From Limosilactobacillus reuteri (GTDB lineage: Bacteria > Bacillota > Bacilli > Lactobacillales > Lactobacillaceae), in the NCBI RefSeq assembly GCF_034259105.1, contig NZ_CP139478.1, forward strand, positions 451,501 through 515,500: a DNA stretch of 64,000 bases, written 5' to 3'. Below, one piece after another: positions 1-64,000 of this stretch (position 1 is the first letter of the stretch; the number at the start of each line of letters is the position of its first letter). The notes below the pieces were generated by a model, which saw only the letters and a list, made by a program, of their open reading frames with translations, ran no database searches and was not told the DNA's origin. A program made the translations under genes and the position numbers.

Positions 1-771
1 ATTGTCAAGGACTTCGGCTTCTTTCAAGCTTGGCACAATACGCTCCATTCCCATGACTACAACTTGAGTTTGGGGAATCGCCATACTTATATCAGCGTTT
101 CCTTCGTTTGTGACCAGGTTAATCATCCCGTTATCAGCAATCGCAAAATTACAGCCAGTAATGCCAAAATCAGCTTGCATAAAGTAATTGCGGAGATAGT
201 GGCGGACAAATCTCGCCATGTGTTCAGGGTCGTTATCACCATCATAACCGAGTTTTTCAAAAATTTTTTGAATTTGGTTGCGGTTTTTATGCAGTGTGGG
301 GAAAACAATATGAGTTGGTTCATCCCAGTTATCTTCCTCTAAAATAAACTCGGCTAAATCAGTTTCCATTAATGAAAGGCCAGGGATAGTCAATAGTTCT
401 TTATCAAGGCCGATTTCTGTAGTGATCATTGACTTTGATTTAACAACGTGATTAGCTTGTTTTTTGATTGCTAATTGTTTAATAAAGGCACTTGCTTCGT
501 CACCATTCTTGGCAAAGAAAACATGACCACCATTTTTTTGAACATTGTCACTGAATTCTTCCAAGTAGTCTGGAAGGTGCTTAATAACATGTTGACGAAT
601 TTCGGCAGAGAGATCACGCCAACCTTCCCAATGACCTAACTGGCGGCGCGCTTCTGTCCGTTTTTGGAATTGAGCGTCTTGTGCTTTAGCAACAGATGCC
701 CGCATAAATTTATCGGCTTCCGCGTCCTTGATTCGTTCAGTAAAAGGCTTATCGCTTGTGGCTATTCCCAT
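1..771 (-). CDS. lutB: Lactate utilization iron-sulfur protein LutB (C-terminal part outside window)
   Basis: This is the first 257 codons of LutB, read on the minus strand from ATG at 769-771 and open to the window edge. LutB is a subunit of the LutABC complex that oxidises L-lactate to pyruvate. The visible part is the N-terminal LUD (DUF162) domain; readable segments include HVFFAKNGDEA, SKSMITTEIGL and ITGCNFAIADNG. The ferredoxin-like cysteine clusters expected in the roughly 480-aa family lie beyond the edge. Its ATG directly follows the lutA stop codon at 772-774, so the two are one operon and probably translationally coupled; lutC would be expected farther to the left. Confidence 0.93.
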   Translation of the reverse strand, partial: MGIATSDKPFTERIKDAEADKFMRASVAKAQDAQFQKRTEARRQLGHWEGWRDLSAEIRQHVIKHLPDYLEEFSDNVQKNGGHVFFAKNGDEASAFIKQLAIKKQANHVVKSKSMITTEIGLDKELLTIPGLSLMETDLAEFILEEDNWDEPTHIVFPTLHKNRNQIQKIFEKLGYDGDNDPEHMARFVRHYLRNYFMQADFGITGCNFAIADNGMINLVTNEGNADISMAIPQTQVVVMGMERIVPSLKEAEVLDN

Positions 772-1575
772 CTAAAACACCCCGTTTCCGTTTGCTGGTA
801 CCATTACATGATCCGTATCTTTGACATAAGTGATCCGGCTAGTGTCAACGTTATGGTTAAGGACCTCAGCAATGTGCATAATCGTAATGTGAGAGCCATC
901 ACGGCGACGGTTAATTCGTCCACCAATATTCATTAAACATGTTTGCTCACAAGCAATAAGAATATGTGTTTTCGTCTTCAAAACATTATTTGCTTTATCA
1001 TCGACCATCGCTTCAGAGAGAAGGGGTTCTTTAGCAGAAAAGGTTCCACCAAAGCCACAACATAATTGAATGTTATGAAGGGGGATGAGTTCGAGTCCCT
1101 TGACGTGTTCAAGAAGAACGATTGGTGCCGTGCGTTCACCAAGAAGACGAGTCATGTGGCAAGAACGGTGAAAGGTTGCTGTATCATCTAGTTCTGCACC
1201 GCAATCAAGAATACCGAGAACCCGGTAAATAAATTGCGTTAGTTCAAAAGATTTATCATAAAGAATTTGTGCTTTCTTCGAATACTCTGGATCATCTTTG
1301 AAAATGTTCTTGTATTCATGAAGCATGGCAACGCATGATCCGGAAGACCCAACAATATAATCGGCGTCAATACTTAAAAGGGCATCGAGCTGATTTTTAA
1401 ATGTAGCGATTGTTTCGCGATCATAACCGCTATTATAGGTTGGTTGCCCGCAGCAGATTTGTTTATCAGGGAAAAATGTTTCGCAGCCAAAACGTTGGAG
1501 AAGTTCAACCGTTGCCTTTCCAACATCTGGATAAAGCAGGTCAACTATACAAGTAGAAAAAATACAGACTTTCAT
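772..1575 (-). CDS. lutA: Lactate utilization protein LutA (cysteine-rich Fe-S oxidoreductase)
   Basis: LutA is the CCG-domain (cysteine-rich) subunit of the L-lactate oxidation complex and acts in the cytoplasm. Two paired cysteine motifs are visible, CCGQP near the N-terminus and CCGFGG in the second half, as in the heterodisulfide reductase-type CCG domains. I place the start at the ATG giving MKVCIFSTC, because the family begins this way. In-frame upstream ATGs exist at 1587 and 1656, and the best SD (AAGGAGG, about 1606-1612) is about 28 nt from my start, so the ATG at 1587 (MHACMKV) is a real alternative. It is divergent from trxB. A weak cre-like sequence lies near 1677-1690 (7 of 9 defined positions). 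Confidence 0.92.
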   Translation of the reverse strand: MKVCIFSTCIVDLLYPDVGKATVELLQRFGCETFFPDKQICCGQPTYNSGYDRETIATFKNQLDALLSIDADYIVGSSGSCVAMLHEYKNIFKDDPEYSKKAQILYDKSFELTQFIYRVLGILDCGAELDDTATFHRSCHMTRLLGERTAPIVLLEHVKGLELIPLHNIQLCCGFGGTFSAKEPLLSEAMVDDKANNVLKTKTHILIACEQTCLMNIGGRINRRRDGSHITIMHIAEVLNHNVDTSRITYVKDTDHVMVPANGNGVF

Positions 1576-1834
1576 ACATGCATGCATTAGTTGGATGCAC
1601 TTCGCCTCCTTAAAAATTGAAAAATATAATTGCTTTTCATAATAAGTATAACTCAAATGTGATAATATTGGGGTTGAAAACGATTTACTTGCTTCAAAAA
1701 AATATATAAAATCATAATATTAGTTATAGTTTGATAAGGAATACCACTGATAAAAAGTAAGCAAAATGATAGACAAAAAGATTCAAAGTCGGTATGATAT
1801 GGATAGTAAAAATTGTTCGAGGAGGAAGAGAGAA

Positions 1835-2767
1835 ATGGCTGAAAGTAAGCAATATGATGTTGTAATTATTGGTGCCGGTCCAGGTGGAATGACCGCAGCA
1901 ATGTATGCATCACGTGCAAACCTATCTGTCTTGATGCTTGATCGTGGAATTTATGGCGGAAACTTGAATAATACTGCTGAAATTGAAAATTATACAGGAT
2001 TTAAGAGTGTTAAAGGTCCTGAACTTGCCCAACAGATGTATGAAGGTGCAACTCAATTTGGCGCAGAATATGCTTATGGAACAGTAACCAAAGTAGAACT
2101 TGATGGTGACTTAAAGAAGATTACTACTGACATGGATGAAACATATACTGCAAAGGCGGTTGTAATTGCGACTGGGTCTGATCAGCGGCACCTCAATGTC
2201 CCTGGAGAGGAAGAATTTGGTGGCCGCGGTGTTTCATACTGTGCAGTTTGTGATGGAGCCTTCTTTAAGGAAAAGCATCTTATCGTCGTTGGTGGTGGTG
2301 ATGCAGCCGTTGAAGAGGGAGTTTACTTAACGCAATTAGCTTCCAAAGTAACAGTACTTGTTCGTCGTGATGAGCTCCGGGCTGAACCGATTATTCAAGC
2401 AGAAGCGATGAATAATGATAAAATTGAGTTTATTTACAACACTAGTGTGACTGAAATTGTTGGGGATGATATTAAAGTAACAGGTGTTAAAACTCATAAT
2501 AATAAAACTGGTGAAGATGGTGAAATGGCTGCAGATGGTGTCTTCATTTATGTTGGCAATTTCCCAATGACCGCTCCTTTTAAGAATTTAGATATTCTAG
2601 ATGATCAAGGCTGGGTAAAGACTGATGAACGAATGCGGACAGCAGTACCAGGGATTTTTGCCATTGGAGACGTTCGTGAAACACCATTACGACAGGTTGC
2701 AACCGCTGTTGGTGATGGTGCAATTGCTGGACAGCAAGTTTACCAATACATTAAATCGATGGCTTAA
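1835..2767 (+). CDS. trxB: Thioredoxin-disulfide reductase
   Basis: TrxB transfers electrons from NADPH through FAD and a redox disulfide to thioredoxin. The 310-aa product has the N-terminal FAD dinucleotide-binding motif (GAGPGGMT), the redox centre CAVCDGAFF, the NADPH-binding GGGDAAVEEG segment and the C-terminal FAD motif GIFAIGDV. This is the normal order and length for bacterial low-molecular-weight TrxB. The open frame extends 23 codons upstream, but the ATG at 1835 is preceded by GGAGGAAGAG (1820-1829) and starts exactly where the family begins. It is a single gene followed by its own terminator. Confidence 0.96.
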   Translation: MAESKQYDVVIIGAGPGGMTAAMYASRANLSVLMLDRGIYGGNLNNTAEIENYTGFKSVKGPELAQQMYEGATQFGAEYAYGTVTKVELDGDLKKITTDMDETYTAKAVVIATGSDQRHLNVPGEEEFGGRGVSYCAVCDGAFFKEKHLIVVGGGDAAVEEGVYLTQLASKVTVLVRRDELRAEPIIQAEAMNNDKIEFIYNTSVTEIVGDDIKVTGVKTHNNKTGEDGEMAADGVFIYVGNFPMTAPFKNLDILDDQGWVKTDERMRTAVPGIFAIGDVRETPLRQVATAVGDGAIAGQQVYQYIKSMA

Positions 2768-2775
2768 TAAAAAAG

Positions 2776-2807
2776 GATGTTAGAGAAAAGCTCTAGCATC
2801 TTTTTTT
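2776..2807 (+). terminator. Intrinsic terminator of trxB
   Basis: A GATGtTAGAG/CTCTAGCATC stem with a short A-rich loop is followed by seven T, directly after trxB. Confidence 0.9.
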
Positions 2808-2862
2808 GTTTAGTGTTATAGTTTTGATTAAAAAATAATTAAAAAAAGGAGGGCGATTACCG

Positions 2863-4032
2863 TTGGAAAATGATGAAAAGGTAAAGCTATTACAGAAGTT
2901 GATCCAGATAAATACTGTAAATGGTAATGAAGAAGACGAAGCTAATTATATTAAAAGGGTCTTAGAAGCTCATCATATTTCTTGCAAACTAGTTTCCTTT
3001 GCACCAAATCGAACCAATTTAATTGCAGAGATTGGTAATGATAAGGGGCCGGTACTCGCCCTAGCTGGACACTTGGATACTGTTGATCCAAGTGATCCGC
3101 AAAAATGGACATACCCGCCATTCGCTGGCCAATTAGTAAACGGTAAAATCTATGGTCGGGGTGCAGTTGATATGAAGTCCGGGTTGGCAGCCATGGTGGG
3201 TGCTTTAATTGAGCTTAAAGAAGCAGGTTTGCCAAAACATGGAAAGGTTCGCTTGATTGCCACTGTTGATGAAGAAGTTGGTGGTCAAGGTTCTCTTGAA
3301 ATGACTGATAAAGGGTACGTTCATGATGTTGATGCAATGGTAATTGGGGAAGCAACTACTGGCCAAATTGAATATGCTCACTGTGGCTCTTTTGATTATA
3401 TTGTTGAGTCTTATGGAAAATTGGCTCATAGTTTGCAGCCAGAATTAGGGGCAAATGCTGTTATGAATCTAGTGAAATTTATCAATAAAGAATCACGGGC
3501 GTTTGACGATGCAACAGTAAGTCCCACCCTAGGAAAATTAATTCATAGCGTGACTGTCTTTCATGGTGGTGACCAGTTAAACTCAATTCCTGATTTTGCA
3601 TACTTAAAAGGAAATGTTCGCACAATTCCAGAATGTGATAATGTGGAGACGCAAAAAAGATTACAGGATATTATTGATGAGTTAAACAAGGAACCTAAAA
3701 TTCAATTGAAATTAAAAGTTGTTGCCAGTTTTATGCCAGTGGTTACAAATAAGCAAGATCGCTTCATTGCCCTTGCTCAAGCGGCAATTAAAAAGGTTAG
3801 CGGCAGGCAACCGGATGTAGTGATTTCTCATGGGGCAACGGATGCATCCCGCTATGTTTTAGACAATCACAACTTTCCAATAATTGAATACGGACCAGGG
3901 ATTGAAAAGTTATCACACCAAATTGATGAATGTATTGCGCTTGATGATTATTTAACGGCTCAGCAAGCTTATGTTGAAATTGCTAAACAATATTTGAATA
4001 ATACTAAAGACGATGAACAGGCTAGTAGTTAA
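2863..4032 (+). CDS. M20-family metallopeptidase (ArgE/DapE-like deacylase)
   Basis: A 389-aa M20 zinc peptidase/deacylase. Metal-ligand motifs are in order: AGHLDTVD (about residue 69), GRGAVDMKSG (about 99-108), DEEVGG (about 136) and a C-terminal HGATDA plus SHQIDE. These match the ArgE/DapE/ACY1/CPG2 group, often annotated as succinyl-diaminopimelate desuccinylase. Sequence alone does not separate DapE from ArgE-type or dipeptidase activity. The start is TTG at 2863, supported by GGAGGGCG 7-8 nt upstream; no ATG fits. The next gene is controlled by a T-box whose predicted specifier is lysine, which is mild contextual support for a link to the diaminopimelate/lysine route. Confidence 0.85.
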   Translation: MENDEKVKLLQKLIQINTVNGNEEDEANYIKRVLEAHHISCKLVSFAPNRTNLIAEIGNDKGPVLALAGHLDTVDPSDPQKWTYPPFAGQLVNGKIYGRGAVDMKSGLAAMVGALIELKEAGLPKHGKVRLIATVDEEVGGQGSLEMTDKGYVHDVDAMVIGEATTGQIEYAHCGSFDYIVESYGKLAHSLQPELGANAVMNLVKFINKESRAFDDATVSPTLGKLIHSVTVFHGGDQLNSIPDFAYLKGNVRTIPECDNVETQKRLQDIIDELNKEPKIQLKLKVVASFMPVVTNKQDRFIALAQAAIKKVSGRQPDVVISHGATDASRYVLDNHNFPIIEYGPGIEKLSHQIDECIALDDYLTAQQAYVEIAKQYLNNTKDDEQASS

Positions 4033-4046
4033 GCATGACCGTACAG

Positions 4047-4271
4047 AGACTCCGGCTGATGGAAAAGGAGCTTTTATGCTAATGAATCACACCTGGGAGT
4101 AAAGATTTTTTGACTGAAAGAAGAATCCGGGAGTCACCCGTTATCACAAAGAGTTTCGTCGCAAATGACTGAACTTAATGAGGCAGTTGCTGTGAGGTAG
4201 CTGTGAAAAAAGGTGGCACCACGCATACTAAATACGTCCTTTGAAGATATATTCTTCAAGGGGCGTTTTTT
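4047..4271 (+). promoter_or_regulatory. T-box riboswitch leader (predicted lysine specifier)
   Basis: A tRNA-sensing T-box leader. The landmarks are AGAGACTCC (Stem I, 5' side), the conserved GAATCAC..CCTGGGAGT segment, CCGTTATC before Stem III, and the T-box AGGTGGCACCACG at 4211-4223. A terminator hairpin follows at about 4234-4270 (ACGTCCTTTGAAG/CTTCAAGGGGCGT then T6). By analogy with leaders that read GGAGT followed by the specifier, the specifier is AAA at 4101-4103, i.e. lysine; this assignment is inference from pattern memory. The leader starts only about 15 nt after the upstream gene, so its promoter probably lies inside the end of that gene or transcription reads through. Confidence 0.88.
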
Positions 4272-4290
4272 GATAAAGGAGAAGATAAGT

Positions 4291-5175
4291 ATGAAGAAAA
4301 AGATAATTAATTTCGGATTAGTTTTAATATTGCTTTTACCTTTAATTGTTTTTGCAAGTGGCTTTAAGATTCAAAATGAGAATTACCGGGCGAACCACAC
4401 AGATACGTGGGAAAGAATAAAGAAGCGGGGAACATTACTTATCGGGGTTGATGATACCTTTGTTCCAATGGATTTTCGAAAAAAGAACGATCAATTGGTT
4501 GGTTATGATGTTGATTTATCGCGCGCAGTTGCGAAAGTTTTAGGATTAAAAGCTGATTTTCAGTCAATTGATTGGTCAATGAAGGAAACCGAATTAAAAA
4601 ATGGCACAATTGATTGTATTTGGAACGGTTATACAGCTACTCCTTCACGACAAAAACGAATTGCATTTAGCAGAGTTTATGAGTTATCTGGCCAATCATT
4701 AGTGGTGCGGAAAGATAGTAAAATTAAAAATTTCGTGGATATGAAGGGAAAGACATTGGGTATTCAAGAAAGCTCAACCGCCCAAACAGATTTTGACAAA
4801 TATCCCCAAGTATTGAAGAAACTAGTTAAAGGACAAAAGCCAATTCTTTATCAAGATAACTCGAGTGCTTTCATGGATCTGCAAGCAGGCCGTACACAAG
4901 GAGTACTTGCCGGCACTGTCTATGCAGGCTATTACGCTACCCACATCGCTAATAGCAATAATTATAAATTGATTCCAGCAACAAAATATCCTGCCGACCG
5001 GGTTGCGATTGGGATGAGGAAGGGAGACCGGACGCTTATTAATAAAATTAACTACGCTCTTGGGGTTCTTCAAAAAGATGATACCTTACGACGGATTAAT
5101 AAAAAATGGTTAGGGATTGATAGCAATTATTTAGGACCAGTTACTGAATTTCAAAAATCTAACAATAATCGTTAA
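4291..5175 (+). CDS. Amino-acid ABC transporter substrate-binding protein (orphan)
   Basis: A 294-aa periplasmic-binding-protein-2 type receptor for polar or basic amino acids. It opens with a lipid- or membrane-anchored signal segment (MKKKIINFGLVLILLLPL), then GTLLIGVDDTFVPMDF, LVGYDVDLSRAVAKVLG and the ligand-contact block GTIDCIWNGYTATPSR, typical of the SBP_bac_3 family. No lipobox cysteine is evident, so it may be anchored by an uncleaved helix. The ATG at 4291 (SD AAAGGAGAAG) follows the T-box terminator; an upstream in-frame ATG at 4213 lies inside the T-box and is rejected. No permease or ATPase gene is adjacent, so it must pair with a transporter encoded elsewhere. Confidence 0.9.
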   Translation: MKKKIINFGLVLILLLPLIVFASGFKIQNENYRANHTDTWERIKKRGTLLIGVDDTFVPMDFRKKNDQLVGYDVDLSRAVAKVLGLKADFQSIDWSMKETELKNGTIDCIWNGYTATPSRQKRIAFSRVYELSGQSLVVRKDSKIKNFVDMKGKTLGIQESSTAQTDFDKYPQVLKKLVKGQKPILYQDNSSAFMDLQAGRTQGVLAGTVYAGYYATHIANSNNYKLIPATKYPADRVAIGMRKGDRTLINKINYALGVLQKDDTLRRINKKWLGIDSNYLGPVTEFQKSNNNR

Positions 5176-5220
5176 TGATTTGCTAAAATTTAATATAACA
5201 AGAACTAAGGAGGGTTTTTA

Positions 5221-5727
5221 ATGGGTGCAATCAAATGTAATGATACATTGGCGGTGTCAATTCATCGGATTCGTAATTCAGATTTAAACGAACACGGGAC
5301 AGTATACGGGGGACGAATCTTGGAATTGATTGATGGTCAAGCCTCGGTAGCAGCAATGCGAGTAGCTCGGACAACAGTTGCAACAGTGTCAATGGATGAG
5401 ATCCAATTTCTGCGACCATTTGACCTTCAAGATTCAATGTGTATGGAAGCATACGTTACCGGCTTTGGGAAGCGATCAATTGAAGTGTTTACAAAAGTAA
5501 TTGGCGAGCACTTGATGACCGGTGAACGTTTCCTCGGCTTTTATTGTTTTATGACTTTTGTAATTCTTGATTCTGAAAAACAAACGGCATTTAATAAGTT
5601 AATTCCAGAAACGGAAGAGCAAAAGACATTAATGGCAACATATTCTCAACGTGTTAAGCAACGCCAAATCCAGCGGCAAAAACAGCAAGAATTTCAGCCT
5701 CATATTTCAATTTCCAAGCCGTGGTAA
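5221..5727 (+). CDS. Acyl-CoA thioesterase, hotdog fold (YkhA/YciA-like)
   Basis: A 168-aa single-hotdog protein of the acyl-CoA hydrolase group. The family signature is visible at the N-terminus: HRIRNSDLNEHGTVYGGRILELID, where the N-x-x-G-T-V-x-G-G pattern forms the active-site region; then VSMDEIQFLRPF follows. It would hydrolyse acyl-CoA to free acid and CoA in the cytoplasm, with unknown physiological substrate. The basic, Gln-rich C-terminal tail (about residues 140-168) lies outside the fold. SD AAGGAGG lies 6-7 nt before the ATG. It is a single gene between the binding protein and phosphoglucomutase. Confidence 0.88.
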   Translation: MGAIKCNDTLAVSIHRIRNSDLNEHGTVYGGRILELIDGQASVAAMRVARTTVATVSMDEIQFLRPFDLQDSMCMEAYVTGFGKRSIEVFTKVIGEHLMTGERFLGFYCFMTFVILDSEKQTAFNKLIPETEEQKTLMATYSQRVKQRQIQRQKQQEFQPHISISKPW

Positions 5728-5816
5728 AACTTTAGTAAAATTTTAAGTAAAAAGCGACAGATAGCATTTTATGCGGTATACTAAAAAGTAGAGTATGACA
5801 TAAAGGAGACATTATT

Positions 5817-7541
5817 GTGAGCTGGAAAGATACTTATAAGGTTTGGCAAGAACGAACAGATCTTGAACCAGACTTAAAGCAGGAATTAGCTGCAATGAGC
5901 GACGATAAAGAAATTGAAGATGCCTTTTACGGTCCACTGTCATTCGGAACTGCAGGAATGCGGGGACTGATGGGACCTGGAATTAACCGGATGAATGTTT
6001 ACACCGTCCGTCAAGCAACTGAAGGTTTGGCAACTTTAATGGATTCATTGGGTGACGATATTAAAAAACGAGGAGTCGCTATTGGTTACGATTCTCGTCA
6101 CAACTCCCGTAAGTTTGCTCATGATGCTGCTCGTGTATTAGGCGCTCATGGGATTAAGGTTTACATCTATGATAATTTACGCCCAACACCTGAATTGTCA
6201 TTTGCAGTTCGTCACATGGGGACTTATGCGGGAATCATGATTACCGCTAGTCATAACCCTAAGGAATACAATGGTTACAAGATTTACGGTGAAGATGGCG
6301 GACAGATGCCACCTAAAGAATCTGACATGATGACAGGTTACATCCGTAAGATTGATGATATTTTTGACATTGCTTTAGCTGATGAACAAGAAATACTTGA
6401 CAATGGTTTGGAAACAATCATGGGTGAAGATGTCGATGCTGCATACCTTGCTAATGCTAAAGGCGTAACTGTTAACCCTGAATTAGCTAAGGAATACGGT
6501 AAAGATATGAAGTTTGTCTTTACCCCATTATGCGGAACTGGCCGAATGCTTGGTGAACGGGCATTGCGTCAAGCTGGTTTTACAAATTATGAAATGGAAC
6601 CAACTGAAGCACAACCAAATGGTGACTTCCCTGGTTTGGAACATCCTAATCCAGAATTCCCAGAAGCATTTGTTCGATCCATTGCCCTTGGTAAAAAGGT
6701 TGGTGCAGATGTGTTGATCGCCACGGACCCTGATGCTGACCGGCTTGGATGTGCAGTTCGTCAACCAGATGGTGAATATCAATTGCTAACTGGTAATCAA
6801 ATTGCTTCTATCATGCTTGCCTACATTCTCGAAGCGCATAAACAAGCGGGAACCTTACCAAAGAATGCTGCTGCGGTAAAATCAATTGTTTCTACTAACT
6901 TTGCTGCTAAGATCGCAGAAAGTTACGACGTTGAGATGATCAATGTTTTAACTGGTTTCAAGTGGATCGCTGACCAAATTCATCAATATGAGACTGGAAA
7001 AGCTGATCATACCTTTATGTTTGGTTTTGAAGAAAGTTATGGTTACCTTATTAAGCCATTTGTTCGTGACAAGGATGCTATCCAATCCTTAACGTTACTT
7101 GCTGAGGTTGCCGCTTATTACCGTAGTCGTAACATGACTCTTTACGATGGCTTACAAGAATTATTTAAGAAGTACGGCTACTTCCGCGAAATGACAATTG
7201 CTAATACTTATGCTGGTGTTGATGGCCCAGCTAAGATTAAGGCTTTAATGAAGAAGTTCAGAGAAGAAGCCCCAACTCATTTTGCCGGTCATCAAGTAGT
7301 AGTTACTGAAGACTTCGCTAATGGGACCAAAACTACAGCTGATGGCAAAGTAAGTGAATTAGGGATCCCAGAATCAAATGTATTGCGTTACACTCTTGAT
7401 GATGATACTTGGATTGCTATTCGTCCATCGGGAACTGAACCAAAGCTTAAGTTCTACATTGGTACAAGTGCTGATACCTTAGATAAGGCAAATGAAAAAT
7501 TAGCTGATTTCGAAAAGGCTTTACAAGAGTTTGCTGAATAA
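5817..7541 (+). CDS. pgcA: Phospho-sugar mutase (alpha-phosphoglucomutase)
   Basis: A 574-aa alpha-D-phosphohexomutase that interconverts glucose-1-phosphate and glucose-6-phosphate, linking glycogen, nucleotide-sugar and cell-wall precursor synthesis to glycolysis. It has the phosphoserine loop TASHNPKEYNGYK with catalytic Ser145, the Mg-binding DPDADRLG, the sugar-binding GFEESYGYL and the phosphate-binding RPSGTEPKLKFYI near the C-terminus. Length and motif order match PgcA/YhxB. The start is GTG at 5817 (SD AAAGGAGAC). Codon use is highly biased, implying strong expression. Followed by a strong terminator. Confidence 0.94.
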   Translation: MSWKDTYKVWQERTDLEPDLKQELAAMSDDKEIEDAFYGPLSFGTAGMRGLMGPGINRMNVYTVRQATEGLATLMDSLGDDIKKRGVAIGYDSRHNSRKFAHDAARVLGAHGIKVYIYDNLRPTPELSFAVRHMGTYAGIMITASHNPKEYNGYKIYGEDGGQMPPKESDMMTGYIRKIDDIFDIALADEQEILDNGLETIMGEDVDAAYLANAKGVTVNPELAKEYGKDMKFVFTPLCGTGRMLGERALRQAGFTNYEMEPTEAQPNGDFPGLEHPNPEFPEAFVRSIALGKKVGADVLIATDPDADRLGCAVRQPDGEYQLLTGNQIASIMLAYILEAHKQAGTLPKNAAAVKSIVSTNFAAKIAESYDVEMINVLTGFKWIADQIHQYETGKADHTFMFGFEESYGYLIKPFVRDKDAIQSLTLLAEVAAYYRSRNMTLYDGLQELFKKYGYFREMTIANTYAGVDGPAKIKALMKKFREEAPTHFAGHQVVVTEDFANGTKTTADGKVSELGIPESNVLRYTLDDDTWIAIRPSGTEPKLKFYIGTSADTLDKANEKLADFEKALQEFAE

Positions 7542-7545
7542 TAAC

Positions 7546-7594
7546 TGAGAGACTGTTGAAAAAACTTTGCTTTTTTCAACAGTCTCTGTTTTTA
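7546..7594 (+). terminator. Intrinsic terminator of pgcA
   Basis: A long perfect stem AGAGACTGTTGAAAAAA/TTTTTTCAACAGTCTCT followed by GTTTTT. Confidence 0.9.
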
Positions 7595-7705
7595 TATACG
7601 ATATCGGGGATGTCAATAAGATTAAATTTTTCCTCACCTTTCTTGAAATTTCGCCAAAAAATTGTATGATTGTACAAATTAATTATTTTTTGGGAGGAAT
7701 TCATC

Positions 7706-8344
7706 ATGGGAATGCATGAATATCTGAAAAGTTTAAGTGACCTCGAAATGATTAACCGTGCTCCAGGATATTTTAAATTTGAGGAACACAATGTGGCTGC
7801 CCATTCATTTAAAGTAACGCAAGCAGCACAAATGCTTGGTGATATTGAAGAACAAGCCGGGAATGAAATTGATTGGCGTTCTCTATATGAAAAAGCTCTA
7901 AATCATGACTATACAGAGCGCTTTATTGGTGACATCAAAACGCCGGTAAAGTATGCTACCCCTGAATTGCGCTCAATGCTGGCACGGGTTGATAAATCAT
8001 TAACAGAAAACTTTATTCAATCTGAAATTCCGGCTGAGTTCCGGGCTGCTTATGAACGACGATTTGCGGAAGGGAAAGATGATACTTTAGAAGGTAAAAT
8101 CCTCGCAGTTGCTGATAAGATTGATCTTATGTATGAATCATTTGGTGAGATTCAAAAGGGTAATCCTGAACCAGTTTATATGGATATTTATAAGTCGAGC
8201 TTGACGGCAATTATGGATTTTCGTGATATGGCCAGTGTCCAGTATTTCCTTAAGAAGATTTTGCCAGAATTATTAAAAGATAATGCAGATGGTAATGCGA
8301 AAAACCAATTAGCGATTATTACTACACAAATTATTCAACAATAA
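7706..8344 (+). CDS. HD-domain phosphohydrolase (YfbR-like)
   Basis: A 212-aa HD-superfamily protein resembling the YfbR 5'-deoxynucleotidase group. Candidate metal ligands are His in HNVAAHSFK and the HD pair in ALNHDYTERFIGD, with a later DKIDLMYESF aspartate. YfbR enzymes dephosphorylate deoxynucleoside 5'-monophosphates, but I infer the substrate only from the fold class. The start is ATG 7706 with SD TGGGAGGA; an in-frame upstream ATG at 7670 lacks an SD and would add 12 untypical residues. Stands alone between terminator-flanked neighbours. Confidence 0.82.
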   Translation: MGMHEYLKSLSDLEMINRAPGYFKFEEHNVAAHSFKVTQAAQMLGDIEEQAGNEIDWRSLYEKALNHDYTERFIGDIKTPVKYATPELRSMLARVDKSLTENFIQSEIPAEFRAAYERRFAEGKDDTLEGKILAVADKIDLMYESFGEIQKGNPEPVYMDIYKSSLTAIMDFRDMASVQYFLKKILPELLKDNADGNAKNQLAIITTQIIQQ

Positions 8345-8376
8345 TTTGTGATTTTAGGCTTCCTTTTATCAAATAG

Positions 8377-8404
8377 TTGATTTTTGCAAACGCTTTCTTA
8401 TAAT
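8377..8404 (+). promoter_or_regulatory. Promoter with CcpA (cre) site
   Basis: TTGATT (8377-8382), 16 nt spacer, TATAAT (8399-8404). The spacer is almost entirely a cre sequence, TGCAAACGCTTTCT (8385-8398), matching the consensus TGNAANCGNWNNCW. CcpA binding here should repress transcription of the small membrane protein when preferred sugar is present. Confidence 0.75.
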
Positions 8405-8451
8405 AGAAGTAGAAGGTGAAAAACTAATAAGGTAAATGGGAGGCGGCAAGG

Positions 8452-8724
8452 ATGACACCAAGTTTATTTGCAGGAACATTTGCAATTTTAGTATTATGGT
8501 TAATCGTTGATATTATCTGGGAATTGAGTCGACCAAGAGACATTGTAATGCGACGCCTCTGTGCTTGGCTTAATCTTATTGCGATTATTGGTGGTTTTTC
8601 CGTATTTTATGGAGTAACCCATTTTGATAATGCTAATCTTGTTCCATGGTTTATTTGTTTGAATTGGATTAATGTTGTTGCCGCGGGCTTACAATTTTAC
8701 TTTGGTTACTTTCGGCATAGCTAA
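8452..8724 (+). CDS. Small three-helix membrane protein of unknown function
   Basis: A 90-aa, strongly hydrophobic protein with three predicted membrane helices: about residues 5-23, 38-56 and 64-84. A short charged loop (ELSRPRDIVMRR) lies between the first two. I do not recognise the family. SD GGGAGGCGG precedes the ATG. Its promoter carries a good cre site, so it is likely expressed when preferred carbon is exhausted. It has its own terminator and is therefore a single-gene unit. Confidence 0.75.
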   Translation: MTPSLFAGTFAILVLWLIVDIIWELSRPRDIVMRRLCAWLNLIAIIGGFSVFYGVTHFDNANLVPWFICLNWINVVAAGLQFYFGYFRHS

Positions 8725-8745
8725 ATGACAAATAAAATATTTTAA

Positions 8746-8798
8746 GAAGTGAGTGAAAATGGTCTTGTTTGGAGAGATTATTTTCTACTCACTTTTTT
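8746..8798 (+). terminator. Terminator after small membrane protein
   Basis: AAGTGAGTGAAAAT and ATTTTCTACTCACTT form the stem around a loop of about 22 nt, followed by a T run. Confidence 0.75.
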
Positions 8799-8814
8799 AC
8801 TGTAAATTTATAGA

Positions 8815-8828
8815 CGAATACATGTTTG
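8815..8828 (+). promoter_or_regulatory. LexA/DinR-like SOS box before uvrBA
   Basis: CGAATACATGTTTG is a symmetric match to the Gram-positive SOS box CGAAC-N4-GTTCG with one C-to-T change per half. It lies just upstream of a -10-like TGATAAACT and about 120 nt before uvrB, a classic SOS gene. Confidence 0.65.
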
Positions 8829-8945
8829 GGTGATAAACTAATAACAGTAAATAATAAATAGTTAGTGATAAGTGGGATGCGGTAATTTATGAAGTTGCGA
8901 TTCCACTTTATTTTATTTAACTGCGACGTAAGGGAGGAAATTCTT

Positions 8946-10961
8946 TTGATTTACCGGCAACCAGATAAAAAATTTGAACTAGTGTCAGAGTACAAGCCAA
9001 CCGGCGACCAGCCCCAAGCAATTAATCAATTGACAAAGGGGATTGAAGATGGTGAAAAAGCTCAAATCTTATTAGGGGCAACGGGAACAGGAAAAACATT
9101 TACGATCTCAAATGTGATTGCCAATGTCAATAAGCCAACTTTGATTCTTTCCCATAACAAGACCTTAGCTGGGCAACTCTATGGTGAAATGAAAAAATTT
9201 TTCCCTCATAATGCGGTTGAATATTTTGTTTCCTACTATGAATACTATCAACCGGAAGCATATGTTCCATCAAGTGATACTTATATTGAAAAAGACGCGT
9301 CAATTAATGATGAGATTGATAAGCTGCGGCACTCTGCCACCACTTCCTTGCTGGAAAGAAATGATGTAATTGTCGTTGCCTCTGTTTCTAGTATTTTTGG
9401 ATTAGGAGATCCTCGTGAATACCAAAATAGCGTCCTTTCTTTGCGTGTTGGTCAAGAAATTGAACGTGATCGATTGTTGACTGAACTGGTTAATATTCAA
9501 TTTGATCGCAATGATATTGATTTTCAACGGGGACGTTTCCGCGTTCGTGGTGATGTAGTTGAAATCTTTCCGGCGTCGCGTGATGAACGGGCATTGCGGA
9601 TTGAATTCTTCGGGGATGAAATTGACCGGATTCGTGAAGTTGATGTGCTGACAGGCGAAGTGATTGGTGACCGGGACCATGTTTCTATCTTCCCGGCGAC
9701 TCACTTTATGACTAATGAAGAAGTCATGGATCGGGCATTGCCACAAATTGAGGCTGATATGAAGAAACAGGTAAAGAAATTTACTGACGAGGGAAAGCTT
9801 CTTGAAGCAGAGCGGATTCAGCAACGGACAACTTATGATATTGAAATGATGCGTGAGATGGGCTACACCAATGGAATTGAGAATTATTCGCGTTATATGG
9901 ATGGTCGAAAGCCCGGTGAACCACCTTATACTTTATTGGATTTCTTCCCTAAAGATTCCTTATTAGTTGTTGATGAGTCCCACCAAACCATGCCGCAAGT
10001 ACGGGGTATGTATAACGGGGACCGGGCGCGGAAACAAATGTTAATTGATTATGGGTTCCGCTTACCGAGTGCTCTTGACAATCGACCATTAAAACTACCA
10101 GAATTTGAAAAACATGTTAATCAAGTTGTATACATGTCTGCAACCCCTGGCCCATATGAAATGGAACAGACAGACCACGTTGCTCAGCAAATTATTCGAC
10201 CGACTGGGTTACTTGACCCAACAGTTGAAGTTCGCCCGGTAATGGGACAGATTGACGACCTAGTTGGTGAAATTAACAAACGTATTGAGAAAAATGAACG
10301 TGTTTTTGTTACGACCCTGACGAAGAAGATGTCTGAAGACCTTACTGATTATCTAAAAGATATGGGGTTAAAGGTCAAATACCTTCATAGTGATATTAAG
10401 ACTCTTGAACGGACGCAAATCATTCGTGATCTCCGTCTTGGCAAATTTGATGTTCTTGTTGGAATTAACCTCTTGCGGGAGGGGCTGGATGTTCCAGAAG
10501 TATCCTTGGTCGCCATTCTTGACGCCGATAAAGAAGGCTTTTTACGTAATGAACGTTCCCTTATTCAGACGATTGGTCGGGCGGCCCGGAATGAAAATGG
10601 GGCAGTAATTATGTATGCTGATACCGTCACTGACTCGATGCAAAAGGCAATGGATGAAACAAAGCGGCGGCGGACGATTCAGATGAAATACAATGAAGAA
10701 CATCATATTACACCGCACACAATCATCAAGCCAATTCAAGAAGCAATTACTGTTACTAAGAAAGCAGCGGGTGAAACTGAAACAGATAATAGTGCTGAAT
10801 TTACTGACAAAGATTTTGCAAAGCTGGATAAAGAGGCCCAAGCAAAGATGCTTGATGAATTAACAGAGCAAATGCGTTCTGCTGCTAAGCACCTTGACTT
10901 TGAACAAGCTGCTACGCTTCGTGATACGATAATGGAATTAAAGACAAAAGCAAAAAAATAG
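8946..10961 (+). CDS. uvrB: Excinuclease ABC subunit B
   Basis: A 671-aa DNA-damage-verification helicase of nucleotide excision repair, working with UvrA and UvrC. It has Walker A GATGTGKT (about residues 44-51), the beta-hairpin [17 protein letters not shown] (Walker B), the helicase motif region QTIGRAARN and the C-terminal UVR domain. The start is TTG at 8946 ([16 protein letters not shown]), supported by AGGGAGGAAA and by family alignment. An in-frame ATG at 8889 would add 19 alien residues. It forms an operon with uvrA (15-nt gap). Confidence 0.97.
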
Positions 10962-10976
10962 AGGAGGGATTATTTC

Positions 10977-13841
10977 GTGGCAAATGATAAGATCATAATT
11001 CATGGGGCACGGGCTCATAACCTAAAAAATATTGATATTACTATTCCGAAAAACAAGTTAGTCGTTGTAACTGGTCTGTCGGGTTCTGGAAAGAGTTCTT
11101 TAGCTTTTGATACATTATACGCAGAGGGACAACGACGCTATGTGGAAAGTTTATCGGCTTATGCGCGGCAATTTTTAGGCCAGATGGATAAGCCAGATGT
11201 AGATTCAATTGACGGATTATCTCCGGCAATTTCAATTGACCAAAAAACAACATCCCATAATCCGCGTTCAACGGTCGGAACTGTGACTGAAATTAACGAT
11301 TTTCTCCGCTTGCTATGGGCACGGGTTGGTACACCAATTTGTCCGAACGATAATATTCCAATTACTAGTCAGTCACCAGAACAAATGGTAGATCGGGTAC
11401 TAGAGTTGCCTGAACGGACACGCCTGCAAATTCTTTCACCAGTTATTCGCGATAAAAAGGGAACACAAAAGAAAGTCTTTGAGACAATTAAGCGTGAAGG
11501 ATTTGTCCGGGTTCAAGTAGATGGCGAAACTTATGACCTTGATTCAGTCCCTGAACTAGATAAAAATAAAAAACATACAGTTAATGTCGTGATTGATCGA
11601 ATCATAATCAAAGAGGGAATTAGGTCGCGGCTATTTGACTCCTTTGAATCAGCTCTCCGCTTAAGCGATGGTTATGCAATTGCTGATGTGATTGGAGGAG
11701 ACCCAATTCCATTTTCTGAACAATATGCCTGTCCCATTTGTGGCTTTACAGTTGGTGAATTAGAGCCACGGCTATTCTCCTTTAATGCTCCTACTGGTGC
11801 TTGCCCAGAATGTGAAGGGTTAGGATTGAAGCTCGAAGTAGATATTGATTTAGTAGTTCCTGACCAAACAAAGACCTTAAAAGAAGGCGCGATTGTTCCC
11901 TGGAATCCAATCTCATCGCAATACTATCCCCAAATGTTAGAACAATTCTGCAAGTCGGTTGGCATTGATATGGATACGCCGTTCAATAAGTTGTCTAAAA
12001 AGCAGCAACAACAGATTTTGTACGGTAATGGTGAAACACCATTCCACTTCCATTATGAGAATGACTTTGGGGGCATTCGGGATGTCGATGTGCCATTTGA
12101 AGGTGTTATCAATAATATTAGCCGACGCTACCGGGAGACTAACTCAGATTTTACAAGAGAACAAATGAGAAAATATATGACTGAGCTTCCGTGTCCGGTT
12201 TGTCATGGTTATCGGCTAAACCAGCGGGCCTTAGCAGTAAAGATTGATGGGCGAAATATCGGTGAAATTTCCGCTTTATCAATTAGTGATTCCCTTGAAT
12301 TTTTCAAGAACATCAAACTTTCTGCACAAAAAAATGAAATTGCTAAGCCGATTTTAAAAGAAATCATTGATCGATTAACCTTTATGAAAAATGTTGGTGT
12401 TGAATACCTAACTTTAAGTCGTTCAGCCCGAACTCTTTCAGGAGGAGAAGCTCAGCGGATTCGGTTAGCAACCCAAATTGGTTCTAATTTATCAGGAGTA
12501 ATGTATGTTCTTGATGAGCCGTCAATTGGACTTCATCAGCGAGATAATGATCGTCTGATTGAATCGTTAAAGGCCATGCGCGATCTCGGCAATACGCTGA
12601 TTGTCGTAGAACATGATGAAGATACAATGCGCGCGGCCGATTACATTGTCGATATTGGCCCTGGAGCTGGTGAAAATGGAGGCCAAGTGATGGCTGCCGG
12701 AACTCCTAAGCAAGTTATGCGATCGCGGAAGTCGTTAACTGGCCAATACTTATCAGGAAAGAAATTTATTCCGGTTCCCCAAGAGCGCAGAGTAGGTAAC
12801 GGTAAGAAAATTACTATTACAGGAGCTGCGGAAAATAATTTAAAGGATATTACAGTTGATTTTCCGCTTGGTGAGTTCATTTGCATAACGGGGGTTTCTG
12901 GTTCAGGAAAGTCAACTCTTGTTAATATGATCCTCAAAAGGGTCTTGGCACAAAAACTGAATAACAATTCAGCAAAGCCTGGTAAGTACAAGTCGATTAG
13001 CGGGGTCGAAAATATTGAAAAAGTTATTAATATTGATCAATCGCCAATTGGTCGTACTCCACGAAGCAACCCTGCAACTTATACGGGAGTCTTTGATGAC
13101 ATCCGTGAATTATTTGCCCAAACCAACCAAGCTAAAATGCGTGGTTATACTAAGGGGCGTTTTAGCTTTAACGTTAAGGGTGGGCGCTGTGAAGCCTGCC
13201 GTGGGGACGGAATTATTAAAATTGAGATGAACTTCTTGCCAGATGTTTATGTGCCATGTGAAGTTTGTCATGGAACACGTTATAATTCTGAAACACTTGA
13301 AGTTGAATACAAGGGTAAGAATATTGCTGAGGTTCTTAACATGACTGTTTCGGAAGCCCTAGACTTCTTTAGCGCAATCCCTAAAATTAAACGTAAATTG
13401 CAAACCATTGAAGATGTTGGGCTTGGCTATGTTCACCTTGGCCAACCAGCAACTACTCTTTCGGGTGGGGAAGCTCAACGAATGAAATTAGCAGCTGAAC
13501 TTCACCGTCAGTCTCACGGTAAGAGCTTCTATATTTTAGATGAGCCAACTACTGGATTGCACATGGATGATATTAAACGTTTATTAGCTGTCCTGCAGCG
13601 GTTAGTCGATGCGGGAAATACTGTTTTAGTAATTGAGCATGATTTAGATGTTGTAAAATCAGCGGACTGGTTAATTGATCTTGGCCCTGAAGGAGGAGCT
13701 GGTGGAGGTAATGTTGTCGCCACCGGAACGCCAGAGCAAGTAGCGGAAGTAAAGGGAAGCTACACTGGTAAATATTTAAAAGAGATGCTCGAACGTGATC
13801 AAAAGTGGGCAGAAGAACGAGAAGCTAAGCAAAAAAAGTAG
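10977..13841 (+). CDS. uvrA: Excinuclease ABC subunit A
   Basis: A 954-aa damage-recognition ATPase of nucleotide excision repair. Two ABC modules are present: GLSGSGKSS (about residues 33-41) and GVSGSGKST in the second half, each with a signature LSGGEAQR. Zinc-binding CxxC pairs include CPICGF/CPECEG, CPVC and CEAC/CEVC. The start is GTG at 10977 with GAGGAGGG upstream. In lactobacilli the operon normally continues toward rapZ-yvcK-whiA; here an IS30 element begins 31 nt after the stop and a permease follows. Confidence 0.97.
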
Positions 13842-13872
13842 TTGCAATCTAATTCTTCTAATGGTATTCTAA

Positions 13873-14945
13873 CCCGAAATGTCAATTTAAGTTAGAAAGA
13901 AAATAGTTGCTCATCAGTGACGTAAGACATGAATACTTCATATGGAGTTCGATAGCCTAGTGATTTACGGGGCAGGTTATTTCGCTTACTCATCAGTTGG
14001 GTTACCAATTCATCAGGAAGATTGTGGAAATCTAGCTGTTTCGTTAAGCCATCCCGGCGTAAAAGACCGTTGTTGTTTTCGTTCAGCCCTCGTTGATTGG
14101 GAGCACCAACCTCGGCAAAGTAAGTGTGAAGGTCAAATTGATTGGCAATCTCGCGCCAGCCGGCGAATTCTTTTCCGTTGTCAAAGGTAATCGATTTGAA
14201 GAAGTGCCGCGGGAATTTCCGAAGCCACTGACTTAAGTGTTGGTTAATCGCATCAGCCGTCTTTTCGTGCACATTGAGTACAATTTCGACCTTCGATTGG
14301 CGTTCGGTCAGGGTCATTACCGCCCCTTGGTGCTTTTTGCCTTGGACGGTATCAGCTTCAAGGTGCCCAAATTCAGTGGCATAGTGCGGAAAGTCCTTGG
14401 CACGCTCGTGAATACTTCGCCCCAATTGGCCAGCCTTCCCACGGCGCTCGACATAGCCATTCGGGTGCCGCTTACCTCGCATCGGCAAGGAACGGACATC
14501 GAAGCCGAACTGGCCACGTTCAAACATCCGGTAAAGAGTTCGCCGGTTACAACTAATTGGGCGCTCAGCGCGCCCAATAATGGTATCAGGCGTCCACCCC
14601 TGGGCAATTTTGTCGTTGATATAAGTGAGTTCAGCCAGTGACAACTGAGTACGTTTTCGGCCACAACGTTGCTTATTGCGCATATAGTGATCTTGATAAT
14701 CAGCAATTGAGGCACCGGTTTCCAGGTAACGATAAACGCGATAAACGGTTTCGGCGCAACGTTTGATCATTTGGGCCACTCGGTACGCTTTAAGCTTTTG
14801 CACGAAAGAATGGGCGATGATTGTCAGCTCGTTTGTGGTAAGATGGGTGTAAGTCATTTGTGGTTTCCTTTCTTTTGTTTAGGGGTATTTAAAAGTCTAC
14901 CACAAATGGCTTTTCTATTTTTCTAACTTAATTTTACAAACGGCG
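13873..14945 (-). mobile_element. IS30-family insertion sequence, copy 1
   Basis: A 1,073-bp element. In transposase orientation it starts CGCCGTTTGTAAAATTAAG and ends GACATTTCGGG. The inner parts of the two ends form imperfect inverted repeats (TGTAAAATTAAGTTAGAAA against TGTCAATTTAAGTTAGAAA). It is flanked by TAA at 13870-13872 and 14946-14948, consistent with a 3-bp target duplication. Its base composition is clearly more GC-rich than the surrounding genes, suggesting recent arrival from a higher-GC relative. Confidence 0.9.
13892..14857 (-). CDS. IS30-family transposase
   Basis: A 321-aa intact DDE transposase. An N-terminal helix-turn-helix region (about residues 1-60) is followed by the IS30 core, with FGHLEADTVQG for the first aspartate, SITFDNGKEF for the second and a glutamate in APNQRGLNENNNGLLRR. 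SD GAAAGGAAA precedes the ATG. It is roughly 70% identical by eye to the second IS30 transposase at 42935-43903, with much higher GC at silent sites, so the two are separate acquisitions and not recent copies. Confidence 0.93.
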   Translation of the reverse strand: MTYTHLTTNELTIIAHSFVQKLKAYRVAQMIKRCAETVYRVYRYLETGASIADYQDHYMRNKQRCGRKRTQLSLAELTYINDKIAQGWTPDTIIGRAERPISCNRRTLYRMFERGQFGFDVRSLPMRGKRHPNGYVERRGKAGQLGRSIHERAKDFPHYATEFGHLEADTVQGKKHQGAVMTLTERQSKVEIVLNVHEKTADAINQHLSQWLRKFPRHFFKSITFDNGKEFAGWREIANQFDLHTYFAEVGAPNQRGLNENNNGLLRRDGLTKQLDFHNLPDELVTQLMSKRNNLPRKSLGYRTPYEVFMSYVTDEQLFSF

Positions 14946-14982
14946 TAATAAAAATCAAAGTACACGAAACGAGGGAAAAGAA

Positions 14983-15152
14983 ATGTTATTTTTTATAATC
15001 AAAATCAACAGTTTTCTTCCTCCTCAGCCTCTAACTCTATTAAGGCTGAGTGATTTTGGTGTACCCAATCAATAGGTTTATACAGACTCGGGTTCTCTAT
15101 TAATCATTTGGCGTGACCAAATTGCATTAATAGGTGATATCCCGGGTTTTTA
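14983..15152 (+). promoter_or_regulatory. Permease leader: possible leader peptide plus terminator-attenuator
   Basis: Three things can be seen. (1) A 30-codon ORF at 14983-15075 with a plausible SD (GAGGGAAAAG) encodes a Leu/Pro/Phe-rich peptide (MLFFIIKINSFLPPQPL...). (2) A CTCAGCCT/AGGCTGAG hairpin (15023-15050) lies inside that ORF. (3) A long hairpin at about 15089-15146, with arms CGGG.. and ..CCCG and the inner pair ATTTGG/CCAAAT, is followed by a T-rich run and ends only about 20 nt before the permease SD. A terminator immediately before a gene suggests attenuation; the role of the peptide is inference. Confidence 0.5.
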
Positions 15153-15184
15153 TTTTGCCTAATATTAAGAATGGAGGAATGATG

Positions 15185-16516
15185 ATGAATCAACAGCCAA
15201 TAGATGAATTAAAAAGGTCGCTTGGATTCTGGTCCGCTATTTCGATTGTTATTGGGACAATTATTGGATCGGGAATATTCTTTAAACAAGGATCTGTTCT
15301 TGATAGTGCTGGTACATCTACTCTTGCAATTGCAGCCTGGGTATTTGGAGGAATTATTACTTTAACTGGTGGATTAACAGTGGCGGAAATTGGTGCCCAG
15401 ATGCCATATACCGGGGGACTATATGTCTATATTGAAAACTTGTATGGCCGCCTTTTAGGATTTTTAGCCGGGTGGATGCAAGTAATTGTTTATGGGCCAG
15501 CAATTATTGCTTCGGTTGCCGGATTTATGAGTATTTTAATGGCAAATTTCTTTGGTTTAGGAACCCAGTGGCGGATACCTTTAGCAGTGATTACGGTGAT
15601 TGCCATTGGAGTAATGAACCTTTTTGAAAATAAGGTTGGCGCAATTTTTTCGATTATCACGACTGCTGGAAAAATGATTCCAATTGCAGCAATTATTATC
15701 TTTGGTTTGTTCTGGGGGCATCAAGATGCTTTTGGTCAAACAGTTACCGAAATTCACCAATCAACTGGTGGTTTTGGGGTAGCAGTTTTAGCAACCTTGT
15801 TTGGTTATGATGGTTGGATTTTAATTGCAAACCTTGGGGGAGAAATGAAAAATCCCCAAAAATTATTGCCACGAGCTATTATTTTAGGAATTACTGCTGT
15901 TCTTATTATTTATACTTTAATTACTGTTGGGATTCTTAAGTTCCTTCCAGTTAACACTATTCATCGGCTAGGCGAAAATGCAACTGCATACTTAGCTGTG
16001 AAAGCCTTTGGTGCAATTGGAGGGAAGCTGCTGTCAGCCGGAATTATTATTTCGATGATGGGGACTTTAAACGGAAAAATGATTACTTTCCCCCGGATTG
16101 TATACGCAATGGCGCGCCGTCATGATTTGCCATTCTCACGCTATCTCGCATATATCACGCCAAAGGGTAAGTCACCAGTAGTCGCAACGATGTTTATTAT
16201 CATTCTTGCAACGATTATGATGTTCTTCTTTGACCCTGATCACTTATCAGATTTGTGTGTGTTTACTGTTTATTGTTTCTATCTTTTAGCATTCTTTGGG
16301 ATCTTCATTTTAAGACATAGAAATAAGGGACCACGCCCATTCAGCACACCGCTTTACCCCTTAGTGCCAATTATTGCGATTGCTGGTGGAATCTTTGTCC
16401 TAGTAAGTGAAGTTATGAATGATCCAGCTGGTGTAATTCTTTTTATTGGAATCGTCATTGTAGGATTACCAATCTTATATATTGTTAAACGAATGGATCA
16501 ACGACGGATGCATTAA
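15185..16516 (+). CDS. APC-family amino acid permease (SteT-like)
   Basis: A polytopic permease of about 443 aa with 12 predicted helices. The APC signature GTIIGSGIFFKQG lies in helix 1 and the TGGLYVYIENLYG region in helix 3. It most resembles the LAT-type serine/threonine exchanger SteT, but the substrate cannot be fixed from sequence. Three consecutive ATGs (15179, 15182, 15185) follow GGAGG at 15173-15177; I use the third for spacing. The gene and the IS30 element sit between uvrA and rapZ, interrupting a conserved gene order. Confidence 0.88.
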   Translation: MNQQPIDELKRSLGFWSAISIVIGTIIGSGIFFKQGSVLDSAGTSTLAIAAWVFGGIITLTGGLTVAEIGAQMPYTGGLYVYIENLYGRLLGFLAGWMQVIVYGPAIIASVAGFMSILMANFFGLGTQWRIPLAVITVIAIGVMNLFENKVGAIFSIITTAGKMIPIAAIIIFGLFWGHQDAFGQTVTEIHQSTGGFGVAVLATLFGYDGWILIANLGGEMKNPQKLLPRAIILGITAVLIIYTLITVGILKFLPVNTIHRLGENATAYLAVKAFGAIGGKLLSAGIIISMMGTLNGKMITFPRIVYAMARRHDLPFSRYLAYITPKGKSPVVATMFIIILATIMMFFFDPDHLSDLCVFTVYCFYLLAFFGIFILRHRNKGPRPFSTPLYPLVPIIAIAGGIFVLVSEVMNDPAGVILFIGIVIVGLPILYIVKRMDQRRMH

Positions 16517-16521
16517 TATTT

Positions 16522-16548
16522 AAGGCTAAGTTTGACTTGGCCTTTTTT
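16522..16548 (+). terminator. Terminator of the APC permease
   Basis: AAGGC..GCCTT stem with about 12 nt loop followed by T6. Confidence 0.7.
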
Positions 16549-16623
16549 GTTGCTTAAATAAGACACACCCGGCTTGATGTGATAGAATAGTTGGGTAGCT
16601 GTATGCGAAAAGAGGAACTAGTG

Positions 16624-17496
16624 ATGGTAGATAAAAAATTAAAAGTAGTAATTATTACAGGGATGAGTGGTGCGGGGAAAACCGTTGCCGTTCATAGCTT
16701 AGAAGATTTAGGATATTTCGTAATTGATAACATGCTTCCTGGATTGGCAGAACGTTTTGTTGATGTGATAGAAGATTCGGGAGAGTTTGATAAAATCGCC
16801 ATGGTAATGGATATGCGTTCACGCGGATTTTACGATGAGGTTTTACCAAACTTTGAAAAACTGAAAAAACGGGCTGATTTAGATGTGAAACTACTCTTCT
16901 TAGATGCTAATGACGTCACGTTAATTTCACGTTATAAGGAAACAAGACGTTCTCACCCCTTATCTCCACAAGGTCGAATACTTGATGGGGTGGAATTAGA
17001 ACGGAAGCTTTCAACTGATCTTAAGAGTCAAGCAGATATAGTAATTGATACCACTAATGTGACACCACAAAATCTAAAGTTAAGGCTTAATAAATTATTC
17101 GGACATGGTGAAGGTAATGACTTTTATGTTGAAGTAATGTCGTTTGGTTTTAAATATGGGTTGCCACTTGATGCGGATATCGTAATAGATGTTCGTTTCC
17201 TCCCTAATCCATTCTATATTCCAGAACTAAGGCACTTAACGGGAAATGATCCAGCTGTTCAAAATTATGTTATGCAGAGTTCGCTGGCTAAGGAATTTTA
17301 CCAGCATTTACGGTCGCTCTTAGAGATTGCTCTTCCGGGTTACATTAAGGAAGGAAAGAGCAGTTTGACAATTGCAATTGGGTGTACGGGTGGTCAACAT
17401 CGGTCAGTAACTATTGCTAATAAATTATCCGCTGATTTAAAAGAAAAAGGATATAAAGTAAATACTTACCATCGCGATATTGAGAAGGCAAAGTAA
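16624..17496 (+). CDS. rapZ: RNase adapter / nucleotide-binding protein RapZ (YvcJ)
   Basis: A 290-aa P-loop protein with Walker A GMSGAGKT (about residues 13-20), VMDMRSRGF and the C-terminal CTGGQHRSV segment that binds small-molecule ligands. In E. coli RapZ delivers GlmZ sRNA to RNase E; in Firmicutes YvcJ has GTPase activity and affects competence and envelope metabolism. The ATG at 16624 is chosen over the upstream in-frame ATG at 16591 because AGAGGAAC fits as SD and the family begins here. A promoter AAGACA-N17-TAGAAT is likely just upstream. First gene of rapZ-yvcK-whiA. Confidence 0.93.
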   Translation: MVDKKLKVVIITGMSGAGKTVAVHSLEDLGYFVIDNMLPGLAERFVDVIEDSGEFDKIAMVMDMRSRGFYDEVLPNFEKLKKRADLDVKLLFLDANDVTLISRYKETRRSHPLSPQGRILDGVELERKLSTDLKSQADIVIDTTNVTPQNLKLRLNKLFGHGEGNDFYVEVMSFGFKYGLPLDADIVIDVRFLPNPFYIPELRHLTGNDPAVQNYVMQSSLAKEFYQHLRSLLEIALPGYIKEGKSSLTIAIGCTGGQHRSVTIANKLSADLKEKGYKVNTYHRDIEKAK

Positions 17497-17511
17497 AGAG
17501 GAGTTTTAATT

Positions 17512-18498
17512 ATGTTGCATAAACCAAAGATTGTAGTAATTGGTGGGGGGACTGGTTTACCAGTTGTCCTTCGCGGATTACGAGATCAAAACGTTGATGT
17601 TACGGCAGTCGTAACAGTAGCTGATGATGGTGGTTCTTCAGGAATTTTACGAAATTATATTAATGTGGTACCACCTGGTGATATTAGAAATGTTTTAGTT
17701 GCGTTATCAGAATTGCCTGATCTCGAACTTGATATTTTCCAATACCGATTTAGGAGCAGTGATCAGTTCTTTGCTGGTCACGCGATTGGTAATTTAATTA
17801 TCTCTGCTTTGTCTGAAATGAAGGGTGGCATTTTTACCGCTGTTCAAGAGTTGTCAGAAATGATGAAGATTAATGGACATATTTATCCTGTTGCCAATGA
17901 GCCGTTGACCTTAAATGCTGAATTTACAGATGGGACAAAGTTAAGTGGTGAATCGGAAATAACGGCTGCCCATAAGCAAATTAAACGAGTCTGGGTAACA
18001 CCTTCTAAAGATAATGACGGTCATCCCGCTCGTCCTGTATCAGAGGTTATAACAGCAATAAAGAATGCAGATCAAATCGTTCTTGGTCCTGGAAGTTTAT
18101 TTACTAGCATCCTGCCAAACTTGATGATTTCTGAAGTAGGGCAGGCCGTTTGCAAAAGTAAGGCTGAAGTTATCTATATTTGCAATATTATGACGCAAAA
18201 GGGTGAAACGGATAACTTTACAGATGCTGATCATGTGCGGGTATTAAATCATCACCTTGGGAAGAATTTTATCAATACGGTCTTAGTCAATATTCAACCA
18301 GTTCCCGAAAATTACCTTGATTTTCAAGAATGGAATGAAATTTCTCAACCAGTTAAGCATGATTTCCAAGGGCTACGAGCACAGCATTGTCGCGTAATTA
18401 GTTCGAATTTTCTGCGGCTAAAAGACAATGGTGCCTTCCATGATCGCGATAAAGTTGTAGCAGAATTAATGAATCGAATTCACCAGGTTCACGAGTAG
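17512..18498 (+). CDS. yvcK: Gluconeogenesis factor YvcK (UDP-sugar-binding CofD-like protein)
   Basis: A 328-aa CofD/UPF0052-fold protein: [15 protein letters not shown] at the N-terminus, [11 protein letters not shown] and [12 protein letters not shown] are the conserved nucleotide-sugar-binding segments. In Bacillus and Listeria it binds UDP-GlcNAc, helps localise PBP1 and is needed on gluconeogenic substrates. It lies 15 nt after rapZ and 18 nt before whiA with clear SDs, so the three are co-transcribed. Confidence 0.94.
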
Positions 18499-18516
18499 TT
18501 AGGAGACTGATGCTAG

Positions 18517-19458
18517 ATGTCATATGCAAGCGAAGTAAAGAAAGAATTAACGGGGATCACTGTTCATCGGGATAATGCAAAGGCGGAATTGATGGCCCTT
18601 ATTCGGATGAACGGATCGATTGGCATTGCTGACCACCAGTTGGTACTGAACGTTCAGACTGAAAACCCAGCAATTGCACGGCGAATCTATTCACTGTTAA
18701 AACAATTTTACGGGGTAGAAAGTGAAATCGTGGTTCGTCGTAAAATGAAATTAAAAAAGAATAACCAATATATAGTTCGCTTACGCTATCACGCACAACA
18801 TGTCTTAGATGATCTTGGTATCTTACAAAATTATCAAATCAAAGAACAAGTACCCGTAGAATTGCTCAAGGATGAATGGATGGTTCGTTCATATCTAAGA
18901 GGTGCCTTTTTAGCGGGGGGATCAGTAAACAATCCTGAAACTTCTCGCTACCACTTGGAGATATACTCCCTTTATGAGGAACATAATGAGATTATTGCTC
19001 AGATGATGAATAAGTTTGGTCTAAATGCCCAGACAACCGCACGCCGTAGTGGCTTTATCGTTTACTTAAAAGAAGCCGAAAAAATTGCTAATTTTATGTC
19101 ATTAATTGGTGCAACTAACTCAATGCTTCAATTTGAGAATATTCGAATTGTCCGAGATATGCGGAATTCAGTTAACCGATTAGTAAATTGTGAAAATGCT
19201 AACCTGAATAAGATTGCGAATGCGTCAACGCGCCAAATCGAAAATATTGAATTTATTGATTCGCGAGTAGGGCTTAGCAGCTTACCTGATAAATTGCGTG
19301 AAATTGCAGAAACACGCCTAGCCCATCAAGAAGTTAGTCTAAAGGAATTAGGAGAATTAGTTCCTGGTGGTCCAATTTCCAAGTCTGGTGTTAATCATCG
19401 CTTACGTAAATTAAATGCTTATGCTGATGAGTTGCGTGCATCACAGGTTAAACAATAA
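18517..19458 (+). CDS. whiA: DNA-binding protein WhiA
   Basis: A 313-aa WhiA. The N-terminal LAGLIDADG-like domain includes [14 protein letters not shown], and the C-terminal helix-turn-helix contains [21 protein letters not shown]. In Bacillus WhiA associates with the nucleoid and influences division and chromosome segregation; in actinomycetes it is a sporulation regulator. It is the last gene of the rapZ operon. In many lactobacilli clpP follows directly; here about 2.4 kb with three other genes intervene. Confidence 0.95.
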
Positions 19459-19522
19459 CTTTGCGGGTGACCTCTTTGGACTAAGAATAGAACGGTGATT
19501 AGATTATTGTTCGTGAAAACAG

Positions 19523-19562
19523 TTAAGGCAGGGAGAAAAACAAGCTTTCTTCCTGCCTTAAT
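19523..19562. terminator. Bidirectional terminator between whiA and the 37-aa ORF
   Basis: TTAAGGCAGG/CCTGCCTTAA stem with an AGAA/TTCT extension, T-rich on both sides. It can end the whiA transcript rightward and the small minus-strand gene leftward. Confidence 0.75.
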
Positions 19563-19582
19563 TTACTTTCTTTAAGTGAAAT

Positions 19583-19696
19583 TTATTTATTGTTTATACT
19601 TTCGCTAATTAGCGCTAATTCGGTTGCTGCACATTCTTGATCTAATTCATTCCAGTTGGCGGTAACGTTAAAAACGTTTAATTTATTTGCTGACAT
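19583..19696 (-). CDS. 37-aa small protein of unknown function
   Basis: A minus-strand ORF of 37 codons, beginning MSANKLNVFNV and ending SESINNK, mostly acidic and hydrophilic with one Trp and one Cys. I do not recognise it. It is supported by position: a near-ideal SD (AAGGAGGA) about 8 nt before the ATG, a strong promoter at 19749-19776 on the same strand, and a hairpin terminator 20 nt after the stop. It has no signal peptide or membrane segment, so a secreted peptide is not indicated. It is too short to be called by usual size cut-offs. Confidence 0.65.
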   Translation of the reverse strand: MSANKLNVFNVTANWNELDQECAATELALISESINNK

Positions 19697-19748
19697 TGTA
19701 ACATCCTCCTTGACCTTACACCTTTGTTCTCTTTCGTCTACATCTTGT

Positions 19749-19776
19749 ATCATACTATAATTGGTCTAAAAGTCAA
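19749..19776 (-). promoter_or_regulatory. Promoter of the 37-aa ORF
   Basis: Minus strand: TTGACT (19771-19776), 16-nt spacer, TATGAT (19749-19754), reading toward the small ORF whose ATG is about 53 nt downstream of the -10. Confidence 0.75.
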
Positions 19777-19938
19777 CTATTACAATAACGGTATTTATAT
19801 AAGTTTTTTAAAAATTGGTATAGTTCAATTGCTAGAATTACTAATGTAATAGCAAAGATAATCGTTTATCAAAGTTAGATAAATTGTTAAATTTTGGAAA
19901 CGGCATTCACGGGATAGTTGTTTTGGATTAAGGGAGAC

Positions 19939-19967
19939 TTGCTTTTTAAAACAATGACCGGTATAAT
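19939..19967 (+). promoter_or_regulatory. Promoter of the 43-aa basic protein
   Basis: TTGCTT (19939-19944), 17-nt spacer, TATAAT (19962-19967), 47 nt before the ATG at 20015. Confidence 0.75.
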
Positions 19968-20014
19968 TGGAACGTTAATTAATTTACGTTTAATATTAAA
20001 GGAGGCAAAGTAAC

Positions 20015-20146
20015 ATGCGTAAAGCACACCCATACGGCGTACAAGGCCGTCGCCCAATCGCTTCAAAGTACAAGCGAGCATTAAAAGAAAAGAAGATCGA
20101 AGCTATTCGTAAGTGGGCTAAGGAAAAGCCAGCTGAAGAAAAGTAA
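20015..20146 (+). CDS. 43-aa basic small protein of unknown function
   Basis: The product begins MRKAHPYGVQGRRPIASKY and ends AKEKPAEEK: an Arg/Lys-rich N-terminal half and a charged, probably helical C-terminal half. I do not recognise the family. An excellent SD (AAAGGAGG), a consensus promoter, a strong terminator immediately after, and codons typical of highly expressed genes (CGT, AAG, AAC-type bias) all indicate a real, well-expressed gene. The basic composition suggests RNA, ribosome or nucleoid association, but that is inference only. Confidence 0.75.
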   Translation: MRKAHPYGVQGRRPIASKYKRALKEKKIEAIRKWAKEKPAEEK

Positions 20147-20156
20147 TTCAGTCTAT

Positions 20157-20193
20157 AAAAGCTATGCAATTCAGTGCATAGCTTTTATTTTTT
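20157..20193 (+). terminator. Terminator of the 43-aa gene
   Basis: AAAAGCTATGCA/TGCATAGCTTTT perfect stem with a 6-nt loop followed by ATTTTTT. Confidence 0.9.
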
Positions 20194-20296
20194 AATAAAA
20201 AGAAAAAACTAAAACATCAATTAATAAGATGACTCTTTTAAAAGTAACGTTTTAATGTTTTATACACTAATGCGATATTTTGTATGTTAAAATATA

Positions 20297-20310
20297 AGTA
20301 AGCGCTTACA
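20297..20310 (+). promoter_or_regulatory. cre-like CcpA site before the OPA transporter
   Basis: AGTAAGCGCTTACA, a palindromic match to TGNAANCGNTNNCA at 8 of 9 defined positions, about 31 nt before the ATG and just after a -10-like TAAAAT. Position fits a downstream roadblock or repressor site. Confidence 0.6.
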
Positions 20311-20340
20311 TAAGGTGTCATTTATAAAAGAGGTGATAGT

Positions 20341-21696
20341 ATGCTTGAGTTTTTAAAACCAGCTCCAGTGGCGAAGAAAAAGGTTCCTGCTGATAAGGTT
20401 GAAAGTTCGTATCGTTGGCATCAGTTAGGAGTATTGCTTGCAATTTGTATCGGTTACATTGGCTATTATATTATTCGTTTAATTTTCACAACCGAACAAA
20501 ATGAAATTATGAAGCAGTATGGTTTTACCACGGCTGATATCGGAATGGTGCTTTCGTGTTTTGGAATTGGTTATGGGATTTCAAAATTATTTATGGGAGC
20601 ATTAAGTGATAAAAGTAATACTAACCGTTATTTAGCAACTGGATTGGTTATTTCTGCACTGCTTAACTTTGGCTTAGGCTCTACTCGTAGCCTATATATG
20701 ATGATGCTTCTAATGTTAATTATGTCGATTGCTCAAGGGATGGGAGCAGCGGCATGTCAACGTTCTGTTCAATTATGGTGGGGAAAGAAACACCGGGGAG
20801 CAATTTACTCGATTTGGTCTTCCACACATAATGCTGGAGCCTTTGCTTGTGTTGCCGTTGTACAATTAGCAACGTTCATGTTTTCTGGTTCTATTTCTGC
20901 TGTCTTTTATACATCATCAGTGGTTTCGTTGATTATTGCGGCCTTTGTATTATTAGTTGGTGCTGATAGACCTGTTAGTGTTGGGTTGCCAAGTATTTCT
21001 GAATATACTGGGGATGAAGTTGTTTTAGAAAACGGAACTGAGTCTGATTCAGAAGAGACGAGTCTGACTTTACCACAAATTTTTGTTAAATATATTTTGA
21101 CGAATAAAGTTGTATGGGCCATTACTCTAACATCAATGTCCTTGTACTTAGTTCGCTACGGGATAATGAGTTGGATTCCAAGCTATCTTGTAGAATCAAA
21201 GGGCTTTACGACTAATTTTGCAAAATGGTTAGTGGGTATTTTTGAACTTGCGGCGGTCCCTGGAGTAATTATTATGGGAGCGATTTCCGATGCATTAAAG
21301 GGACGTCGAGCTATTGTTTGTATTTTATGTGTAATTGGTTTATTTATTTGCTTGACAACGTATTTCTTTAGTACCAGTCACATTTTGATCGTAAGTGTTC
21401 TTTTTATTATGGGAACTTTAATTTACGCCCCATTAACATTGGTTGGATTAATGGTTAATGAAGCAGTTCCTAAATTTGCAGTAGGTTCATCAACTGGATT
21501 TATGGGCTTTTTCCAATACATTTTTGGTGAAACTTTAGCAACTGCTTTAATTGGTATTTTGGTAGCTAAATATGGCTGGCTTGCAAGTAATATGGTTTTA
21601 TATACTGCTTCAGCGTTAGCATTTATCTTATTAGTTTATATTTTTATTGCTGAGCGTCGTGCTGAAAAGATTGCCGATTCTGACAAAAAGAATTAA
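20341..21696 (+). CDS. Organophosphate:phosphate antiporter, MFS (UhpT/GlpT family)
   Basis: A 451-aa protein with 12 predicted membrane helices of the OPA family, which exchange sugar phosphates or glycerol-3-phosphate for inorganic phosphate. Typical segments are YYIIRLIFTTEQNEIMKQYGFT near helix 1-2, GYGISKLFMGALSDKSN between helices 2 and 3, and QGMGAAACQRSVQLWW. An acidic loop (about residues 220-240, ENGTESDSEET) lies in the central cytoplasmic region. GlpT versus UhpT substrate preference is not decidable here. SD AGAGGTGAT precedes the ATG. The cre site upstream suggests catabolite control. Confidence 0.86.
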   Translation: MLEFLKPAPVAKKKVPADKVESSYRWHQLGVLLAICIGYIGYYIIRLIFTTEQNEIMKQYGFTTADIGMVLSCFGIGYGISKLFMGALSDKSNTNRYLATGLVISALLNFGLGSTRSLYMMMLLMLIMSIAQGMGAAACQRSVQLWWGKKHRGAIYSIWSSTHNAGAFACVAVVQLATFMFSGSISAVFYTSSVVSLIIAAFVLLVGADRPVSVGLPSISEYTGDEVVLENGTESDSEETSLTLPQIFVKYILTNKVVWAITLTSMSLYLVRYGIMSWIPSYLVESKGFTTNFAKWLVGIFELAAVPGVIIMGAISDALKGRRAIVCILCVIGLFICLTTYFFSTSHILIVSVLFIMGTLIYAPLTLVGLMVNEAVPKFAVGSSTGFMGFFQYIFGETLATALIGILVAKYGWLASNMVLYTASALAFILLVYIFIAERRAEKIADSDKKN

Positions 21697-21705
21697 ATTT
21701 TCACT

Positions 21706-21742
21706 AAAACAAGGTCTTAAAGAATTTTTAGCCTTGTTTTTT
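21706..21742 (+). terminator. Terminator of the OPA transporter
   Basis: AAAACAAGG..CCTTGTTTT stem ending in a T run. Confidence 0.8.
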
Positions 21743-21802
21743 GGTTTAATTTATGATAGTTAAAAATATTTTGCGAAAAAATGTTAAATAATAGTTAAAA
21801 CA

Positions 21803-21819
21803 TTTGACCTTTTTTGACC
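21803..21819 (-). promoter_or_regulatory. CtsR operator of clpP
   Basis: On the minus strand GGTCAAA-AAA-GGTCAAA, an exact match to the CtsR direct heptad repeat with 3-nt spacer. It overlaps the -35 box TTGACC (21804-21809) of a promoter with 17-nt spacer and -10 TATAGT (21827-21832). Confidence 0.88.
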
Positions 21820-21843
21820 AATCGAGTATAGTATTATTATCCG

Positions 21844-21870
21844 TTAGCATATAAGACTAACGAGTGCTAA
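21844..21870 (+). promoter_or_regulatory. CIRCE-like HrcA operator of clpP
   Basis: TTAGCATAT-N9-GAGTGCTAA. The right half matches CIRCE at 9 of 9 and the left half at 6 of 9, with the canonical 9-nt spacing. It lies just downstream of the -10 box, so HrcA could act together with CtsR. Confidence 0.7.
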
Positions 21871-21890
21871 TTTATTAAGGAGGCCATATC

Positions 21891-22484
21891 ATGAATTTAG
21901 TACCTACTGTCATTGAGCAATCATCTCGTGGTGAACGTGCTTATGACATCTACTCACGGCTTCTGAAGGACCGTATTATTATGCTCTCTGGTCCAATTGA
22001 AGACGAAATGGCAAATTCAATTGTTGCGCAACTTTTATTCCTTGATGCGCAAGATTCAACTAAAGATATTTACTTATACATCAATTCACCTGGTGGGGTT
22101 GTTACCTCAGGAATGGCAATTTATGACACTATGAACTTTATTAAGGCTGATGTTCAAACTATTGTAATTGGAATGGCTGCTTCTATGGCCAGTGTATTAG
22201 TATCATCTGGTGCTAAGGGTAAGCGTTTTGGATTACCACACTCACAAGTTTTGATTCACCAACCATCTGGTGGAGCTCAAGGTCAACAGACTGAAATCGA
22301 AATTGCTGCTACTGAAATTTTGAAAACACGGAAGATGCTTAACGGTATCCTTGCTAAGAATTCTGGTCAACCTATCGAAAAGATCCAGGCTGATACTGAA
22401 CGTGATCATTACTTGACAGCACAAGAAGCAGTAGATTACGGCTTACTTGATGGTGTAATGGAAAATAATTCAAAATTAAAGTAA
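21891..22484 (+). CDS. clpP: ATP-dependent Clp protease proteolytic subunit
   Basis: A 197-aa serine protease subunit that forms the ClpP tetradecamer and degrades proteins fed by ClpX/ClpC/ClpE ATPases. The catalytic triad is complete: Ser98 (GMAASMAS), His123 (LIHQPSGG) and Asp172 ([12 protein letters not shown]). Length and N-terminus match the family. SD AAGGAGG lies 8 nt before the ATG. It is a stress gene under the CtsR and CIRCE-like sites described separately. Confidence 0.98.
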
Positions 22485-22494
22485 AGTTATAAAT

Positions 22495-22544
22495 AAAAAG
22501 ATCTCCAATTATTCGATCAATTTCGAATGATGGAGATCTTTTTT
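22495..22544 (+). terminator. Terminator of clpP
   Basis: AAAAAGATCTCCA/TGGAGATCTTTTTT stem with an ATTCG/CGAAT inner pair, ending in T6. Confidence 0.9.
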
Positions 22545-22603
22545 GAATTGTCAAAAAGGTGAGGGGAAATTAACATCTTTGTGGCAATGGGATATCTTAG
22601 AAA

Positions 22604-22635
22604 CGAAAAAAGGCTGTTGAAAAATTTCAACAGCC
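22604..22635 (-). terminator. Terminator of tRNA-Arg
   Basis: Minus strand GGCTGTTGAAA/TTTCAACAGCC hairpin followed by T6, 11 nt after the tRNA 3' end. Confidence 0.85.
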
Positions 22636-22645
22636 GCATAAAAAA

Positions 22646-22717
22646 TGCGCCCCCCGAGAGTCGAACTCGGATCTCGAGAACCGGAATCTCACGTGCGATC
22701 CATTACACTAAGGGCGC
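22646..22717 (-). tRNA. tRNA-Arg (anticodon CCG)
   Basis: A 72-nt cloverleaf on the minus strand: acceptor GCGCCCT/GGGGCGC (last pair T-G), D arm with AATGGAT, anticodon loop TTCCGGT (CCG, reads CGG), T stem CCGAG/CTCGG with loop TTCGACT, discriminator A. CCA is not encoded. It is a single tRNA with its own terminator, placed between clpP and gap. Confidence 0.95.
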
Positions 22718-22818
22718 GTCAACAAATATTATGTTATCTTAAACAAAAAGGAATTGCAAGCATTATTTGAAAAATTTAATTAAAATAACGCTTACATCAG
22801 AAAAATGTTGTGATTGAA

Positions 22819-22950
22819 TAGACAATTTTTTTGAAGATGGTATCATAAGTATCGTAGGAGTTGTACTATTGCTTAGACCTTACCACTGCGTCACTTACAA
22901 TGGTTGAGAGTTGCGATGCTGATGTAATGTGATAAACTAAGCAAGTACAC
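22819..22950 (+). promoter_or_regulatory. gap promoter and structured 5' leader
   Basis: A promoter TAGACA-N16-TATCAT (22819-22846) gives a leader of about 130 nt. The leader can fold on itself: GTACTATTGCTTAG (22863-22876) pairs with CTAAGCAAGTAC (22937-22948), and inside it TCACTTACA (22891-22899) pairs with TGTAATGTGA (22923-22932). No cggR repressor gene precedes gap, unlike many Firmicutes. The stem could stabilise the gap message or act in regulation; this is inference. Confidence 0.6.
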
Positions 22951-22985
22951 TAATTATGTTTTTTCCTAAAGGAGGAATTTGCAGT

Positions 22986-23993
22986 ATGACTGTAAAAATT
23001 GGTATTAACGGTTTTGGCCGTATTGGTCGTTTAGCATTTCGTCGGATTCACGAACTTAACACAAATGATATTGAAGTTGTTGCAATCAACGATTTGACTA
23101 CTCCTTCTATGTTGGCTTACTTACTTAAGTATGACTCAACTCATGGTAAGTTCCCAGGTGAAGTTACATCTACTGATACTGGTATTGTTGTTGATGGTAA
23201 GGAATACCCTGTATACGCTGAACGCGATGCTCGTAACATTCCTTGGGTAAAGAACGATGGTGTTGACTTTGTTCTTGAATGTACTGGTTTCTACACTTCT
23301 GCTGAAAAGTCACAAGCACACATTGACGCTGGTGCAAAGCGTGTATTGATTTCAGCACCTGCTGGTAACATCCCAACTGTTGTTCCTGGTGTTAACCTTG
23401 ATACTTTGACTAAGGATGACATTATCGTATCAGCTGGTTCATGTACTACTAGCTGCTTGGCACCAATGGCTAAGGTTTTAAATGACGAATTTGGTGTTAA
23501 GGTTGGTACTATGACTACTATCCACGCATTTACTTCTACTCAAGCTATTCTTGATGGCCCTCGTGGTAAGAAGATGCGTAACAACCGTACTGCAAGTGTA
23601 AACACTATTCCTCACTCAAGTGGTGCTGCTAAGGCTATTGGTTTAGTTATTCCTGAATTAAACGGTAAGCTTTCAGGTCACGCACAACGTGTTGGTGTTG
23701 TTGATGGTTCATTAACTGAACTTGTTTCAATCTTAGACAAGAAGGTTACTGTTGACCAAATCAACGATGCTATGAAGAAGGCTACTAACCCAGCATTCGG
23801 TTACACTGAAGATGAAATTGTTTCAACTGATATTATCGGTTCAACATACGGTTCAGTATTCGATCCTTCCCAAACTGAAATTATGGAGGGTGACGATGGT
23901 TCACAATTAGTTAAGACTGTTGCTTGGTATGACAACGAATACGGTTTCACTAGCAACATGATCCGGACTTTACTTCACTTTGCTACTCTTTAA
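22986..23993 (+). CDS. gap: Glyceraldehyde-3-phosphate dehydrogenase, type I
   Basis: A 335-aa NAD-dependent GAPDH catalysing oxidative phosphorylation of glyceraldehyde-3-phosphate. N-terminal [13 protein letters not shown] binds NAD, VAINDLT has the Asp expected for NAD preference, the catalytic Cys153 sits in [11 protein letters not shown] (usual form ASCTTNCLAP) and His180 in TTIHAF. The ATG at 22986 has SD AAAGGAGGA; an upstream in-frame ATG (22956) is ignored. Codon use is extremely biased, as for the most abundant proteins. Confidence 0.97.
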
Positions 23994-24022
23994 TTTGAAG
24001 TAAAATTAAACTAATTTGATTA

Positions 24023-24057
24023 AGGTGGGAGGAGGACTACTCCGCCCGCTTTTTTTA
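24023..24057 (+). terminator. Terminator-like hairpin between gap and pgk
   Basis: GGGAGGAG/CTCCGCCC stem (one mismatch) followed by T7. It probably partly ends the gap transcript, leaving lower read-through into pgk. Confidence 0.75.
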
Positions 24058-24082
24058 TCAAGAGAAGAGGAGACATAATACA

Positions 24083-25288
24083 ATGGCTAAATTAACTGTT
24101 GAAGACCTTCCTTTAGAAGGCAAGAAAGTATTAATGCGTGTTGACTTTAATGTTCCAATTAAAGACGGTGTTGTTGGTGACGACAATCGAATTGTTGCGG
24201 CTTTACCAACAATTAAATATGTTATTGACCATGGTGGTCGGGCAATCTTATTCTCACACCTTGGCCGAATTAAAAAAGAAGAAGACAAGCCTGGACTTTC
24301 ACTTCGTCCAGTTGCAGAACGTCTTTCTAACTTACTAAACAAGCCAGTAACATTTGTTCCAGTTACTGAAGGTAAGCAATTAGAAGATGCTATCGATAAC
24401 ATGAAGAATGGTGATGTTTTACTTGTTCAAAACACCCGTTACGAAGATGTTAAGGATGGCGAATATGTAAAGCGTGAATCTGGTAATGATCCTGAATTAG
24501 GTAAGTACTGGGCTTCTCTTGGTGATGTATTTGTAAATGATGCTTTTGGTACAGCTCACCGTAAGCATGCTTCTAATGTCGGTATTGCTATTAACATGCC
24601 AGGCAAAGCAGCAGCTGGTTACTTGATGGAAAAGGAAATCAAGTTCTTAGGTGACGCAGTAGATAATCCTGAACGTCCATTTGTTGCCATCCTTGGTGGT
24701 GCAAAGGTTTCTGATAAGATTGGTGTTATTGATAACCTTCTTGACAAAGCAGACAAGATTATTATCGGTGGTGGAATGGCTTATACATTCTACGCTGCTA
24801 AGGGAATCAAAGTTGGTAACTCACTTGTTGAAAAAGACAAGATTGACGTTGCTAAGCAAATCTTAGATAAAGCTGGCGACAAGCTTGTATTGCCAATTGA
24901 TAATGTAGTAGCTGATAAGTTCAACAATGATGCTGATACAAAGGTTGTTGAAGGTGATATTGACGACGGTTGGATGGCTCTTGATATCGGTCCTAAGTCT
25001 GTTGAAGAGTTCAAGAACGTATTAAAAGATGCCAAGACTGTTGTTTGGAATGGACCAATGGGTGTGTTTGAAATGCCAAACTTTGCTAAGGGTACGCTTG
25101 AAATTGGTAAATTCCTTGGTACATTAACAGATGCTACAACAATTGTTGGTGGTGGAGACTCAACTGCCGCTGTTAAGGAATTGGGTGTTGCTGATAAGCT
25201 TACTCACATTTCAACTGGTGGTGGTGCATCATTAACTTACCTTGAAGGTAACGAATTGCCTGGAATTGCCGCAATTTCTGACAAATAA
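24083..25288 (+). CDS. pgk: Phosphoglycerate kinase
   Basis: A 401-aa ATP-generating glycolytic kinase. The N-terminal substrate-binding [18 protein letters not shown], the hinge and nucleotide site with [28 protein letters not shown] and the C-terminal [17 protein letters not shown] motifs are all present. Length is normal. It is 25 nt downstream of the gap hairpin and has SD AGAGGAGA. Highly biased codons indicate strong expression. Confidence 0.97.
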
Positions 25289-25321
25289 TTAATGTTTAAC
25301 TACTATGTTATAAATCTTATA

Positions 25322-25360
25322 TAAGAGGCTGAAAAAACTTTTGCTTTTCTCAGCCTCTTA
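25322..25360. repeat. GAGGCTGA hairpin after pgk
   Basis: TAAGAGGCTGA/TCAGCCTCTTA arms around an A-rich/T-rich centre, with no T run after the stem. The same GAGGCTGA/TCAGCCTC hairpin recurs after eno (27603-27638). It may protect 3' ends or act as an imperfect terminator, so read-through from pgk into tpiA remains possible. Confidence 0.6.
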
Positions 25361-25394
25361 CCGTATCTTGGTATTAACAATAAAATAGTAGATA

Positions 25395-25405
25395 GGGGGG
25401 GGGGG
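25395..25405 (+). repeat. Poly-G tract (11 G) at the tpiA ribosome-binding site
   Basis: Eleven consecutive G end 6 nt before the tpiA ATG. They occupy the SD position and can base-pair with the CCUCC anti-SD in several registers. Homopolymeric G runs of this length are very rare in such an AT-rich genome and are prone to slippage. Confidence 0.85.
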
Positions 25406-25411
25406 TCAATA

Positions 25412-26161
25412 ATGAGAGTACCGATTATTGCTGGTAATTGGAAAATGCATAAGGATGTACAAGAAGCTGTCTCTTTTATCGAAAAAGTAAAAAATCAGCT
25501 TCCGCCTGCCGACCAACTTGAAACAGCAATTGCTGCTCCTACTCTTTGTTTAGTACCAATGGTTAAAGCGGCTGAAGAATCCCCGTTAAAAATAATGGCA
25601 GAAAACTGCTACTATAAGAATGAGGGAGCCTATACTGGTGAAACAAGTCCATATGCTTTATACCAGGCAGGAATCCATCATGTGATTTTAGGCCATTCTG
25701 AACGCCGAACTTACTTTAATGAGACTGATGAATTAATTAATAAAAAAGTGAAGGCAGCATTAGTAAATGGGTTATGTCCGATTGTTTGTTGTGATGATAC
25801 CATGCGTCGACGAGTTGCTGGAAAGAAAGTTCATTGGGTGGTGAGTCGAATTCTCGCTGACCTTCATGGATTGACCAATGACGAAATTTGTCATGTTACG
25901 GTTGCTTATGAACCAAGTTGGGCGATTGGAACAGGCGAGAGTGCTGATCCAGAACAAGCGGCGGAAGGTTGTTACCTTATTCGCCAGACAATTAGTGATA
26001 TGTATGGCGATGAAGTTGCAAATAATGTTCGAATTCTCTATGGAGGAAGTGTGACAACTTCTAATATCAATGCACTAATGGCAAAAAATGATATTGATGG
26101 TGTTTTAGTCGGAGCGGCGAGCTTAAATCCAGAAACATTTTTACAATTAGTTCACCATTAG
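25412..26161 (+). CDS. tpiA: Triosephosphate isomerase (divergent)
   Basis: A 249-aa TIM-barrel isomerase for dihydroxyacetone phosphate and glyceraldehyde-3-phosphate. Catalytic residues are conserved: Asn9 and Lys11 (GNWKMH), His95 (GHSERR), Glu167 (AYEPSWAIGTG) and the phosphate loop GGSV. Unusual points: the common CVGE is CCDD (about residues 126-129) and YEPIW is YEPSW. Codon use is much less biased than in the flanking gap, pgk and eno, suggesting lower expression. The ribosome-binding site is the poly-G tract. Confidence 0.9.
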   Translation: MRVPIIAGNWKMHKDVQEAVSFIEKVKNQLPPADQLETAIAAPTLCLVPMVKAAEESPLKIMAENCYYKNEGAYTGETSPYALYQAGIHHVILGHSERRTYFNETDELINKKVKAALVNGLCPIVCCDDTMRRRVAGKKVHWVVSRILADLHGLTNDEICHVTVAYEPSWAIGTGESADPEQAAEGCYLIRQTISDMYGDEVANNVRILYGGSVTTSNINALMAKNDIDGVLVGAASLNPETFLQLVHH

Positions 26162-26173
26162 GCGGTTAAATGC

Positions 26174-27574
<1,401 letters not shown>

Positions 27575-27602
27575 TTTTAAGCATTAGTTAAAAAGCAAAA
27601 AA

Positions 27603-27638
27603 GAGGCTGAGAGAAAACTTTTGTTTTCTCTCAGCCTC
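27603..27638 (+). terminator. Hairpin after eno (GAGGCTGA family)
   Basis: GAGGCTGAGAGAAAAC/GTTTTCTCTCAGCCTC perfect stem with TTTT loop. No long T run follows, as with the related hairpin after pgk. Confidence 0.7.
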
Positions 27639-27649
27639 AACTGCTTTTA

Positions 27650-27936
27650 TGAACAATAGTAAGATAATGTGGAACTAGCTTCGCGTTGCCACAAGGCTCG
27701 AGTTTAAGTACGAACGATAATCAGCTCGTGCCGTGCTAATCATCGTCCTAGCTTAGCCAACCGCCTTGTCGAGGAGGTTATTCCCCAATCTCTTTGTTAT
27801 TTTAAAGTGTAAATTGCCAAAACGCAGTAGCTGGCTGGATTATGAACGTTGATTTATTAACGCTCAGAATCCCTGTCTATCCTTGCGGGAATAGGACTAA
27901 AAACTTGCAAGTGAGCTTAGTCCCATTCCCTTTTTA
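27650..27936. other. Structured gene-free region, possible non-coding RNA or repeat
   Basis: Nothing coding is visible in 27640-28070. The region holds nested complementary segments: ACAAGGC pairs with GCCTTGT, enclosing ACGATAATCAGC against GCTAATCATCGT. It ends in a long hairpin with arms GGGAATAGGACTAA (27887-27900) and TTAGTCCCATTCCC (27917-27930) followed by T5. A hairpin-rich stretch closing with a terminator could be an independent RNA or a decayed intergenic repeat. I see only a weak promoter-like GATAAT near 27663. Confidence 0.45.
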
Positions 27937-27959
27937 GTTACAAATTATTTAATTAAGCT

Positions 27960-27973
27960 TAAAAACGATTACA
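27960..27973 (+). promoter_or_regulatory. cre-like site before the amino acid permease
   Basis: TAAAAACGATTACA matches TGNAANCGNTNNCA at 8 of 9 defined positions, about 100 nt before the permease start. Weak, positional support only. Confidence 0.4.
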
Positions 27974-28073
27974 TCATTTATATTAAAAAATAATGAGAAA
28001 GAAGCGTTGGAATTTAGTATGAAATATAATATAATCTTTAAGAGTTAAATACAATGAAAGGATACTGATACAA

Positions 28074-29456
28074 ATGAAAAAATCGGCACCAGAACTTAAT
28101 CGTTCGATGACTGCTGGTCAGATGGAAATGATTTCCCTTGGTGGAGCGATTGGTGTTGGACTGTTTATGGGATCAACATCTACAATCAAGTGGACAGGGC
28201 CATCTGTTATCCTCGCATATGCGTTTGTTGGCTTAATTTTATATATTGTTATGAGAGCATTAGGAGAGATGATTTACATTAATCCTGGAACAGGTTCTTT
28301 TGCAGATTATGCAACTGAATATGTTCATCCAGTAGCTGGATATCTTGCTAAATGGGCTAACGTGTTTGAATATATTGTTGTCGGGATGTCCGAAGTAGTA
28401 GCTGCGACTGAATATCTTAAATATTGGTGGCCCCACCTTCATACTTGGGTAGCCGGAGTTGTTATTATTATTTTCCTGGTCCTCGCTAATTTAGCAAGTG
28501 CAAAGGCATATGGATCCCTTGAATTTTGGTTTGCGATGATCAAAGTTATTACTATTATCTTTATGATTTTACTTGGATTTATGATTATCTTCTTTGGATT
28601 TGGTAATGGCGGTCATCCAACTGGTTTCAGCAATCTTTGGTCTCATGGTGGATTCTTCACTGGTGGCTGGAGTGGTTTCTTCTTCTCAATGTCAATTATT
28701 GTTGGATCTTATGAGGGAATTGAATTGCTAGGAATTTCTGCCGGTGAAGTAGCAAATCCGCAAAAAGCAATTGTCAAATCTGTTAAGTCTGTTTTATTCC
28801 GGATTTTGATTTTCTATGTTGGTGCAATTTTTGTAATTGTAACAATTTATCCTTGGAATGAATTAAGCAGTGTTGGATCACCATTTGTATCTACTTTTGC
28901 TAAGGTCGGAATTACAGCTGCAGCCTCAATTATTAACTTTGTGGTTTTAACCGCTGCTTTATCAGGTGCCAATTCAGGTATTTATAGTTCAAGTCGGATG
29001 CTGTTTAAGTTATCGCATGAGGGTGATGCTCCTAAGATTTTTGGTCGTCTTTCAAAACGGATCGTTCCCGATGCTGCTATCCTTGGTATTTCCAGTGGTA
29101 TTTTGATTGGCTTTATTATTGATATGATTTCGGCAACTTATAACCACTCAACTGCTGATATGTTCGTGGTTGTCTTCAGTTCTTCTGTTTTACCTGGAAT
29201 GATTCCATGGTTTGTAATTTTACTAGCAGAATTACGGTTCCGTCGTAATAATAAAGACTTAGTGGTTGATCACCCATTTAAATTACCGCTATATCCATTT
29301 TCGAATTACTTTGCATTTATCATGCTGATTGTGATTGTCATCTTTATGTTTATTAATCCTGACACACGAGTTTCGGTTATTGTTGGTGCTGCAGTGTTGA
29401 TTCTAGCAGTCGCAGTATACCTTGTTCGGCATGGTTTTAAAAATGAAAAAGCATAA
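28074..29456 (+). CDS. Amino acid permease, AAT/APC family
   Basis: A 460-aa permease with 12 predicted helices. The N-terminal MEMISLGGAIGVGLFMGS and GPSVILAYAFVG segments are typical of the amino acid transporter (AAT) family, as is FVVLTAALSGANSGIYSSSRMLF. Related proteins import D-Ala/D-Ser/Gly, Pro, His or aromatic amino acids by proton symport; the substrate is not resolvable. SD AAAGGAT precedes the ATG. Its own terminator follows. Confidence 0.88.
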   Translation: MKKSAPELNRSMTAGQMEMISLGGAIGVGLFMGSTSTIKWTGPSVILAYAFVGLILYIVMRALGEMIYINPGTGSFADYATEYVHPVAGYLAKWANVFEYIVVGMSEVVAATEYLKYWWPHLHTWVAGVVIIIFLVLANLASAKAYGSLEFWFAMIKVITIIFMILLGFMIIFFGFGNGGHPTGFSNLWSHGGFFTGGWSGFFFSMSIIVGSYEGIELLGISAGEVANPQKAIVKSVKSVLFRILIFYVGAIFVIVTIYPWNELSSVGSPFVSTFAKVGITAAASIINFVVLTAALSGANSGIYSSSRMLFKLSHEGDAPKIFGRLSKRIVPDAAILGISSGILIGFIIDMISATYNHSTADMFVVVFSSSVLPGMIPWFVILLAELRFRRNNKDLVVDHPFKLPLYPFSNYFAFIMLIVIVIFMFINPDTRVSVIVGAAVLILAVAVYLVRHGFKNEKA

Positions 29457-29459
29457 GAT

Positions 29460-29500
29460 AAATAAGAAGCTAGGAAAAATCCCTGTCTTCTTATTTCTTT
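29460..29500 (+). terminator. Terminator of the AAT permease
   Basis: AAATAAGAAG/CTTCTTATTT stem followed by CTTTTT. Confidence 0.75.
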
Positions 29501-29573
29501 TTAAATTAATTTCGTCTCACTAAGCTCATGTAGTACAATTGCATGTAGACTTTTAATAAATTGGAGAAGAACA

Positions 29574-31124
29574 ATGGAGAGTAGAAAAGAGGCATTTCAT
29601 CGCTATAATCAGTTCAATCAACTAATTCGGGCGATCATTATTGGAATATTGACTGGTTTAGTAGTTAGTGTATTTAGGCTTATAATTCAACACTTTTTAC
29701 AATTAGTAACAGCAAGTTTTGTATATTTTCATTCTCATCCATTATGGCTAATACCATGGACGATTGGATCAATTATTTTAGCATTATTGTTAGGATGGTT
29801 AGCTCAATCCTATCCTGATATAAAAGGTTCAGGGATTCCGCAGGTTGAAGGACAATTGACTAATCAGTTTGATGAAAAATGGTGGCCAGTGTTATGGCGG
29901 AAATTTCTTGGCGGGATTTTCGCTATTGGATCCGGATTATACCTCGGACGTGAAGGACCATCAATTCAACTTGGGGCAACTATTGGGCAAGGAGTAGAGG
30001 AAAAAGCCAAAGTAGGACAACTTAATCGTCAAATAGGGATTGCAAGTGGGGCCGCGGCAGGGCTATCTGCAGCCTTCAATGCGCCAATCGCTGCGACGAT
30101 CTTTATTTTGGAAGAAGTGTATCATAATTTTTCACCGGTAATTTGGTTGGCAACATTTGTGAGTTCGCTTTGTTCAAATATGGTTTCAATGCAGTTCTTT
30201 GGCTTACGGCCGGTTTTGAATGTTCCCTATAATCATATGCTTCCTAATAATCTTTATTGGCACTTGATCGCACTTGGTATTTTATTAGGTATTTTAGGGC
30301 GCCTTTACCAAGTTGTTATTTTGCATTTGAATGGTTGGATGGCACGGATTCCTAAACTGTCCCCGATCGCCTACCCAATTATTCCGTTTTTGCTGGTTAT
30401 TCCCATTGCCTGGTATTTTCCAATCACACTGGGCGGAGGAAATAAATTAATTATTATTTTGCGTTCCTTACCATTTTCTTTAGCGCTTTTTGTGGGGCTT
30501 TTTGTCCTTCGCTTTGTATTTTCAATGATTAGTTATGGTTCGCAATTACCAGGTGGGATATTCTTGCCAATTTTAACTCTTGGTGCTATTTTGGGCGCGG
30601 TTTATTGTGCGTTAATGGTTCGCTTGGGATTAATGCCAGTTCGATATTTACCGAATTTTATTATCTATGGAATGGCAGGCTACTTTGCATGTATTAGCAA
30701 GGCGCCATTTACTGCTATTTTATTAATTACTGAAATGGTTGGCTCACTTGCACATTTAATGCCATTAGCCTTAGTAGCCGTGGTAGCCTATCTCGTTGTA
30801 GATGCGTTACATGGCGAACCAGTATATACAGCGATGTTTAATGCTTTTATTGGAAACAATCCGCAACCAGCACGCCATAAAGAGGATGTTACGATGTCGA
30901 TTACCATTTATGCTGGAGCACGGTTAGATGGTTGTAAAATAAAAGATTTTCCATGGCCAACTGATTGTATTGTGATGGTTATTTATCGGGGAGAAGAAAA
31001 AATTATTCCGAATGGCCAAACAAAGCTGCAAGCGGGCGATACATTAATTTTACGTGCTAATTCAGCGACTACCAGACAAGCTTACCATGAGATAAGTCGA
31101 GCCGCGCATTATGCACAAGGATAG
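29574..31124 (+). CDS. ClC-family chloride/proton transporter with TrkA-C domain
   Basis: A 516-aa protein. The ClC pore motifs GSGIPQVE (Ser-centre), GREGPSIQLGA (with the gating glutamate) and GGIFLPILTLGA are in order, and about 10-12 membrane helices span residues 20-420. A C-terminal soluble RCK_C/TrkA-C domain (about residues 435-505) could bind a ligand such as a nucleotide. Likely a proton-coupled anion exchanger for acid or osmotic stress; possible fluoride export is less likely because the GREGP form is the chloride type. SD TGGAGAAG precedes the ATG. Confidence 0.9.
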   Translation: MESRKEAFHRYNQFNQLIRAIIIGILTGLVVSVFRLIIQHFLQLVTASFVYFHSHPLWLIPWTIGSIILALLLGWLAQSYPDIKGSGIPQVEGQLTNQFDEKWWPVLWRKFLGGIFAIGSGLYLGREGPSIQLGATIGQGVEEKAKVGQLNRQIGIASGAAAGLSAAFNAPIAATIFILEEVYHNFSPVIWLATFVSSLCSNMVSMQFFGLRPVLNVPYNHMLPNNLYWHLIALGILLGILGRLYQVVILHLNGWMARIPKLSPIAYPIIPFLLVIPIAWYFPITLGGGNKLIIILRSLPFSLALFVGLFVLRFVFSMISYGSQLPGGIFLPILTLGAILGAVYCALMVRLGLMPVRYLPNFIIYGMAGYFACISKAPFTAILLITEMVGSLAHLMPLALVAVVAYLVVDALHGEPVYTAMFNAFIGNNPQPARHKEDVTMSITIYAGARLDGCKIKDFPWPTDCIVMVIYRGEEKIIPNGQTKLQAGDTLILRANSATTRQAYHEISRAAHYAQG

Positions 31125-31190
31125 CAATAGAACAATAAATATGATATGATAATTAGGATAAAAGCGTGAAAGTATTAGGAGGAAAAATCC

Positions 31191-31430
31191 TTGTATAACA
31201 CATTAATGACTTTATTCTTAATTGATTGCGTTGTATTAATTGCGTGTGTAATGATGCAACCAGCAAAAAACGATAATGATGCAATGTCAGCTTTGACAGG
31301 TGGTGCGGGTGACTTATTCTCACGTCGTAAAGCGCGGGGATTTGAAGCTGTTATGCAGATTGTTACAACAATTTGTGGAGCACTCTTCTTTATTCTGGCA
31401 TTAGCGATGATTTACGTTTCGTCACATTAA
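31191..31430 (+). CDS. secG: Preprotein translocase subunit SecG
   Basis: A 79-aa two-helix membrane subunit of the SecYEG channel. The first helix covers about residues 3-22 and the second about 52-76. The hallmark loop GGAGDLFSRRKARGFE lies between them. The start is TTG at 31191 with SD TAGGAGGAAA. It opens the secG-esterase-rnr-smpB cluster conserved in Firmicutes. Confidence 0.94.
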   Translation: MYNTLMTLFLIDCVVLIACVMMQPAKNDNDAMSALTGGAGDLFSRRKARGFEAVMQIVTTICGALFFILALAMIYVSSH

Positions 31431-31439
31431 ATTTAAAGT

Positions 31440-31476
31440 GCCTCCTGAAATTATTGTGATTCCAGGAGGCTTTTTT
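31440..31476 (+). terminator. Terminator after secG
   Basis: GCCTCCTG/CAGGAGGC stem followed by T6, separating secG partly from the esterase. Confidence 0.85.
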
Positions 31477-31508
31477 GACGCTACGGTTGGAGTGTAGGGG
31501 ATGATGTA

Positions 31509-32285
31509 GTGATAACGTATACTGGTGAGTCTTTTTTCTTTCCCCATAGTGGACGTCGTGGAGTTATTTTGCTTCATGCATATACAGGAAATACGAATGA
31601 TGTTCGAATGTTAGGACGTCAACTCAATTGGCAAGGATATACAGTCTTCGCACCGCTTTTGAGTGGGCATGGCGGTGATCCACGAAAAGTACTAGAAAGC
31701 AATGGTCCAGATGATTGGTGGGATGATACCCGGATGGCAATCTTTCGTTTACGCGATGCTGGAATTGATCAAATTGCAATTTTTGGTTTATCGCTCGGTG
31801 GTTTACTTGCCACCAGGGCTCTTGAGAATGATCCGCAATTATTAGGTGGTGGTGTTTTTGCATCCCCAATTACCACCTGGGGACAATCAAATGTTCCGAA
31901 ATACTTTCCTAAAATTGCGGCAAAGTATTATCGTCAACAAAAAATTAACCCCTTAATCACTAAGGAAAAGGTTGCTAAATTGACTGAGCAACTCCCTAAA
32001 CAACTAGCACAAATTCAAACAATGGCGCATCAAATTTGTGACCAATTAGATCAGATTCATCAACCTTTCTTTATTGCACAGGGAGGCGCGGATGAAATGA
32101 TTGATCCAGTATCTGGCCTGCAATTAAAAGCAAGATTACAAGCAAATGGGGTTGCAGTTGATTATCATTACTACCCAACCGCTACTCACTTATTAACAGT
32201 TAATACCGCTCATCGTCAATTATTTGCCGATGTAGAAAAATATTTACAAAATTTATTCGAGGTGTCTTCTAATGACAACAAATAA
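31509..32285 (+). CDS. Carboxylesterase (alpha/beta hydrolase, Est-type)
   Basis: A 258-aa alpha/beta hydrolase like the Est30 carboxylesterases. Oxyanion-region LLHAYTGNTNDVR is near the N-terminus, the nucleophile elbow is FGLSLGGLLA, the catalytic aspartate is probably in QGGADEMIDP and the histidine in YPTATHLLT. The start is GTG at 31509 with AGGGGATG as SD. It overlaps rnr by 14 nt, so the two are co-translated, as in other Firmicutes. Confidence 0.9.
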   Translation: MITYTGESFFFPHSGRRGVILLHAYTGNTNDVRMLGRQLNWQGYTVFAPLLSGHGGDPRKVLESNGPDDWWDDTRMAIFRLRDAGIDQIAIFGLSLGGLLATRALENDPQLLGGGVFASPITTWGQSNVPKYFPKIAAKYYRQQKINPLITKEKVAKLTEQLPKQLAQIQTMAHQICDQLDQIHQPFFIAQGGADEMIDPVSGLQLKARLQANGVAVDYHYYPTATHLLTVNTAHRQLFADVEKYLQNLFEVSSNDNK

Positions 32286-34665
32286 TTTAAAAGAAAAAAT
32301 ATTAACACATTTAACAGATAATGCAGGTGTGAGTTACTCAGCAGAAAAACTTGCTCACCAATTAGGAATGGATGATGCTGAGCACTTTACACCGATTGTT
32401 CAATCTCTTGCTCAATTGGAACGAGAGAAAAAAGTTCAAGTAACTGATCGTGGCGAATTCGAGGCAGTTATTAAACAACAACCACTTATTGGGACTTTCC
32501 ATGGTAACGATAAGGGCTTTGGTTTTGTAGACTATGACCCGGATCTTCCAGATATGTATATTAATCCTGATCATACTTTGCATGCATTAAATGGAGATCA
32601 AGTAGAAGTTAAAATATTACGACCAGCAAAAGCAGGTAGTGATCAGGGTCCAGAAGGTCAAGTAACCCGGATTGTTGAACATAAATATGAAAATGTAGTT
32701 GGTGAATTCAAGCAAGAGACTGTTGGTGATGATTACATTGGCGAAATTTTGCTTAAAGATAAGAAATTATCGCAGTATCATTTCTATGTAACGGACAAGG
32801 GATTAAAACCGCTTGACGGCCAAGTAGTAACAGCTACTGTTGAGACTTATCCTAGTGATGAAGCACCAGAAGTAATGACGGGTGCCGTTACTGAAGTGAT
32901 TGGTGATAAAGATGAACCGGGCATTGATATTATGTCAGTAATTTATGCTCACGATGTTCCTCATGAATTCCCTAAAGAAGTGATGGACCAAGCTAATAAG
33001 ATTCCGCTTCATGTTCTCCCAGAAGAAAAAAAGGGACGGGTAGATATTACTGACCAACCACTTGTTACCATTGATGCGATTGAATCAAAAGACTTGGATG
33101 ATGCAGTGGTAGCATGGAAGATGGATAATGGACATTACCACCTTGGAGTCCATATTGCTGATGTTACTCACTATGTAAAACCAGGTACACCGCTTGATCA
33201 AGAAGCATTTAAGCGTGGTACATCTGTTTATCTAACTGATCGGGTAGTTCCAATGCTTCCTAAGCGGCTTTCTAACGGTATTTGTTCCTTAAATCCGGGT
33301 GAAGAGCGTCTTGCCATGAGTTGTGAAATGGAGATTGATGAACAAGGAAAGATCGTTAATCACCGAATCTTCCAAAGTGTTATGAAATCACATGCCCGAA
33401 TGACTTATAAAGCAGTTAATAAGATTTTGGAGTCGCATGATGCTAAAACGATGAAACAATATGAAGACCTCGTTCCAATGTTTGAGACAATGGGTGAGAT
33501 TCACAAATTATTGCTTAAAAATCGGAAAAAACGTGGTGCTATTGACTTTGAAGCTCCTGAAGCAAAGATTATTGTGGATGAAAAGGGGCACCCAACTGAT
33601 ATTCAACTACGGAATCGGGGACTTTCTGAACGGATGATTGAATCCTTTATGTTAGCTGCTAATGAAACAGTTGCTGAACACTACTTCAAAGAACGTGTTC
33701 CATTCCTTTATCGGATCCACGAAACACCAGATAGTGACCGGATTAAGTCATTTGTGGACTTTTTGGCTGTGTTTGGGATTGATGTTCATGGTGATATTAA
33801 AAATGTTAAACCAGGGATGCTTCAAAAAGTATTAAAAGATGTGGCTGGTACTCCTGAAGAACAAATGGTCCAAGTGATGATGTTACGTAGTATGCAACAA
33901 GCTAAATACTTGGATGAAGAACTAGGTCACTTTGGCTTAGGCGCTAAATACTACACTCACTTTACTTCACCAATTCGGCGATACCCTGATGATACAGTTC
34001 ACCGCTTGATTAAGTGGTATGAAGAACATGGTAAAAACGAATCAGCTAAGGATCATTGGCATGACAAGCTTCCTGAAATTGCTGAACATACTTCCGTTAC
34101 CGAACGACGGGGAATTGATACAGAACGTGATGTTGACAGTATGAAGAAAGCCGAATACATGGAAGATCATGTTGGTGAAACCTTTGATGCTGTCGTAAGT
34201 TCAGTAATGAAGTTTGGTTTGTTCGTCGAATTGCCAAATACAGTTGATGGGTTAGTTCATATTAGCGTCATGAAGGATGATTATTATGAATATTCAGAAA
34301 AACACATGGCGCTAATCGGACGAAACTCTCATCGAATTTTCCAAATGGGGCAACCAATTAAGGTTAAGTTAGTTCGAGCAGATAAAGATCTTCGTGAAGT
34401 TGACTTTGAAATTGTTAACCCTGAAGAGGCACCAAAGACAAAGATTCGGGTTCCACGTAATGATGAGTATCGTGGTCGCAAGGGACGTACCAATAATAAT
34501 TCCCGTCATGAGAATAATAATGGTAACCATTACCGTAATACTCAAGGAAAATGGCGTCGCACTCATCAAGAAAACGGACATCAAAATAATCGTCAAATAA
34601 ATCGGGGACAAACTCGTCACCACAATAATTCACGTGATCATGAAGGCGTTCGTCGCCACCATTAA
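32272..34665 (+). CDS. rnr: Ribonuclease R
   Basis: A 797-aa 3'-5' exoribonuclease that degrades structured RNA and assists tmRNA-mediated decay. Domain order: an N-terminal winged helix (about 1-65), cold-shock domains ([16 protein letters not shown]), the RNB catalytic domain with [12 protein letters not shown] and TSPIRRYPD, the S1 domain ([20 protein letters not shown]) and a basic Asn/His/Arg-rich tail from about residue 735. The tail is low complexity. smpB follows 17 nt later, a functional pairing with trans-translation; ssrA lies 24 kb away. Confidence 0.96.
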
Positions 34666-34682
34666 GAGCGGGGAGGGATATT

Positions 34683-35156
34683 ATGGCAAAAAAATCCCAT
34701 CAAGAAAATAATGACAATTTAATTGCGCAAAATAAAAAAGCACGTCACGATTATTTTGTCACGGATACCGTTGAAGCAGGATTAGTTTTAACGGGGACGG
34801 AGATAAAATCTGTTCGTGCTCACCGGGTTAATTTGAAAGATGGATTTGCCCAAGTTCGTAACGGTGAAGCTTGGTTAATGAATGTGCATATTAGTGAGTA
34901 TGATAATGGGACTTATTTCAATCAAGATCCATTAAGAAATCGCAAGTTGCTATTGCACAAAAAGGAAATCAATAAGCTTGTAGGAGCCTTACAGGATAAG
35001 GGAGTTACACTTATTCCCTTGAAAATGTATATTAAACACGGCTATGCAAAAGTTTTATTAGGACTAGCCAAAGGTAAACACCAGTACGATAAACGTGAAG
35101 CAATTAAGCGTCGTGAACAAAACCGTGAAATTGAACGAATTATGAAACATTATTAA
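34683..35156 (+). CDS. smpB: SsrA-binding protein SmpB
   Basis: A 157-aa RNA-binding protein that delivers alanyl-tmRNA to stalled ribosomes. It has the conserved [12 protein letters not shown] start, [28 protein letters not shown] and the basic C-terminal tail ([19 protein letters not shown]) that mimics a codon-anticodon in the decoding channel. SD GGGGAGGGA precedes the ATG. End of the secG-est-rnr-smpB unit. Confidence 0.97.
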
Positions 35157-35159
35157 AAC

Positions 35160-35202
35160 GAAAAGCCTAGATGAAAATCACAAATTTTCACCTAGGCTTT
35201 TC
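35160..35202. terminator. Bidirectional terminator between smpB and the LURP-one gene
   Basis: AAAAGCCTAG/CTAGGCTTTT arms with inner TGAAAAT/ATTTTCA, A- and T-flanked, between convergent genes. Confidence 0.85.
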
Positions 35203-35212
35203 ACTTTAAAAT

Positions 35213-35797
35213 CTATTTGTTTCTATGTCCTTTACAGTTTAAGTTTAACTGATTGCTAATTGAAAATGACATGCTGGTATTAAGATTAGGGGAACGCTTC
35301 ATTAATCGTGCTAATAAAGGTTCTTGTTCACTTCGTCGAGCCCAATGGTTGAGAATACTAGCGATTAGAATTGCTAACGGTTCATCATCTTTTTTATTTA
35401 TCTTTAATTCATGACAATATCCGCTTGATAGTTTAACAGGTTGAATTGAAAAAACTAAGTGACTACCGGAAAAAACACGATAACGGCTTGTCAATGGTGA
35501 ACCAACAACGATCCAGTTAATACCGCGTATATAAATAACCTGTTGAACAAACCCAAGACCTTTCCCAATTGTTCCAACGCGTTGTCGATTAACATATAAT
35601 GCGAATTTGGGTAACAGTCCAAGAGTTAATTGCTTTGCTTCAGCTAATAAGGCTCCATCAATTGCATATAATGATAGGGCATCGTACCTCATTCCCCACT
35701 TACCGACAAGAAGATAGCACGATTTACCATTCTTATCGCGAATGACGGTCGTTCCATGTAAATCACTTGAACGATCGCGAATATATAATTGTCGCAC
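35213..35797 (-). CDS. LURP-one-related (YxjI-like) protein
   Basis: A 194-aa protein of the tubby-like LURP-one-related family. It shows the typical MRQLYIRDRSS start, a short repeat of beta-strands (GKSCYLLVGKWG, YDALSLYAIDGALLAEAKQ) and a C-terminal hydrophobic helix (LAILIASILNHWA). Its function in bacteria is unknown; the fold resembles phospholipid-scramblase/tubby barrels. The start is GTG at 35795-35797 with only a weak SD. It is convergent with smpB and divergent from ung. Confidence 0.72.
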   Translation of the reverse strand: MRQLYIRDRSSDLHGTTVIRDKNGKSCYLLVGKWGMRYDALSLYAIDGALLAEAKQLTLGLLPKFALYVNRQRVGTIGKGLGFVQQVIYIRGINWIVVGSPLTSRYRVFSGSHLVFSIQPVKLSSGYCHELKINKKDDEPLAILIASILNHWARRSEQEPLLARLMKRSPNLNTSMSFSISNQLNLNCKGHRNK

Positions 35798-35947
35798 TTT
35801 GCCACCACCATTCTTTGATAATCTACCTTTTATTTTACCAGCTTCTTAGCAAATTTGGTGAAGAAACTTCTAAGTTAAAAAACGCTTCCAATTTATCCCA
35901 TGATGATGTTTAATTATGCTAAAATAATAGACGAGGTGCTTATAATC

Positions 35948-36637
35948 GTGAAACAATTAATTCATAACGACTGGTGGGAAGTTTTAAAGCCCCAGTTTGA
36001 AAGTGCGTATTATGCGCAATTGCATAATTTCCTAAAAGAAGAATATACCCATCAAACGATCTATCCAGAAATGCATCATATTTTTGAAGCATTTGAATGG
36101 ACTCCTTTTAGTAAGGTTAAAGTTGTTATTCTTGGTCAAGATCCTTATCATGGACCAAACCAAGCTCATGGGTGTAGTTTTTCAGTACTGCCTGGGGTAC
36201 CGGTCCCGCCTTCATTACAGAATATTTACAAAGAATTGCAAAGTGATTTAGGTTGTACACCGGTAAATCACGGCTATTTGAAGAAATGGGCTGATCAAGG
36301 TGTCCTGTTGTTAAATTCGGTTTTGACAGTACGAGCAGGGCAAGCATATTCTCACCGTGGACATGGCTGGGAGCAATTAACAGATGCGGCGATTCATGCT
36401 TTATCTGAACGTCCTAAACCAGTTGTGTTCATCTTGTGGGGACGAGCTGCTCGAAATAAGAAACAGTTAATTAATACGAAGACAAATATCGTTCTTGAAT
36501 CAGCTCACCCGAGTCCATTATCTGCTAACCGTGGATTCTTTGGGTCTCGACCATTTTCTAAAACAAACGAAGCACTTCAGGCAATGGGAGAACAGCCAAT
36601 TGATTGGCAACTGCCTGCCGAACTAAATTATCGTTAA
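35948..36637 (+). CDS. ung: Uracil-DNA glycosylase, family 1
   Basis: A 229-aa base-excision-repair enzyme that removes uracil from DNA. Catalytic GQDPYHGP (Asp65), the uracil-pocket segment [19 protein letters not shown] and the DNA-intercalation loop [19 protein letters not shown] are intact. The start is GTG at 35948 ([10 protein letters not shown]) with SD ACGAGGTG; an in-frame ATG at 35900 lacks an SD. It leads the ung-pta-tsaE-GNAT series common in lactobacilli. Confidence 0.95.
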
Positions 36638-36697
36638 AGATGTGATTGTTAGTCACAACCTTAAAATGTTTAGTGACCATAAGGAGGTACTTGCATT

Positions 36698-37672
36698 ATG
36701 GAATTATTTGATGAGATTGCTGCAAAGATTAAGGGACAAAACAAGACAATTGTTTTCCCTGAAGGTGAAGATAAGCGGATTTTAGGAGCTGCTGTCCGCT
36801 TAAAGAAAGATAATTTAGTAGAGCCAATTTTACTTGGTGATGAAGAAGCGATTAAAGAAGTTGCAAGTAAAAATGGTTTTGATCTTGCTGGCCTTCAAAT
36901 TATCGATCCAGCAACTTATCCAGAAGACGATAAGCAAGCAATGTTTGACTCATTAATGGAACGGCGTAAAGGGAAGAATGCTCCTGAAGAAATTCAAAAG
37001 ATGCTTGAAGATGTGAGTTACTTTGGAACGATGCTTGTTTACATGGGAAAGGCTGATGGAATGGTTTCTGGTGCTGTTCATTCGACTGGGGCAACTGTTC
37101 GGCCTGCATTACAAATCATTAAGACTAAGCCTGGTGCCCATCGAATTAGTGGAGCTTTCCTTATGATTAAAGGCGATCAACGTTACATCTTTGCTGATTG
37201 TGCAATTAATATTGAATTGGATGCTCCAACAATGGCTGAAGTGGCAATTCAAAGTGCAGAAACAGCTCGCTTATTTGAAATTGATCCTAAGGTTGCGCTT
37301 CTTAGTTTTTCAACTAAGGGTTCTGCTAAGGGCGAGATGGTTACCAAGGTTGCGGATGCCGCTAAGCTAGTTCATGAATTAGATCCTGATTTACCAGCTG
37401 ATGGTGAACTACAATTTGATGCCGCTGTTGTCCCATCAGTAGGTGAACTTAAAGCCCCTGATTCAAAAGTTGCTGGTCATGCCAATGTCTTTATTTTTCC
37501 AAGTCTAGAAGCAGGTAATATTGGTTACAAGATTGCGCAACGATTTGGTGGTTTTACAGCAGTTGGTCCTATTCTTCAAGGACTTAACGCACCGATTGCA
37601 GACCTTTCACGGGGATGCAGTGAGGATGATGCTTATAAGGTTGCAATGATTACCGCAGCACAAGCATTGTAA
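36698..37672 (+). CDS. pta: Phosphate acetyltransferase
   Basis: A 324-aa enzyme interconverting acetyl-phosphate and acetyl-CoA. In heterofermenters it links the phosphoketolase product acetyl-phosphate to acetyl-CoA and ethanol. Family segments IVFPEGEDKRILGAA, GMVSGAVHSTGATVRPALQII, SFSTKGSAKGE and PSLEAGNIGYKIAQRFG are present. Single-domain short form, as expected. SD AAGGAGGT. Confidence 0.95.
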   Translation: MELFDEIAAKIKGQNKTIVFPEGEDKRILGAAVRLKKDNLVEPILLGDEEAIKEVASKNGFDLAGLQIIDPATYPEDDKQAMFDSLMERRKGKNAPEEIQKMLEDVSYFGTMLVYMGKADGMVSGAVHSTGATVRPALQIIKTKPGAHRISGAFLMIKGDQRYIFADCAINIELDAPTMAEVAIQSAETARLFEIDPKVALLSFSTKGSAKGEMVTKVADAAKLVHELDPDLPADGELQFDAAVVPSVGELKAPDSKVAGHANVFIFPSLEAGNIGYKIAQRFGGFTAVGPILQGLNAPIADLSRGCSEDDAYKVAMITAAQAL

Positions 37673-37684
37673 ATATTGATGAAA

Positions 37685-37731
37685 AAGGAGTGGGACTAGA
37701 AACTCGCAAGCGAGTTTAGTCCCACTTCCTT
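37685..37731 (+). terminator. Terminator of pta containing the GGGACTA repeat
   Basis: AAGGAGTGGGACTA/TAGTCCCACTTCCTTT arms; the centre is itself palindromic, AACTCGC-AA-GCGAGTT. The same GGGACTA..(ACTYGCAAGYGAG)..TAGTCCC core occurs at 27887-27930. Confidence 0.85.
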
Positions 37732-37791
37732 TGCTTTTTAAACATGAGATGGGTACAATAAGGCTAGTATTTTAAACTTGGAGAGAGTACT

Positions 37792-38250
37792 ATGGAGAGC
37801 TTAACGTTAACGAATCGTGACGCAACAATTGTTCTTGGAAAGAAAATTGGTCAGCAATTAGTTGCCGGGGATGTGCTAGTCTTAGACGGTGATTTAGGAG
37901 CAGGCAAGACTACTTTTACCAAGGGATTGGCTGCAGGGTTAGAAATTCCTGATATCATTAAAAGTCCTACTTTTACAATTATTCATGAATACCAAGATGG
38001 CCGTCTCCCCTTATATCATATGGATGCATATCGCTTAGAAAATGGGGGAGCAGAAGACCTCGGACTTGAAGAATACTTTGATGGTGATGGAGTTTCAGTT
38101 GTTGAATGGGCTGAATTTGTTGAAGATGAACTGCCAGCTGACTTTTTAGCTATTCACTTTAAGCGAACAGATGATGATAATACCCGTATTCTGGAATTTG
38201 AACCCCATGGACAGCATTTTGAACAAATTGTAAAAAGCGTGGTGGAATAA
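37792..38250 (+). CDS. tsaE: tRNA threonylcarbamoyladenosine biosynthesis protein TsaE
   Basis: A 152-aa P-loop ATPase required for t6A modification at position 37 of ANN-reading tRNAs, with TsaB and TsaD. Walker A GDLGAGKTTFTKG lies at about residues 33-45, then SPTFTIIHEY, YHMDAYRLE and the VVEWAEF segment. SD GGAGAGA precedes the ATG. Its stop overlaps the start of the following acetyltransferase by one base. Confidence 0.94.
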   Translation: MESLTLTNRDATIVLGKKIGQQLVAGDVLVLDGDLGAGKTTFTKGLAAGLEIPDIIKSPTFTIIHEYQDGRLPLYHMDAYRLENGGAEDLGLEEYFDGDGVSVVEWAEFVEDELPADFLAIHFKRTDDDNTRILEFEPHGQHFEQIVKSVVE

Positions 38251-38759
38251 TGGCAGATGACATTTCGATAAAGCTAGCAACGAGTGAGGATGCCGGGGCT
38301 GTTTTGCAATTTTTACGGGCAGCTGCAACTGAAAGTGACGCGGTATTAGTTCCCCATCTAAATGAGATTAGTGAAAAGGCAGAAGCAAAAAATATCGATT
38401 TAATAAATCAGTTTGATGATTGTGTTATTTTACTTGCGATGCTTGGCGAAGAGATTGTGGGGATGGTTACTGTAATGGTATTAGATCATCAACCGACAAC
38501 TGGTGAACTAGGAGTAGTGGTACGGAAAAAGTATTGGCGAAACGGAATCGGTCGCTTATTAGTCGATGAAGCAGAATATTGGTTTAACACTTATAGTAGT
38601 TTAGAAAATTTGGTCCTGACAGTTTTTGAGGATAATATTCCGGCGATTAAGCTTTATCAACAATTACACTTTGTTGCAACAGGAAAAACGGTTGAGCAGG
38701 GTCGTAATGTTTTGCAAATGCAATACGATAATAAAAAAGAGGAAACAATGGAAAGGTAA
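38250..38759 (+). CDS. GNAT-family N-acetyltransferase
   Basis: A 169-aa GCN5-related acetyltransferase: the acetyl-CoA-binding region VVVRKKYWRNGIGRLLVDEAEYW is followed by LVLTVFEDNIPAIKLYQQLHF, both characteristic. The acceptor is unknown; its place after tsaE might suggest a protein or ribosomal-protein target like RimI, but the sequence is not a clear RimI. The last codons form the 5' arm of its own terminator, directly after which a group II intron begins. Confidence 0.85.
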   Translation: MADDISIKLATSEDAGAVLQFLRAAATESDAVLVPHLNEISEKAEAKNIDLINQFDDCVILLAMLGEEIVGMVTVMVLDHQPTTGELGVVVRKKYWRNGIGRLLVDEAEYWFNTYSSLENLVLTVFEDNIPAIKLYQQLHFVATGKTVEQGRNVLQMQYDNKKEETMER

Positions 38760-38779
38760 GCCATTATTTCCTCTTTCTT
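38736..38779 (+). terminator. Terminator overlapping the GNAT stop codon (intron target site)
   Basis: AAAGAGGAAACAATGG (38736-38751) pairs with CCATTATTTCCTCTTT (38761-38776). The group II intron starts 4 nt beyond the stem. Confidence 0.85.
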
Positions 38780-40688
38780 GTGCGCCCGGCATGGGTATTA
38801 GCTAGGTGGTGAAAGTCCGCTATGGGCCGTAGTAGTCGGAACCATGAGCTGAGGACAAGGGTGTCCACCGTGAGGTGGAATCTGAAGGAAGTCTAAGGCA
38901 AAGTACTGCATCGATGAACAAGAAGTAGCTATAAGGCTGGAATTAACTGGATAAGGCTGCTAGACAAGTTGAAGTCCAATACTACTCGAAGTTAGTCTCA
39001 GTAAAGCTAACGATGACATGGTACGAAAGCTAATATTCTTACCCGGGGAGATCTGGCCTACACGTTTCCGACAAGAGGAATAAGTTTAATTTCCACAGAA
39101 ACAAGCGGTGCAGTGATGCAGTGTTGAGTAAGCCAGAAGTCAGCCGAGGTCATAGTAATTTGAATAATCAGATGAAGGACTGAACGACAATAACTTGTAA
39201 CTTATATCGGAGGTGTAATCAGGTGCGACAATCGCAGAAAACAGAACAACAAGCTGACCGCTTGTCGAGGATAGGCTTGGAAAACCGAAAGTACACAAGG
39301 GCGCGTAGTACCGGTTATGGTGAAGGTAAAGGTATGAGTGTCACTATCCAAGACCTGGTCTTGGATCGCAATAACCTTAATCAGGCTTATTTGCGAGTTA
39401 AGAGAAATAAAGGAGCAGCAGGCGTTGACGATATGACAGTCAATGACCTTCTGCCATATCTCAGAGAAAATAAGACGGAACTGATCGCTAGTTTGCGTGA
39501 GGGCAAGTATAAACCAGCTCCAGTCAAACGGGTAGAAATTCCGAAGCCTAATGGTGGAGTAAGAAGACTTGGAATACCAACGGTGGTGGACCGAATGGTT
39601 CAACAAGCTGTAGCCCAAATTCTTACGCCTATCTTTGAGCGTATTTTCTCTGATAATAGCTTTGGCTTCCGTCCCCACCGTGGGGCCCATGACGCTATTT
39701 CAAAAGTAGTAGATCTTTATAATCAAGGTTATCGAAGAGTTGTCGACTTAGACCTAAAAGCCTATTTTGATAACGTTAATCATGACTTGATGATTAGTAT
39801 CTCCAACAATATATTGATGACCCATGGACACTAAGACTCATTCGTAAGTTTCTAACTAGCGGAGTCTTAGACCATGGGCTTTTCGCTAAGAGTGAAAAAG
39901 GAACCCCACAAGGAGGGCCATTGTCACCACTACTGGCGAACATCTATCTAAATGAGTTGGACGAAGAGTTGACTAGACGTGGTCACCACTTTGTGCGCTA
40001 TGCGGATGATTGTAACATCTATGTTAAAAGTCAACGAGCCGGAGAACGAGTAATGCGAAGCATTACCCAGTTTCTAGAAAAGCGCTTGAAAGTTAAAGTG
40101 AACCCAGATAAAACCAAAGTCGGTAGCCCGCTACGGTTGAAGTTTCTTGGCTTTTCGTTAGGTGTAGACCACAATGGGGCCTACGCCCGTCCAGCTAAGC
40201 AATCGCAACAACGAGTAAAGAAAGCACTGAAGTTATTAACTAAACGTAATCGTGGAATATCTCTGACAAGAATGTTTGAAGAAATTCATCGAAAAATGCG
40301 TGGGTGGCTTCAGTACTACTCAATTGGGAAACTAACTAACTTTATTCAACGCCTTGACAAGTGGTTGAGGGTCCGAATAAGGCAGTATATTTGGAAGCAA
40401 TGGAAAAAGTTTAAAACTAAGGTAACTAACTTACAGAAGTTGGGGCTGTCCCAGCGTGATGCATATGTCTTCGCTAGTACCCGAAAGGGCTACTGGCGAA
40501 CTGCACATAGTAAGACCTTGAGCTATTCTCTAACTAATAGAAAACTGGAACAACTCGGACTTATGAATATGTCCAAGACGCTCCAGTCAATTCAATGTGA
40601 TTAAGTTGTCGAACCGCCGTATACGGAACCGTACGTACGGTGGTGTGAGAGGTCGATAATTGAACTAATCAATTATCTCCTACTCGAT
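38780..40688 (+). mobile_element. Group II intron (class C-like), about 1.9 kb
   Basis: The 5' end reads GTGCGCCCGGCATGGGT, a standard group II intron start, followed by the long conserved domain I region. Near the 3' end a domain V-like hairpin (GAACCGCCGTATACGG..CCGTACGTACGGTGGTG, 40610-40645) and a domain VI hairpin (GATAATTG/CAATTATC) precede CTACTCGAT. The intron sits just past an intrinsic terminator and its RT lacks an endonuclease domain, both typical of class C introns; the class is inferred from these traits. The 3' boundary is uncertain by 1-2 nt. Confidence 0.88.
39223..40604 (+). pseudogene. ltrA: Group II intron reverse transcriptase/maturase, frameshifted
   Basis: The intron-encoded protein is split into 203 codons (39223-39834) and 227 codons (39921-40604). 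Reading continues naturally if one base is restored near 39800: after HDLMIS the downstream frame reads YLQQYIDDPWTLRLIRKFL before TPQGGPLSPLLANI. So a single-base deletion (AGTTAT to AGTAT) explains the break. The RT active site RYADD and the maturase X domain are intact; no HNH endonuclease domain is seen at the C-terminus. The start is GTG at 39223 (SD ATCGGAGGTG). It may be nonmobile unless helped in trans, or the break may be a sequencing error. Confidence 0.88.
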
Positions 40689-40700
40689 TGTATACTAGAT

Positions 40701-41123
40701 TTATTTTTTATGTAGTACTTGCATAATATTTCGCCAAAAGGATCCCTTTGTTTGCTGTTTACTAACGTCTTGCGTTACCTCTACACATCCGAGGTATTTA
40801 TTTTGATCATCACGTAAGGCGTAGAAGGCAATATTTATAGGTTGACCATGATGTTTGATCATAATGCTAATTGAATCGCGGTCTCCGCTATGCATATCAT
40901 GAAGTACTTGTTTAACATGATTTTGACTATGCCCGGGATGAACCTCAAGCACATGTTTACCTAGATCTGCATCAGTTCGCTTGAATAAACGATGTCGATT
41001 AGCTGATGACCAGCGAATGATATCATTTTCATCAATGAAATCGAATTCTACGGGGATGGTTTCAAAAATAGTATTAAGTTGTTCAATACTTAGTTTTCCA
41101 CCTTTAAGATTAATATCTGTCAT
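40701..41123 (-). CDS. Stand-alone PAS domain protein
   Basis: A 140-aa PAS-fold sensor domain: IPVEFDFIDENDIIRWSSANRHRLFKR and GKHVLEVHPGHSQNHVKQVL resemble the C-terminal PAS domain of DUF438 proteins. There the N-terminal part is a hemerythrin-like module, which is missing here. Ligand and partner are unknown; the two His in the VHPGHSQNH segment might hold a cofactor (inference). SD AAAGGAGAG precedes the ATG. It is co-directional with and 11 nt behind the exonuclease gene. Confidence 0.78.
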   Translation of the reverse strand: MTDINLKGGKLSIEQLNTIFETIPVEFDFIDENDIIRWSSANRHRLFKRTDADLGKHVLEVHPGHSQNHVKQVLHDMHSGDRDSISIMIKHHGQPINIAFYALRDDQNKYLGCVEVTQDVSKQQTKGSFWRNIMQVLHKK

Positions 41124-41134
41124 GATTCTCTCCT

Positions 41135-41671
41135 TTAGCCGATTAAATTAATAAAGGGTTGAATTTGTTGCGGGGTAAAATGCTTGCTTTGATAAAGCAG
41201 AATGTTAGCGCAAGCCTGAGCATCATCAAGAGCATTATGGTGGTGATGAAGGTCGATATTTAACGCGTCACAAACAGTATTAAGTTTATAATTTGTTAGT
41301 CCTGGAATCAACTGGCGGCTTGAAGCAACAGTATCGAGTGTCTGGTAGGCGGGGACTTCGATATCGTAATGTTCTAACGTATTCTTTAAAACACTATTAT
41401 CAAACCGATTATTATGGGCAATAACCAGTTTATCAGGAGTGTAGAATTGGTTGATATGTTCCCATACTTCTGGAAAATCAGGAGCATTTTGGACGTCACG
41501 CTCATGAATACCGTGGATCTGAGTATTACGCCAAAAGAATTTAGTATGAGGATTAATTAGGGTGTAAAATTCGTCGGCAATTTGTCCATTCCGAACGATT
41601 GTGAGTGCAAGTGAACATGCACTGTAACGCTTGCCATTAGCAGTCTCAAAGTCCATTGCTATAAAATTCAT
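41135..41671 (-). CDS. DEDDh 3'-5' exonuclease (PolC/DnaQ epsilon-like)
   Basis: A 178-aa exonuclease of the DnaQ superfamily: MDFETANG (ExoI, D and E), VIAHNNRFDNSVL (ExoII) and HNALDDAQACANI (ExoIII with the H-x4-D spacing). Such proteins trim DNA or RNA 3' ends; the physiological substrate is open. I use the ATG at 41671 (MNFIAMD), though an adjacent ATG at 41674 is equally possible; both follow AAGGAGGATG. An ATG at 41689 is upstream of the SD and excluded. Confidence 0.87.
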   Translation of the reverse strand: MNFIAMDFETANGKRYSACSLALTIVRNGQIADEFYTLINPHTKFFWRNTQIHGIHERDVQNAPDFPEVWEHINQFYTPDKLVIAHNNRFDNSVLKNTLEHYDIEVPAYQTLDTVASSRQLIPGLTNYKLNTVCDALNIDLHHHHNALDDAQACANILLYQSKHFTPQQIQPFINLIG

Positions 41672-41798
41672 CATACATCCTCCTTGCAAAAGTCGATAAT
41701 TTTATTTTACAATCAACTAATCATTTTTCAAAACTTTTACTTTTGAAAAATGATACAATAGCTCTTGAAAGTAAATATAAAAAAGGAAGAAATAGAGA

Positions 41799-42695
41799 AT
41801 GGCTAATTTGATGAACGAATTTCCTGATATTGAAATTAAACAAGATGAACCATTAATGAATTACACCTACACTAAAACAGGAGGTCCAGCTGACTGGTTG
41901 GCTTTTCCCGAAACGATTGACCAGGTAAAAGAATTGGTTGATTATGTTCGTGAGCATGAAATGGGCTTAACGGTTTTAGGAAACGCCAGTAATTTGATTG
42001 TTGGCGATGGCGGTATAGATGATTTAACAATTATTCTTACGCGGCTTAATAAAATTGAAGTTCATAATAATAAGGTAACTGCACAGGCAGGAGCATCTTA
42101 TATTGCAACAACCGAGGCAGCTCGTGATAGTGAACTTACTGGATTAGAATTTGCTGCTGGTATTCCGGGCAGTATTGGTGGGGCTGTCTTCATGAATGCC
42201 GGTGCATATGGTGGTGAAACTAAAAATGTTGTTTCCGAGGCTACCGTAATGCTTCCCGATGGAACAATCAAACACCTTACTAATGAAGAATTGGACTTTG
42301 GTTATCGGCATAGCAGTATTCAAGATAATAATGGCGTCGTGTTAGATGCTACGTTTGCTTTGGAACCGGGTAAGTATGATGATATCAAAGCAAGGATGGA
42401 TGACCTGAATGAACGGCGAGAAGCTAAGCAGCCATTAGACCTCCCATCTTGTGGAAGTGTCTTTAAGCGGCCAGAAGGATATTATGCCGGAAAGTTGATT
42501 CATGATGCTGGATTGCAAGGTTATACTTCAGGTGGGGCGCAAGTTTCGACTAAGCATGCTGGCTTTATCGTTAATATTGACCATGGAACCGCAGCAGACT
42601 ACGTAAATGTTATCCATCATGTCCAAAAGACAGTTAAAGAAAAATTTGGTGTTGATCTTGAAACCGAAGTACGGATTATCGGTCGGCAAGATTAA
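41799..42695 (+). CDS. murB: UDP-N-acetylenolpyruvoylglucosamine reductase
   Basis: A 298-aa FAD enzyme of peptidoglycan precursor synthesis, reducing enolpyruvyl-UDP-GlcNAc to UDP-MurNAc with NADPH. The FAD_binding_4 motif [41 protein letters not shown] and the C-terminal [17 protein letters not shown] with catalytic Ser are present; type IIa/b length. SD AAAAGGAAG precedes the ATG. Followed by a terminator and then an IS30 element. Confidence 0.95.
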
Positions 42696-42701
42696 TATTA
42701 T

Positions 42702-42750
42702 AAAGTGCAAATTTATTAAAAGTTTATTAATAAACTTGCACTTTTATTAT
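42702..42750 (+). terminator. Terminator of murB
   Basis: AAAGTGCAA/TTGCACTTT arms with a TTTATTAA/TTAATAAA inner pair, ending in T-rich DNA. Confidence 0.8.
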
Positions 42751-42846
42751 TTTAAAGATAGTGAAGTAATGAATGAATTTAACTTAATAGTTAGGTGCCG
42801 TTAAAAAGGAAAAAGAAATTTGATTAATCTTATTATTTATTAATTA

Positions 42847-43922
42847 CGTCGTTTGTAAAATTAAGTTAGAAAAAGTAAAAAGCCATTTGTGATAGACTTT
42901 TGAATATCCCTAATCAAAAGAAAGGCAATCACAAATGACCTATAAACATCTTACCACACGTGAATTAACTCTCATAGCTGATTTTTGGTATCAAGGTACT
43001 AAAGCTTATCGGGCTGCTAAATTACTTCAGCGTAGTCAAGAAACCATCTATCGTGTTTATCGTTTCCTCAACGACGGTAAAACCATCGACCAATATCTTC
43101 AGACTTATCAGCGACATAAGCGTCGTTGTGGTCGGAAGCAGACCCAACTGCCAACTATCGAAGTTAACTATATCCATGCGCAAATCAAGGCAGGTTGGAC
43201 TCCTGATACTATTATTGGTCGTCATGAACACCCAATTAGCTGCAGTATGCGCACCCTTTATCGCATGTTTGCCCGCAATCAGTATGGCTTTTCCGTTAAA
43301 CAGCTACCGATGAAAGGAAAACGCCATCCCAATGGCTATGTGGAACATCGTGGTAAAGCTGGCCAATTAGGACGCAGTATCTATCAACGATATCGTGATT
43401 TTCCGCATTACCAACATGAATTTGGGCACTTTGAAGCTGATACAGTTCAAGGTAAAGCTCACCGCGGAGCGGTAATGACGCTAGTAGAGCGACAATCCAA
43501 AGTAATGATTGTCCTTAATATTCATCATAAAACAGACGAAGCAGTGAATTGTCAGCTTGATCAATGGCTCGCTAAACTGCCACGTCACTTTGTTAAATCA
43601 ATTACTTTTGATAACGGGAAAGAATTTGCTGGATGGCGAGAAATAGCCAATAAGTATGATCTTCACACCTATTTTGCGGAAGTCGGTGCTCCCAATCAAC
43701 GAGGGTTAAACGAAAATAATAACGGCCTCTTGCGTCGTGATGGTCTTAGTAAAAAGCTAGATTTTCGCGATTTACCAGACGAACTAGTCACTCAGCTAAT
43801 GCATCGTCGCAACAATATCCCACGAAAATCTCTTAATTATCGTACACCATTAGAAGTATTCTTGAGTCATGTCACAGAAGAACAACTTTCACCTTTTTTC
43901 TAATTTAAATTGACATTTCAGG
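42847..43922 (+). mobile_element. IS30-family insertion sequence, copy 2
   Basis: A 1,076-bp element with the same ends as copy 1 (CGTCGTTTGTAAAATTAAG to GACATTTCAGG). It is flanked by TTA at 42844-42846 and 43923-43925, consistent with a 3-bp target duplication. In transposase orientation both copies are inserted at TTA. Composition is close to the host, unlike copy 1. Confidence 0.9.
42935..43903 (+). CDS. IS30-family transposase
   Basis: A 322-aa intact transposase. It has an N-terminal HTH, FGHFEADTVQG and SITFDNGKEF for the two catalytic aspartates, and the glutamate in NQRGLNENNNGLLRR. About 70% identical by eye to the transposase at 13892-14857, with a more AT-rich coding sequence. 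SD AGAAAGG. The element lies between murB and the rbs operon. Confidence 0.93.
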   Translation: MTYKHLTTRELTLIADFWYQGTKAYRAAKLLQRSQETIYRVYRFLNDGKTIDQYLQTYQRHKRRCGRKQTQLPTIEVNYIHAQIKAGWTPDTIIGRHEHPISCSMRTLYRMFARNQYGFSVKQLPMKGKRHPNGYVEHRGKAGQLGRSIYQRYRDFPHYQHEFGHFEADTVQGKAHRGAVMTLVERQSKVMIVLNIHHKTDEAVNCQLDQWLAKLPRHFVKSITFDNGKEFAGWREIANKYDLHTYFAEVGAPNQRGLNENNNGLLRRDGLSKKLDFRDLPDELVTQLMHRRNNIPRKSLNYRTPLEVFLSHVTEEQLSPFF

Positions 43923-44105
43923 TTATGAAAAAATCTCACAAATTGCTCATTGAAAAATTATTTTTATAGATAAAAAGCGATTTCAAAGGGTTTTGAAGTA
44001 TACCGATTCACTGACTGATAAAAACGACTTTGTAATCACTTTCAAAATATGATAGGATATTTAAGTCTCATCCTTGAAAAAATTCACAAAGTAAGGAGTA
44101 TATTT

Positions 44106-45029
44106 ATGAGCAATAATGTAGTTGTTTTAGGAAGTATTAACGTTGATACTACTTATCACGTTGATCGCTTCCCTCAACCTGGTGAAACCATTTCAGCAGT
44201 AAGTAAGAGTTCTGCTCCTGGTGGTAAGGGTGCCAATCAAGCAGTTGCAGCAGCCCGCTCTGGTGCCAAAACGGCCTTTATTGGGGCAGTTGGTTCTGAT
44301 AAAGAAGGAGCTTACATGCTTGAATCATTGGCTGATGATCATATTGATACACGCCACATCATGACTGATGAGTTACACGGTACTGGTAGTGCTGCGATTA
44401 CTTTAGATGCTAATGGTCAAAATGACATTATGGTATATGGCGGTGCCAACCAAGCAATGACCACTGATGTTCTTAACGGCATTGATGATGTTTTAGAAGA
44501 TGCTGACTTTTTAATTAGTCAATTTGAAACACCACAAGAAGTTGCTTTAGATGCATTTAAGCAAGCTAAAAAACACGGTGCTACTACTCTTTTAAATCCA
44601 GCACCAGCTCATGAGATTTTACTAGAATTATTAAAATATACAGATGTTATCACTCCCAATGAAAGTGAATGCGCCTTATTAACAGGTATTGAAATTACTG
44701 ATGAAGAATCAATGTTAAAGAGTGCTGATTACTTCCGTGAACGGGGAGTTAAACACCTTTTAATTACTTTAGGCTCAAAAGGAGTATTTTACTCTACACC
44801 TACAGCCCATGGACTTGTTCCAGCATTTAAGGTTAAGGCAGTTGATACTACTGCAGCTGGTGATACATTCCTTGGGGCATTGAGTTCACAATTAGAAAAG
44901 GACTTGTCAAATGTTGATAAGGCCCTTGTCTACGCACAACGAGCATCTAGTTTAACTGTTCAACAAATGGGAGCAATGCCTTCTATTCCAAATCATGATG
45001 CAGTTCTAGAAGCCTTAGCAGAAAATTAA
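44106..45029 (+). CDS. rbsK: Ribokinase
   Basis: A 307-aa PfkB-family kinase phosphorylating D-ribose to ribose-5-phosphate. It has [23 protein letters not shown] at the N-terminus, [15 protein letters not shown] (sugar-binding) and the C-terminal [13 protein letters not shown] with the catalytic Asp. SD AAGGAG; an in-frame upstream ATG at 44049 is not preferred. It starts the rbsK-rbsD-permease operon and feeds the pentose phosphate/phosphoketolase route. The intergenic stretch 43926-44105 holds only a weak cre-like AAAAAGCGATTTCA (43972-43985). Confidence 0.95.
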
Positions 45030-45040
45030 GGAGCATTATC

Positions 45041-45436
45041 ATGAAGAAAACAGGGATTATTAATTCAGAAGTTTCAGCTGTCGTAGCTAATATGGGACAC
45101 ATGGATTGGCTATCAATTGGGGATGCAGGAATGCCAGTTCCATTTGGTACTAAGAAGATTGATTTGGCTGTTGATAAGGAATTGCCAAGCTTTATGGACG
45201 TGTTGAATAACGTTCTTAAGGAAATGAAGGTCCAAAAGATTTACTTAGCTGAAGAAATCAAGGATCAAAATCCAGAACAACTTGAAAATATTAAGAAGGC
45301 ATTACCAGATGTTGAGGTTGCATTTATGCCTCATAGTGAGCTTAAGAAGAGTCTTGCCAAGACGCATGCCTTTATTCGGACAGGGGAAATGACGCCATAC
45401 TCAAACATTATCCTTGAATCAGGCGTAACATTTTAA
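45041..45436 (+). CDS. rbsD: D-ribose pyranase
   Basis: A 131-aa mutarotase that speeds conversion of beta-D-ribopyranose to ribofuranose, the form used by ribokinase. It has the conserved [35 protein letters not shown]-terminus (with catalytic His20) and the C-terminal [30 protein letters not shown] precedes the ATG, 11 nt after rbsK. Confidence 0.95.
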
Positions 45437-45455
45437 TATTAGGGGTTAGTTTTTT

Positions 45456-46811
45456 ATGGAAAATGAAGTAAAAAAAGAGAATGGACAAAGTTGGGTTCAA
45501 CTTTCAGACGGTTATTTAAGTCGGACACCAATGTTCCAATTTGTTATTTTATGTTTAATCTTCCCGTTATGGGGAGCAGCGGCCAGTCTTAATGATATTT
45601 TGATTACACAATTTAAGACGGTTTTCACCTTAAATGATACTGCAACTGCCTTTGTTCAAAGTGCCTTTTACGGTGGTTATTTCTTAATGGCAATTCCAGC
45701 TTCAATTCTTATTAAGAAGACATCATATAAGTTAGCAATTCTTATTGGGCTATTATTTTATATTATTGGTTGTGGAATGTTTTTCCCAGCTTCACATGTT
45801 GCTACTTATAGTATGTTTTTAGTTGCTATTTTTGCTATTGCTATTGGTTTGAGTTTTCTTGAAACTAGTTGTGATACATATGCAACGATGTTTGGACCAA
45901 AAGAAACTGCTAACAAACGGTTAAACGTTGCTAATGTTTTGATTCCTCTTGGTGATATCATGGGAATCGTTCTTGGTAAGTACCTTATTTTTGGTGAAGG
46001 TGGAAATATTGCCGACAAGGTTGCTAAGATGTCAAAATCTGAAGCGGAAGCCTACAATGAACACTTGCTTCAATTAACTTTGCAACCTTATAAGTACATC
46101 TTGATTGTTTTAATCATTATCTTTATTGTTTTAGCAGTTACTAAGATGCCTCGCGCTAAGGCCTTCTCAACTGGCTCTGAAACTAAGGAAGATCAACCAT
46201 CACTTGGTGAAACTTTCAACTACTTATTCCACAATAAGCGGTACATGAAAGGGGTTCTCTGTCAGTTTGTTTATGCCGGTATGCAAACGACTGTATGGTC
46301 ATTTACTATTCGGTTAGCATTGCGTCTCGATTCTCATATTTCTGATGCAGCAGCTTCAACTTTCATGATTTACAGTTACATTGCTTGGTTCTTTGGTAAG
46401 TTAGTTGCAAACTGGTTCCTTGACCGTTACTCAATTACTAAGGTATTAACTTGGTTCTCATTACTTGGAACAATTTCATTAGTAATTACCTTTACTGTTC
46501 CTAACATCACAGCGGTAATTGCGGCAATCGCAACTAGTTTCTTCTTTGGACCAGAATGGCCAACGATCTATGCTCATACCCTTGATCAAATTCATGAAAA
46601 GAAGTACACCGAAACTGGTGGTGCATTTATCGTTATGTCCTTAATTGGTGGGGCAATTGTTCCAACAATTCAAGGACGGGTATCAGATTTAACTGGTTCA
46701 ATGCAATTATCATTCATTGTCCCAGCAATTTGTTTCGCACTTATCACTATTTACTTCTGGACTGAGCACCGTTGGGAAAAGGCTCATCCAAATGAAGTTC
46801 AAGAACACTAA
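45456..46811 (+). CDS. FHS-family sugar permease (FucP-like), probable ribose transporter
   Basis: A 451-aa MFS protein with 12 predicted helices, related to the fucose:proton symporter FucP. Typical pieces are FPLWGAAASLNDILITQFK in helix 1, AFVQSAFYGGYFLMAIPASI and FLETSCDTYATMFGP. Its place 19 nt behind rbsD points to ribose uptake; this substrate is inferred from context. SD TAGGGGTT. There is no rbsR repressor gene next to the operon. Confidence 0.85.
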   Translation: MENEVKKENGQSWVQLSDGYLSRTPMFQFVILCLIFPLWGAAASLNDILITQFKTVFTLNDTATAFVQSAFYGGYFLMAIPASILIKKTSYKLAILIGLLFYIIGCGMFFPASHVATYSMFLVAIFAIAIGLSFLETSCDTYATMFGPKETANKRLNVANVLIPLGDIMGIVLGKYLIFGEGGNIADKVAKMSKSEAEAYNEHLLQLTLQPYKYILIVLIIIFIVLAVTKMPRAKAFSTGSETKEDQPSLGETFNYLFHNKRYMKGVLCQFVYAGMQTTVWSFTIRLALRLDSHISDAAASTFMIYSYIAWFFGKLVANWFLDRYSITKVLTWFSLLGTISLVITFTVPNITAVIAAIATSFFFGPEWPTIYAHTLDQIHEKKYTETGGAFIVMSLIGGAIVPTIQGRVSDLTGSMQLSFIVPAICFALITIYFWTEHRWEKAHPNEVQEH

Positions 46812-46834
46812 AATTTCCCAGGAAATAATTTAAT

Positions 46835-46996
46835 AATAAGGGAGCGAGACAGAAGGCACTCGTGACTTCGTTTTCGAGCCCCCGCAAGCAACAATAGGCC
46901 TTCAGCGTTCAACTTTGCCGGACACTGAAGGCCATTGTTGTACTGCGCTGTTCGTATTTTATGGAAGTGACCTAACTTATGTCACAGCTCCTTATT
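46835..46996. repeat. Structured intergenic element, about 160 bp
   Basis: Outer arms AATAAGGGAGC (46835-46845) and GCTCCTTATT (46987-46996) enclose a strong hairpin, CAACAATaGGCCTTCAG/CTGAAGGCCaTTGTTG. A GTGACCTAACTTATGTCAC palindrome lies near the right arm. It has no ORF. It looks like a lactobacillar intergenic repeat or the 3' end of the rbs transcript. Confidence 0.55.
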
Positions 46997-47090
46997 TATT
47001 TCCAAAACTTTAAAGTAATTTTTTCTAGATTAGGCTAAATACGAAATGAAATGATATAATATGAACGTGATTTAGAGGATGGTGAATGCG

Positions 47091-47942
47091 ATGCAATTTA
47101 TAATTTCGCTTCTAACATGGCAGAATCTGATTCACTTAATTGATATCTTAGTAATTTGGTTTTTAATCTACGAGTTATTAATGTTGATTCGTGGTACAAG
47201 AGCTGTCCAGCTATTTCGCGGTATTTTGATCATTATTTTGGTTAAGATTGTTAGTTGGTATGTTGGTTTAAGTACTGTTTCGTGGGTGATGGACCAGATT
47301 ATCAACTGGGGTGTTATTGCAATTGTTATTATCTTCCAGCCAGAGATTCGGCGCGGACTGGAACACCTTGGTCGAGGAACTTTCTTTACTCATAATCAAA
47401 CAGCAAATGAGAAAGAAGAAGATATGATTAAGCAATTAGACCAAGCGATTCAGTACATGTCAAAGCGAAGAATTGGTGCTTTAATGAGTATTCAAATGAA
47501 GACAGGTCTAGAAGAGTATATTGAAACCGGTATTCCACTCGATGCTGATATTTCAGGGGCATTACTTATTAATACTTTTATTCCTAATACGCCCTTGCAT
47601 GATGGAGCAGTGATTATAAAAAATAATCGGATTGCAGTAGCGGCTGCTTATCTTCCTTTGTCTGATAGTAAATTGATTCCTAAAGAATTAGGGACACGAC
47701 ATCGGGCTGCTGTTGGAATTAGTGAAGTGACAGATGCATTGACAATTGTTATTTCAGAAGAAACCGGCGAAGTTTCAATTACGAAAGATAATGAATTAAT
47801 TCGAAACATGTCGCGAGATGAATACCTAAAGTTCTTACGTGCTCAGTTGTATACGCATGAGCCTCAACACGAAAACTTGGTAACAGAACTTTATGCTAAG
47901 TTTCAACGTAAAGGAGGTGGCCGTCATGGGCAAGGACACTAA
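47091..47942 (+). CDS. cdaA: Diadenylate cyclase CdaA (DacA)
   Basis: A 283-aa membrane-bound diadenylate cyclase making c-di-AMP, which controls potassium, osmolyte and cell-wall homeostasis. Three N-terminal membrane helices (about residues 5-80) precede the DAC domain with the catalytic DGA (LHDGAVII) and RHR (GTRHRAAVG) motifs. I use ATG 47091 (MQFIISLL); the in-frame ATG at 47079 abuts GAGG and has no room for an SD, and GTG at 47082 is another option. First gene of the cdaA-cdaR-glmM operon. Confidence 0.94.
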   Translation: MQFIISLLTWQNLIHLIDILVIWFLIYELLMLIRGTRAVQLFRGILIIILVKIVSWYVGLSTVSWVMDQIINWGVIAIVIIFQPEIRRGLEHLGRGTFFTHNQTANEKEEDMIKQLDQAIQYMSKRRIGALMSIQMKTGLEEYIETGIPLDADISGALLINTFIPNTPLHDGAVIIKNNRIAVAAAYLPLSDSKLIPKELGTRHRAAVGISEVTDALTIVISEETGEVSITKDNELIRNMSRDEYLKFLRAQLYTHEPQHENLVTELYAKFQRKGGGRHGQGH

Positions 47943-48822
47943 AGGCTTCTTTCGCCGGAAATGGTTTTTGAGAATTATTTCGTTAATCCTAGCACTCTTT
48001 CTATTCATGTATGTAAATGGGAGCAAAAGCGGCTTCCTTCGTCAAAATACTCGGAATAATAACCAGAGTAGTGCTTTAATGTCGAATAAATCCGTTACCC
48101 TTCGAATGCCCCTTGATGTAACAATTGATAATAATAAGTATATTGTCAGCGGGTATCCTCAATATGTTAAGGTTAAGGTAACTGGTCCTTCTGCATTGGT
48201 TACAACCACCTCTAATACTCAAAATTTTAAGGTGTATGCGGATTTGTCTGACTTGACTCCTGGTAAACACCGAGTAAAGTTAAAAACGAGTGGGTTAAAT
48301 TCAGAATTAACTTCTAAAATTGAGCCACAATATATTAATGTTAATATTCAACCACGCAAGATGATTACAATGAAAGTAACTATTCGTTTGAGTACTAGAG
48401 ATTTGGACAATGGCTATAAGCTTGGACGTCCACATAGTGATATTCAAACTGTCCAAGTTACTGGTTCACGTGATGAAGTTAATAAAGTAAATCGAATTAT
48501 TGCTTTTGTAGCAATTCCACATGATGCAAAGGATAATATTGTACGACAGGTAACGCTACAAGCAATTGATCGGAATGGTCAAACACTTAATGTTGTGATT
48601 TCACCAACTACTACTAATGTTTCAATTCCTATTTCTGCGGGCTCACAGAGCAGCAGTTCGAGTGATAGTTCATCAAGTAGTAGTAGTGAAGAGAGTGAAG
48701 AAACAAAGAGCAGTTCAAGAACATCTTCGCGAAATGACTCTTCAGATTCTTCATCTGAAACATTCCAATCTTCAAGTAGCATAAGTAATGAAGATTCAAG
48801 TTCAAGTAGTCAGAATCAATAA
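47926..48822 (+). CDS. cdaR: CdaA regulatory protein CdaR (YbbR)
   Basis: A 298-aa extracellular YbbR-domain protein anchored by one N-terminal helix (about residues 12-28); it regulates CdaA activity. YbbR repeats span about residues 40-240. The last 55-60 residues are almost pure Ser/Glu/Asp, a wall-spanning-type low-complexity tail. The ATG at 47926 with SD AAAGGAGGT overlaps cdaA by 17 nt. Confidence 0.9.
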   Translation: MGKDTKGFFRRKWFLRIISLILALFLFMYVNGSKSGFLRQNTRNNNQSSALMSNKSVTLRMPLDVTIDNNKYIVSGYPQYVKVKVTGPSALVTTTSNTQNFKVYADLSDLTPGKHRVKLKTSGLNSELTSKIEPQYINVNIQPRKMITMKVTIRLSTRDLDNGYKLGRPHSDIQTVQVTGSRDEVNKVNRIIAFVAIPHDAKDNIVRQVTLQAIDRNGQTLNVVISPTTTNVSIPISAGSQSSSSSDSSSSSSSEESEETKSSSRTSSRNDSSDSSSETFQSSSSISNEDSSSSSQNQ

Positions 48823-48849
48823 TAAAGATATACATAGAGGAGAAGTGAA

Positions 48850-50205
48850 ATGAAGTTAAAATATTTTGGAACTGATGGAGTTCGTGGGGTTGCAAATCAA
48901 GATTTAAGTCCAGAATTGGCGTTCCGTGTTGGTCGCGCAGGTGGATATGTCCTTACTCGGCATTCAGAACGGAAACAACCTCAAGTATTAGTTGCTCGTG
49001 ATACACGAATTTCTGGTGAAATGCTAGAAAATGCGTTGATCGCTGGATTGTTGTCTGTTGGGATTGAAGTTTTACGACTAGGCGTAGTAACTACTCCCGG
49101 GGTTGCTTACCTTGTTCGGGCACAAGAAGCTGATGCGGGAGTAATGATTACTGCTAGTCACAATCCGATTAAATGTAACGGAATCAAATATTTTGGGGCT
49201 AATGGATTTAAATTATCCGATGAATTGGAATATGAAATTGAACAATTACTAGATGCTGAAGAAGATACGTTGCCACGACCATCTGATGCAGGCTTAGGAA
49301 CAGTTGCTGATTATCATGAGGGAGCATTAAAATATACTTCTTTCTTGGAACAAACTGTTTCAAATGATCTTGAAGGGTTAAAAGTGGTAGTTGATGCTGC
49401 TAATGGTGCAACAAGTGGCTTCATCTCTAATCTTTTTGCTGATATGAATGTTGACTTTATTCCAATTAATGATCAACCAGATGGCTTAAATACTAACCTA
49501 AATTGTGGATCAACTCATCCAGAGAGCCTCCAAAAAGCAGTTGTGGAAAATGATGCTGATCTTGGAGTAGCATTTGATGGGGATGGTGACCGTTGTATTG
49601 CTGTTGATAATGAGGGAAATATTGTTGACGGTGATAAGATCATGTATATCTGTGGTAAGTACATGGATAAGAAAGGATTACTTAAGAAAGATACAGTGGT
49701 TACAACTGTGATGAGTAATCTAGGAATGTACAAAGCCTTAGAAGCACACAACTTAAAGAGTGTTAAGACTAAGGTTGGTGACCGTTATGTTGTTGAAGAA
49801 ATGTTGAAAAATGGTTATAACCTTGGTGGTGAACAATCAGGACATATTATTTTCTTAGATCACAATACGACTGGGGATGGAATGCTTACCGCACTGCAAC
49901 TCTTGTCTGTAGTTAAAGACTCTGGGAAGACACTCGCTGAATTGGCAAATGATGTAACAACTTATCCACAAGAGTTATTGAATATTAAGGTAGCAGATAA
50001 AACTACTGCAATGGAGAATCAAAAATTAAAGGAAATTATTGCGCAAGTCGAAAAAGAAATGAACGGGGATGGAAGAGTTCTTGTTCGTCCTAGTGGAACT
50101 GAACCTCTTTTACGCATTATGGCTGAAGCAGCTACGCCAGAATTAGTTCATGAATACGTTGAACGGATCGGTGATGTTGCCCGCGCGGAATTAGAAGTAG
50201 AATAA
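48850..50205 (+). CDS. glmM: Phosphoglucosamine mutase
   Basis: A 451-aa enzyme converting glucosamine-6-phosphate to glucosamine-1-phosphate for UDP-GlcNAc synthesis. It has phosphoserine loop [11 protein letters not shown] (Ser103), Mg-binding DGDGDR, GEQSGHI and [12 protein letters not shown]. It is 27 nt after cdaR; in related bacteria GlmM binds and inhibits CdaA, linking wall synthesis to c-di-AMP. SD AGAGGAGA. Confidence 0.97.
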
Positions 50206-50223
50206 CTTGAAGAGTGAAAAAAA

Positions 50224-50263
50224 CGAGGTTGGAAGAAAATTTATTCTTCTAGCCTCGCTTTTT
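50224..50263 (+). terminator. Terminator of glmM
   Basis: CGAGGTTGGAAGAA/TTCTTCTAGCCTCG stem followed by CTTTTT. Confidence 0.85.
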
Positions 50264-50310
50264 AATCTTTTAATAAATTTTAAATCATATAGACCAATCT
50301 AATAAAATAA

Positions 50311-50374
50311 TTGACAAGATAATCTAAAAACTGTACTATACAATACAGTTGATTAGATTTAGTGATAATCACTA
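50311..50374 (+). promoter_or_regulatory. glmS promoter with large inverted repeat
   Basis: TTGACA (50311-50316), 17-nt spacer, TACTAT (50334-50339). Arms AATCTAAAAACTGT (50321-50334) and ACAGTTGATTAGATT (50345-50359) form an inverted repeat centred on the -10/start region. A second palindrome, TAGTGATAATCACTA (50360-50374), follows directly. No glmS ribozyme sequence is seen between here and the ATG. These repeats probably bind a repressor or fold in the leader; the regulator is not known to me. Confidence 0.65.
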
Positions 50375-50414
50375 GTTATCTATACCAATTTTATTTAAAG
50401 GATGGAATTTAATT

Positions 50415-52235
50415 ATGTGTGGAATTGTTGGAGTTACAGGAACTGACAAGAGTTTGTCAATTCTAATTGATGGATTAAAGCGTCTTGAATATCGTGGATA
50501 TGACTCTGCAGGAGTTTATGTTAATGATCAGCAAGGACATGATTACCTTGTAAAGCGGCCAGGTCGGATTGCTAATCTAGAAGCGGCCCTTGGGGAAGAA
50601 GTTCATGGTTTAGCCGGTATTGGTCATACCCGGTGGGCTACTCATGGTGAACCAAACGAAGCCAATGCTCACCCTCAATACTCTCAAGACGAACGGTTCT
50701 ACTTAGTTCACAACGGTGTAATTGAAAATTATGCTGACTTAAAGAAAGAATACTTATCTGACGTTAAATTTGTTAGTCAAACTGATACAGAAGTAATTGT
50801 TCAATTAGTTGATAAATTTGTTGTTGAATCTGGAATGTCAACAGAAGCAGCCCTCCTTAAGGTTCTTCGTTTAATCAGCCCTGATTCTTCATATGCATTT
50901 GTATTGATGGATAAAGAACAGCCAGATACATTATTTGTTGCTAAAAACAAGAGTCCATTATTAGTTGGGATTGCTGATGGTTACAACATGGTTGGTTCTG
51001 ATGCAATGTCAATGATTAAAGAAACTAATACCTTTATGGAAATCGGTGACCACGAGTTGGTAATCGTTAAGCCAGATCACATTACTGTTAAAGACTTTGA
51101 TGGTAATGAGATTGACCGGCCAACATTTAAGGTTGATATGGATGCTAATGCTGCAGATAAAGGTGCCTACCCATACTACATGTTAAAGGAAATTGATGAG
51201 CAACCAGCTGTTATGCGGAAGTTAGTTCAAGAATACTTTGGTGACAATGATGTAGCACAAATTAATGAAGAGATGTTAAAAGATATGGCAAATGCTGACC
51301 ATCTTTACATCGTTGGTGCCGGTACAAGTTATCATGCTGGCTTAGTAGGTGCGCGCATTTTTGAAAAACTTTGCGGAATTCCTACATCTGTTCATATTTC
51401 ATCAGAATTTGCTTACGAACAACCACTTCTTTCTAAGAAGCCGTTCTTTATCTTCTTAAGTCAAAGTGGGGAAACGGCTGATAGTCGGGAAGTACTTGTT
51501 AATGTTAATAAGCATAACTGGCCAAGCTTAACAATTACTAATGTTGATAAGTCAACGCTTTCTCGTGAAGCAACTTACACTGAATTACTTTACGCTGGTC
51601 CAGAAATTGCCGTTGCTTCAACAAAGGCTTACACTGCCCAAATTGCTGTCGAAGCTATTCTTGCTCAAGCATTGGGTGTCTACATGGATAAGCAAGCAGC
51701 TAAAGACTTTGATGTTAAGCACCAATTAGGATTAGTTGCTAATGGTATGCAATCAATCACTGACAGTAAGAAGAAAGTAGAAGAAATTGCTTCCCGCTAC
51801 CTCTCTAAGTCACCAAATGCTTTCTACATTGGCCGGGGAATGGATTGGTCAGTTTCACTTGAAGCTGCTTTGAAGTTAAAGGAAATTTCATATGTTCAAG
51901 CGGAAGGTTTTGCATCTGGTGAATTAAAGCATGGAACAATTGCTTTAATTGAAGACCAGACTCCAGTGATTGGGATCATTACCCAAGATCGGACTGCTGG
52001 TTTAACACGGAGTAACCTTGAAGAAACGCAAGCTCGTGGGGCAAATGCAATTACAATTGTTTCACGGCACCTTGCAAAAGAAGACGATACATTCGTTCTT
52101 CCCGATGTCGATGAAGTGTTGACGCCACTTCTTAGTGTAATTCCGGCTCAATTATTGGCTTACTACACTAGTCTTGGTAAGGGACTTGATGTTGATAAAC
52201 CACGTAACCTCGCAAAGTCTGTTACAGTTCAATAA
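50415..52235 (+). CDS. glmS: Glutamine-fructose-6-phosphate aminotransferase (isomerizing)
   Basis: A 606-codon enzyme making glucosamine-6-phosphate from fructose-6-phosphate and glutamine. The N-terminal glutaminase domain starts MCGIVGVTG (nucleophile Cys2) with GIGHTRWATHG; two SIS sugar-isomerase domains follow, including SQSGETADSREVL and the C-terminal DKPRNLAKSVTVQ. SD AAAGGATGG. Separate transcript from cdaA-cdaR-glmM but same pathway. Confidence 0.97.
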   Translation: MCGIVGVTGTDKSLSILIDGLKRLEYRGYDSAGVYVNDQQGHDYLVKRPGRIANLEAALGEEVHGLAGIGHTRWATHGEPNEANAHPQYSQDERFYLVHNGVIENYADLKKEYLSDVKFVSQTDTEVIVQLVDKFVVESGMSTEAALLKVLRLISPDSSYAFVLMDKEQPDTLFVAKNKSPLLVGIADGYNMVGSDAMSMIKETNTFMEIGDHELVIVKPDHITVKDFDGNEIDRPTFKVDMDANAADKGAYPYYMLKEIDEQPAVMRKLVQEYFGDNDVAQINEEMLKDMANADHLYIVGAGTSYHAGLVGARIFEKLCGIPTSVHISSEFAYEQPLLSKKPFFIFLSQSGETADSREVLVNVNKHNWPSLTITNVDKSTLSREATYTELLYAGPEIAVASTKAYTAQIAVEAILAQALGVYMDKQAAKDFDVKHQLGLVANGMQSITDSKKKVEEIASRYLSKSPNAFYIGRGMDWSVSLEAALKLKEISYVQAEGFASGELKHGTIALIEDQTPVIGIITQDRTAGLTRSNLEETQARGANAITIVSRHLAKEDDTFVLPDVDEVLTPLLSVIPAQLLAYYTSLGKGLDVDKPRNLAKSVTVQ

Positions 52236-52243
52236 AATTATAA

Positions 52244-52285
52244 AGGAAGTTAGAAACGCTTTAGTTTGTTTCCTAACTTCTTTTT
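52244..52285 (+). terminator. Terminator of glmS
   Basis: GGAAGTTAGAAAC/GTTTCCTAACTTC stem followed by T5. Confidence 0.9.
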
Positions 52286-52333
52286 ATTTTTAAAGTAATT
52301 TGATATTTTATTTAAATTTGTTTAATAAAAGGG

Positions 52334-52365
52334 TTGACTTACATTTATGGAAGCGCTATCATAAT
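52334..52365 (+). promoter_or_regulatory. Strong promoter with perfect cre site
   Basis: TTGACT (52334-52339), 17-nt spacer, TATCAT (52357-52362). TGGAAGCGCTATCA (52348-52361) matches the cre core TGNAANCGNTNNCA at every defined position and overlaps the -10, the classic position for CcpA repression. Confidence 0.85.
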
Positions 52366-52368
52366 AGT

Positions 52369-52450
52369 TGCAAGGTATAAAGTAATTACCTTCTAATCAA
52401 TTCTCTTTCTCTCTTATGCCGATCATCGTCTTTTAGACGGTGATTTTTTT
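52369..52450 (+). ncRNA. Candidate CcpA-repressed small RNA, about 80 nt
   Basis: A transcript predicted from the promoter above to an intrinsic terminator, ATCATCGTC (52422-52430)/GACGGTGAT (52436-52444) plus T7. It contains no ORF with an SD. A pyrimidine-only run of about 15 nt, TTCTCTTTCTCTCTT (52401-52415), lies unpaired between start and terminator and could pair with SD sequences of target mRNAs. The predicted 5' end is about 7 nt after the -10. I do not recognise a known RNA family. Confidence 0.65.
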
Positions 52451-52495
52451 ATTTAAACTCGCTATAATGATAAGGGTTGAAAGGGGAAGAACAAC

Positions 52496-52807
52496 GTGGA
52501 AGAACAACACGAAACGTTAACGTTAATTGAAGAAATTACCCGTAATGACGGCTCAAAATATTATGAAATTGGTAATATGGTTCAAAATGGTCGTGCAGAA
52601 TTAGCGGCTGAACGGAATTTTATTAAAGAGGTTCGTATTTTAGAATTAAATATTCCTCATTCTAAAAATGTTATTAAGTATGAGCACTTTATAAATACTC
52701 ACTATAAGATGCAAACTGAAGCAATGGATCATTGGGAAGAATGGAAGCGTCCCTCAGAGATTGAAGAGGTTGTGCAAACGATCTTAAAAGAAAATCATAT
52801 TGGGTAA
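52496..52807 (+). CDS. Conserved-looking 103-aa protein of unknown function
   Basis: A small, acidic, soluble protein starting with GTG at 52496 (SD AAGGGGAAG). It has a predicted beta-rich first half (LIEEITRNDGSKYYEIGNMV) and a helical C-terminal half with YEHFINTHYKMQTEAMDHWEEW. No signal peptide or membrane segment. I do not recognise its family. A weak promoter -10 (TATAAT near 52463) separates it from the small RNA unit. Confidence 0.7.
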   Translation: MEEQHETLTLIEEITRNDGSKYYEIGNMVQNGRAELAAERNFIKEVRILELNIPHSKNVIKYEHFINTHYKMQTEAMDHWEEWKRPSEIEEVVQTILKENHIG

Positions 52808-52868
52808 ATCAGGAAGCTGAGTTATTTGGTAGTACTAAAAATGGATATAAAAATGTGGAGGTTAAGCA

Positions 52869-54734
52869 ATGAAGCCAAATTTTAATCCATCACAGGGGAT
52901 GAAGTCGCACTATTTTGTTACAGGAATTGACGGCTTACGAACATTAGCTGTCTTAGGAGTTATTATTTACCACCTATTGCCCAATGTTTTGATGGGTGGT
53001 TATTTAGGAGTGCCACTTTTTCTGTTAGTCTCTGGATATTTTGTAACCTATCAATTTAGTCGGCAGCTTAAATATGGTGGCCATATTAATTTAGGGCATT
53101 TTTATCTAAAGAGATTTCGGAGACTATATCCGACATTAATTGCGATGTTAATTTTAACAACAGCGTATATTACATTATTTGCACGAGAGCTACTCCATAA
53201 CATTCGGGCAGTAATTGTTACTAATTTAACTTGGATATATAATTGGTGGGAAATTAGTCATGGGCAGTCCTACTTTGATCAGTTTGGTGGTGTTTCACCT
53301 TTTACCCATCTTTGGACATTAGGGGTTGAAGCGCAATTTTACCTTTTGTGGCCCCTAATTATTACGTTATTGTTTGTGGTTTTTAAAAAGCTACAGAATG
53401 TACGACGAGTAGTTTTCATATTAGCTGTATTGTCAGCAATAGAAATGGCTGTTCTTTATGACCCAGCAAATATCAATCGGGTTTATTATGGAACTGATAC
53501 ACGGGCCTTTTCACTTTTACTTGGCTCATGGTTAGGTCTTGCCTGGCCATTAAATCGACTTCGGCCTAATTTACAGGCAAATAGTCGCCGTTTACTTAAT
53601 ATTATAGGAATTATTGCAACAGTATTGACCATTGTTGGCTTTTTCTCATTGAATGGGCAGTCCACCTTTACCTACCGCGGGGGAATGTTTCTCTATAGTT
53701 TTATTGGAATGATATTAATGGCTACTATCATTCATCCAGGTGCGGGGATGAACAAGTGGTTTACAAATCCGGTTTTTCATTGGGTTGGGCAGCGTTCTTA
53801 TGGGATTTATGTTTATCAATATCCCGTTATGGTCTTTTATGAACGATTGATCAATGTCGGCAATCATCCACTTCTCAATGCATTCGTGGAAATTATTATT
53901 ATTTTAGTAGTAAGTGAAGTTTCTTACCGGTTAATTGAACGACCATTTGCTCAGTATCAGTGGTCAAAATTACCGGCTGATCTGCAGCGCGTGTTAGAAA
54001 CGCATCATTTTAGTTGGCAAAGTGGGACTAAAATGATGGTAAGTGCATTGGTTGTTGTTATTTCATTTATCGGTTTTTGCCAGCCAAACCGTGTACCAAA
54101 GAAAACAGCGGTTCAGCAACGGATAGAGCAAAATCATCAGGCTGCTGAAGAACACAATAAGAAGATTGCAAAGGGTGATAATGTTGCAGAAGCTAGTGGT
54201 AATACTTCTAAGCTTCAGAAACAGTATGATTTAACCCCGGCACAAATAAAAGCAGCACAGAAGTTAAAGGTAACGGCCATCGGTGATTCGGTGATGGCAG
54301 ATGCCGCAGATAGTATTCAGAAGTTAATGCCAAATGCTTATGTTGATGCACAAGTTGGGCGTCAAGGCTCTGCGGCTCCTGATGTTATCAAACAATTAAA
54401 GGCAGATGGGCATTTAAATAAGATTGTTGTCTTAAATTTGGGAACAAACGGCCCGATGACTCAAGATACGTTGGATGATATTTTAAGTGCAATTGGCTCT
54501 GGACACCAAATCTATTGGGTAACTGCCCATGTCCCAACAAAGCCATGGCAGCAAACAGTTAATAACGAAATTAAAGATTTAGCCAAGAAGCATAAGAATA
54601 TCCATGTGGTCGATTGGAATAAAGCAAGTCAAGGACATGCTGACTGGTTTGCGAGTGACAATGTGCATATGGGACCAAGCGGAAATGATCATTTTGCACG
54701 GTTAATTGCAAAGACGATCTTGACAAAAAAGTAG
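52869..54734 (+). CDS. oatA: OatA-like acyltransferase (acyltransferase-3 plus SGNH domain)
   Basis: A 621-aa membrane O-acetyltransferase. About ten helices (residues 15-410) carry the acyltransferase-3 motifs GIDGLRTLAVLGVIIYHL and FTHLWTLGVEAQFYLLWPL. The extracellular C-terminal SGNH domain (about 465-621) has AIGDSVMAD (Ser), GTNGP (Asn) and DNVHMGPSG (Asp-His). Such enzymes O-acetylate peptidoglycan MurNAc and give lysozyme resistance; acetylation of another wall polymer is possible. It is followed by marR and a HAD phosphatase in the same operon. Confidence 0.87.
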   Translation: MKPNFNPSQGMKSHYFVTGIDGLRTLAVLGVIIYHLLPNVLMGGYLGVPLFLLVSGYFVTYQFSRQLKYGGHINLGHFYLKRFRRLYPTLIAMLILTTAYITLFARELLHNIRAVIVTNLTWIYNWWEISHGQSYFDQFGGVSPFTHLWTLGVEAQFYLLWPLIITLLFVVFKKLQNVRRVVFILAVLSAIEMAVLYDPANINRVYYGTDTRAFSLLLGSWLGLAWPLNRLRPNLQANSRRLLNIIGIIATVLTIVGFFSLNGQSTFTYRGGMFLYSFIGMILMATIIHPGAGMNKWFTNPVFHWVGQRSYGIYVYQYPVMVFYERLINVGNHPLLNAFVEIIIILVVSEVSYRLIERPFAQYQWSKLPADLQRVLETHHFSWQSGTKMMVSALVVVISFIGFCQPNRVPKKTAVQQRIEQNHQAAEEHNKKIAKGDNVAEASGNTSKLQKQYDLTPAQIKAAQKLKVTAIGDSVMADAADSIQKLMPNAYVDAQVGRQGSAAPDVIKQLKADGHLNKIVVLNLGTNGPMTQDTLDDILSAIGSGHQIYWVTAHVPTKPWQQTVNNEIKDLAKKHKNIHVVDWNKASQGHADWFASDNVHMGPSGNDHFARLIAKTILTKK

Positions 54735-54744
54735 GAGGTTAGTA

Positions 54745-55200
54745 ATGACACATGAAGATCAATTATTAGACAAAGCTATCAATATTTACTTAACGGGACT
54801 AAAGGGCATCGAAAGCTTTATTTCTGAACCGGCGAGTGAATATAATTTATCTTTTGAACAATTTTTGATTTTACGAAAAATCATTAACCATCCTAATATC
54901 AAGCTAATGGATATCGCCGAGCAGCGGCAAGTAACAAGGAGTGCTGTCTCTCACCAATTAAAAGTCCTTTTTCAGCAAAAATATGTTGAACAAAAAGCTG
55001 ATCCAGCCGATCGACGGCGAATGTTCTTAGTTGCAACTAAAAAAGGTAAGGATGTCGAAAGTGAGATTTGGCAGAGGATTAATCACCGGTTTGCTAATTG
55101 GGTTCAAATTTATGGTGAAGATCGTGCTGATCAGTTTTTAACACTTTTTGAAGACTTTAATCAACAAATAATTCAGGGGGAAATCCGAAAGAAGGAATAA
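54745..55200 (+). CDS. MarR-family transcriptional regulator
   Basis: A 151-aa winged-helix regulator: LSFEQFLILRKI, LMDIAEQRQVTRSAVSHQLKVLFQQKYVEQKADPADRRRMFLVATKKG is the canonical MarR recognition helix and wing. It starts 10 nt after oatA (SD TAGGAGGT) and ends 4 nt before the HAD gene, so it may regulate its own operon. Its effector is unknown. Confidence 0.9.
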   Translation: MTHEDQLLDKAINIYLTGLKGIESFISEPASEYNLSFEQFLILRKIINHPNIKLMDIAEQRQVTRSAVSHQLKVLFQQKYVEQKADPADRRRMFLVATKKGKDVESEIWQRINHRFANWVQIYGEDRADQFLTLFEDFNQQIIQGEIRKKE

Positions 55201-55204
55201 GAGA

Positions 55205-56011
55205 ATGATTAAGATGGTTGCGTTAGACCTCGATAATACGCTTTTAAACAGTAATAAAGAAATTAGTCAACGTAATGAACGTGTCTTAAAGCGATTACAC
55301 CAACAGGGAATTAAGGTAGTGCTTTGTACGGGCCGGCCTATCAATGCAATTTGGCCATATATTGAACAGCTTGGTTTAACTGATCCAGAAGATTATACAA
55401 TTACATTTAATGGTGGGTTAGTTATTAATAATGGATCGCGCGAACATCTTTTTGAATGGGGAATGAAAAAGAGTGATTTAATGCCGCTGTTTTCTTATGT
55501 TAAGAGTAAAAAGATTCCGCTCAATATTCTAGATTTTGAACGGGTATATGAACTAAACGATTATCCTGGGTCCATTTATCGGACAGTTTTAAAAAATATT
55601 GAATTTCGGGCTTTACCAATGAGTGATGTGCCTGAAATAACTTATAGTAAAGCTGTAATGGCGATTACACCTGAAAAATTATCCTCTATTATAAAAGAAC
55701 TTCCAGCTGAGCTTAAAGCACAGTATCACGCAGTTCAATCCCAACCAATGATAATGGAATTCTTACCTAAAAAATTAAATAAGGCGGTTGGATTGAAGGC
55801 CTTACTGGATCATTTTGGTGATGATTTTAGTAATTTAATGACATTTGGGGATGCTGATAATGATCTTGAAATGATCGAAGCCGCGGCTCAAGGAATTGTA
55901 ATGGAAAATGGTCTTCCTAACGTTAAGGCAGTGGCGACAGCAATCACAGATACAAATGATAATGATGGGGTTGCAAGGTATTGTGAACGTTATTTTGCAA
56001 CACTTTTGTAA
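55205..56011 (+). CDS. Cof-type HAD-superfamily hydrolase
   Basis: A 268-aa HAD-IIB sugar-phosphatase-like protein (YidA/Cof group): VALDLDNTLLNSNKEIS (motif I nucleophile Asp), LCTGRP (motif II), and TFGDADNDLEMIEAA (motif IV). These cytoplasmic enzymes dephosphorylate various sugar phosphates or FMN; the substrate is open. Co-transcribed with oatA and marR. Confidence 0.9.
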   Translation: MIKMVALDLDNTLLNSNKEISQRNERVLKRLHQQGIKVVLCTGRPINAIWPYIEQLGLTDPEDYTITFNGGLVINNGSREHLFEWGMKKSDLMPLFSYVKSKKIPLNILDFERVYELNDYPGSIYRTVLKNIEFRALPMSDVPEITYSKAVMAITPEKLSSIIKELPAELKAQYHAVQSQPMIMEFLPKKLNKAVGLKALLDHFGDDFSNLMTFGDADNDLEMIEAAAQGIVMENGLPNVKAVATAITDTNDNDGVARYCERYFATLL

Positions 56012-56036
56012 TAAAGATTGTTATAAAAAGTAAAAT

Positions 56037-56090
56037 AAAGAGTGTTTTTGGCGCAAATATGAATTTTTTGCTAAAAAAATACTCTTTTTT
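56037..56090 (+). terminator. Terminator after the HAD gene
   Basis: AAAGAGTGTTTTT/AAAAAAATACTCTTT arms followed by T run. The remaining 56091-56333 stretch is AT-rich leader DNA of the LysM gene; it contains TGTTACA/TGTAAT-like repeats but no convincing promoter that I can fix. Confidence 0.75.
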
Positions 56091-56333
56091 ATTTATTATT
56101 TAATGAATTTTCGATAAAAGTTATGGCTCCCTAAAAGCTAACTAACACAAGGGATTGCAAATTTTATAATCATATTAATTGACAGCTTATATTACAAAAT
56201 GTTACAAAAAACCAACGAAGAGTAGTAAATAGAAATGGTGCTGTTACAGCTTAGTAATATTAAGAGTGTAATATATAGGGTGTTGAAACGGAAAAGATAA
56301 TTTGCTAAATAATAAAGGATGGTTGTTTAATTT

Positions 56334-56942
56334 ATGATTTCTAAGAAAAACTTTGCTAAAGTATCTGCTACTCTTGGTGCAGTGGCCTTAGGTGTTAGTG
56401 CAACGGCTACTGCTGCTAATGCCGACACTATCTACACCGTACAAAGTGGTGACACACTTTCAGGTATTTCTTACAAATTCGCAAAAGACAACAGTATGGT
56501 CAACGATCTTGCTAAGAAGAACAATATTCAAGATATTAATAAGATTTACGTTGGTCAAAAGTTAATCATCAAGAGCGATGGTGAAATTCAAGAATACAAC
56601 GCTCAAAACGCAGCTAATGCAAATGTAGCTGACAACAATACTCAAGCTACTCAACAACAAGCTGCACAAGCACAAGCTCAAAGTCAAGCTAGCCAAAGCT
56701 ATACTTCAAATGCTTCAGGTTCAGAAGCTGCTGCTAAGGCTTGGATTGCCGCTCGTGAATCTGGTGGTAACTACGGTGCTACTAACGGTCAATACATTGG
56801 TAAGTACCAATTATCAGCATCATACCTTAATGGTGACTACTCAGCAGCTAACCAAGAACGGGTTGCTGACCAATACGTTGCAAGTCGTTACGGTTCATGG
56901 CAAAATGCTCAGGCTCACTGGCAAGCTAACGGCTGGTACTAA
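56334..56942 (+). CDS. Secreted LysM protein with Apf-like C-terminal domain
   Basis: A 202-aa secreted wall protein. The signal peptide (residues 1 to about 31, ending TAANA-DT) is followed by one LysM domain, YTVQSGDTLSGISYKF..YVGQKLII (about 32-77), an Ala/Gln/Asn-rich linker (about 85-135) and a C-terminal domain (KAWIAARESGGNYGA...HWQANGWY). The latter is like the aggregation-promoting factor (Apf) and lysozyme-like domains of lactobacilli. Probably binds peptidoglycan and may affect surface properties. Strongly biased codons imply abundance. SD AAAGGATGG. Confidence 0.88.
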   Translation: MISKKNFAKVSATLGAVALGVSATATAANADTIYTVQSGDTLSGISYKFAKDNSMVNDLAKKNNIQDINKIYVGQKLIIKSDGEIQEYNAQNAANANVADNNTQATQQQAAQAQAQSQASQSYTSNASGSEAAAKAWIAARESGGNYGATNGQYIGKYQLSASYLNGDYSAANQERVADQYVASRYGSWQNAQAHWQANGWY

Positions 56943-56959
56943 AATTTAAACTAAAAAGC

Positions 56960-57002
56960 AAAAGCGAGACTAAGAAGCTGATCTTCATAGTCTCGCTTTT
57001 TT
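56960..57002 (+). terminator. Terminator of the LysM gene
   Basis: GCGAGACTAaGAAG/CTTCaTAGTCTCGC stem followed by T6. It lies 4 nt before the ISL3 target duplication. Confidence 0.9.
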
Positions 57003-57013
57003 GTACAAATGTG

Positions 57014-58506
57014 GGCTTTACAATTTTAAGTACTGATGGATTTAACATCAGGGCTTTATTTGTTTAAAATTTAAAATAAAAAAGCGAAAGATGGTTGGAC
57101 CCCGTCTTCGCTAAGAAAGGACCATCTTTCATGAACAATTCTATCAAAACTATCTTAGGAATTAAAGATCCTTACCTCAAACTAGATGAAAAGAATTTTG
57201 ATAACCCAATTGAAGATCAACCTAATCAAATCATTGTCCATCTTATTCAAACTTACCCCATACGTTGCCCAAAATGTGGACACTTAATGTGTAAAAATGG
57301 CTATAAAACAGTTAATTGCTTGGGACCAGAGCTTCACTTTAAGCCAACAATCTGGTCGATTAAAAAGCAAAAATATATCTGTAAAGCTTCTTCTTCTTGT
57401 CCTGAAGTAGTTACTAAATTAGCAGCCGTTGAAGATATTCATTATCGTAATCATATCTCTTTAGCGATAAAACAACGGGCAATGATGCTTCTAACAAAAA
57501 ACGAATCACAAAGTGATTTAGCCAAAGAATTAAATGTCTCTGACTGGACAATTAGACGAGTCATTACAAATCTTGATCAGTTTTTTAAGCCTAACTATCA
57601 TTGGTTACCTCGCCATATTGCCTTTGATGATTTTAAGTCTGGTCGCTTTGCCCCCAGCGGAATGAGTATGATTCTAATGAATATTGAAAATAAGCGGACG
57701 CTTGATATTATCTTGTCACGTAAAAATAGCTATCTGCGAAAATACTTTCTTCGATATGACCGTTCAGCACGCTTAGCAGTTCAAACAGTAACGGTTGACT
57801 TGTACACTCCTTACCGCCATTTGATTCATGAGCTTTTCCCCCACGCTTTAATTATCGCTGATCATTTTCATATTGTTGCTCAAGCATATCGTGCATTTAA
57901 CAAAATTAGGATCCAAGTAATGAATCGTGCCGGTGCTGGCACTCATAAATGGCGTGCACTTAAGCACTTTTGGAAATTACTCCTAACGCCTGCTAATGAG
58001 CTTAAATATGATAATTATTGGTCAAGGCGTAACTTTAGTTACGCTCAATTAACCGATGTGGAAGTCATTCATCGTCTTCTAAGCTTTGATAATGAACTAA
58101 AAAGGGCTTATGAATACTATCAAAACTTAATTCTGGTGATTGCTCATCGTAGCAAGAAAGAATTAAAAAACTTACTCGCGATTAAATGGACGCAGCTTCC
58201 CCAAGCACTGCAAAAAGTTCAGCGTACTCTTCGCAGACATAAACAAGAAATTTACAATAGTTTTAAATATGATACCTATACAAATGGTCCCGTTGAAGGA
58301 ACTAACAATAAAATTAAAGTTATTAAACGAACTGCTTATGGCTTTCGTAATTTCTTTAATTTCCGAATTAGAATCCTCCTTGCATTACCAAATACCTACA
58401 TTGCAATAAACTGGAGAAATAAACAAACAGCTCATGCCAAAGTCCAGGCACAAGCTGCTTAGTAAAATTATTTTATTTTCTCATCAGTACTTCTTGACGA
58501 AGAGCC
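57014..58506 (+). mobile_element. ISL3-family insertion sequence with 8-bp target duplication
   Basis: A 1,493-bp element. The ends GGCTTTACAATTTTAAGTAC and, at the right end read inward, GGCTCTTCGTCAAGAAGTAC share GGCT and AAGTACTGATG as imperfect inverted repeats. It is flanked by CAAATGTG at 57006-57013 and 58507-58514, the 8-bp duplication expected for ISL3. The transposase is intact. Removing it joins the LysM terminator to the -10 region of ssrA. Confidence 0.93.
57131..58462 (+). CDS. ISL3-family transposase
   Basis: A 443-aa DDE transposase: an N-terminal zinc-finger-like part (CPKCGHLMCKNG and CKASSSCP), an HTH (QSDLAKELNVSDWTIRRVI), IAFDDFKSGR and IADHFHIVAQAYRAFNKIR for the catalytic aspartates, and a C-terminal YTNGPVEGTNNKIKVIKRTAYGFRNF with the glutamate. 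The ATG at 57131 with SD AGAAAGGA is preferred to an in-frame ATG at 57095. Confidence 0.93.
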   Translation: MNNSIKTILGIKDPYLKLDEKNFDNPIEDQPNQIIVHLIQTYPIRCPKCGHLMCKNGYKTVNCLGPELHFKPTIWSIKKQKYICKASSSCPEVVTKLAAVEDIHYRNHISLAIKQRAMMLLTKNESQSDLAKELNVSDWTIRRVITNLDQFFKPNYHWLPRHIAFDDFKSGRFAPSGMSMILMNIENKRTLDIILSRKNSYLRKYFLRYDRSARLAVQTVTVDLYTPYRHLIHELFPHALIIADHFHIVAQAYRAFNKIRIQVMNRAGAGTHKWRALKHFWKLLLTPANELKYDNYWSRRNFSYAQLTDVEVIHRLLSFDNELKRAYEYYQNLILVIAHRSKKELKNLLAIKWTQLPQALQKVQRTLRRHKQEIYNSFKYDTYTNGPVEGTNNKIKVIKRTAYGFRNFFNFRIRILLALPNTYIAINWRNKQTAHAKVQAQAA

Positions 58507-58521
58507 CAAATGTGGTATAAT
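58494..58521 (+). promoter_or_regulatory. Hybrid ssrA promoter with -35 from the ISL3 end
   Basis: TTGACG (58494-58499), inside the right end of the IS, is followed by a 16-nt spacer and TATAAT (58516-58521). The latter has an extended -10 TG. The uninterrupted ancestral sequence would have only a T-rich stretch in the -35 place. The distance to the mature tmRNA 5' G at about 58537 is 15 nt. Confidence 0.75.
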
Positions 58522-58536
58522 AGGTATACCTCTTAT

Positions 58537-58907
58537 GGGGATGTTTATGGATTCGACAGGTATAGGTCGAGTTTCAATTGCGTTTCGAAGGTTGCGTCTT
58601 CGTAAAAACGCTCAGTTTTAAATTATAACTGCAAACAATAATTCAAACTCTTACGCATACGCTGCCTAACAAGTAGCGCGCGTAGATCCATTCCGGGTTC
58701 GTCCATGATGCGGCAATGGGTTTTATACTTAGTGGACTACGCTTATTGCTCCCGTTTGAAGTAATAAGAAGAGATTAATCAAGCTAGCTAACCATGGTTG
58801 CCCTGATCAACGGCGTTTTGGTTAGTGAAATCTAAATAGTTGAGATATGAACGTAGAGATTGAAATGGCGATATGCTTGGACACGGGTTCGACTCCCGTC
58901 ATCTCCA
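58537..58907 (+). ncRNA. ssrA: Transfer-messenger RNA (tmRNA)
   Basis: A 371-nt RNA that rescues stalled ribosomes with SmpB. The 5' end GGGGATGTTTATGGATTCGAC pairs at the acceptor with CATCTCC at 58900-58906; the T arm GACACGGGTTCGACTCCCGTC is typical. The tag reading frame starts GCA at 58631 and stops TAA at 58667-58669, encoding ANNNSNSYAYAA. CCA is not encoded (discriminator A then CTA), so it is added after transcription. Confidence 0.96.
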
Positions 58908-58921
58908 CTATATGCCTATAA

Positions 58922-58952
58922 GGACTGCCGTTGGTTTATGGCAGTCTTTTTT
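58922..58952 (+). terminator. Terminator of ssrA
   Basis: GGACTGCC/GGCAGTC stem followed by T6. Confidence 0.9.
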
Positions 58953-59054
58953 AATGCTAAGAATATTAGGATAATTAGTGGAGTTTCATAAGAAGTTATT
59001 CCCATGTAAAAATTAGTAAATAGAGTTCAGATAAAATATAAAGGAATGAATTAA

Positions 59055-59774
59055 ATGGAAATATTAATGATTGAGGATAACCATTCTGTCTGTGAAATGA
59101 TGGCAATGTTTTTCAAAAAAGAAAAATGGCAATATGAATTTGCTTATGATGGTGTTGAAGCAGAAGAAAAGTTTAATGCGGATCCTCATAAATGGGACAT
59201 TATTTTATTAGACCTTAATCTTCCTAAAAAGGACGGAATGCAGGTCGCAGCTGACATTCGACGGGTATCACCAACAGTTCCTTTAATTATGCTAACAGCT
59301 CGTGATACTGAAAGTGATCAGGTATTAGGACTCGAAATTGGTGCGGATGATTACATAACCAAGCCGTTTAGTACGATTACTTTGATTGCACGGATCAAAG
59401 CTCTTTATCGGCGAACACATTTAAACAAGCTTGAGGATGTTCAAGAAACTGATAGTGACGATACATTTGATATTCAAACAAAGAACTTTAAGATGAATAC
59501 TAAGACAAGGGAAGTATTCTTATACGGAGAGCCTGTTGGTGATTTAACACCTAAAGAATTTGACTTATTAAAGACACTTGCCTCGAAACCACGTCAAGTA
59601 TTCACCCGTTCACAACTTTTACAGTTAGTATGGGATTATGAATATTACGGTGATGAACGAACCGTTGATGCCCATATTAAAAAGTTACGGCAGAAGCTAG
59701 AAAATATTGGACCTCAAGTGATTAAGACTGTATGGGGGGTCGGTTATAAGTTTGATGATGAGGGTAACAACTAA
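59055..59774 (+). CDS. OmpR-family response regulator (YclJ-like)
   Basis: A 239-aa two-component regulator. The receiver domain (MEILMIEDNHSVCEMM, phospho-acceptor Asp53 in IILLDLNLP, Lys in DYITKPFS) is followed by a winged-helix DNA-binding domain (LTPKEFDLLKTLAS..SQLLQLVWDYEYYGDERTVDAHIKKLRQKL). It most resembles Bacillus YclJ by its N-terminus. Its stop codon shares one base with the kinase start. Target genes are unknown. SD AAAGGAAT. Confidence 0.92.
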   Translation: MEILMIEDNHSVCEMMAMFFKKEKWQYEFAYDGVEAEEKFNADPHKWDIILLDLNLPKKDGMQVAADIRRVSPTVPLIMLTARDTESDQVLGLEIGADDYITKPFSTITLIARIKALYRRTHLNKLEDVQETDSDDTFDIQTKNFKMNTKTREVFLYGEPVGDLTPKEFDLLKTLASKPRQVFTRSQLLQLVWDYEYYGDERTVDAHIKKLRQKLENIGPQVIKTVWGVGYKFDDEGNN

Positions 59775-61261
59775 TGAAATTAATGTATCGGTTGATGCTT
59801 TCATTTTTTGCGATTATTTTGACGCTAATGATGATTGTTAGTATTTCGTTTATCAATGTGACTAACAACACTATGTATCACAATACGTGGCAACAATTGA
59901 AAAGTTATTCTGATAGTTTAATTCAGGATTCTATTCGTTACAATATGGCAACCCAAAGTTTTGAAGGGTTTGCTACAGAATCATTAAATAGCAATGCCAA
60001 TCTTTTAACACGTCAAAATGTTCACTTTGCAATCTATGATACAACTCACCGGAAAATCTTTGCCAGTAACGGCTTTGCTCCGAGTATGAGTAAAAGTGAT
60101 TGGAAAAAATTAAAAAAGGGAGAAACCGTTTGTACTAAACTAATTACTCCTAAAATTAATTCACGAGTATCGAAGGGGGCTTCTCCACGAATGACCGAAG
60201 TTTCACGACCATATTTTTATAAAGGGAAGATGATTGCGGTAGTTTCAATTGCAACCTTTGTATCGACGATTGAGCAAAATATGCATCAAATAAAGATTAA
60301 CTTAATAATGGCGTTACTGACTGCTAGTCTTGTAACGCTTGCAGTTAGCTACTTCTTGGCACGGTCAATTAACAAACGAATTGATCGATTACGGATGGCT
60401 ACTCATCAAATTGCCCAAGGAAATTACAATGTTGAAGTGGATGATAATGGGCGTGATGAAGTGGCAGACCTTGGTCGGAGTTTTAACCAAATGACCGCTT
60501 CGCTACGTGAATCGCAACAAGAAATTCGCCGGCAAGAGGAGCGGAGACGCCAATTTATGGCCAATGCAGCCCATGAAATGCGGACGCCATTAACAACTAT
60601 TAATGGCATTCTTGAAGGGTTACAGTATGATGCGATTCCAGAAGAGGACAAAAAGCATAGTATTCAATTAATGCAGAACGATACTCGCCGTTTAATTCGC
60701 TTGGTTAATGATAATTTGGATTATGAAAAGATTCGCACTAACCAAATTGCGATGGAACGAAAAGTATTTGATGCATCGGCAGTACTCGAAAATTTACGAG
60801 AGCAGTTAGCAAAAAAAGCCAAAGAGAAAAAGGATACTCTGCACTTGGATGTAGAAAAGAATTTACGGGTATATGCAGACTATGATCGGTTTGTACAGAT
60901 TATGTTCAATATCATTCAAAACGCAATCCAATTCACTGATAACGGAATTATTGACATTCGTGGAAAACGTGTGGAAAAGGGAAGCCAATTTGAAGTTCAA
61001 GATAATGGGATTGGGATGACCCCTGAACAACTTGAAAATATCTGGGAACGATACTATAAGGCTGATCGTTCACGGATGAATACTAAGTACGGGGAATCCG
61101 GCTTAGGGCTTGCGATTGTGCGGCAGTTAGTTCTCCTTCATGGAGGAAAAATTGCCGTAAAAAGTCAGTATGGTAAGGGGACAACATTTACAATCTTTTT
61201 CCCTGATCGTGAATATGCTCCTCATAACATTCAACTTACAAATAATAAAGATAAAAAGTAA
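59774..61261 (+). CDS. Sensor histidine kinase (YclK-like)
   Basis: A 495-aa membrane kinase: N-terminal helix (about 5-27), an extracellular sensor region of about 145 residues, a second helix (about 175-197), HAMP (about 198-250), HisKA with phospho-acceptor His267 (NAAHEMRTPLTTI) and HATPase_c with N box NAIQFTDNG, G1 DNGIGM and G2 GLGLAIV. Partner of the preceding regulator by overlap. The sensed signal is unknown. Confidence 0.93.
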   Translation: MKLMYRLMLSFFAIILTLMMIVSISFINVTNNTMYHNTWQQLKSYSDSLIQDSIRYNMATQSFEGFATESLNSNANLLTRQNVHFAIYDTTHRKIFASNGFAPSMSKSDWKKLKKGETVCTKLITPKINSRVSKGASPRMTEVSRPYFYKGKMIAVVSIATFVSTIEQNMHQIKINLIMALLTASLVTLAVSYFLARSINKRIDRLRMATHQIAQGNYNVEVDDNGRDEVADLGRSFNQMTASLRESQQEIRRQEERRRQFMANAAHEMRTPLTTINGILEGLQYDAIPEEDKKHSIQLMQNDTRRLIRLVNDNLDYEKIRTNQIAMERKVFDASAVLENLREQLAKKAKEKKDTLHLDVEKNLRVYADYDRFVQIMFNIIQNAIQFTDNGIIDIRGKRVEKGSQFEVQDNGIGMTPEQLENIWERYYKADRSRMNTKYGESGLGLAIVRQLVLLHGGKIAVKSQYGKGTTFTIFFPDREYAPHNIQLTNNKDKK

Positions 61262-61276
61262 GCCAATGATTTGAGT

Positions 61277-61314
61277 GAAACGCTTTAACACTGATAATAA
61301 AGCGTTTCTTTTTT
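61277..61314 (+). terminator. Terminator of the two-component operon
   Basis: GAAACGCTTTA/TAAAGCGTTTC perfect stem followed by T6. Confidence 0.9.
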
Positions 61315-61359
61315 ATAGACCAATTTTTATAATCCAAAAAAATTTAAAGAAAGCGCTTG

Positions 61360-61373
61360 TGGAAGCGTTTACC
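61360..61373 (+). promoter_or_regulatory. cre site before the RbsU-like transporter
   Basis: TGGAAGCGTTTACC matches TGNAANCGNTNNCA at 8 of 9 defined positions and lies just before a TATGAT -10 (61375-61380). A second, poorer cre-like stretch, AAGCGCTTGT, overlaps it on the left. Confidence 0.65.
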
Positions 61374-61430
61374 TTATGATACACTTATATCTCGTAATAA
61401 TATTATGGATTGATAGGAGAGAATTTTTTT

Positions 61431-62291
61431 ATGAACTACTTACTTGCTTTAATCCCTGCGATTGGGTGGGGGATTATGCCACTGATCACTGGTAAAATCG
61501 GTGGTTCAACGATTAACCAAATGTTTGGTATTGGTGCTGGTGCTACGATTGTTGGATTGGTTGCATTCATTATTGGTCATCCAACGGTTACAACGACCGG
61601 ATTCTGGTTCTCAGTACTGTGTGGTGCTTTGTGGACAATTGGTCAGATTGGACAATTCGTTTCATTTAAGCGGATGGGTGTTTCAAACACGATTCCCCTA
61701 TCAACAGTACTTCAATTAGTTGGTAACTCTTTGATTGGGGTTATTATCTTTGGAGAATGGCGTGGAGCACGTGCCCTTACTATTGGTTTCATCGCCTTAG
61801 CAATTGTTATTGTTGGTGCTTTGATGACCTCTGTTACTGATCAGAGCAGCGGAAAGAAAGTTACTGTCCAGAATTTCCTTTTTCTATTAATTACTTCTAT
61901 TGGTTACTGGGTTTACTCAGCATTCCCAAAGATGCCAATGGTTGCTAATGATAGTTCTTTAGGAATTTTCCTTCCAGAAATGCTTGGTATTTTACTTGGA
62001 TCTATTATTTATGCTATTTGTTCAGGAAATATTGATTCCTTCAAGCAAAAGGAACAATATCTCAATATCTGGGGTGGTATTTCTTGGGGAATTGCGGCCC
62101 TAGCTTATATCTTTGCTGGACGGGCATTAGGAATTAATACGGCCTTTGTCTTCACACAAATGAACGTTATCATTGCAACAATTGGTGGTATCTTAGTTCT
62201 TCATGAACACAAGACTCGGCGGGAAATGTCATTTACAATTGCCGGAATCATCTTTATTGTGGCCGGAAGTATTTTAACTATTTTTGCTTAA
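61431..62291 (+). CDS. GRP-family sugar transporter (RbsU/GlcU-like)
   Basis: A 286-aa, ten-helix DMT-superfamily uptake protein: MNYLLALIPAIGWGIMPLITGKIGGS and the QIGQFVSFKRMGVSNTIPLSTVLQLVGNSL segment are typical of the glucose/ribose porter family. Members import glucose or ribose by proton symport. With rbsKD and an FHS permease at 44-47 kb it may be a second ribose or glucose route. The ATG at 61431 has SD AGGAGAG; an in-frame ATG at 61410 overlaps the SD region. The cre site suggests catabolite repression. Confidence 0.9.
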   Translation: MNYLLALIPAIGWGIMPLITGKIGGSTINQMFGIGAGATIVGLVAFIIGHPTVTTTGFWFSVLCGALWTIGQIGQFVSFKRMGVSNTIPLSTVLQLVGNSLIGVIIFGEWRGARALTIGFIALAIVIVGALMTSVTDQSSGKKVTVQNFLFLLITSIGYWVYSAFPKMPMVANDSSLGIFLPEMLGILLGSIIYAICSGNIDSFKQKEQYLNIWGGISWGIAALAYIFAGRALGINTAFVFTQMNVIIATIGGILVLHEHKTRREMSFTIAGIIFIVAGSILTIFA

Positions 62292-62310
62292 ATTATATTA
62301 AAACTAAATT

Positions 62311-62347
62311 TAAAAAGACCTTCATTGGATTTTGATGAAGGTCTTTT
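62311..62347. terminator. Bidirectional terminator between convergent genes
   Basis: AAAAGACCTTCAT/ATGAAGGTCTTTT stem, A- and T-flanked. Confidence 0.9.
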
Positions 62348-62364
62348 AATATCGAAATTATTAT

Positions 62365-62979
62365 TTAATAAGGAAAATTTTCCAAGCGATCTTTATCGGT
62401 AATAGGGCGAATCACTTTGCCTGGAACTCCAAGGACAAGGGAGTTATCAGGAATGTCTTTAGTAACGACAGTACCTGCTCCGATAACGCAATCATTGCCG
62501 ATTGTTACGCCTGGACAAACTGTTACATTGCTTGCAAGCCAACAGTTATCACCAATTGTAACTGGTTTGCCATATTCAACGTCATCGAACCGACCGTCAG
62601 CTTGCTGCCGAATATTACGCTGCTGATACATGAGGGGATGCATGGCTGTAATGATTGAGACATTTGGACCGCACATTACGTTATCTCCAATAGTAATAGG
62701 ACATGTATCTAAAATGGTAAAGTTAAAATTAGCATAGAAATTCTTACCTATTTTGGTAAAACGACCGTAATCAATATGAATAGGTCCTTGAAGATATATT
62801 CCATCATCATGCTGAGAAAATAGGCGATCAATAATCATTCCTCGTTCAACAGTATCTTCATCAGTTGTTAAGTTATAGTCACGACAAAGACGATGAGCAA
62901 GGTGAGAAAACTTATCTAATTCCGGTGTTCCAGGACGATAAGGCTTCCCAGCTAACATATTTTCAGTATTTTTATCCAT
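62365..62979 (-). CDS. Sugar O-acetyltransferase (maltose/galactoside type, hexapeptide repeat)
   Basis: A 204-aa left-handed beta-helix acetyltransferase. The N-terminal MLAGKPYRPGTPEL is the Maa/LacA signature; hexapeptide repeats run from about residue 65 to 185 (ITIGDNVMCGPNVSI, VTIGDNCWLASNVTVCPGVTIGNDCVIGAGTVV) and the catalytic His lies in TAMHPL. It transfers acetyl from acetyl-CoA to the 6-OH of sugars. SD AGGGAATA is weak. Confidence 0.92.
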   Translation of the reverse strand: MDKNTENMLAGKPYRPGTPELDKFSHLAHRLCRDYNLTTDEDTVERGMIIDRLFSQHDDGIYLQGPIHIDYGRFTKIGKNFYANFNFTILDTCPITIGDNVMCGPNVSIITAMHPLMYQQRNIRQQADGRFDDVEYGKPVTIGDNCWLASNVTVCPGVTIGNDCVIGAGTVVTKDIPDNSLVLGVPGKVIRPITDKDRLENFPY

Positions 62980-63159
62980 GAATAATTATTCCCTTCAATT
63001 TATGTAAGCGGATACACTGCATATTCCCAGTATGCCTAATTAACCTTAAATTGTCAATTTTCATTAATGAGAAAAAATTGCTAGTTCTGATTGAAACCGA
63101 CTTCATTATTCGCTATCATTTAAATGTCTAAAAAATAAAAATAGAAAGAAGCTATTGGA

Positions 63160-64000
63160 ATGACACACATTAAATTTGACAGTAGCGCATTAAAGCAATT
63201 TGTTCATGAAAACGAACTTGGTGAAATGCAAGCAATGGTTAACGCCGCTAATGATGAATTACGGAATGGGACTGGTGCTGGCGCCGATTTCCGTGATTGG
63301 CTCCATTTACCAACCGAATATGATAAAGAAGAATTTGCCCGTATTAAGAAGGCTGCTGATAAGATTCAACGTGATTCAGATGTTTTAGTTGTTATTGGAA
63401 TTGGTGGTTCTTACCTTGGTGCCCAAATGGCAATTGACTTCTTACACAATACTTTCTATCAAGCTCAAAAGGCAAAAGACCGGAAAGCTCCATTGGTAGT
63501 CTTTGCTGGTAACTCCTTGAGTTCAACCTATGTTCATGACTTGATTCAATTAATTGGTGACAAAGACTTTTCAATCAATGTTGTTTCAAAGTCAGGAACA
63601 ACCACTGAACCATCAATTGCCTTCCGAATCTTTAAGGACCTTTTAATTAAGAAGTATGGTGAAAATGAAGCTAATAAGCGGATTTATGCTACTACTGATA
63701 AGGCTAAGGGTGCCTTAAAGACTGAAGCAGATGCTCATGGCTATGAAACCTTTGTTATTCCTGATGGGGTTGGAGGACGTTATTCAGTTCTTTCTGCGGT
63801 AGGTCTTTTGCCAATCGCTGCTTCTGGTGCGGACATTGATAAGCTGATGGAAGGGGCTGCACGAGCAGAAAAGGATTACGTTGATCCTGATCTAACCAAG
63901 AACGAAGCCTACCAATACGCTGCTTACCGGAACATTCTTTATCGTAAGGGCTATGAAACAGAATTACTCGAAAACTACGAGCCTAACATGCGGATGTTTG
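63160..64000 (+). CDS. pgi: Glucose-6-phosphate isomerase (3' end outside window)
   Basis: The first 280 codons of Pgi, running off the right edge. It interconverts glucose-6-phosphate and fructose-6-phosphate. The start [15 protein letters not shown], substrate-binding [15 protein letters not shown], the SIS-type [19 protein letters not shown] and [14 protein letters not shown] (PGI signature 1) are present. The SD is weak (GAAAGAAG). It fits the short, bacterial-type Pgi of lactobacilli. Confidence 0.95.

Follow-up and report, generated by a model that had tools for sequence, protein, structure and literature searches.

Two described small RNAs (sRNAs) come closest to the one that we discuss here. 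RsaI (RsaOG) of Staphylococcus aureus is presented, in the passages devoted to it, as an sRNA that is repressed by CcpA and released on glucose starvation, and whose C-rich region acts on mRNAs, pairing with the Shine-Dalgarno (SD) sequences of glcU_2 and fn3K (PMC9266662, PMC8216469). It is conserved in Staphylococcus and, as far as the relevant passage goes, not in Bacilli (PMC8216469). RosA of Bacillus subtilis is depicted in the same source as a stand-alone sRNA that CcpA represses via a site at the start of the RNA, and as a sponge whose G-rich motifs take up C-rich partners (PMC8216469). In lactobacilli, which serve in food fermentation and as probiotics, trans-acting regulatory RNAs are little studied, and a study of L. 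salivarius remarks in one of its passages that non-coding RNA is under-examined in this group (PMC5643018). Here, we provide evidence from sequence comparison that a 64-kb stretch of a Limosilactobacillus reuteri genome (the whole stretch analysed, hereafter the window) carries what is quite probably a stand-alone, CcpA-repressed sRNA gene of about 80 nt, present in many Lactobacillaceae genera, whose linker would pair with mRNAs in trans. In the open PMC literature we came across no paper that could be identified as a description of this RNA, which could be listed elsewhere.

All parts of the locus lie on the forward strand. The promoter consists of a -35 hexamer, TTGACT (52334-52339), and, 17 nt further on, a -10 hexamer, TATCAT (52357-52362), base for base as given in the preliminary description; all 74 loci tested have a TTGAC element at the corresponding distance. 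A predicted CcpA operator (cre), ATGGAAGCGCTATCAT, covers the -10 at 52347-52362, with no mismatch to the consensus WTGNNARCGNWWWCAW. It is the sole perfect match in the window, which holds 15 cre sites with at most one mismatch. From the spacing, transcription would be expected to start near 52369. The predicted RNA opens with a 5' hairpin (52372-52392; arms AAGGTA, 52372-52377, and TACCTT, 52387-52392), continues with an unpaired, near-invariant linker (52393-52420; core TCAATTCTCTTTCTCTCTTATGCC, 52397-52420) that includes a 15-nt pyrimidine run (52401-52415), and ends in an intrinsic terminator (52421-52450) recovered by scan, fold and comparison with relatives. As had been claimed, no SD-led open reading frame (ORF) lies between promoter and terminator. 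Upstream, glmS (50415-52235) is followed by a hairpin and T run (52242-52290, z -4.61), a presumed terminator, so that the RNA unit looks isolated from upstream read-through. Downstream, a TATAAT (52463-52468) is presumably the -10 of a separate promoter for an uncharacterised gene of 103 amino acids (52496-52807), which lies outside the RNA. At the level of sequence, the locus has the make-up of a short transcription unit of its own with an intrinsic terminator at its end, and the predicted transcript folds better than its shuffles (z -3.76). Within the window, however, neither promoter-like sites (5 versus 4.1 expected) nor terminators (1 versus 0.7 expected) exceed chance, so it is conservation that decides whether the gene is real.

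This conservation is deep. A covariance model (R1, built from 33 sequences) finds the RNA in 171 of 350 Lactobacillaceae genomes, which represent 17 of 40 genera, with one copy per genome (E 0.01); one of the 17, genus g37, counts through a single weak match (E 0.006). The 24-nt linker pattern with up to three mismatches occurs in 146 of the same number of Lactobacillaceae genomes, and its reversed control in none. The named L. reuteri locus L165, whose GlmS is 99% identical, places the window in the genus Limosilactobacillus. For this genus, where the preliminary description had suggested a conservation search, BLAST matches 47 of 50 genomes at E 1.1e-6 or better, the weakest match (G026) being partial and missed by the covariance model. 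Two of the three genomes without a match (G011, G022) are incomplete assemblies and the other (G035) is an artefact. In this nominally complete record (loci L340 and L342), the stop codon of one gene abuts the start codon of the next at four of four junctions examined. It looks like coding sequences joined without intergenic DNA, and RNA genes would be falsely absent from it. Beyond the family, a sample of 250 genomes of the class returned only the window's own genome, under stricter filters that weak relatives could escape, and the other families of the order gave 5 one-mismatch linker matches (reversed control, 4), none accompanied by cre, hairpin and terminator.

The exact 18-nt core of the linker occurs at no fewer than 119 loci, that is at least 119, in named genomes. 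By title, 108 of those listed are Lactobacillaceae, from 14 named genera: Limosi-, Levi-, Lactiplanti-, Ligi-, Liquori-, Latili-, Lenti-, Secundi-, Pauci-, Furfuri- and Loigolactobacillus, Pediococcus, Periweissella and Dellaglioa. The constancy of the linker in these loci is by construction, because the scan demanded those 18 letters; cre, hairpin and terminator are independent of the search criterion. None of the 11 listed loci from outside the family (L116, L117, L134, L154, L169, L197, L202, L207, L213, L216, L224) has a cre-bearing promoter of this kind. Setting these aside, together with L156 (short upstream DNA), leaves the 107 loci used below, while the first analyses of cre, linker pairing, terminators and frames used 80 of the 119 listed loci minus L116, L117, L134, L154 and L169. 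The comparison strongly supports a real, deeply conserved family of small RNA genes and, with it, the stand-alone sRNA gene first proposed for the window.

The plan of the RNA is constant: a cre-bearing promoter, a 5' hairpin, an unpaired near-invariant linker (TCAATTCTCTTTCTCTCTT) and a terminator whose letters vary with compensatory changes that keep its pairing. In an alignment of 33 rows chosen by the linker pattern (at most three mismatches) or by BLAST (A2; L071 and L075 left out), 18 consecutive linker columns are invariant across all rows. Over the whole structure, two-sided changes fill 55 cells of A2 versus 19.7 in shuffles, all 55 of them in the terminator; counted as pairs with a two-sided change there are 8, and 94 of 500 shuffles reach that count. 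No such change falls in the 5' helix in A2, and the arms of this helix vary in concert in Periweissella, Pediococcus and genus g18. The linker has a mean predicted unpaired probability of 0.91 (73 loci; lowest locus 0.37) versus 0.55 in shuffled transcripts, which agrees with the earlier placement of the pyrimidine run outside the terminator stem. A script found the terminator in 72 of 75 loci; two of its three misses resemble imperfect long stems and one sits at the end of the stretch. A separate case is L231/L075 (G058, genus g10), where the RNA core is kept but other sequence takes the place of the usual 5' hairpin and promoter; two cre-like sites can be made out by eye farther upstream, which gives the impression of an inserted stretch.

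The operator is conserved along with the RNA. Of the 74 loci examined first, 72 have a cre with at most one mismatch in the 90 nt that precede the linker; the same criterion picks out 12 of 1480 dinucleotide shuffles and, among flank windows, 15 of 1384 (about 1%). Among the matches listed, the figure is 104 of 107 loci, and the remaining three have a cre with two mismatches; of the 104 sites, 83 lie over the -35, 18 over the -10 and 3 off the promoter. Most genera have the cre fused with the -35 (TTGACAGCGCTTACA). The site starts 13 nt further down, over the -10, in the L. reuteri group and Pediococcus argentinicus, and is again over the -35 in L. mucosae, L. coleohominis and P. parvulus; two of the four g18 members lack a clear cre. 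The occurrence of both positions within Limosilactobacillus and within Pediococcus argues for selection on CcpA control, and the moving cre illustrates cleanly how an operator can turn over while regulation stays constant. Conservation and relocation together strongly support the view that the RNA is very probably controlled by CcpA. This part of the proposed CcpA repression stands on the comparison; for its direction, we infer repression because the cre overlaps the core promoter, in the window and in 101 of the 107 loci among the matches listed.

That CcpA activates the RNA instead seems highly improbable. Sites that lie upstream of the -35 do allow activation by CcpA, and three Loigolactobacillus loci among the matches listed have their best cre there, upstream of the promoter, but 101 of the 104 cre sites among those matches overlap one of the two hexamers, -35 or -10, and CcpA bound at such a place competes with RNA polymerase. 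Very unlikely, too, is a CcpA-controlled 5' leader whose terminator attenuates the downstream 103-aa gene. Such a leader would account for the position of this gene, which lies on the same strand within 280 nt downstream of the linker at 94 of the 107 loci among the matches listed (at another six listed loci the retrieved stretch ends within 212 nt). However, the gene is 536-1256 nt away at five of the 107 loci, 0.5 to 1.3 kb separate it from the RNA at three Lactiplantibacillus loci, and at L179 and L195 a match to it lies upstream on the other strand. It also tends to have a -10 of its own: 34 of 71 loci have a perfect TATAAT no more than 70 nt beyond the terminator, versus 246 of 3550 shuffles. 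Moreover, it is present in all 22 further Lactobacillaceae genomes searched (15 genera), and in all 22 the RNA is absent from the 260 nt before it; 19 of them have no R1 match (E 0.01), and the other three belong to g18 and carry the RNA elsewhere, directly behind nagB. All four g18 RNA loci lie behind nagB, and in the three of the four g18 genomes searched for it (the fourth being G260) the 103-aa gene is elsewhere than the RNA. In one of the 22 genomes (L258), a cre-like site with one mismatch lies 255 nt upstream of the 103-aa gene. The terminator, for its part, varies in its letters while linker and hairpin are nearly fixed, so that no conserved antiterminator is apparent. As far as the genomes compared indicate, the RNA does not always precede the same gene, the gene occurs without the RNA and the RNA without the gene; the two appear separable, the RNA does not seem to be simply a leader, and read-through as an ordinary leader is disfavoured. 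The neighbour itself matches no Pfam or NCBIfam family, and its AlphaFold model is confident (pLDDT 91.7), with no PDB entry that matches it convincingly. Ancestrally, the order seems to have been glmM-glmS-nagB-(teichoic-acid ABC gene)-RNA-gene; glmM, glmS and nagB score above the NCBIfam cut-off, and the best NCBIfam matches of the tagH-like protein are teichoic-acid exporters, below the cut-off.

That translation runs through the linker, in a small-protein gene or a dual-function RNA, is extremely improbable. TTATG follows the core in most loci (TTATGCC in 65 of 75; elsewhere for example TTAAAAA or TAAAAAT) and some short frame crosses the linker in 59 of 75, but 58 of these frames have no good SD, 7 of 75 loci lack the ATG, and the core in A2 is as frozen at one codon position as at another. 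The single SD-led ORF across the linker among the 75 loci is at L155 (Ligilactobacillus saerimneri). Here the usual 5' hairpin is replaced, and a good SD and a GTG-ATG open a 34-codon frame through the linker. No start, SD and frame are conserved together, and there appears to be no conserved coding sequence. Also unlikely, though to a lesser degree, is a genuine sRNA that pairs with no mRNA and uses its linker chiefly to bind a protein or, as RosA does, to sequester another RNA. Eighteen invariant letters in the 33 rows of A2 are more than one short mRNA pairing needs, and searches with 14- and 18-nt complements found no conserved target. Against this, the complement of the 18-nt core with 0 or 1 mismatch occurs in 18 genomes only in the RNA gene itself, which argues that no RNA partner of long complementarity exists in them, and we know of no protein partner. 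With up to three mismatches in these genomes, two 3-mismatch strings recur besides the RNA gene, in two genomes each. The 14-nt complement with up to two mismatches is no commoner in 8 genomes than the reversed pattern. Among 22 of these matches inspected, those ahead of genes precede different genes, with one exception in three near relatives, a gene that we take to be peptidase-like.

The preliminary description went further and had the linker pair with purine-rich SD regions, an idea that the window does not bear out: across the start regions of its 53 ORFs, the linker pairs no better than shuffled linkers (-12.7 kcal/mol at start regions versus -8.0 in coding sequence; shuffled linkers -12.6 versus -8.1). 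The same holds for the start regions of hyp, glmS and glmM, and for those of a gene that we take to be galM the linker's score is reached by 29 of 200 shuffles. At 24 nagB start regions the linker beats 194 of 200 shuffles, mainly through Levilactobacillus, a result that is not significant after five genes tested; nagB as a target is at best a weak lead. The Levilactobacillus nagB starts (L127, L139, L166, L171) have purine stretches such as AAGAGAGAAAGG and AAGAGAGGGAGA, with predicted linker pairing of -18 to -22 kcal/mol.

With the stand-alone sRNA gene as the preferred reading, we propose how it works. In the presence of a preferred sugar, CcpA would sit on the cre over the core promoter and block transcription; once the sugar is exhausted, the RNA of about 80 nt would be made. 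The 5' hairpin and the terminator would leave the near-invariant, pyrimidine-rich linker single-stranded, and this linker, by analogy with what the relevant passages say of RsaI, is likely the pairing site (PMC9266662). It may pair with mRNAs, most likely near ribosome-binding sites, altering their translation or stability, and carbon catabolite control would in this way be extended to the post-transcriptional level. It is also tempting to speculate, tentatively, that the RNA is an ancient arm of catabolite control in the Lactobacillaceae. The frozen linker would be an all-purpose anti-Shine-Dalgarno tool used on many mRNAs, and the RNA would have been first placed beside amino-sugar genes (glmS, nagB), on which it perhaps acted, and kept from Limosilactobacillus to Lactiplantibacillus and Pediococcus. 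A near-frozen, single-copy RNA under predicted catabolite control in at least 14 named genera would be an entry point to this subject, with a covariance model at hand and a predicted 5' end.

In Rfam 15, no family reaches its gathering score at the locus, and we judged the weak matches (SpF41, L10 leader, GcvB, PyrR) to be chance. Elsewhere in the window, Rfam matches (D1-D4 and a 3' part) mark a group II intron at 38864-40688. The streptococcal sRNA SpF41 (RF02435), the best weak match over the full length, resembles the RNA in its hairpin, open stretch and terminator, but scores 20.5 bits versus a gathering threshold of 52 and leaves the linker unaligned. No staphylococcal sRNA appears among the Rfam matches up to E 10; RsaOG is one of the families in Rfam. 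As RsaI is portrayed in the passages cited at the outset, the likeness drawn in the preliminary description holds for predicted control logic and layout, and does not extend to detectable homology; RsaI differs in also having G-rich regions for other sRNAs. RosA, as portrayed there, shares the stand-alone gene and the CcpA site at its start, which is predicted here, whereas the linker of the lactobacillar RNA is C/U-rich and, by sequence and fold, the RNA lacks any unpaired G-rich stretch. The RNA would thus be of the same kind as RsaI and RosA, with homology to either undetectable in our comparison. Together, the three lend themselves naturally to comparison as CcpA-repressed RNAs whose origins in Staphylococcus, Bacillus and the Lactobacillaceae may have been separate.
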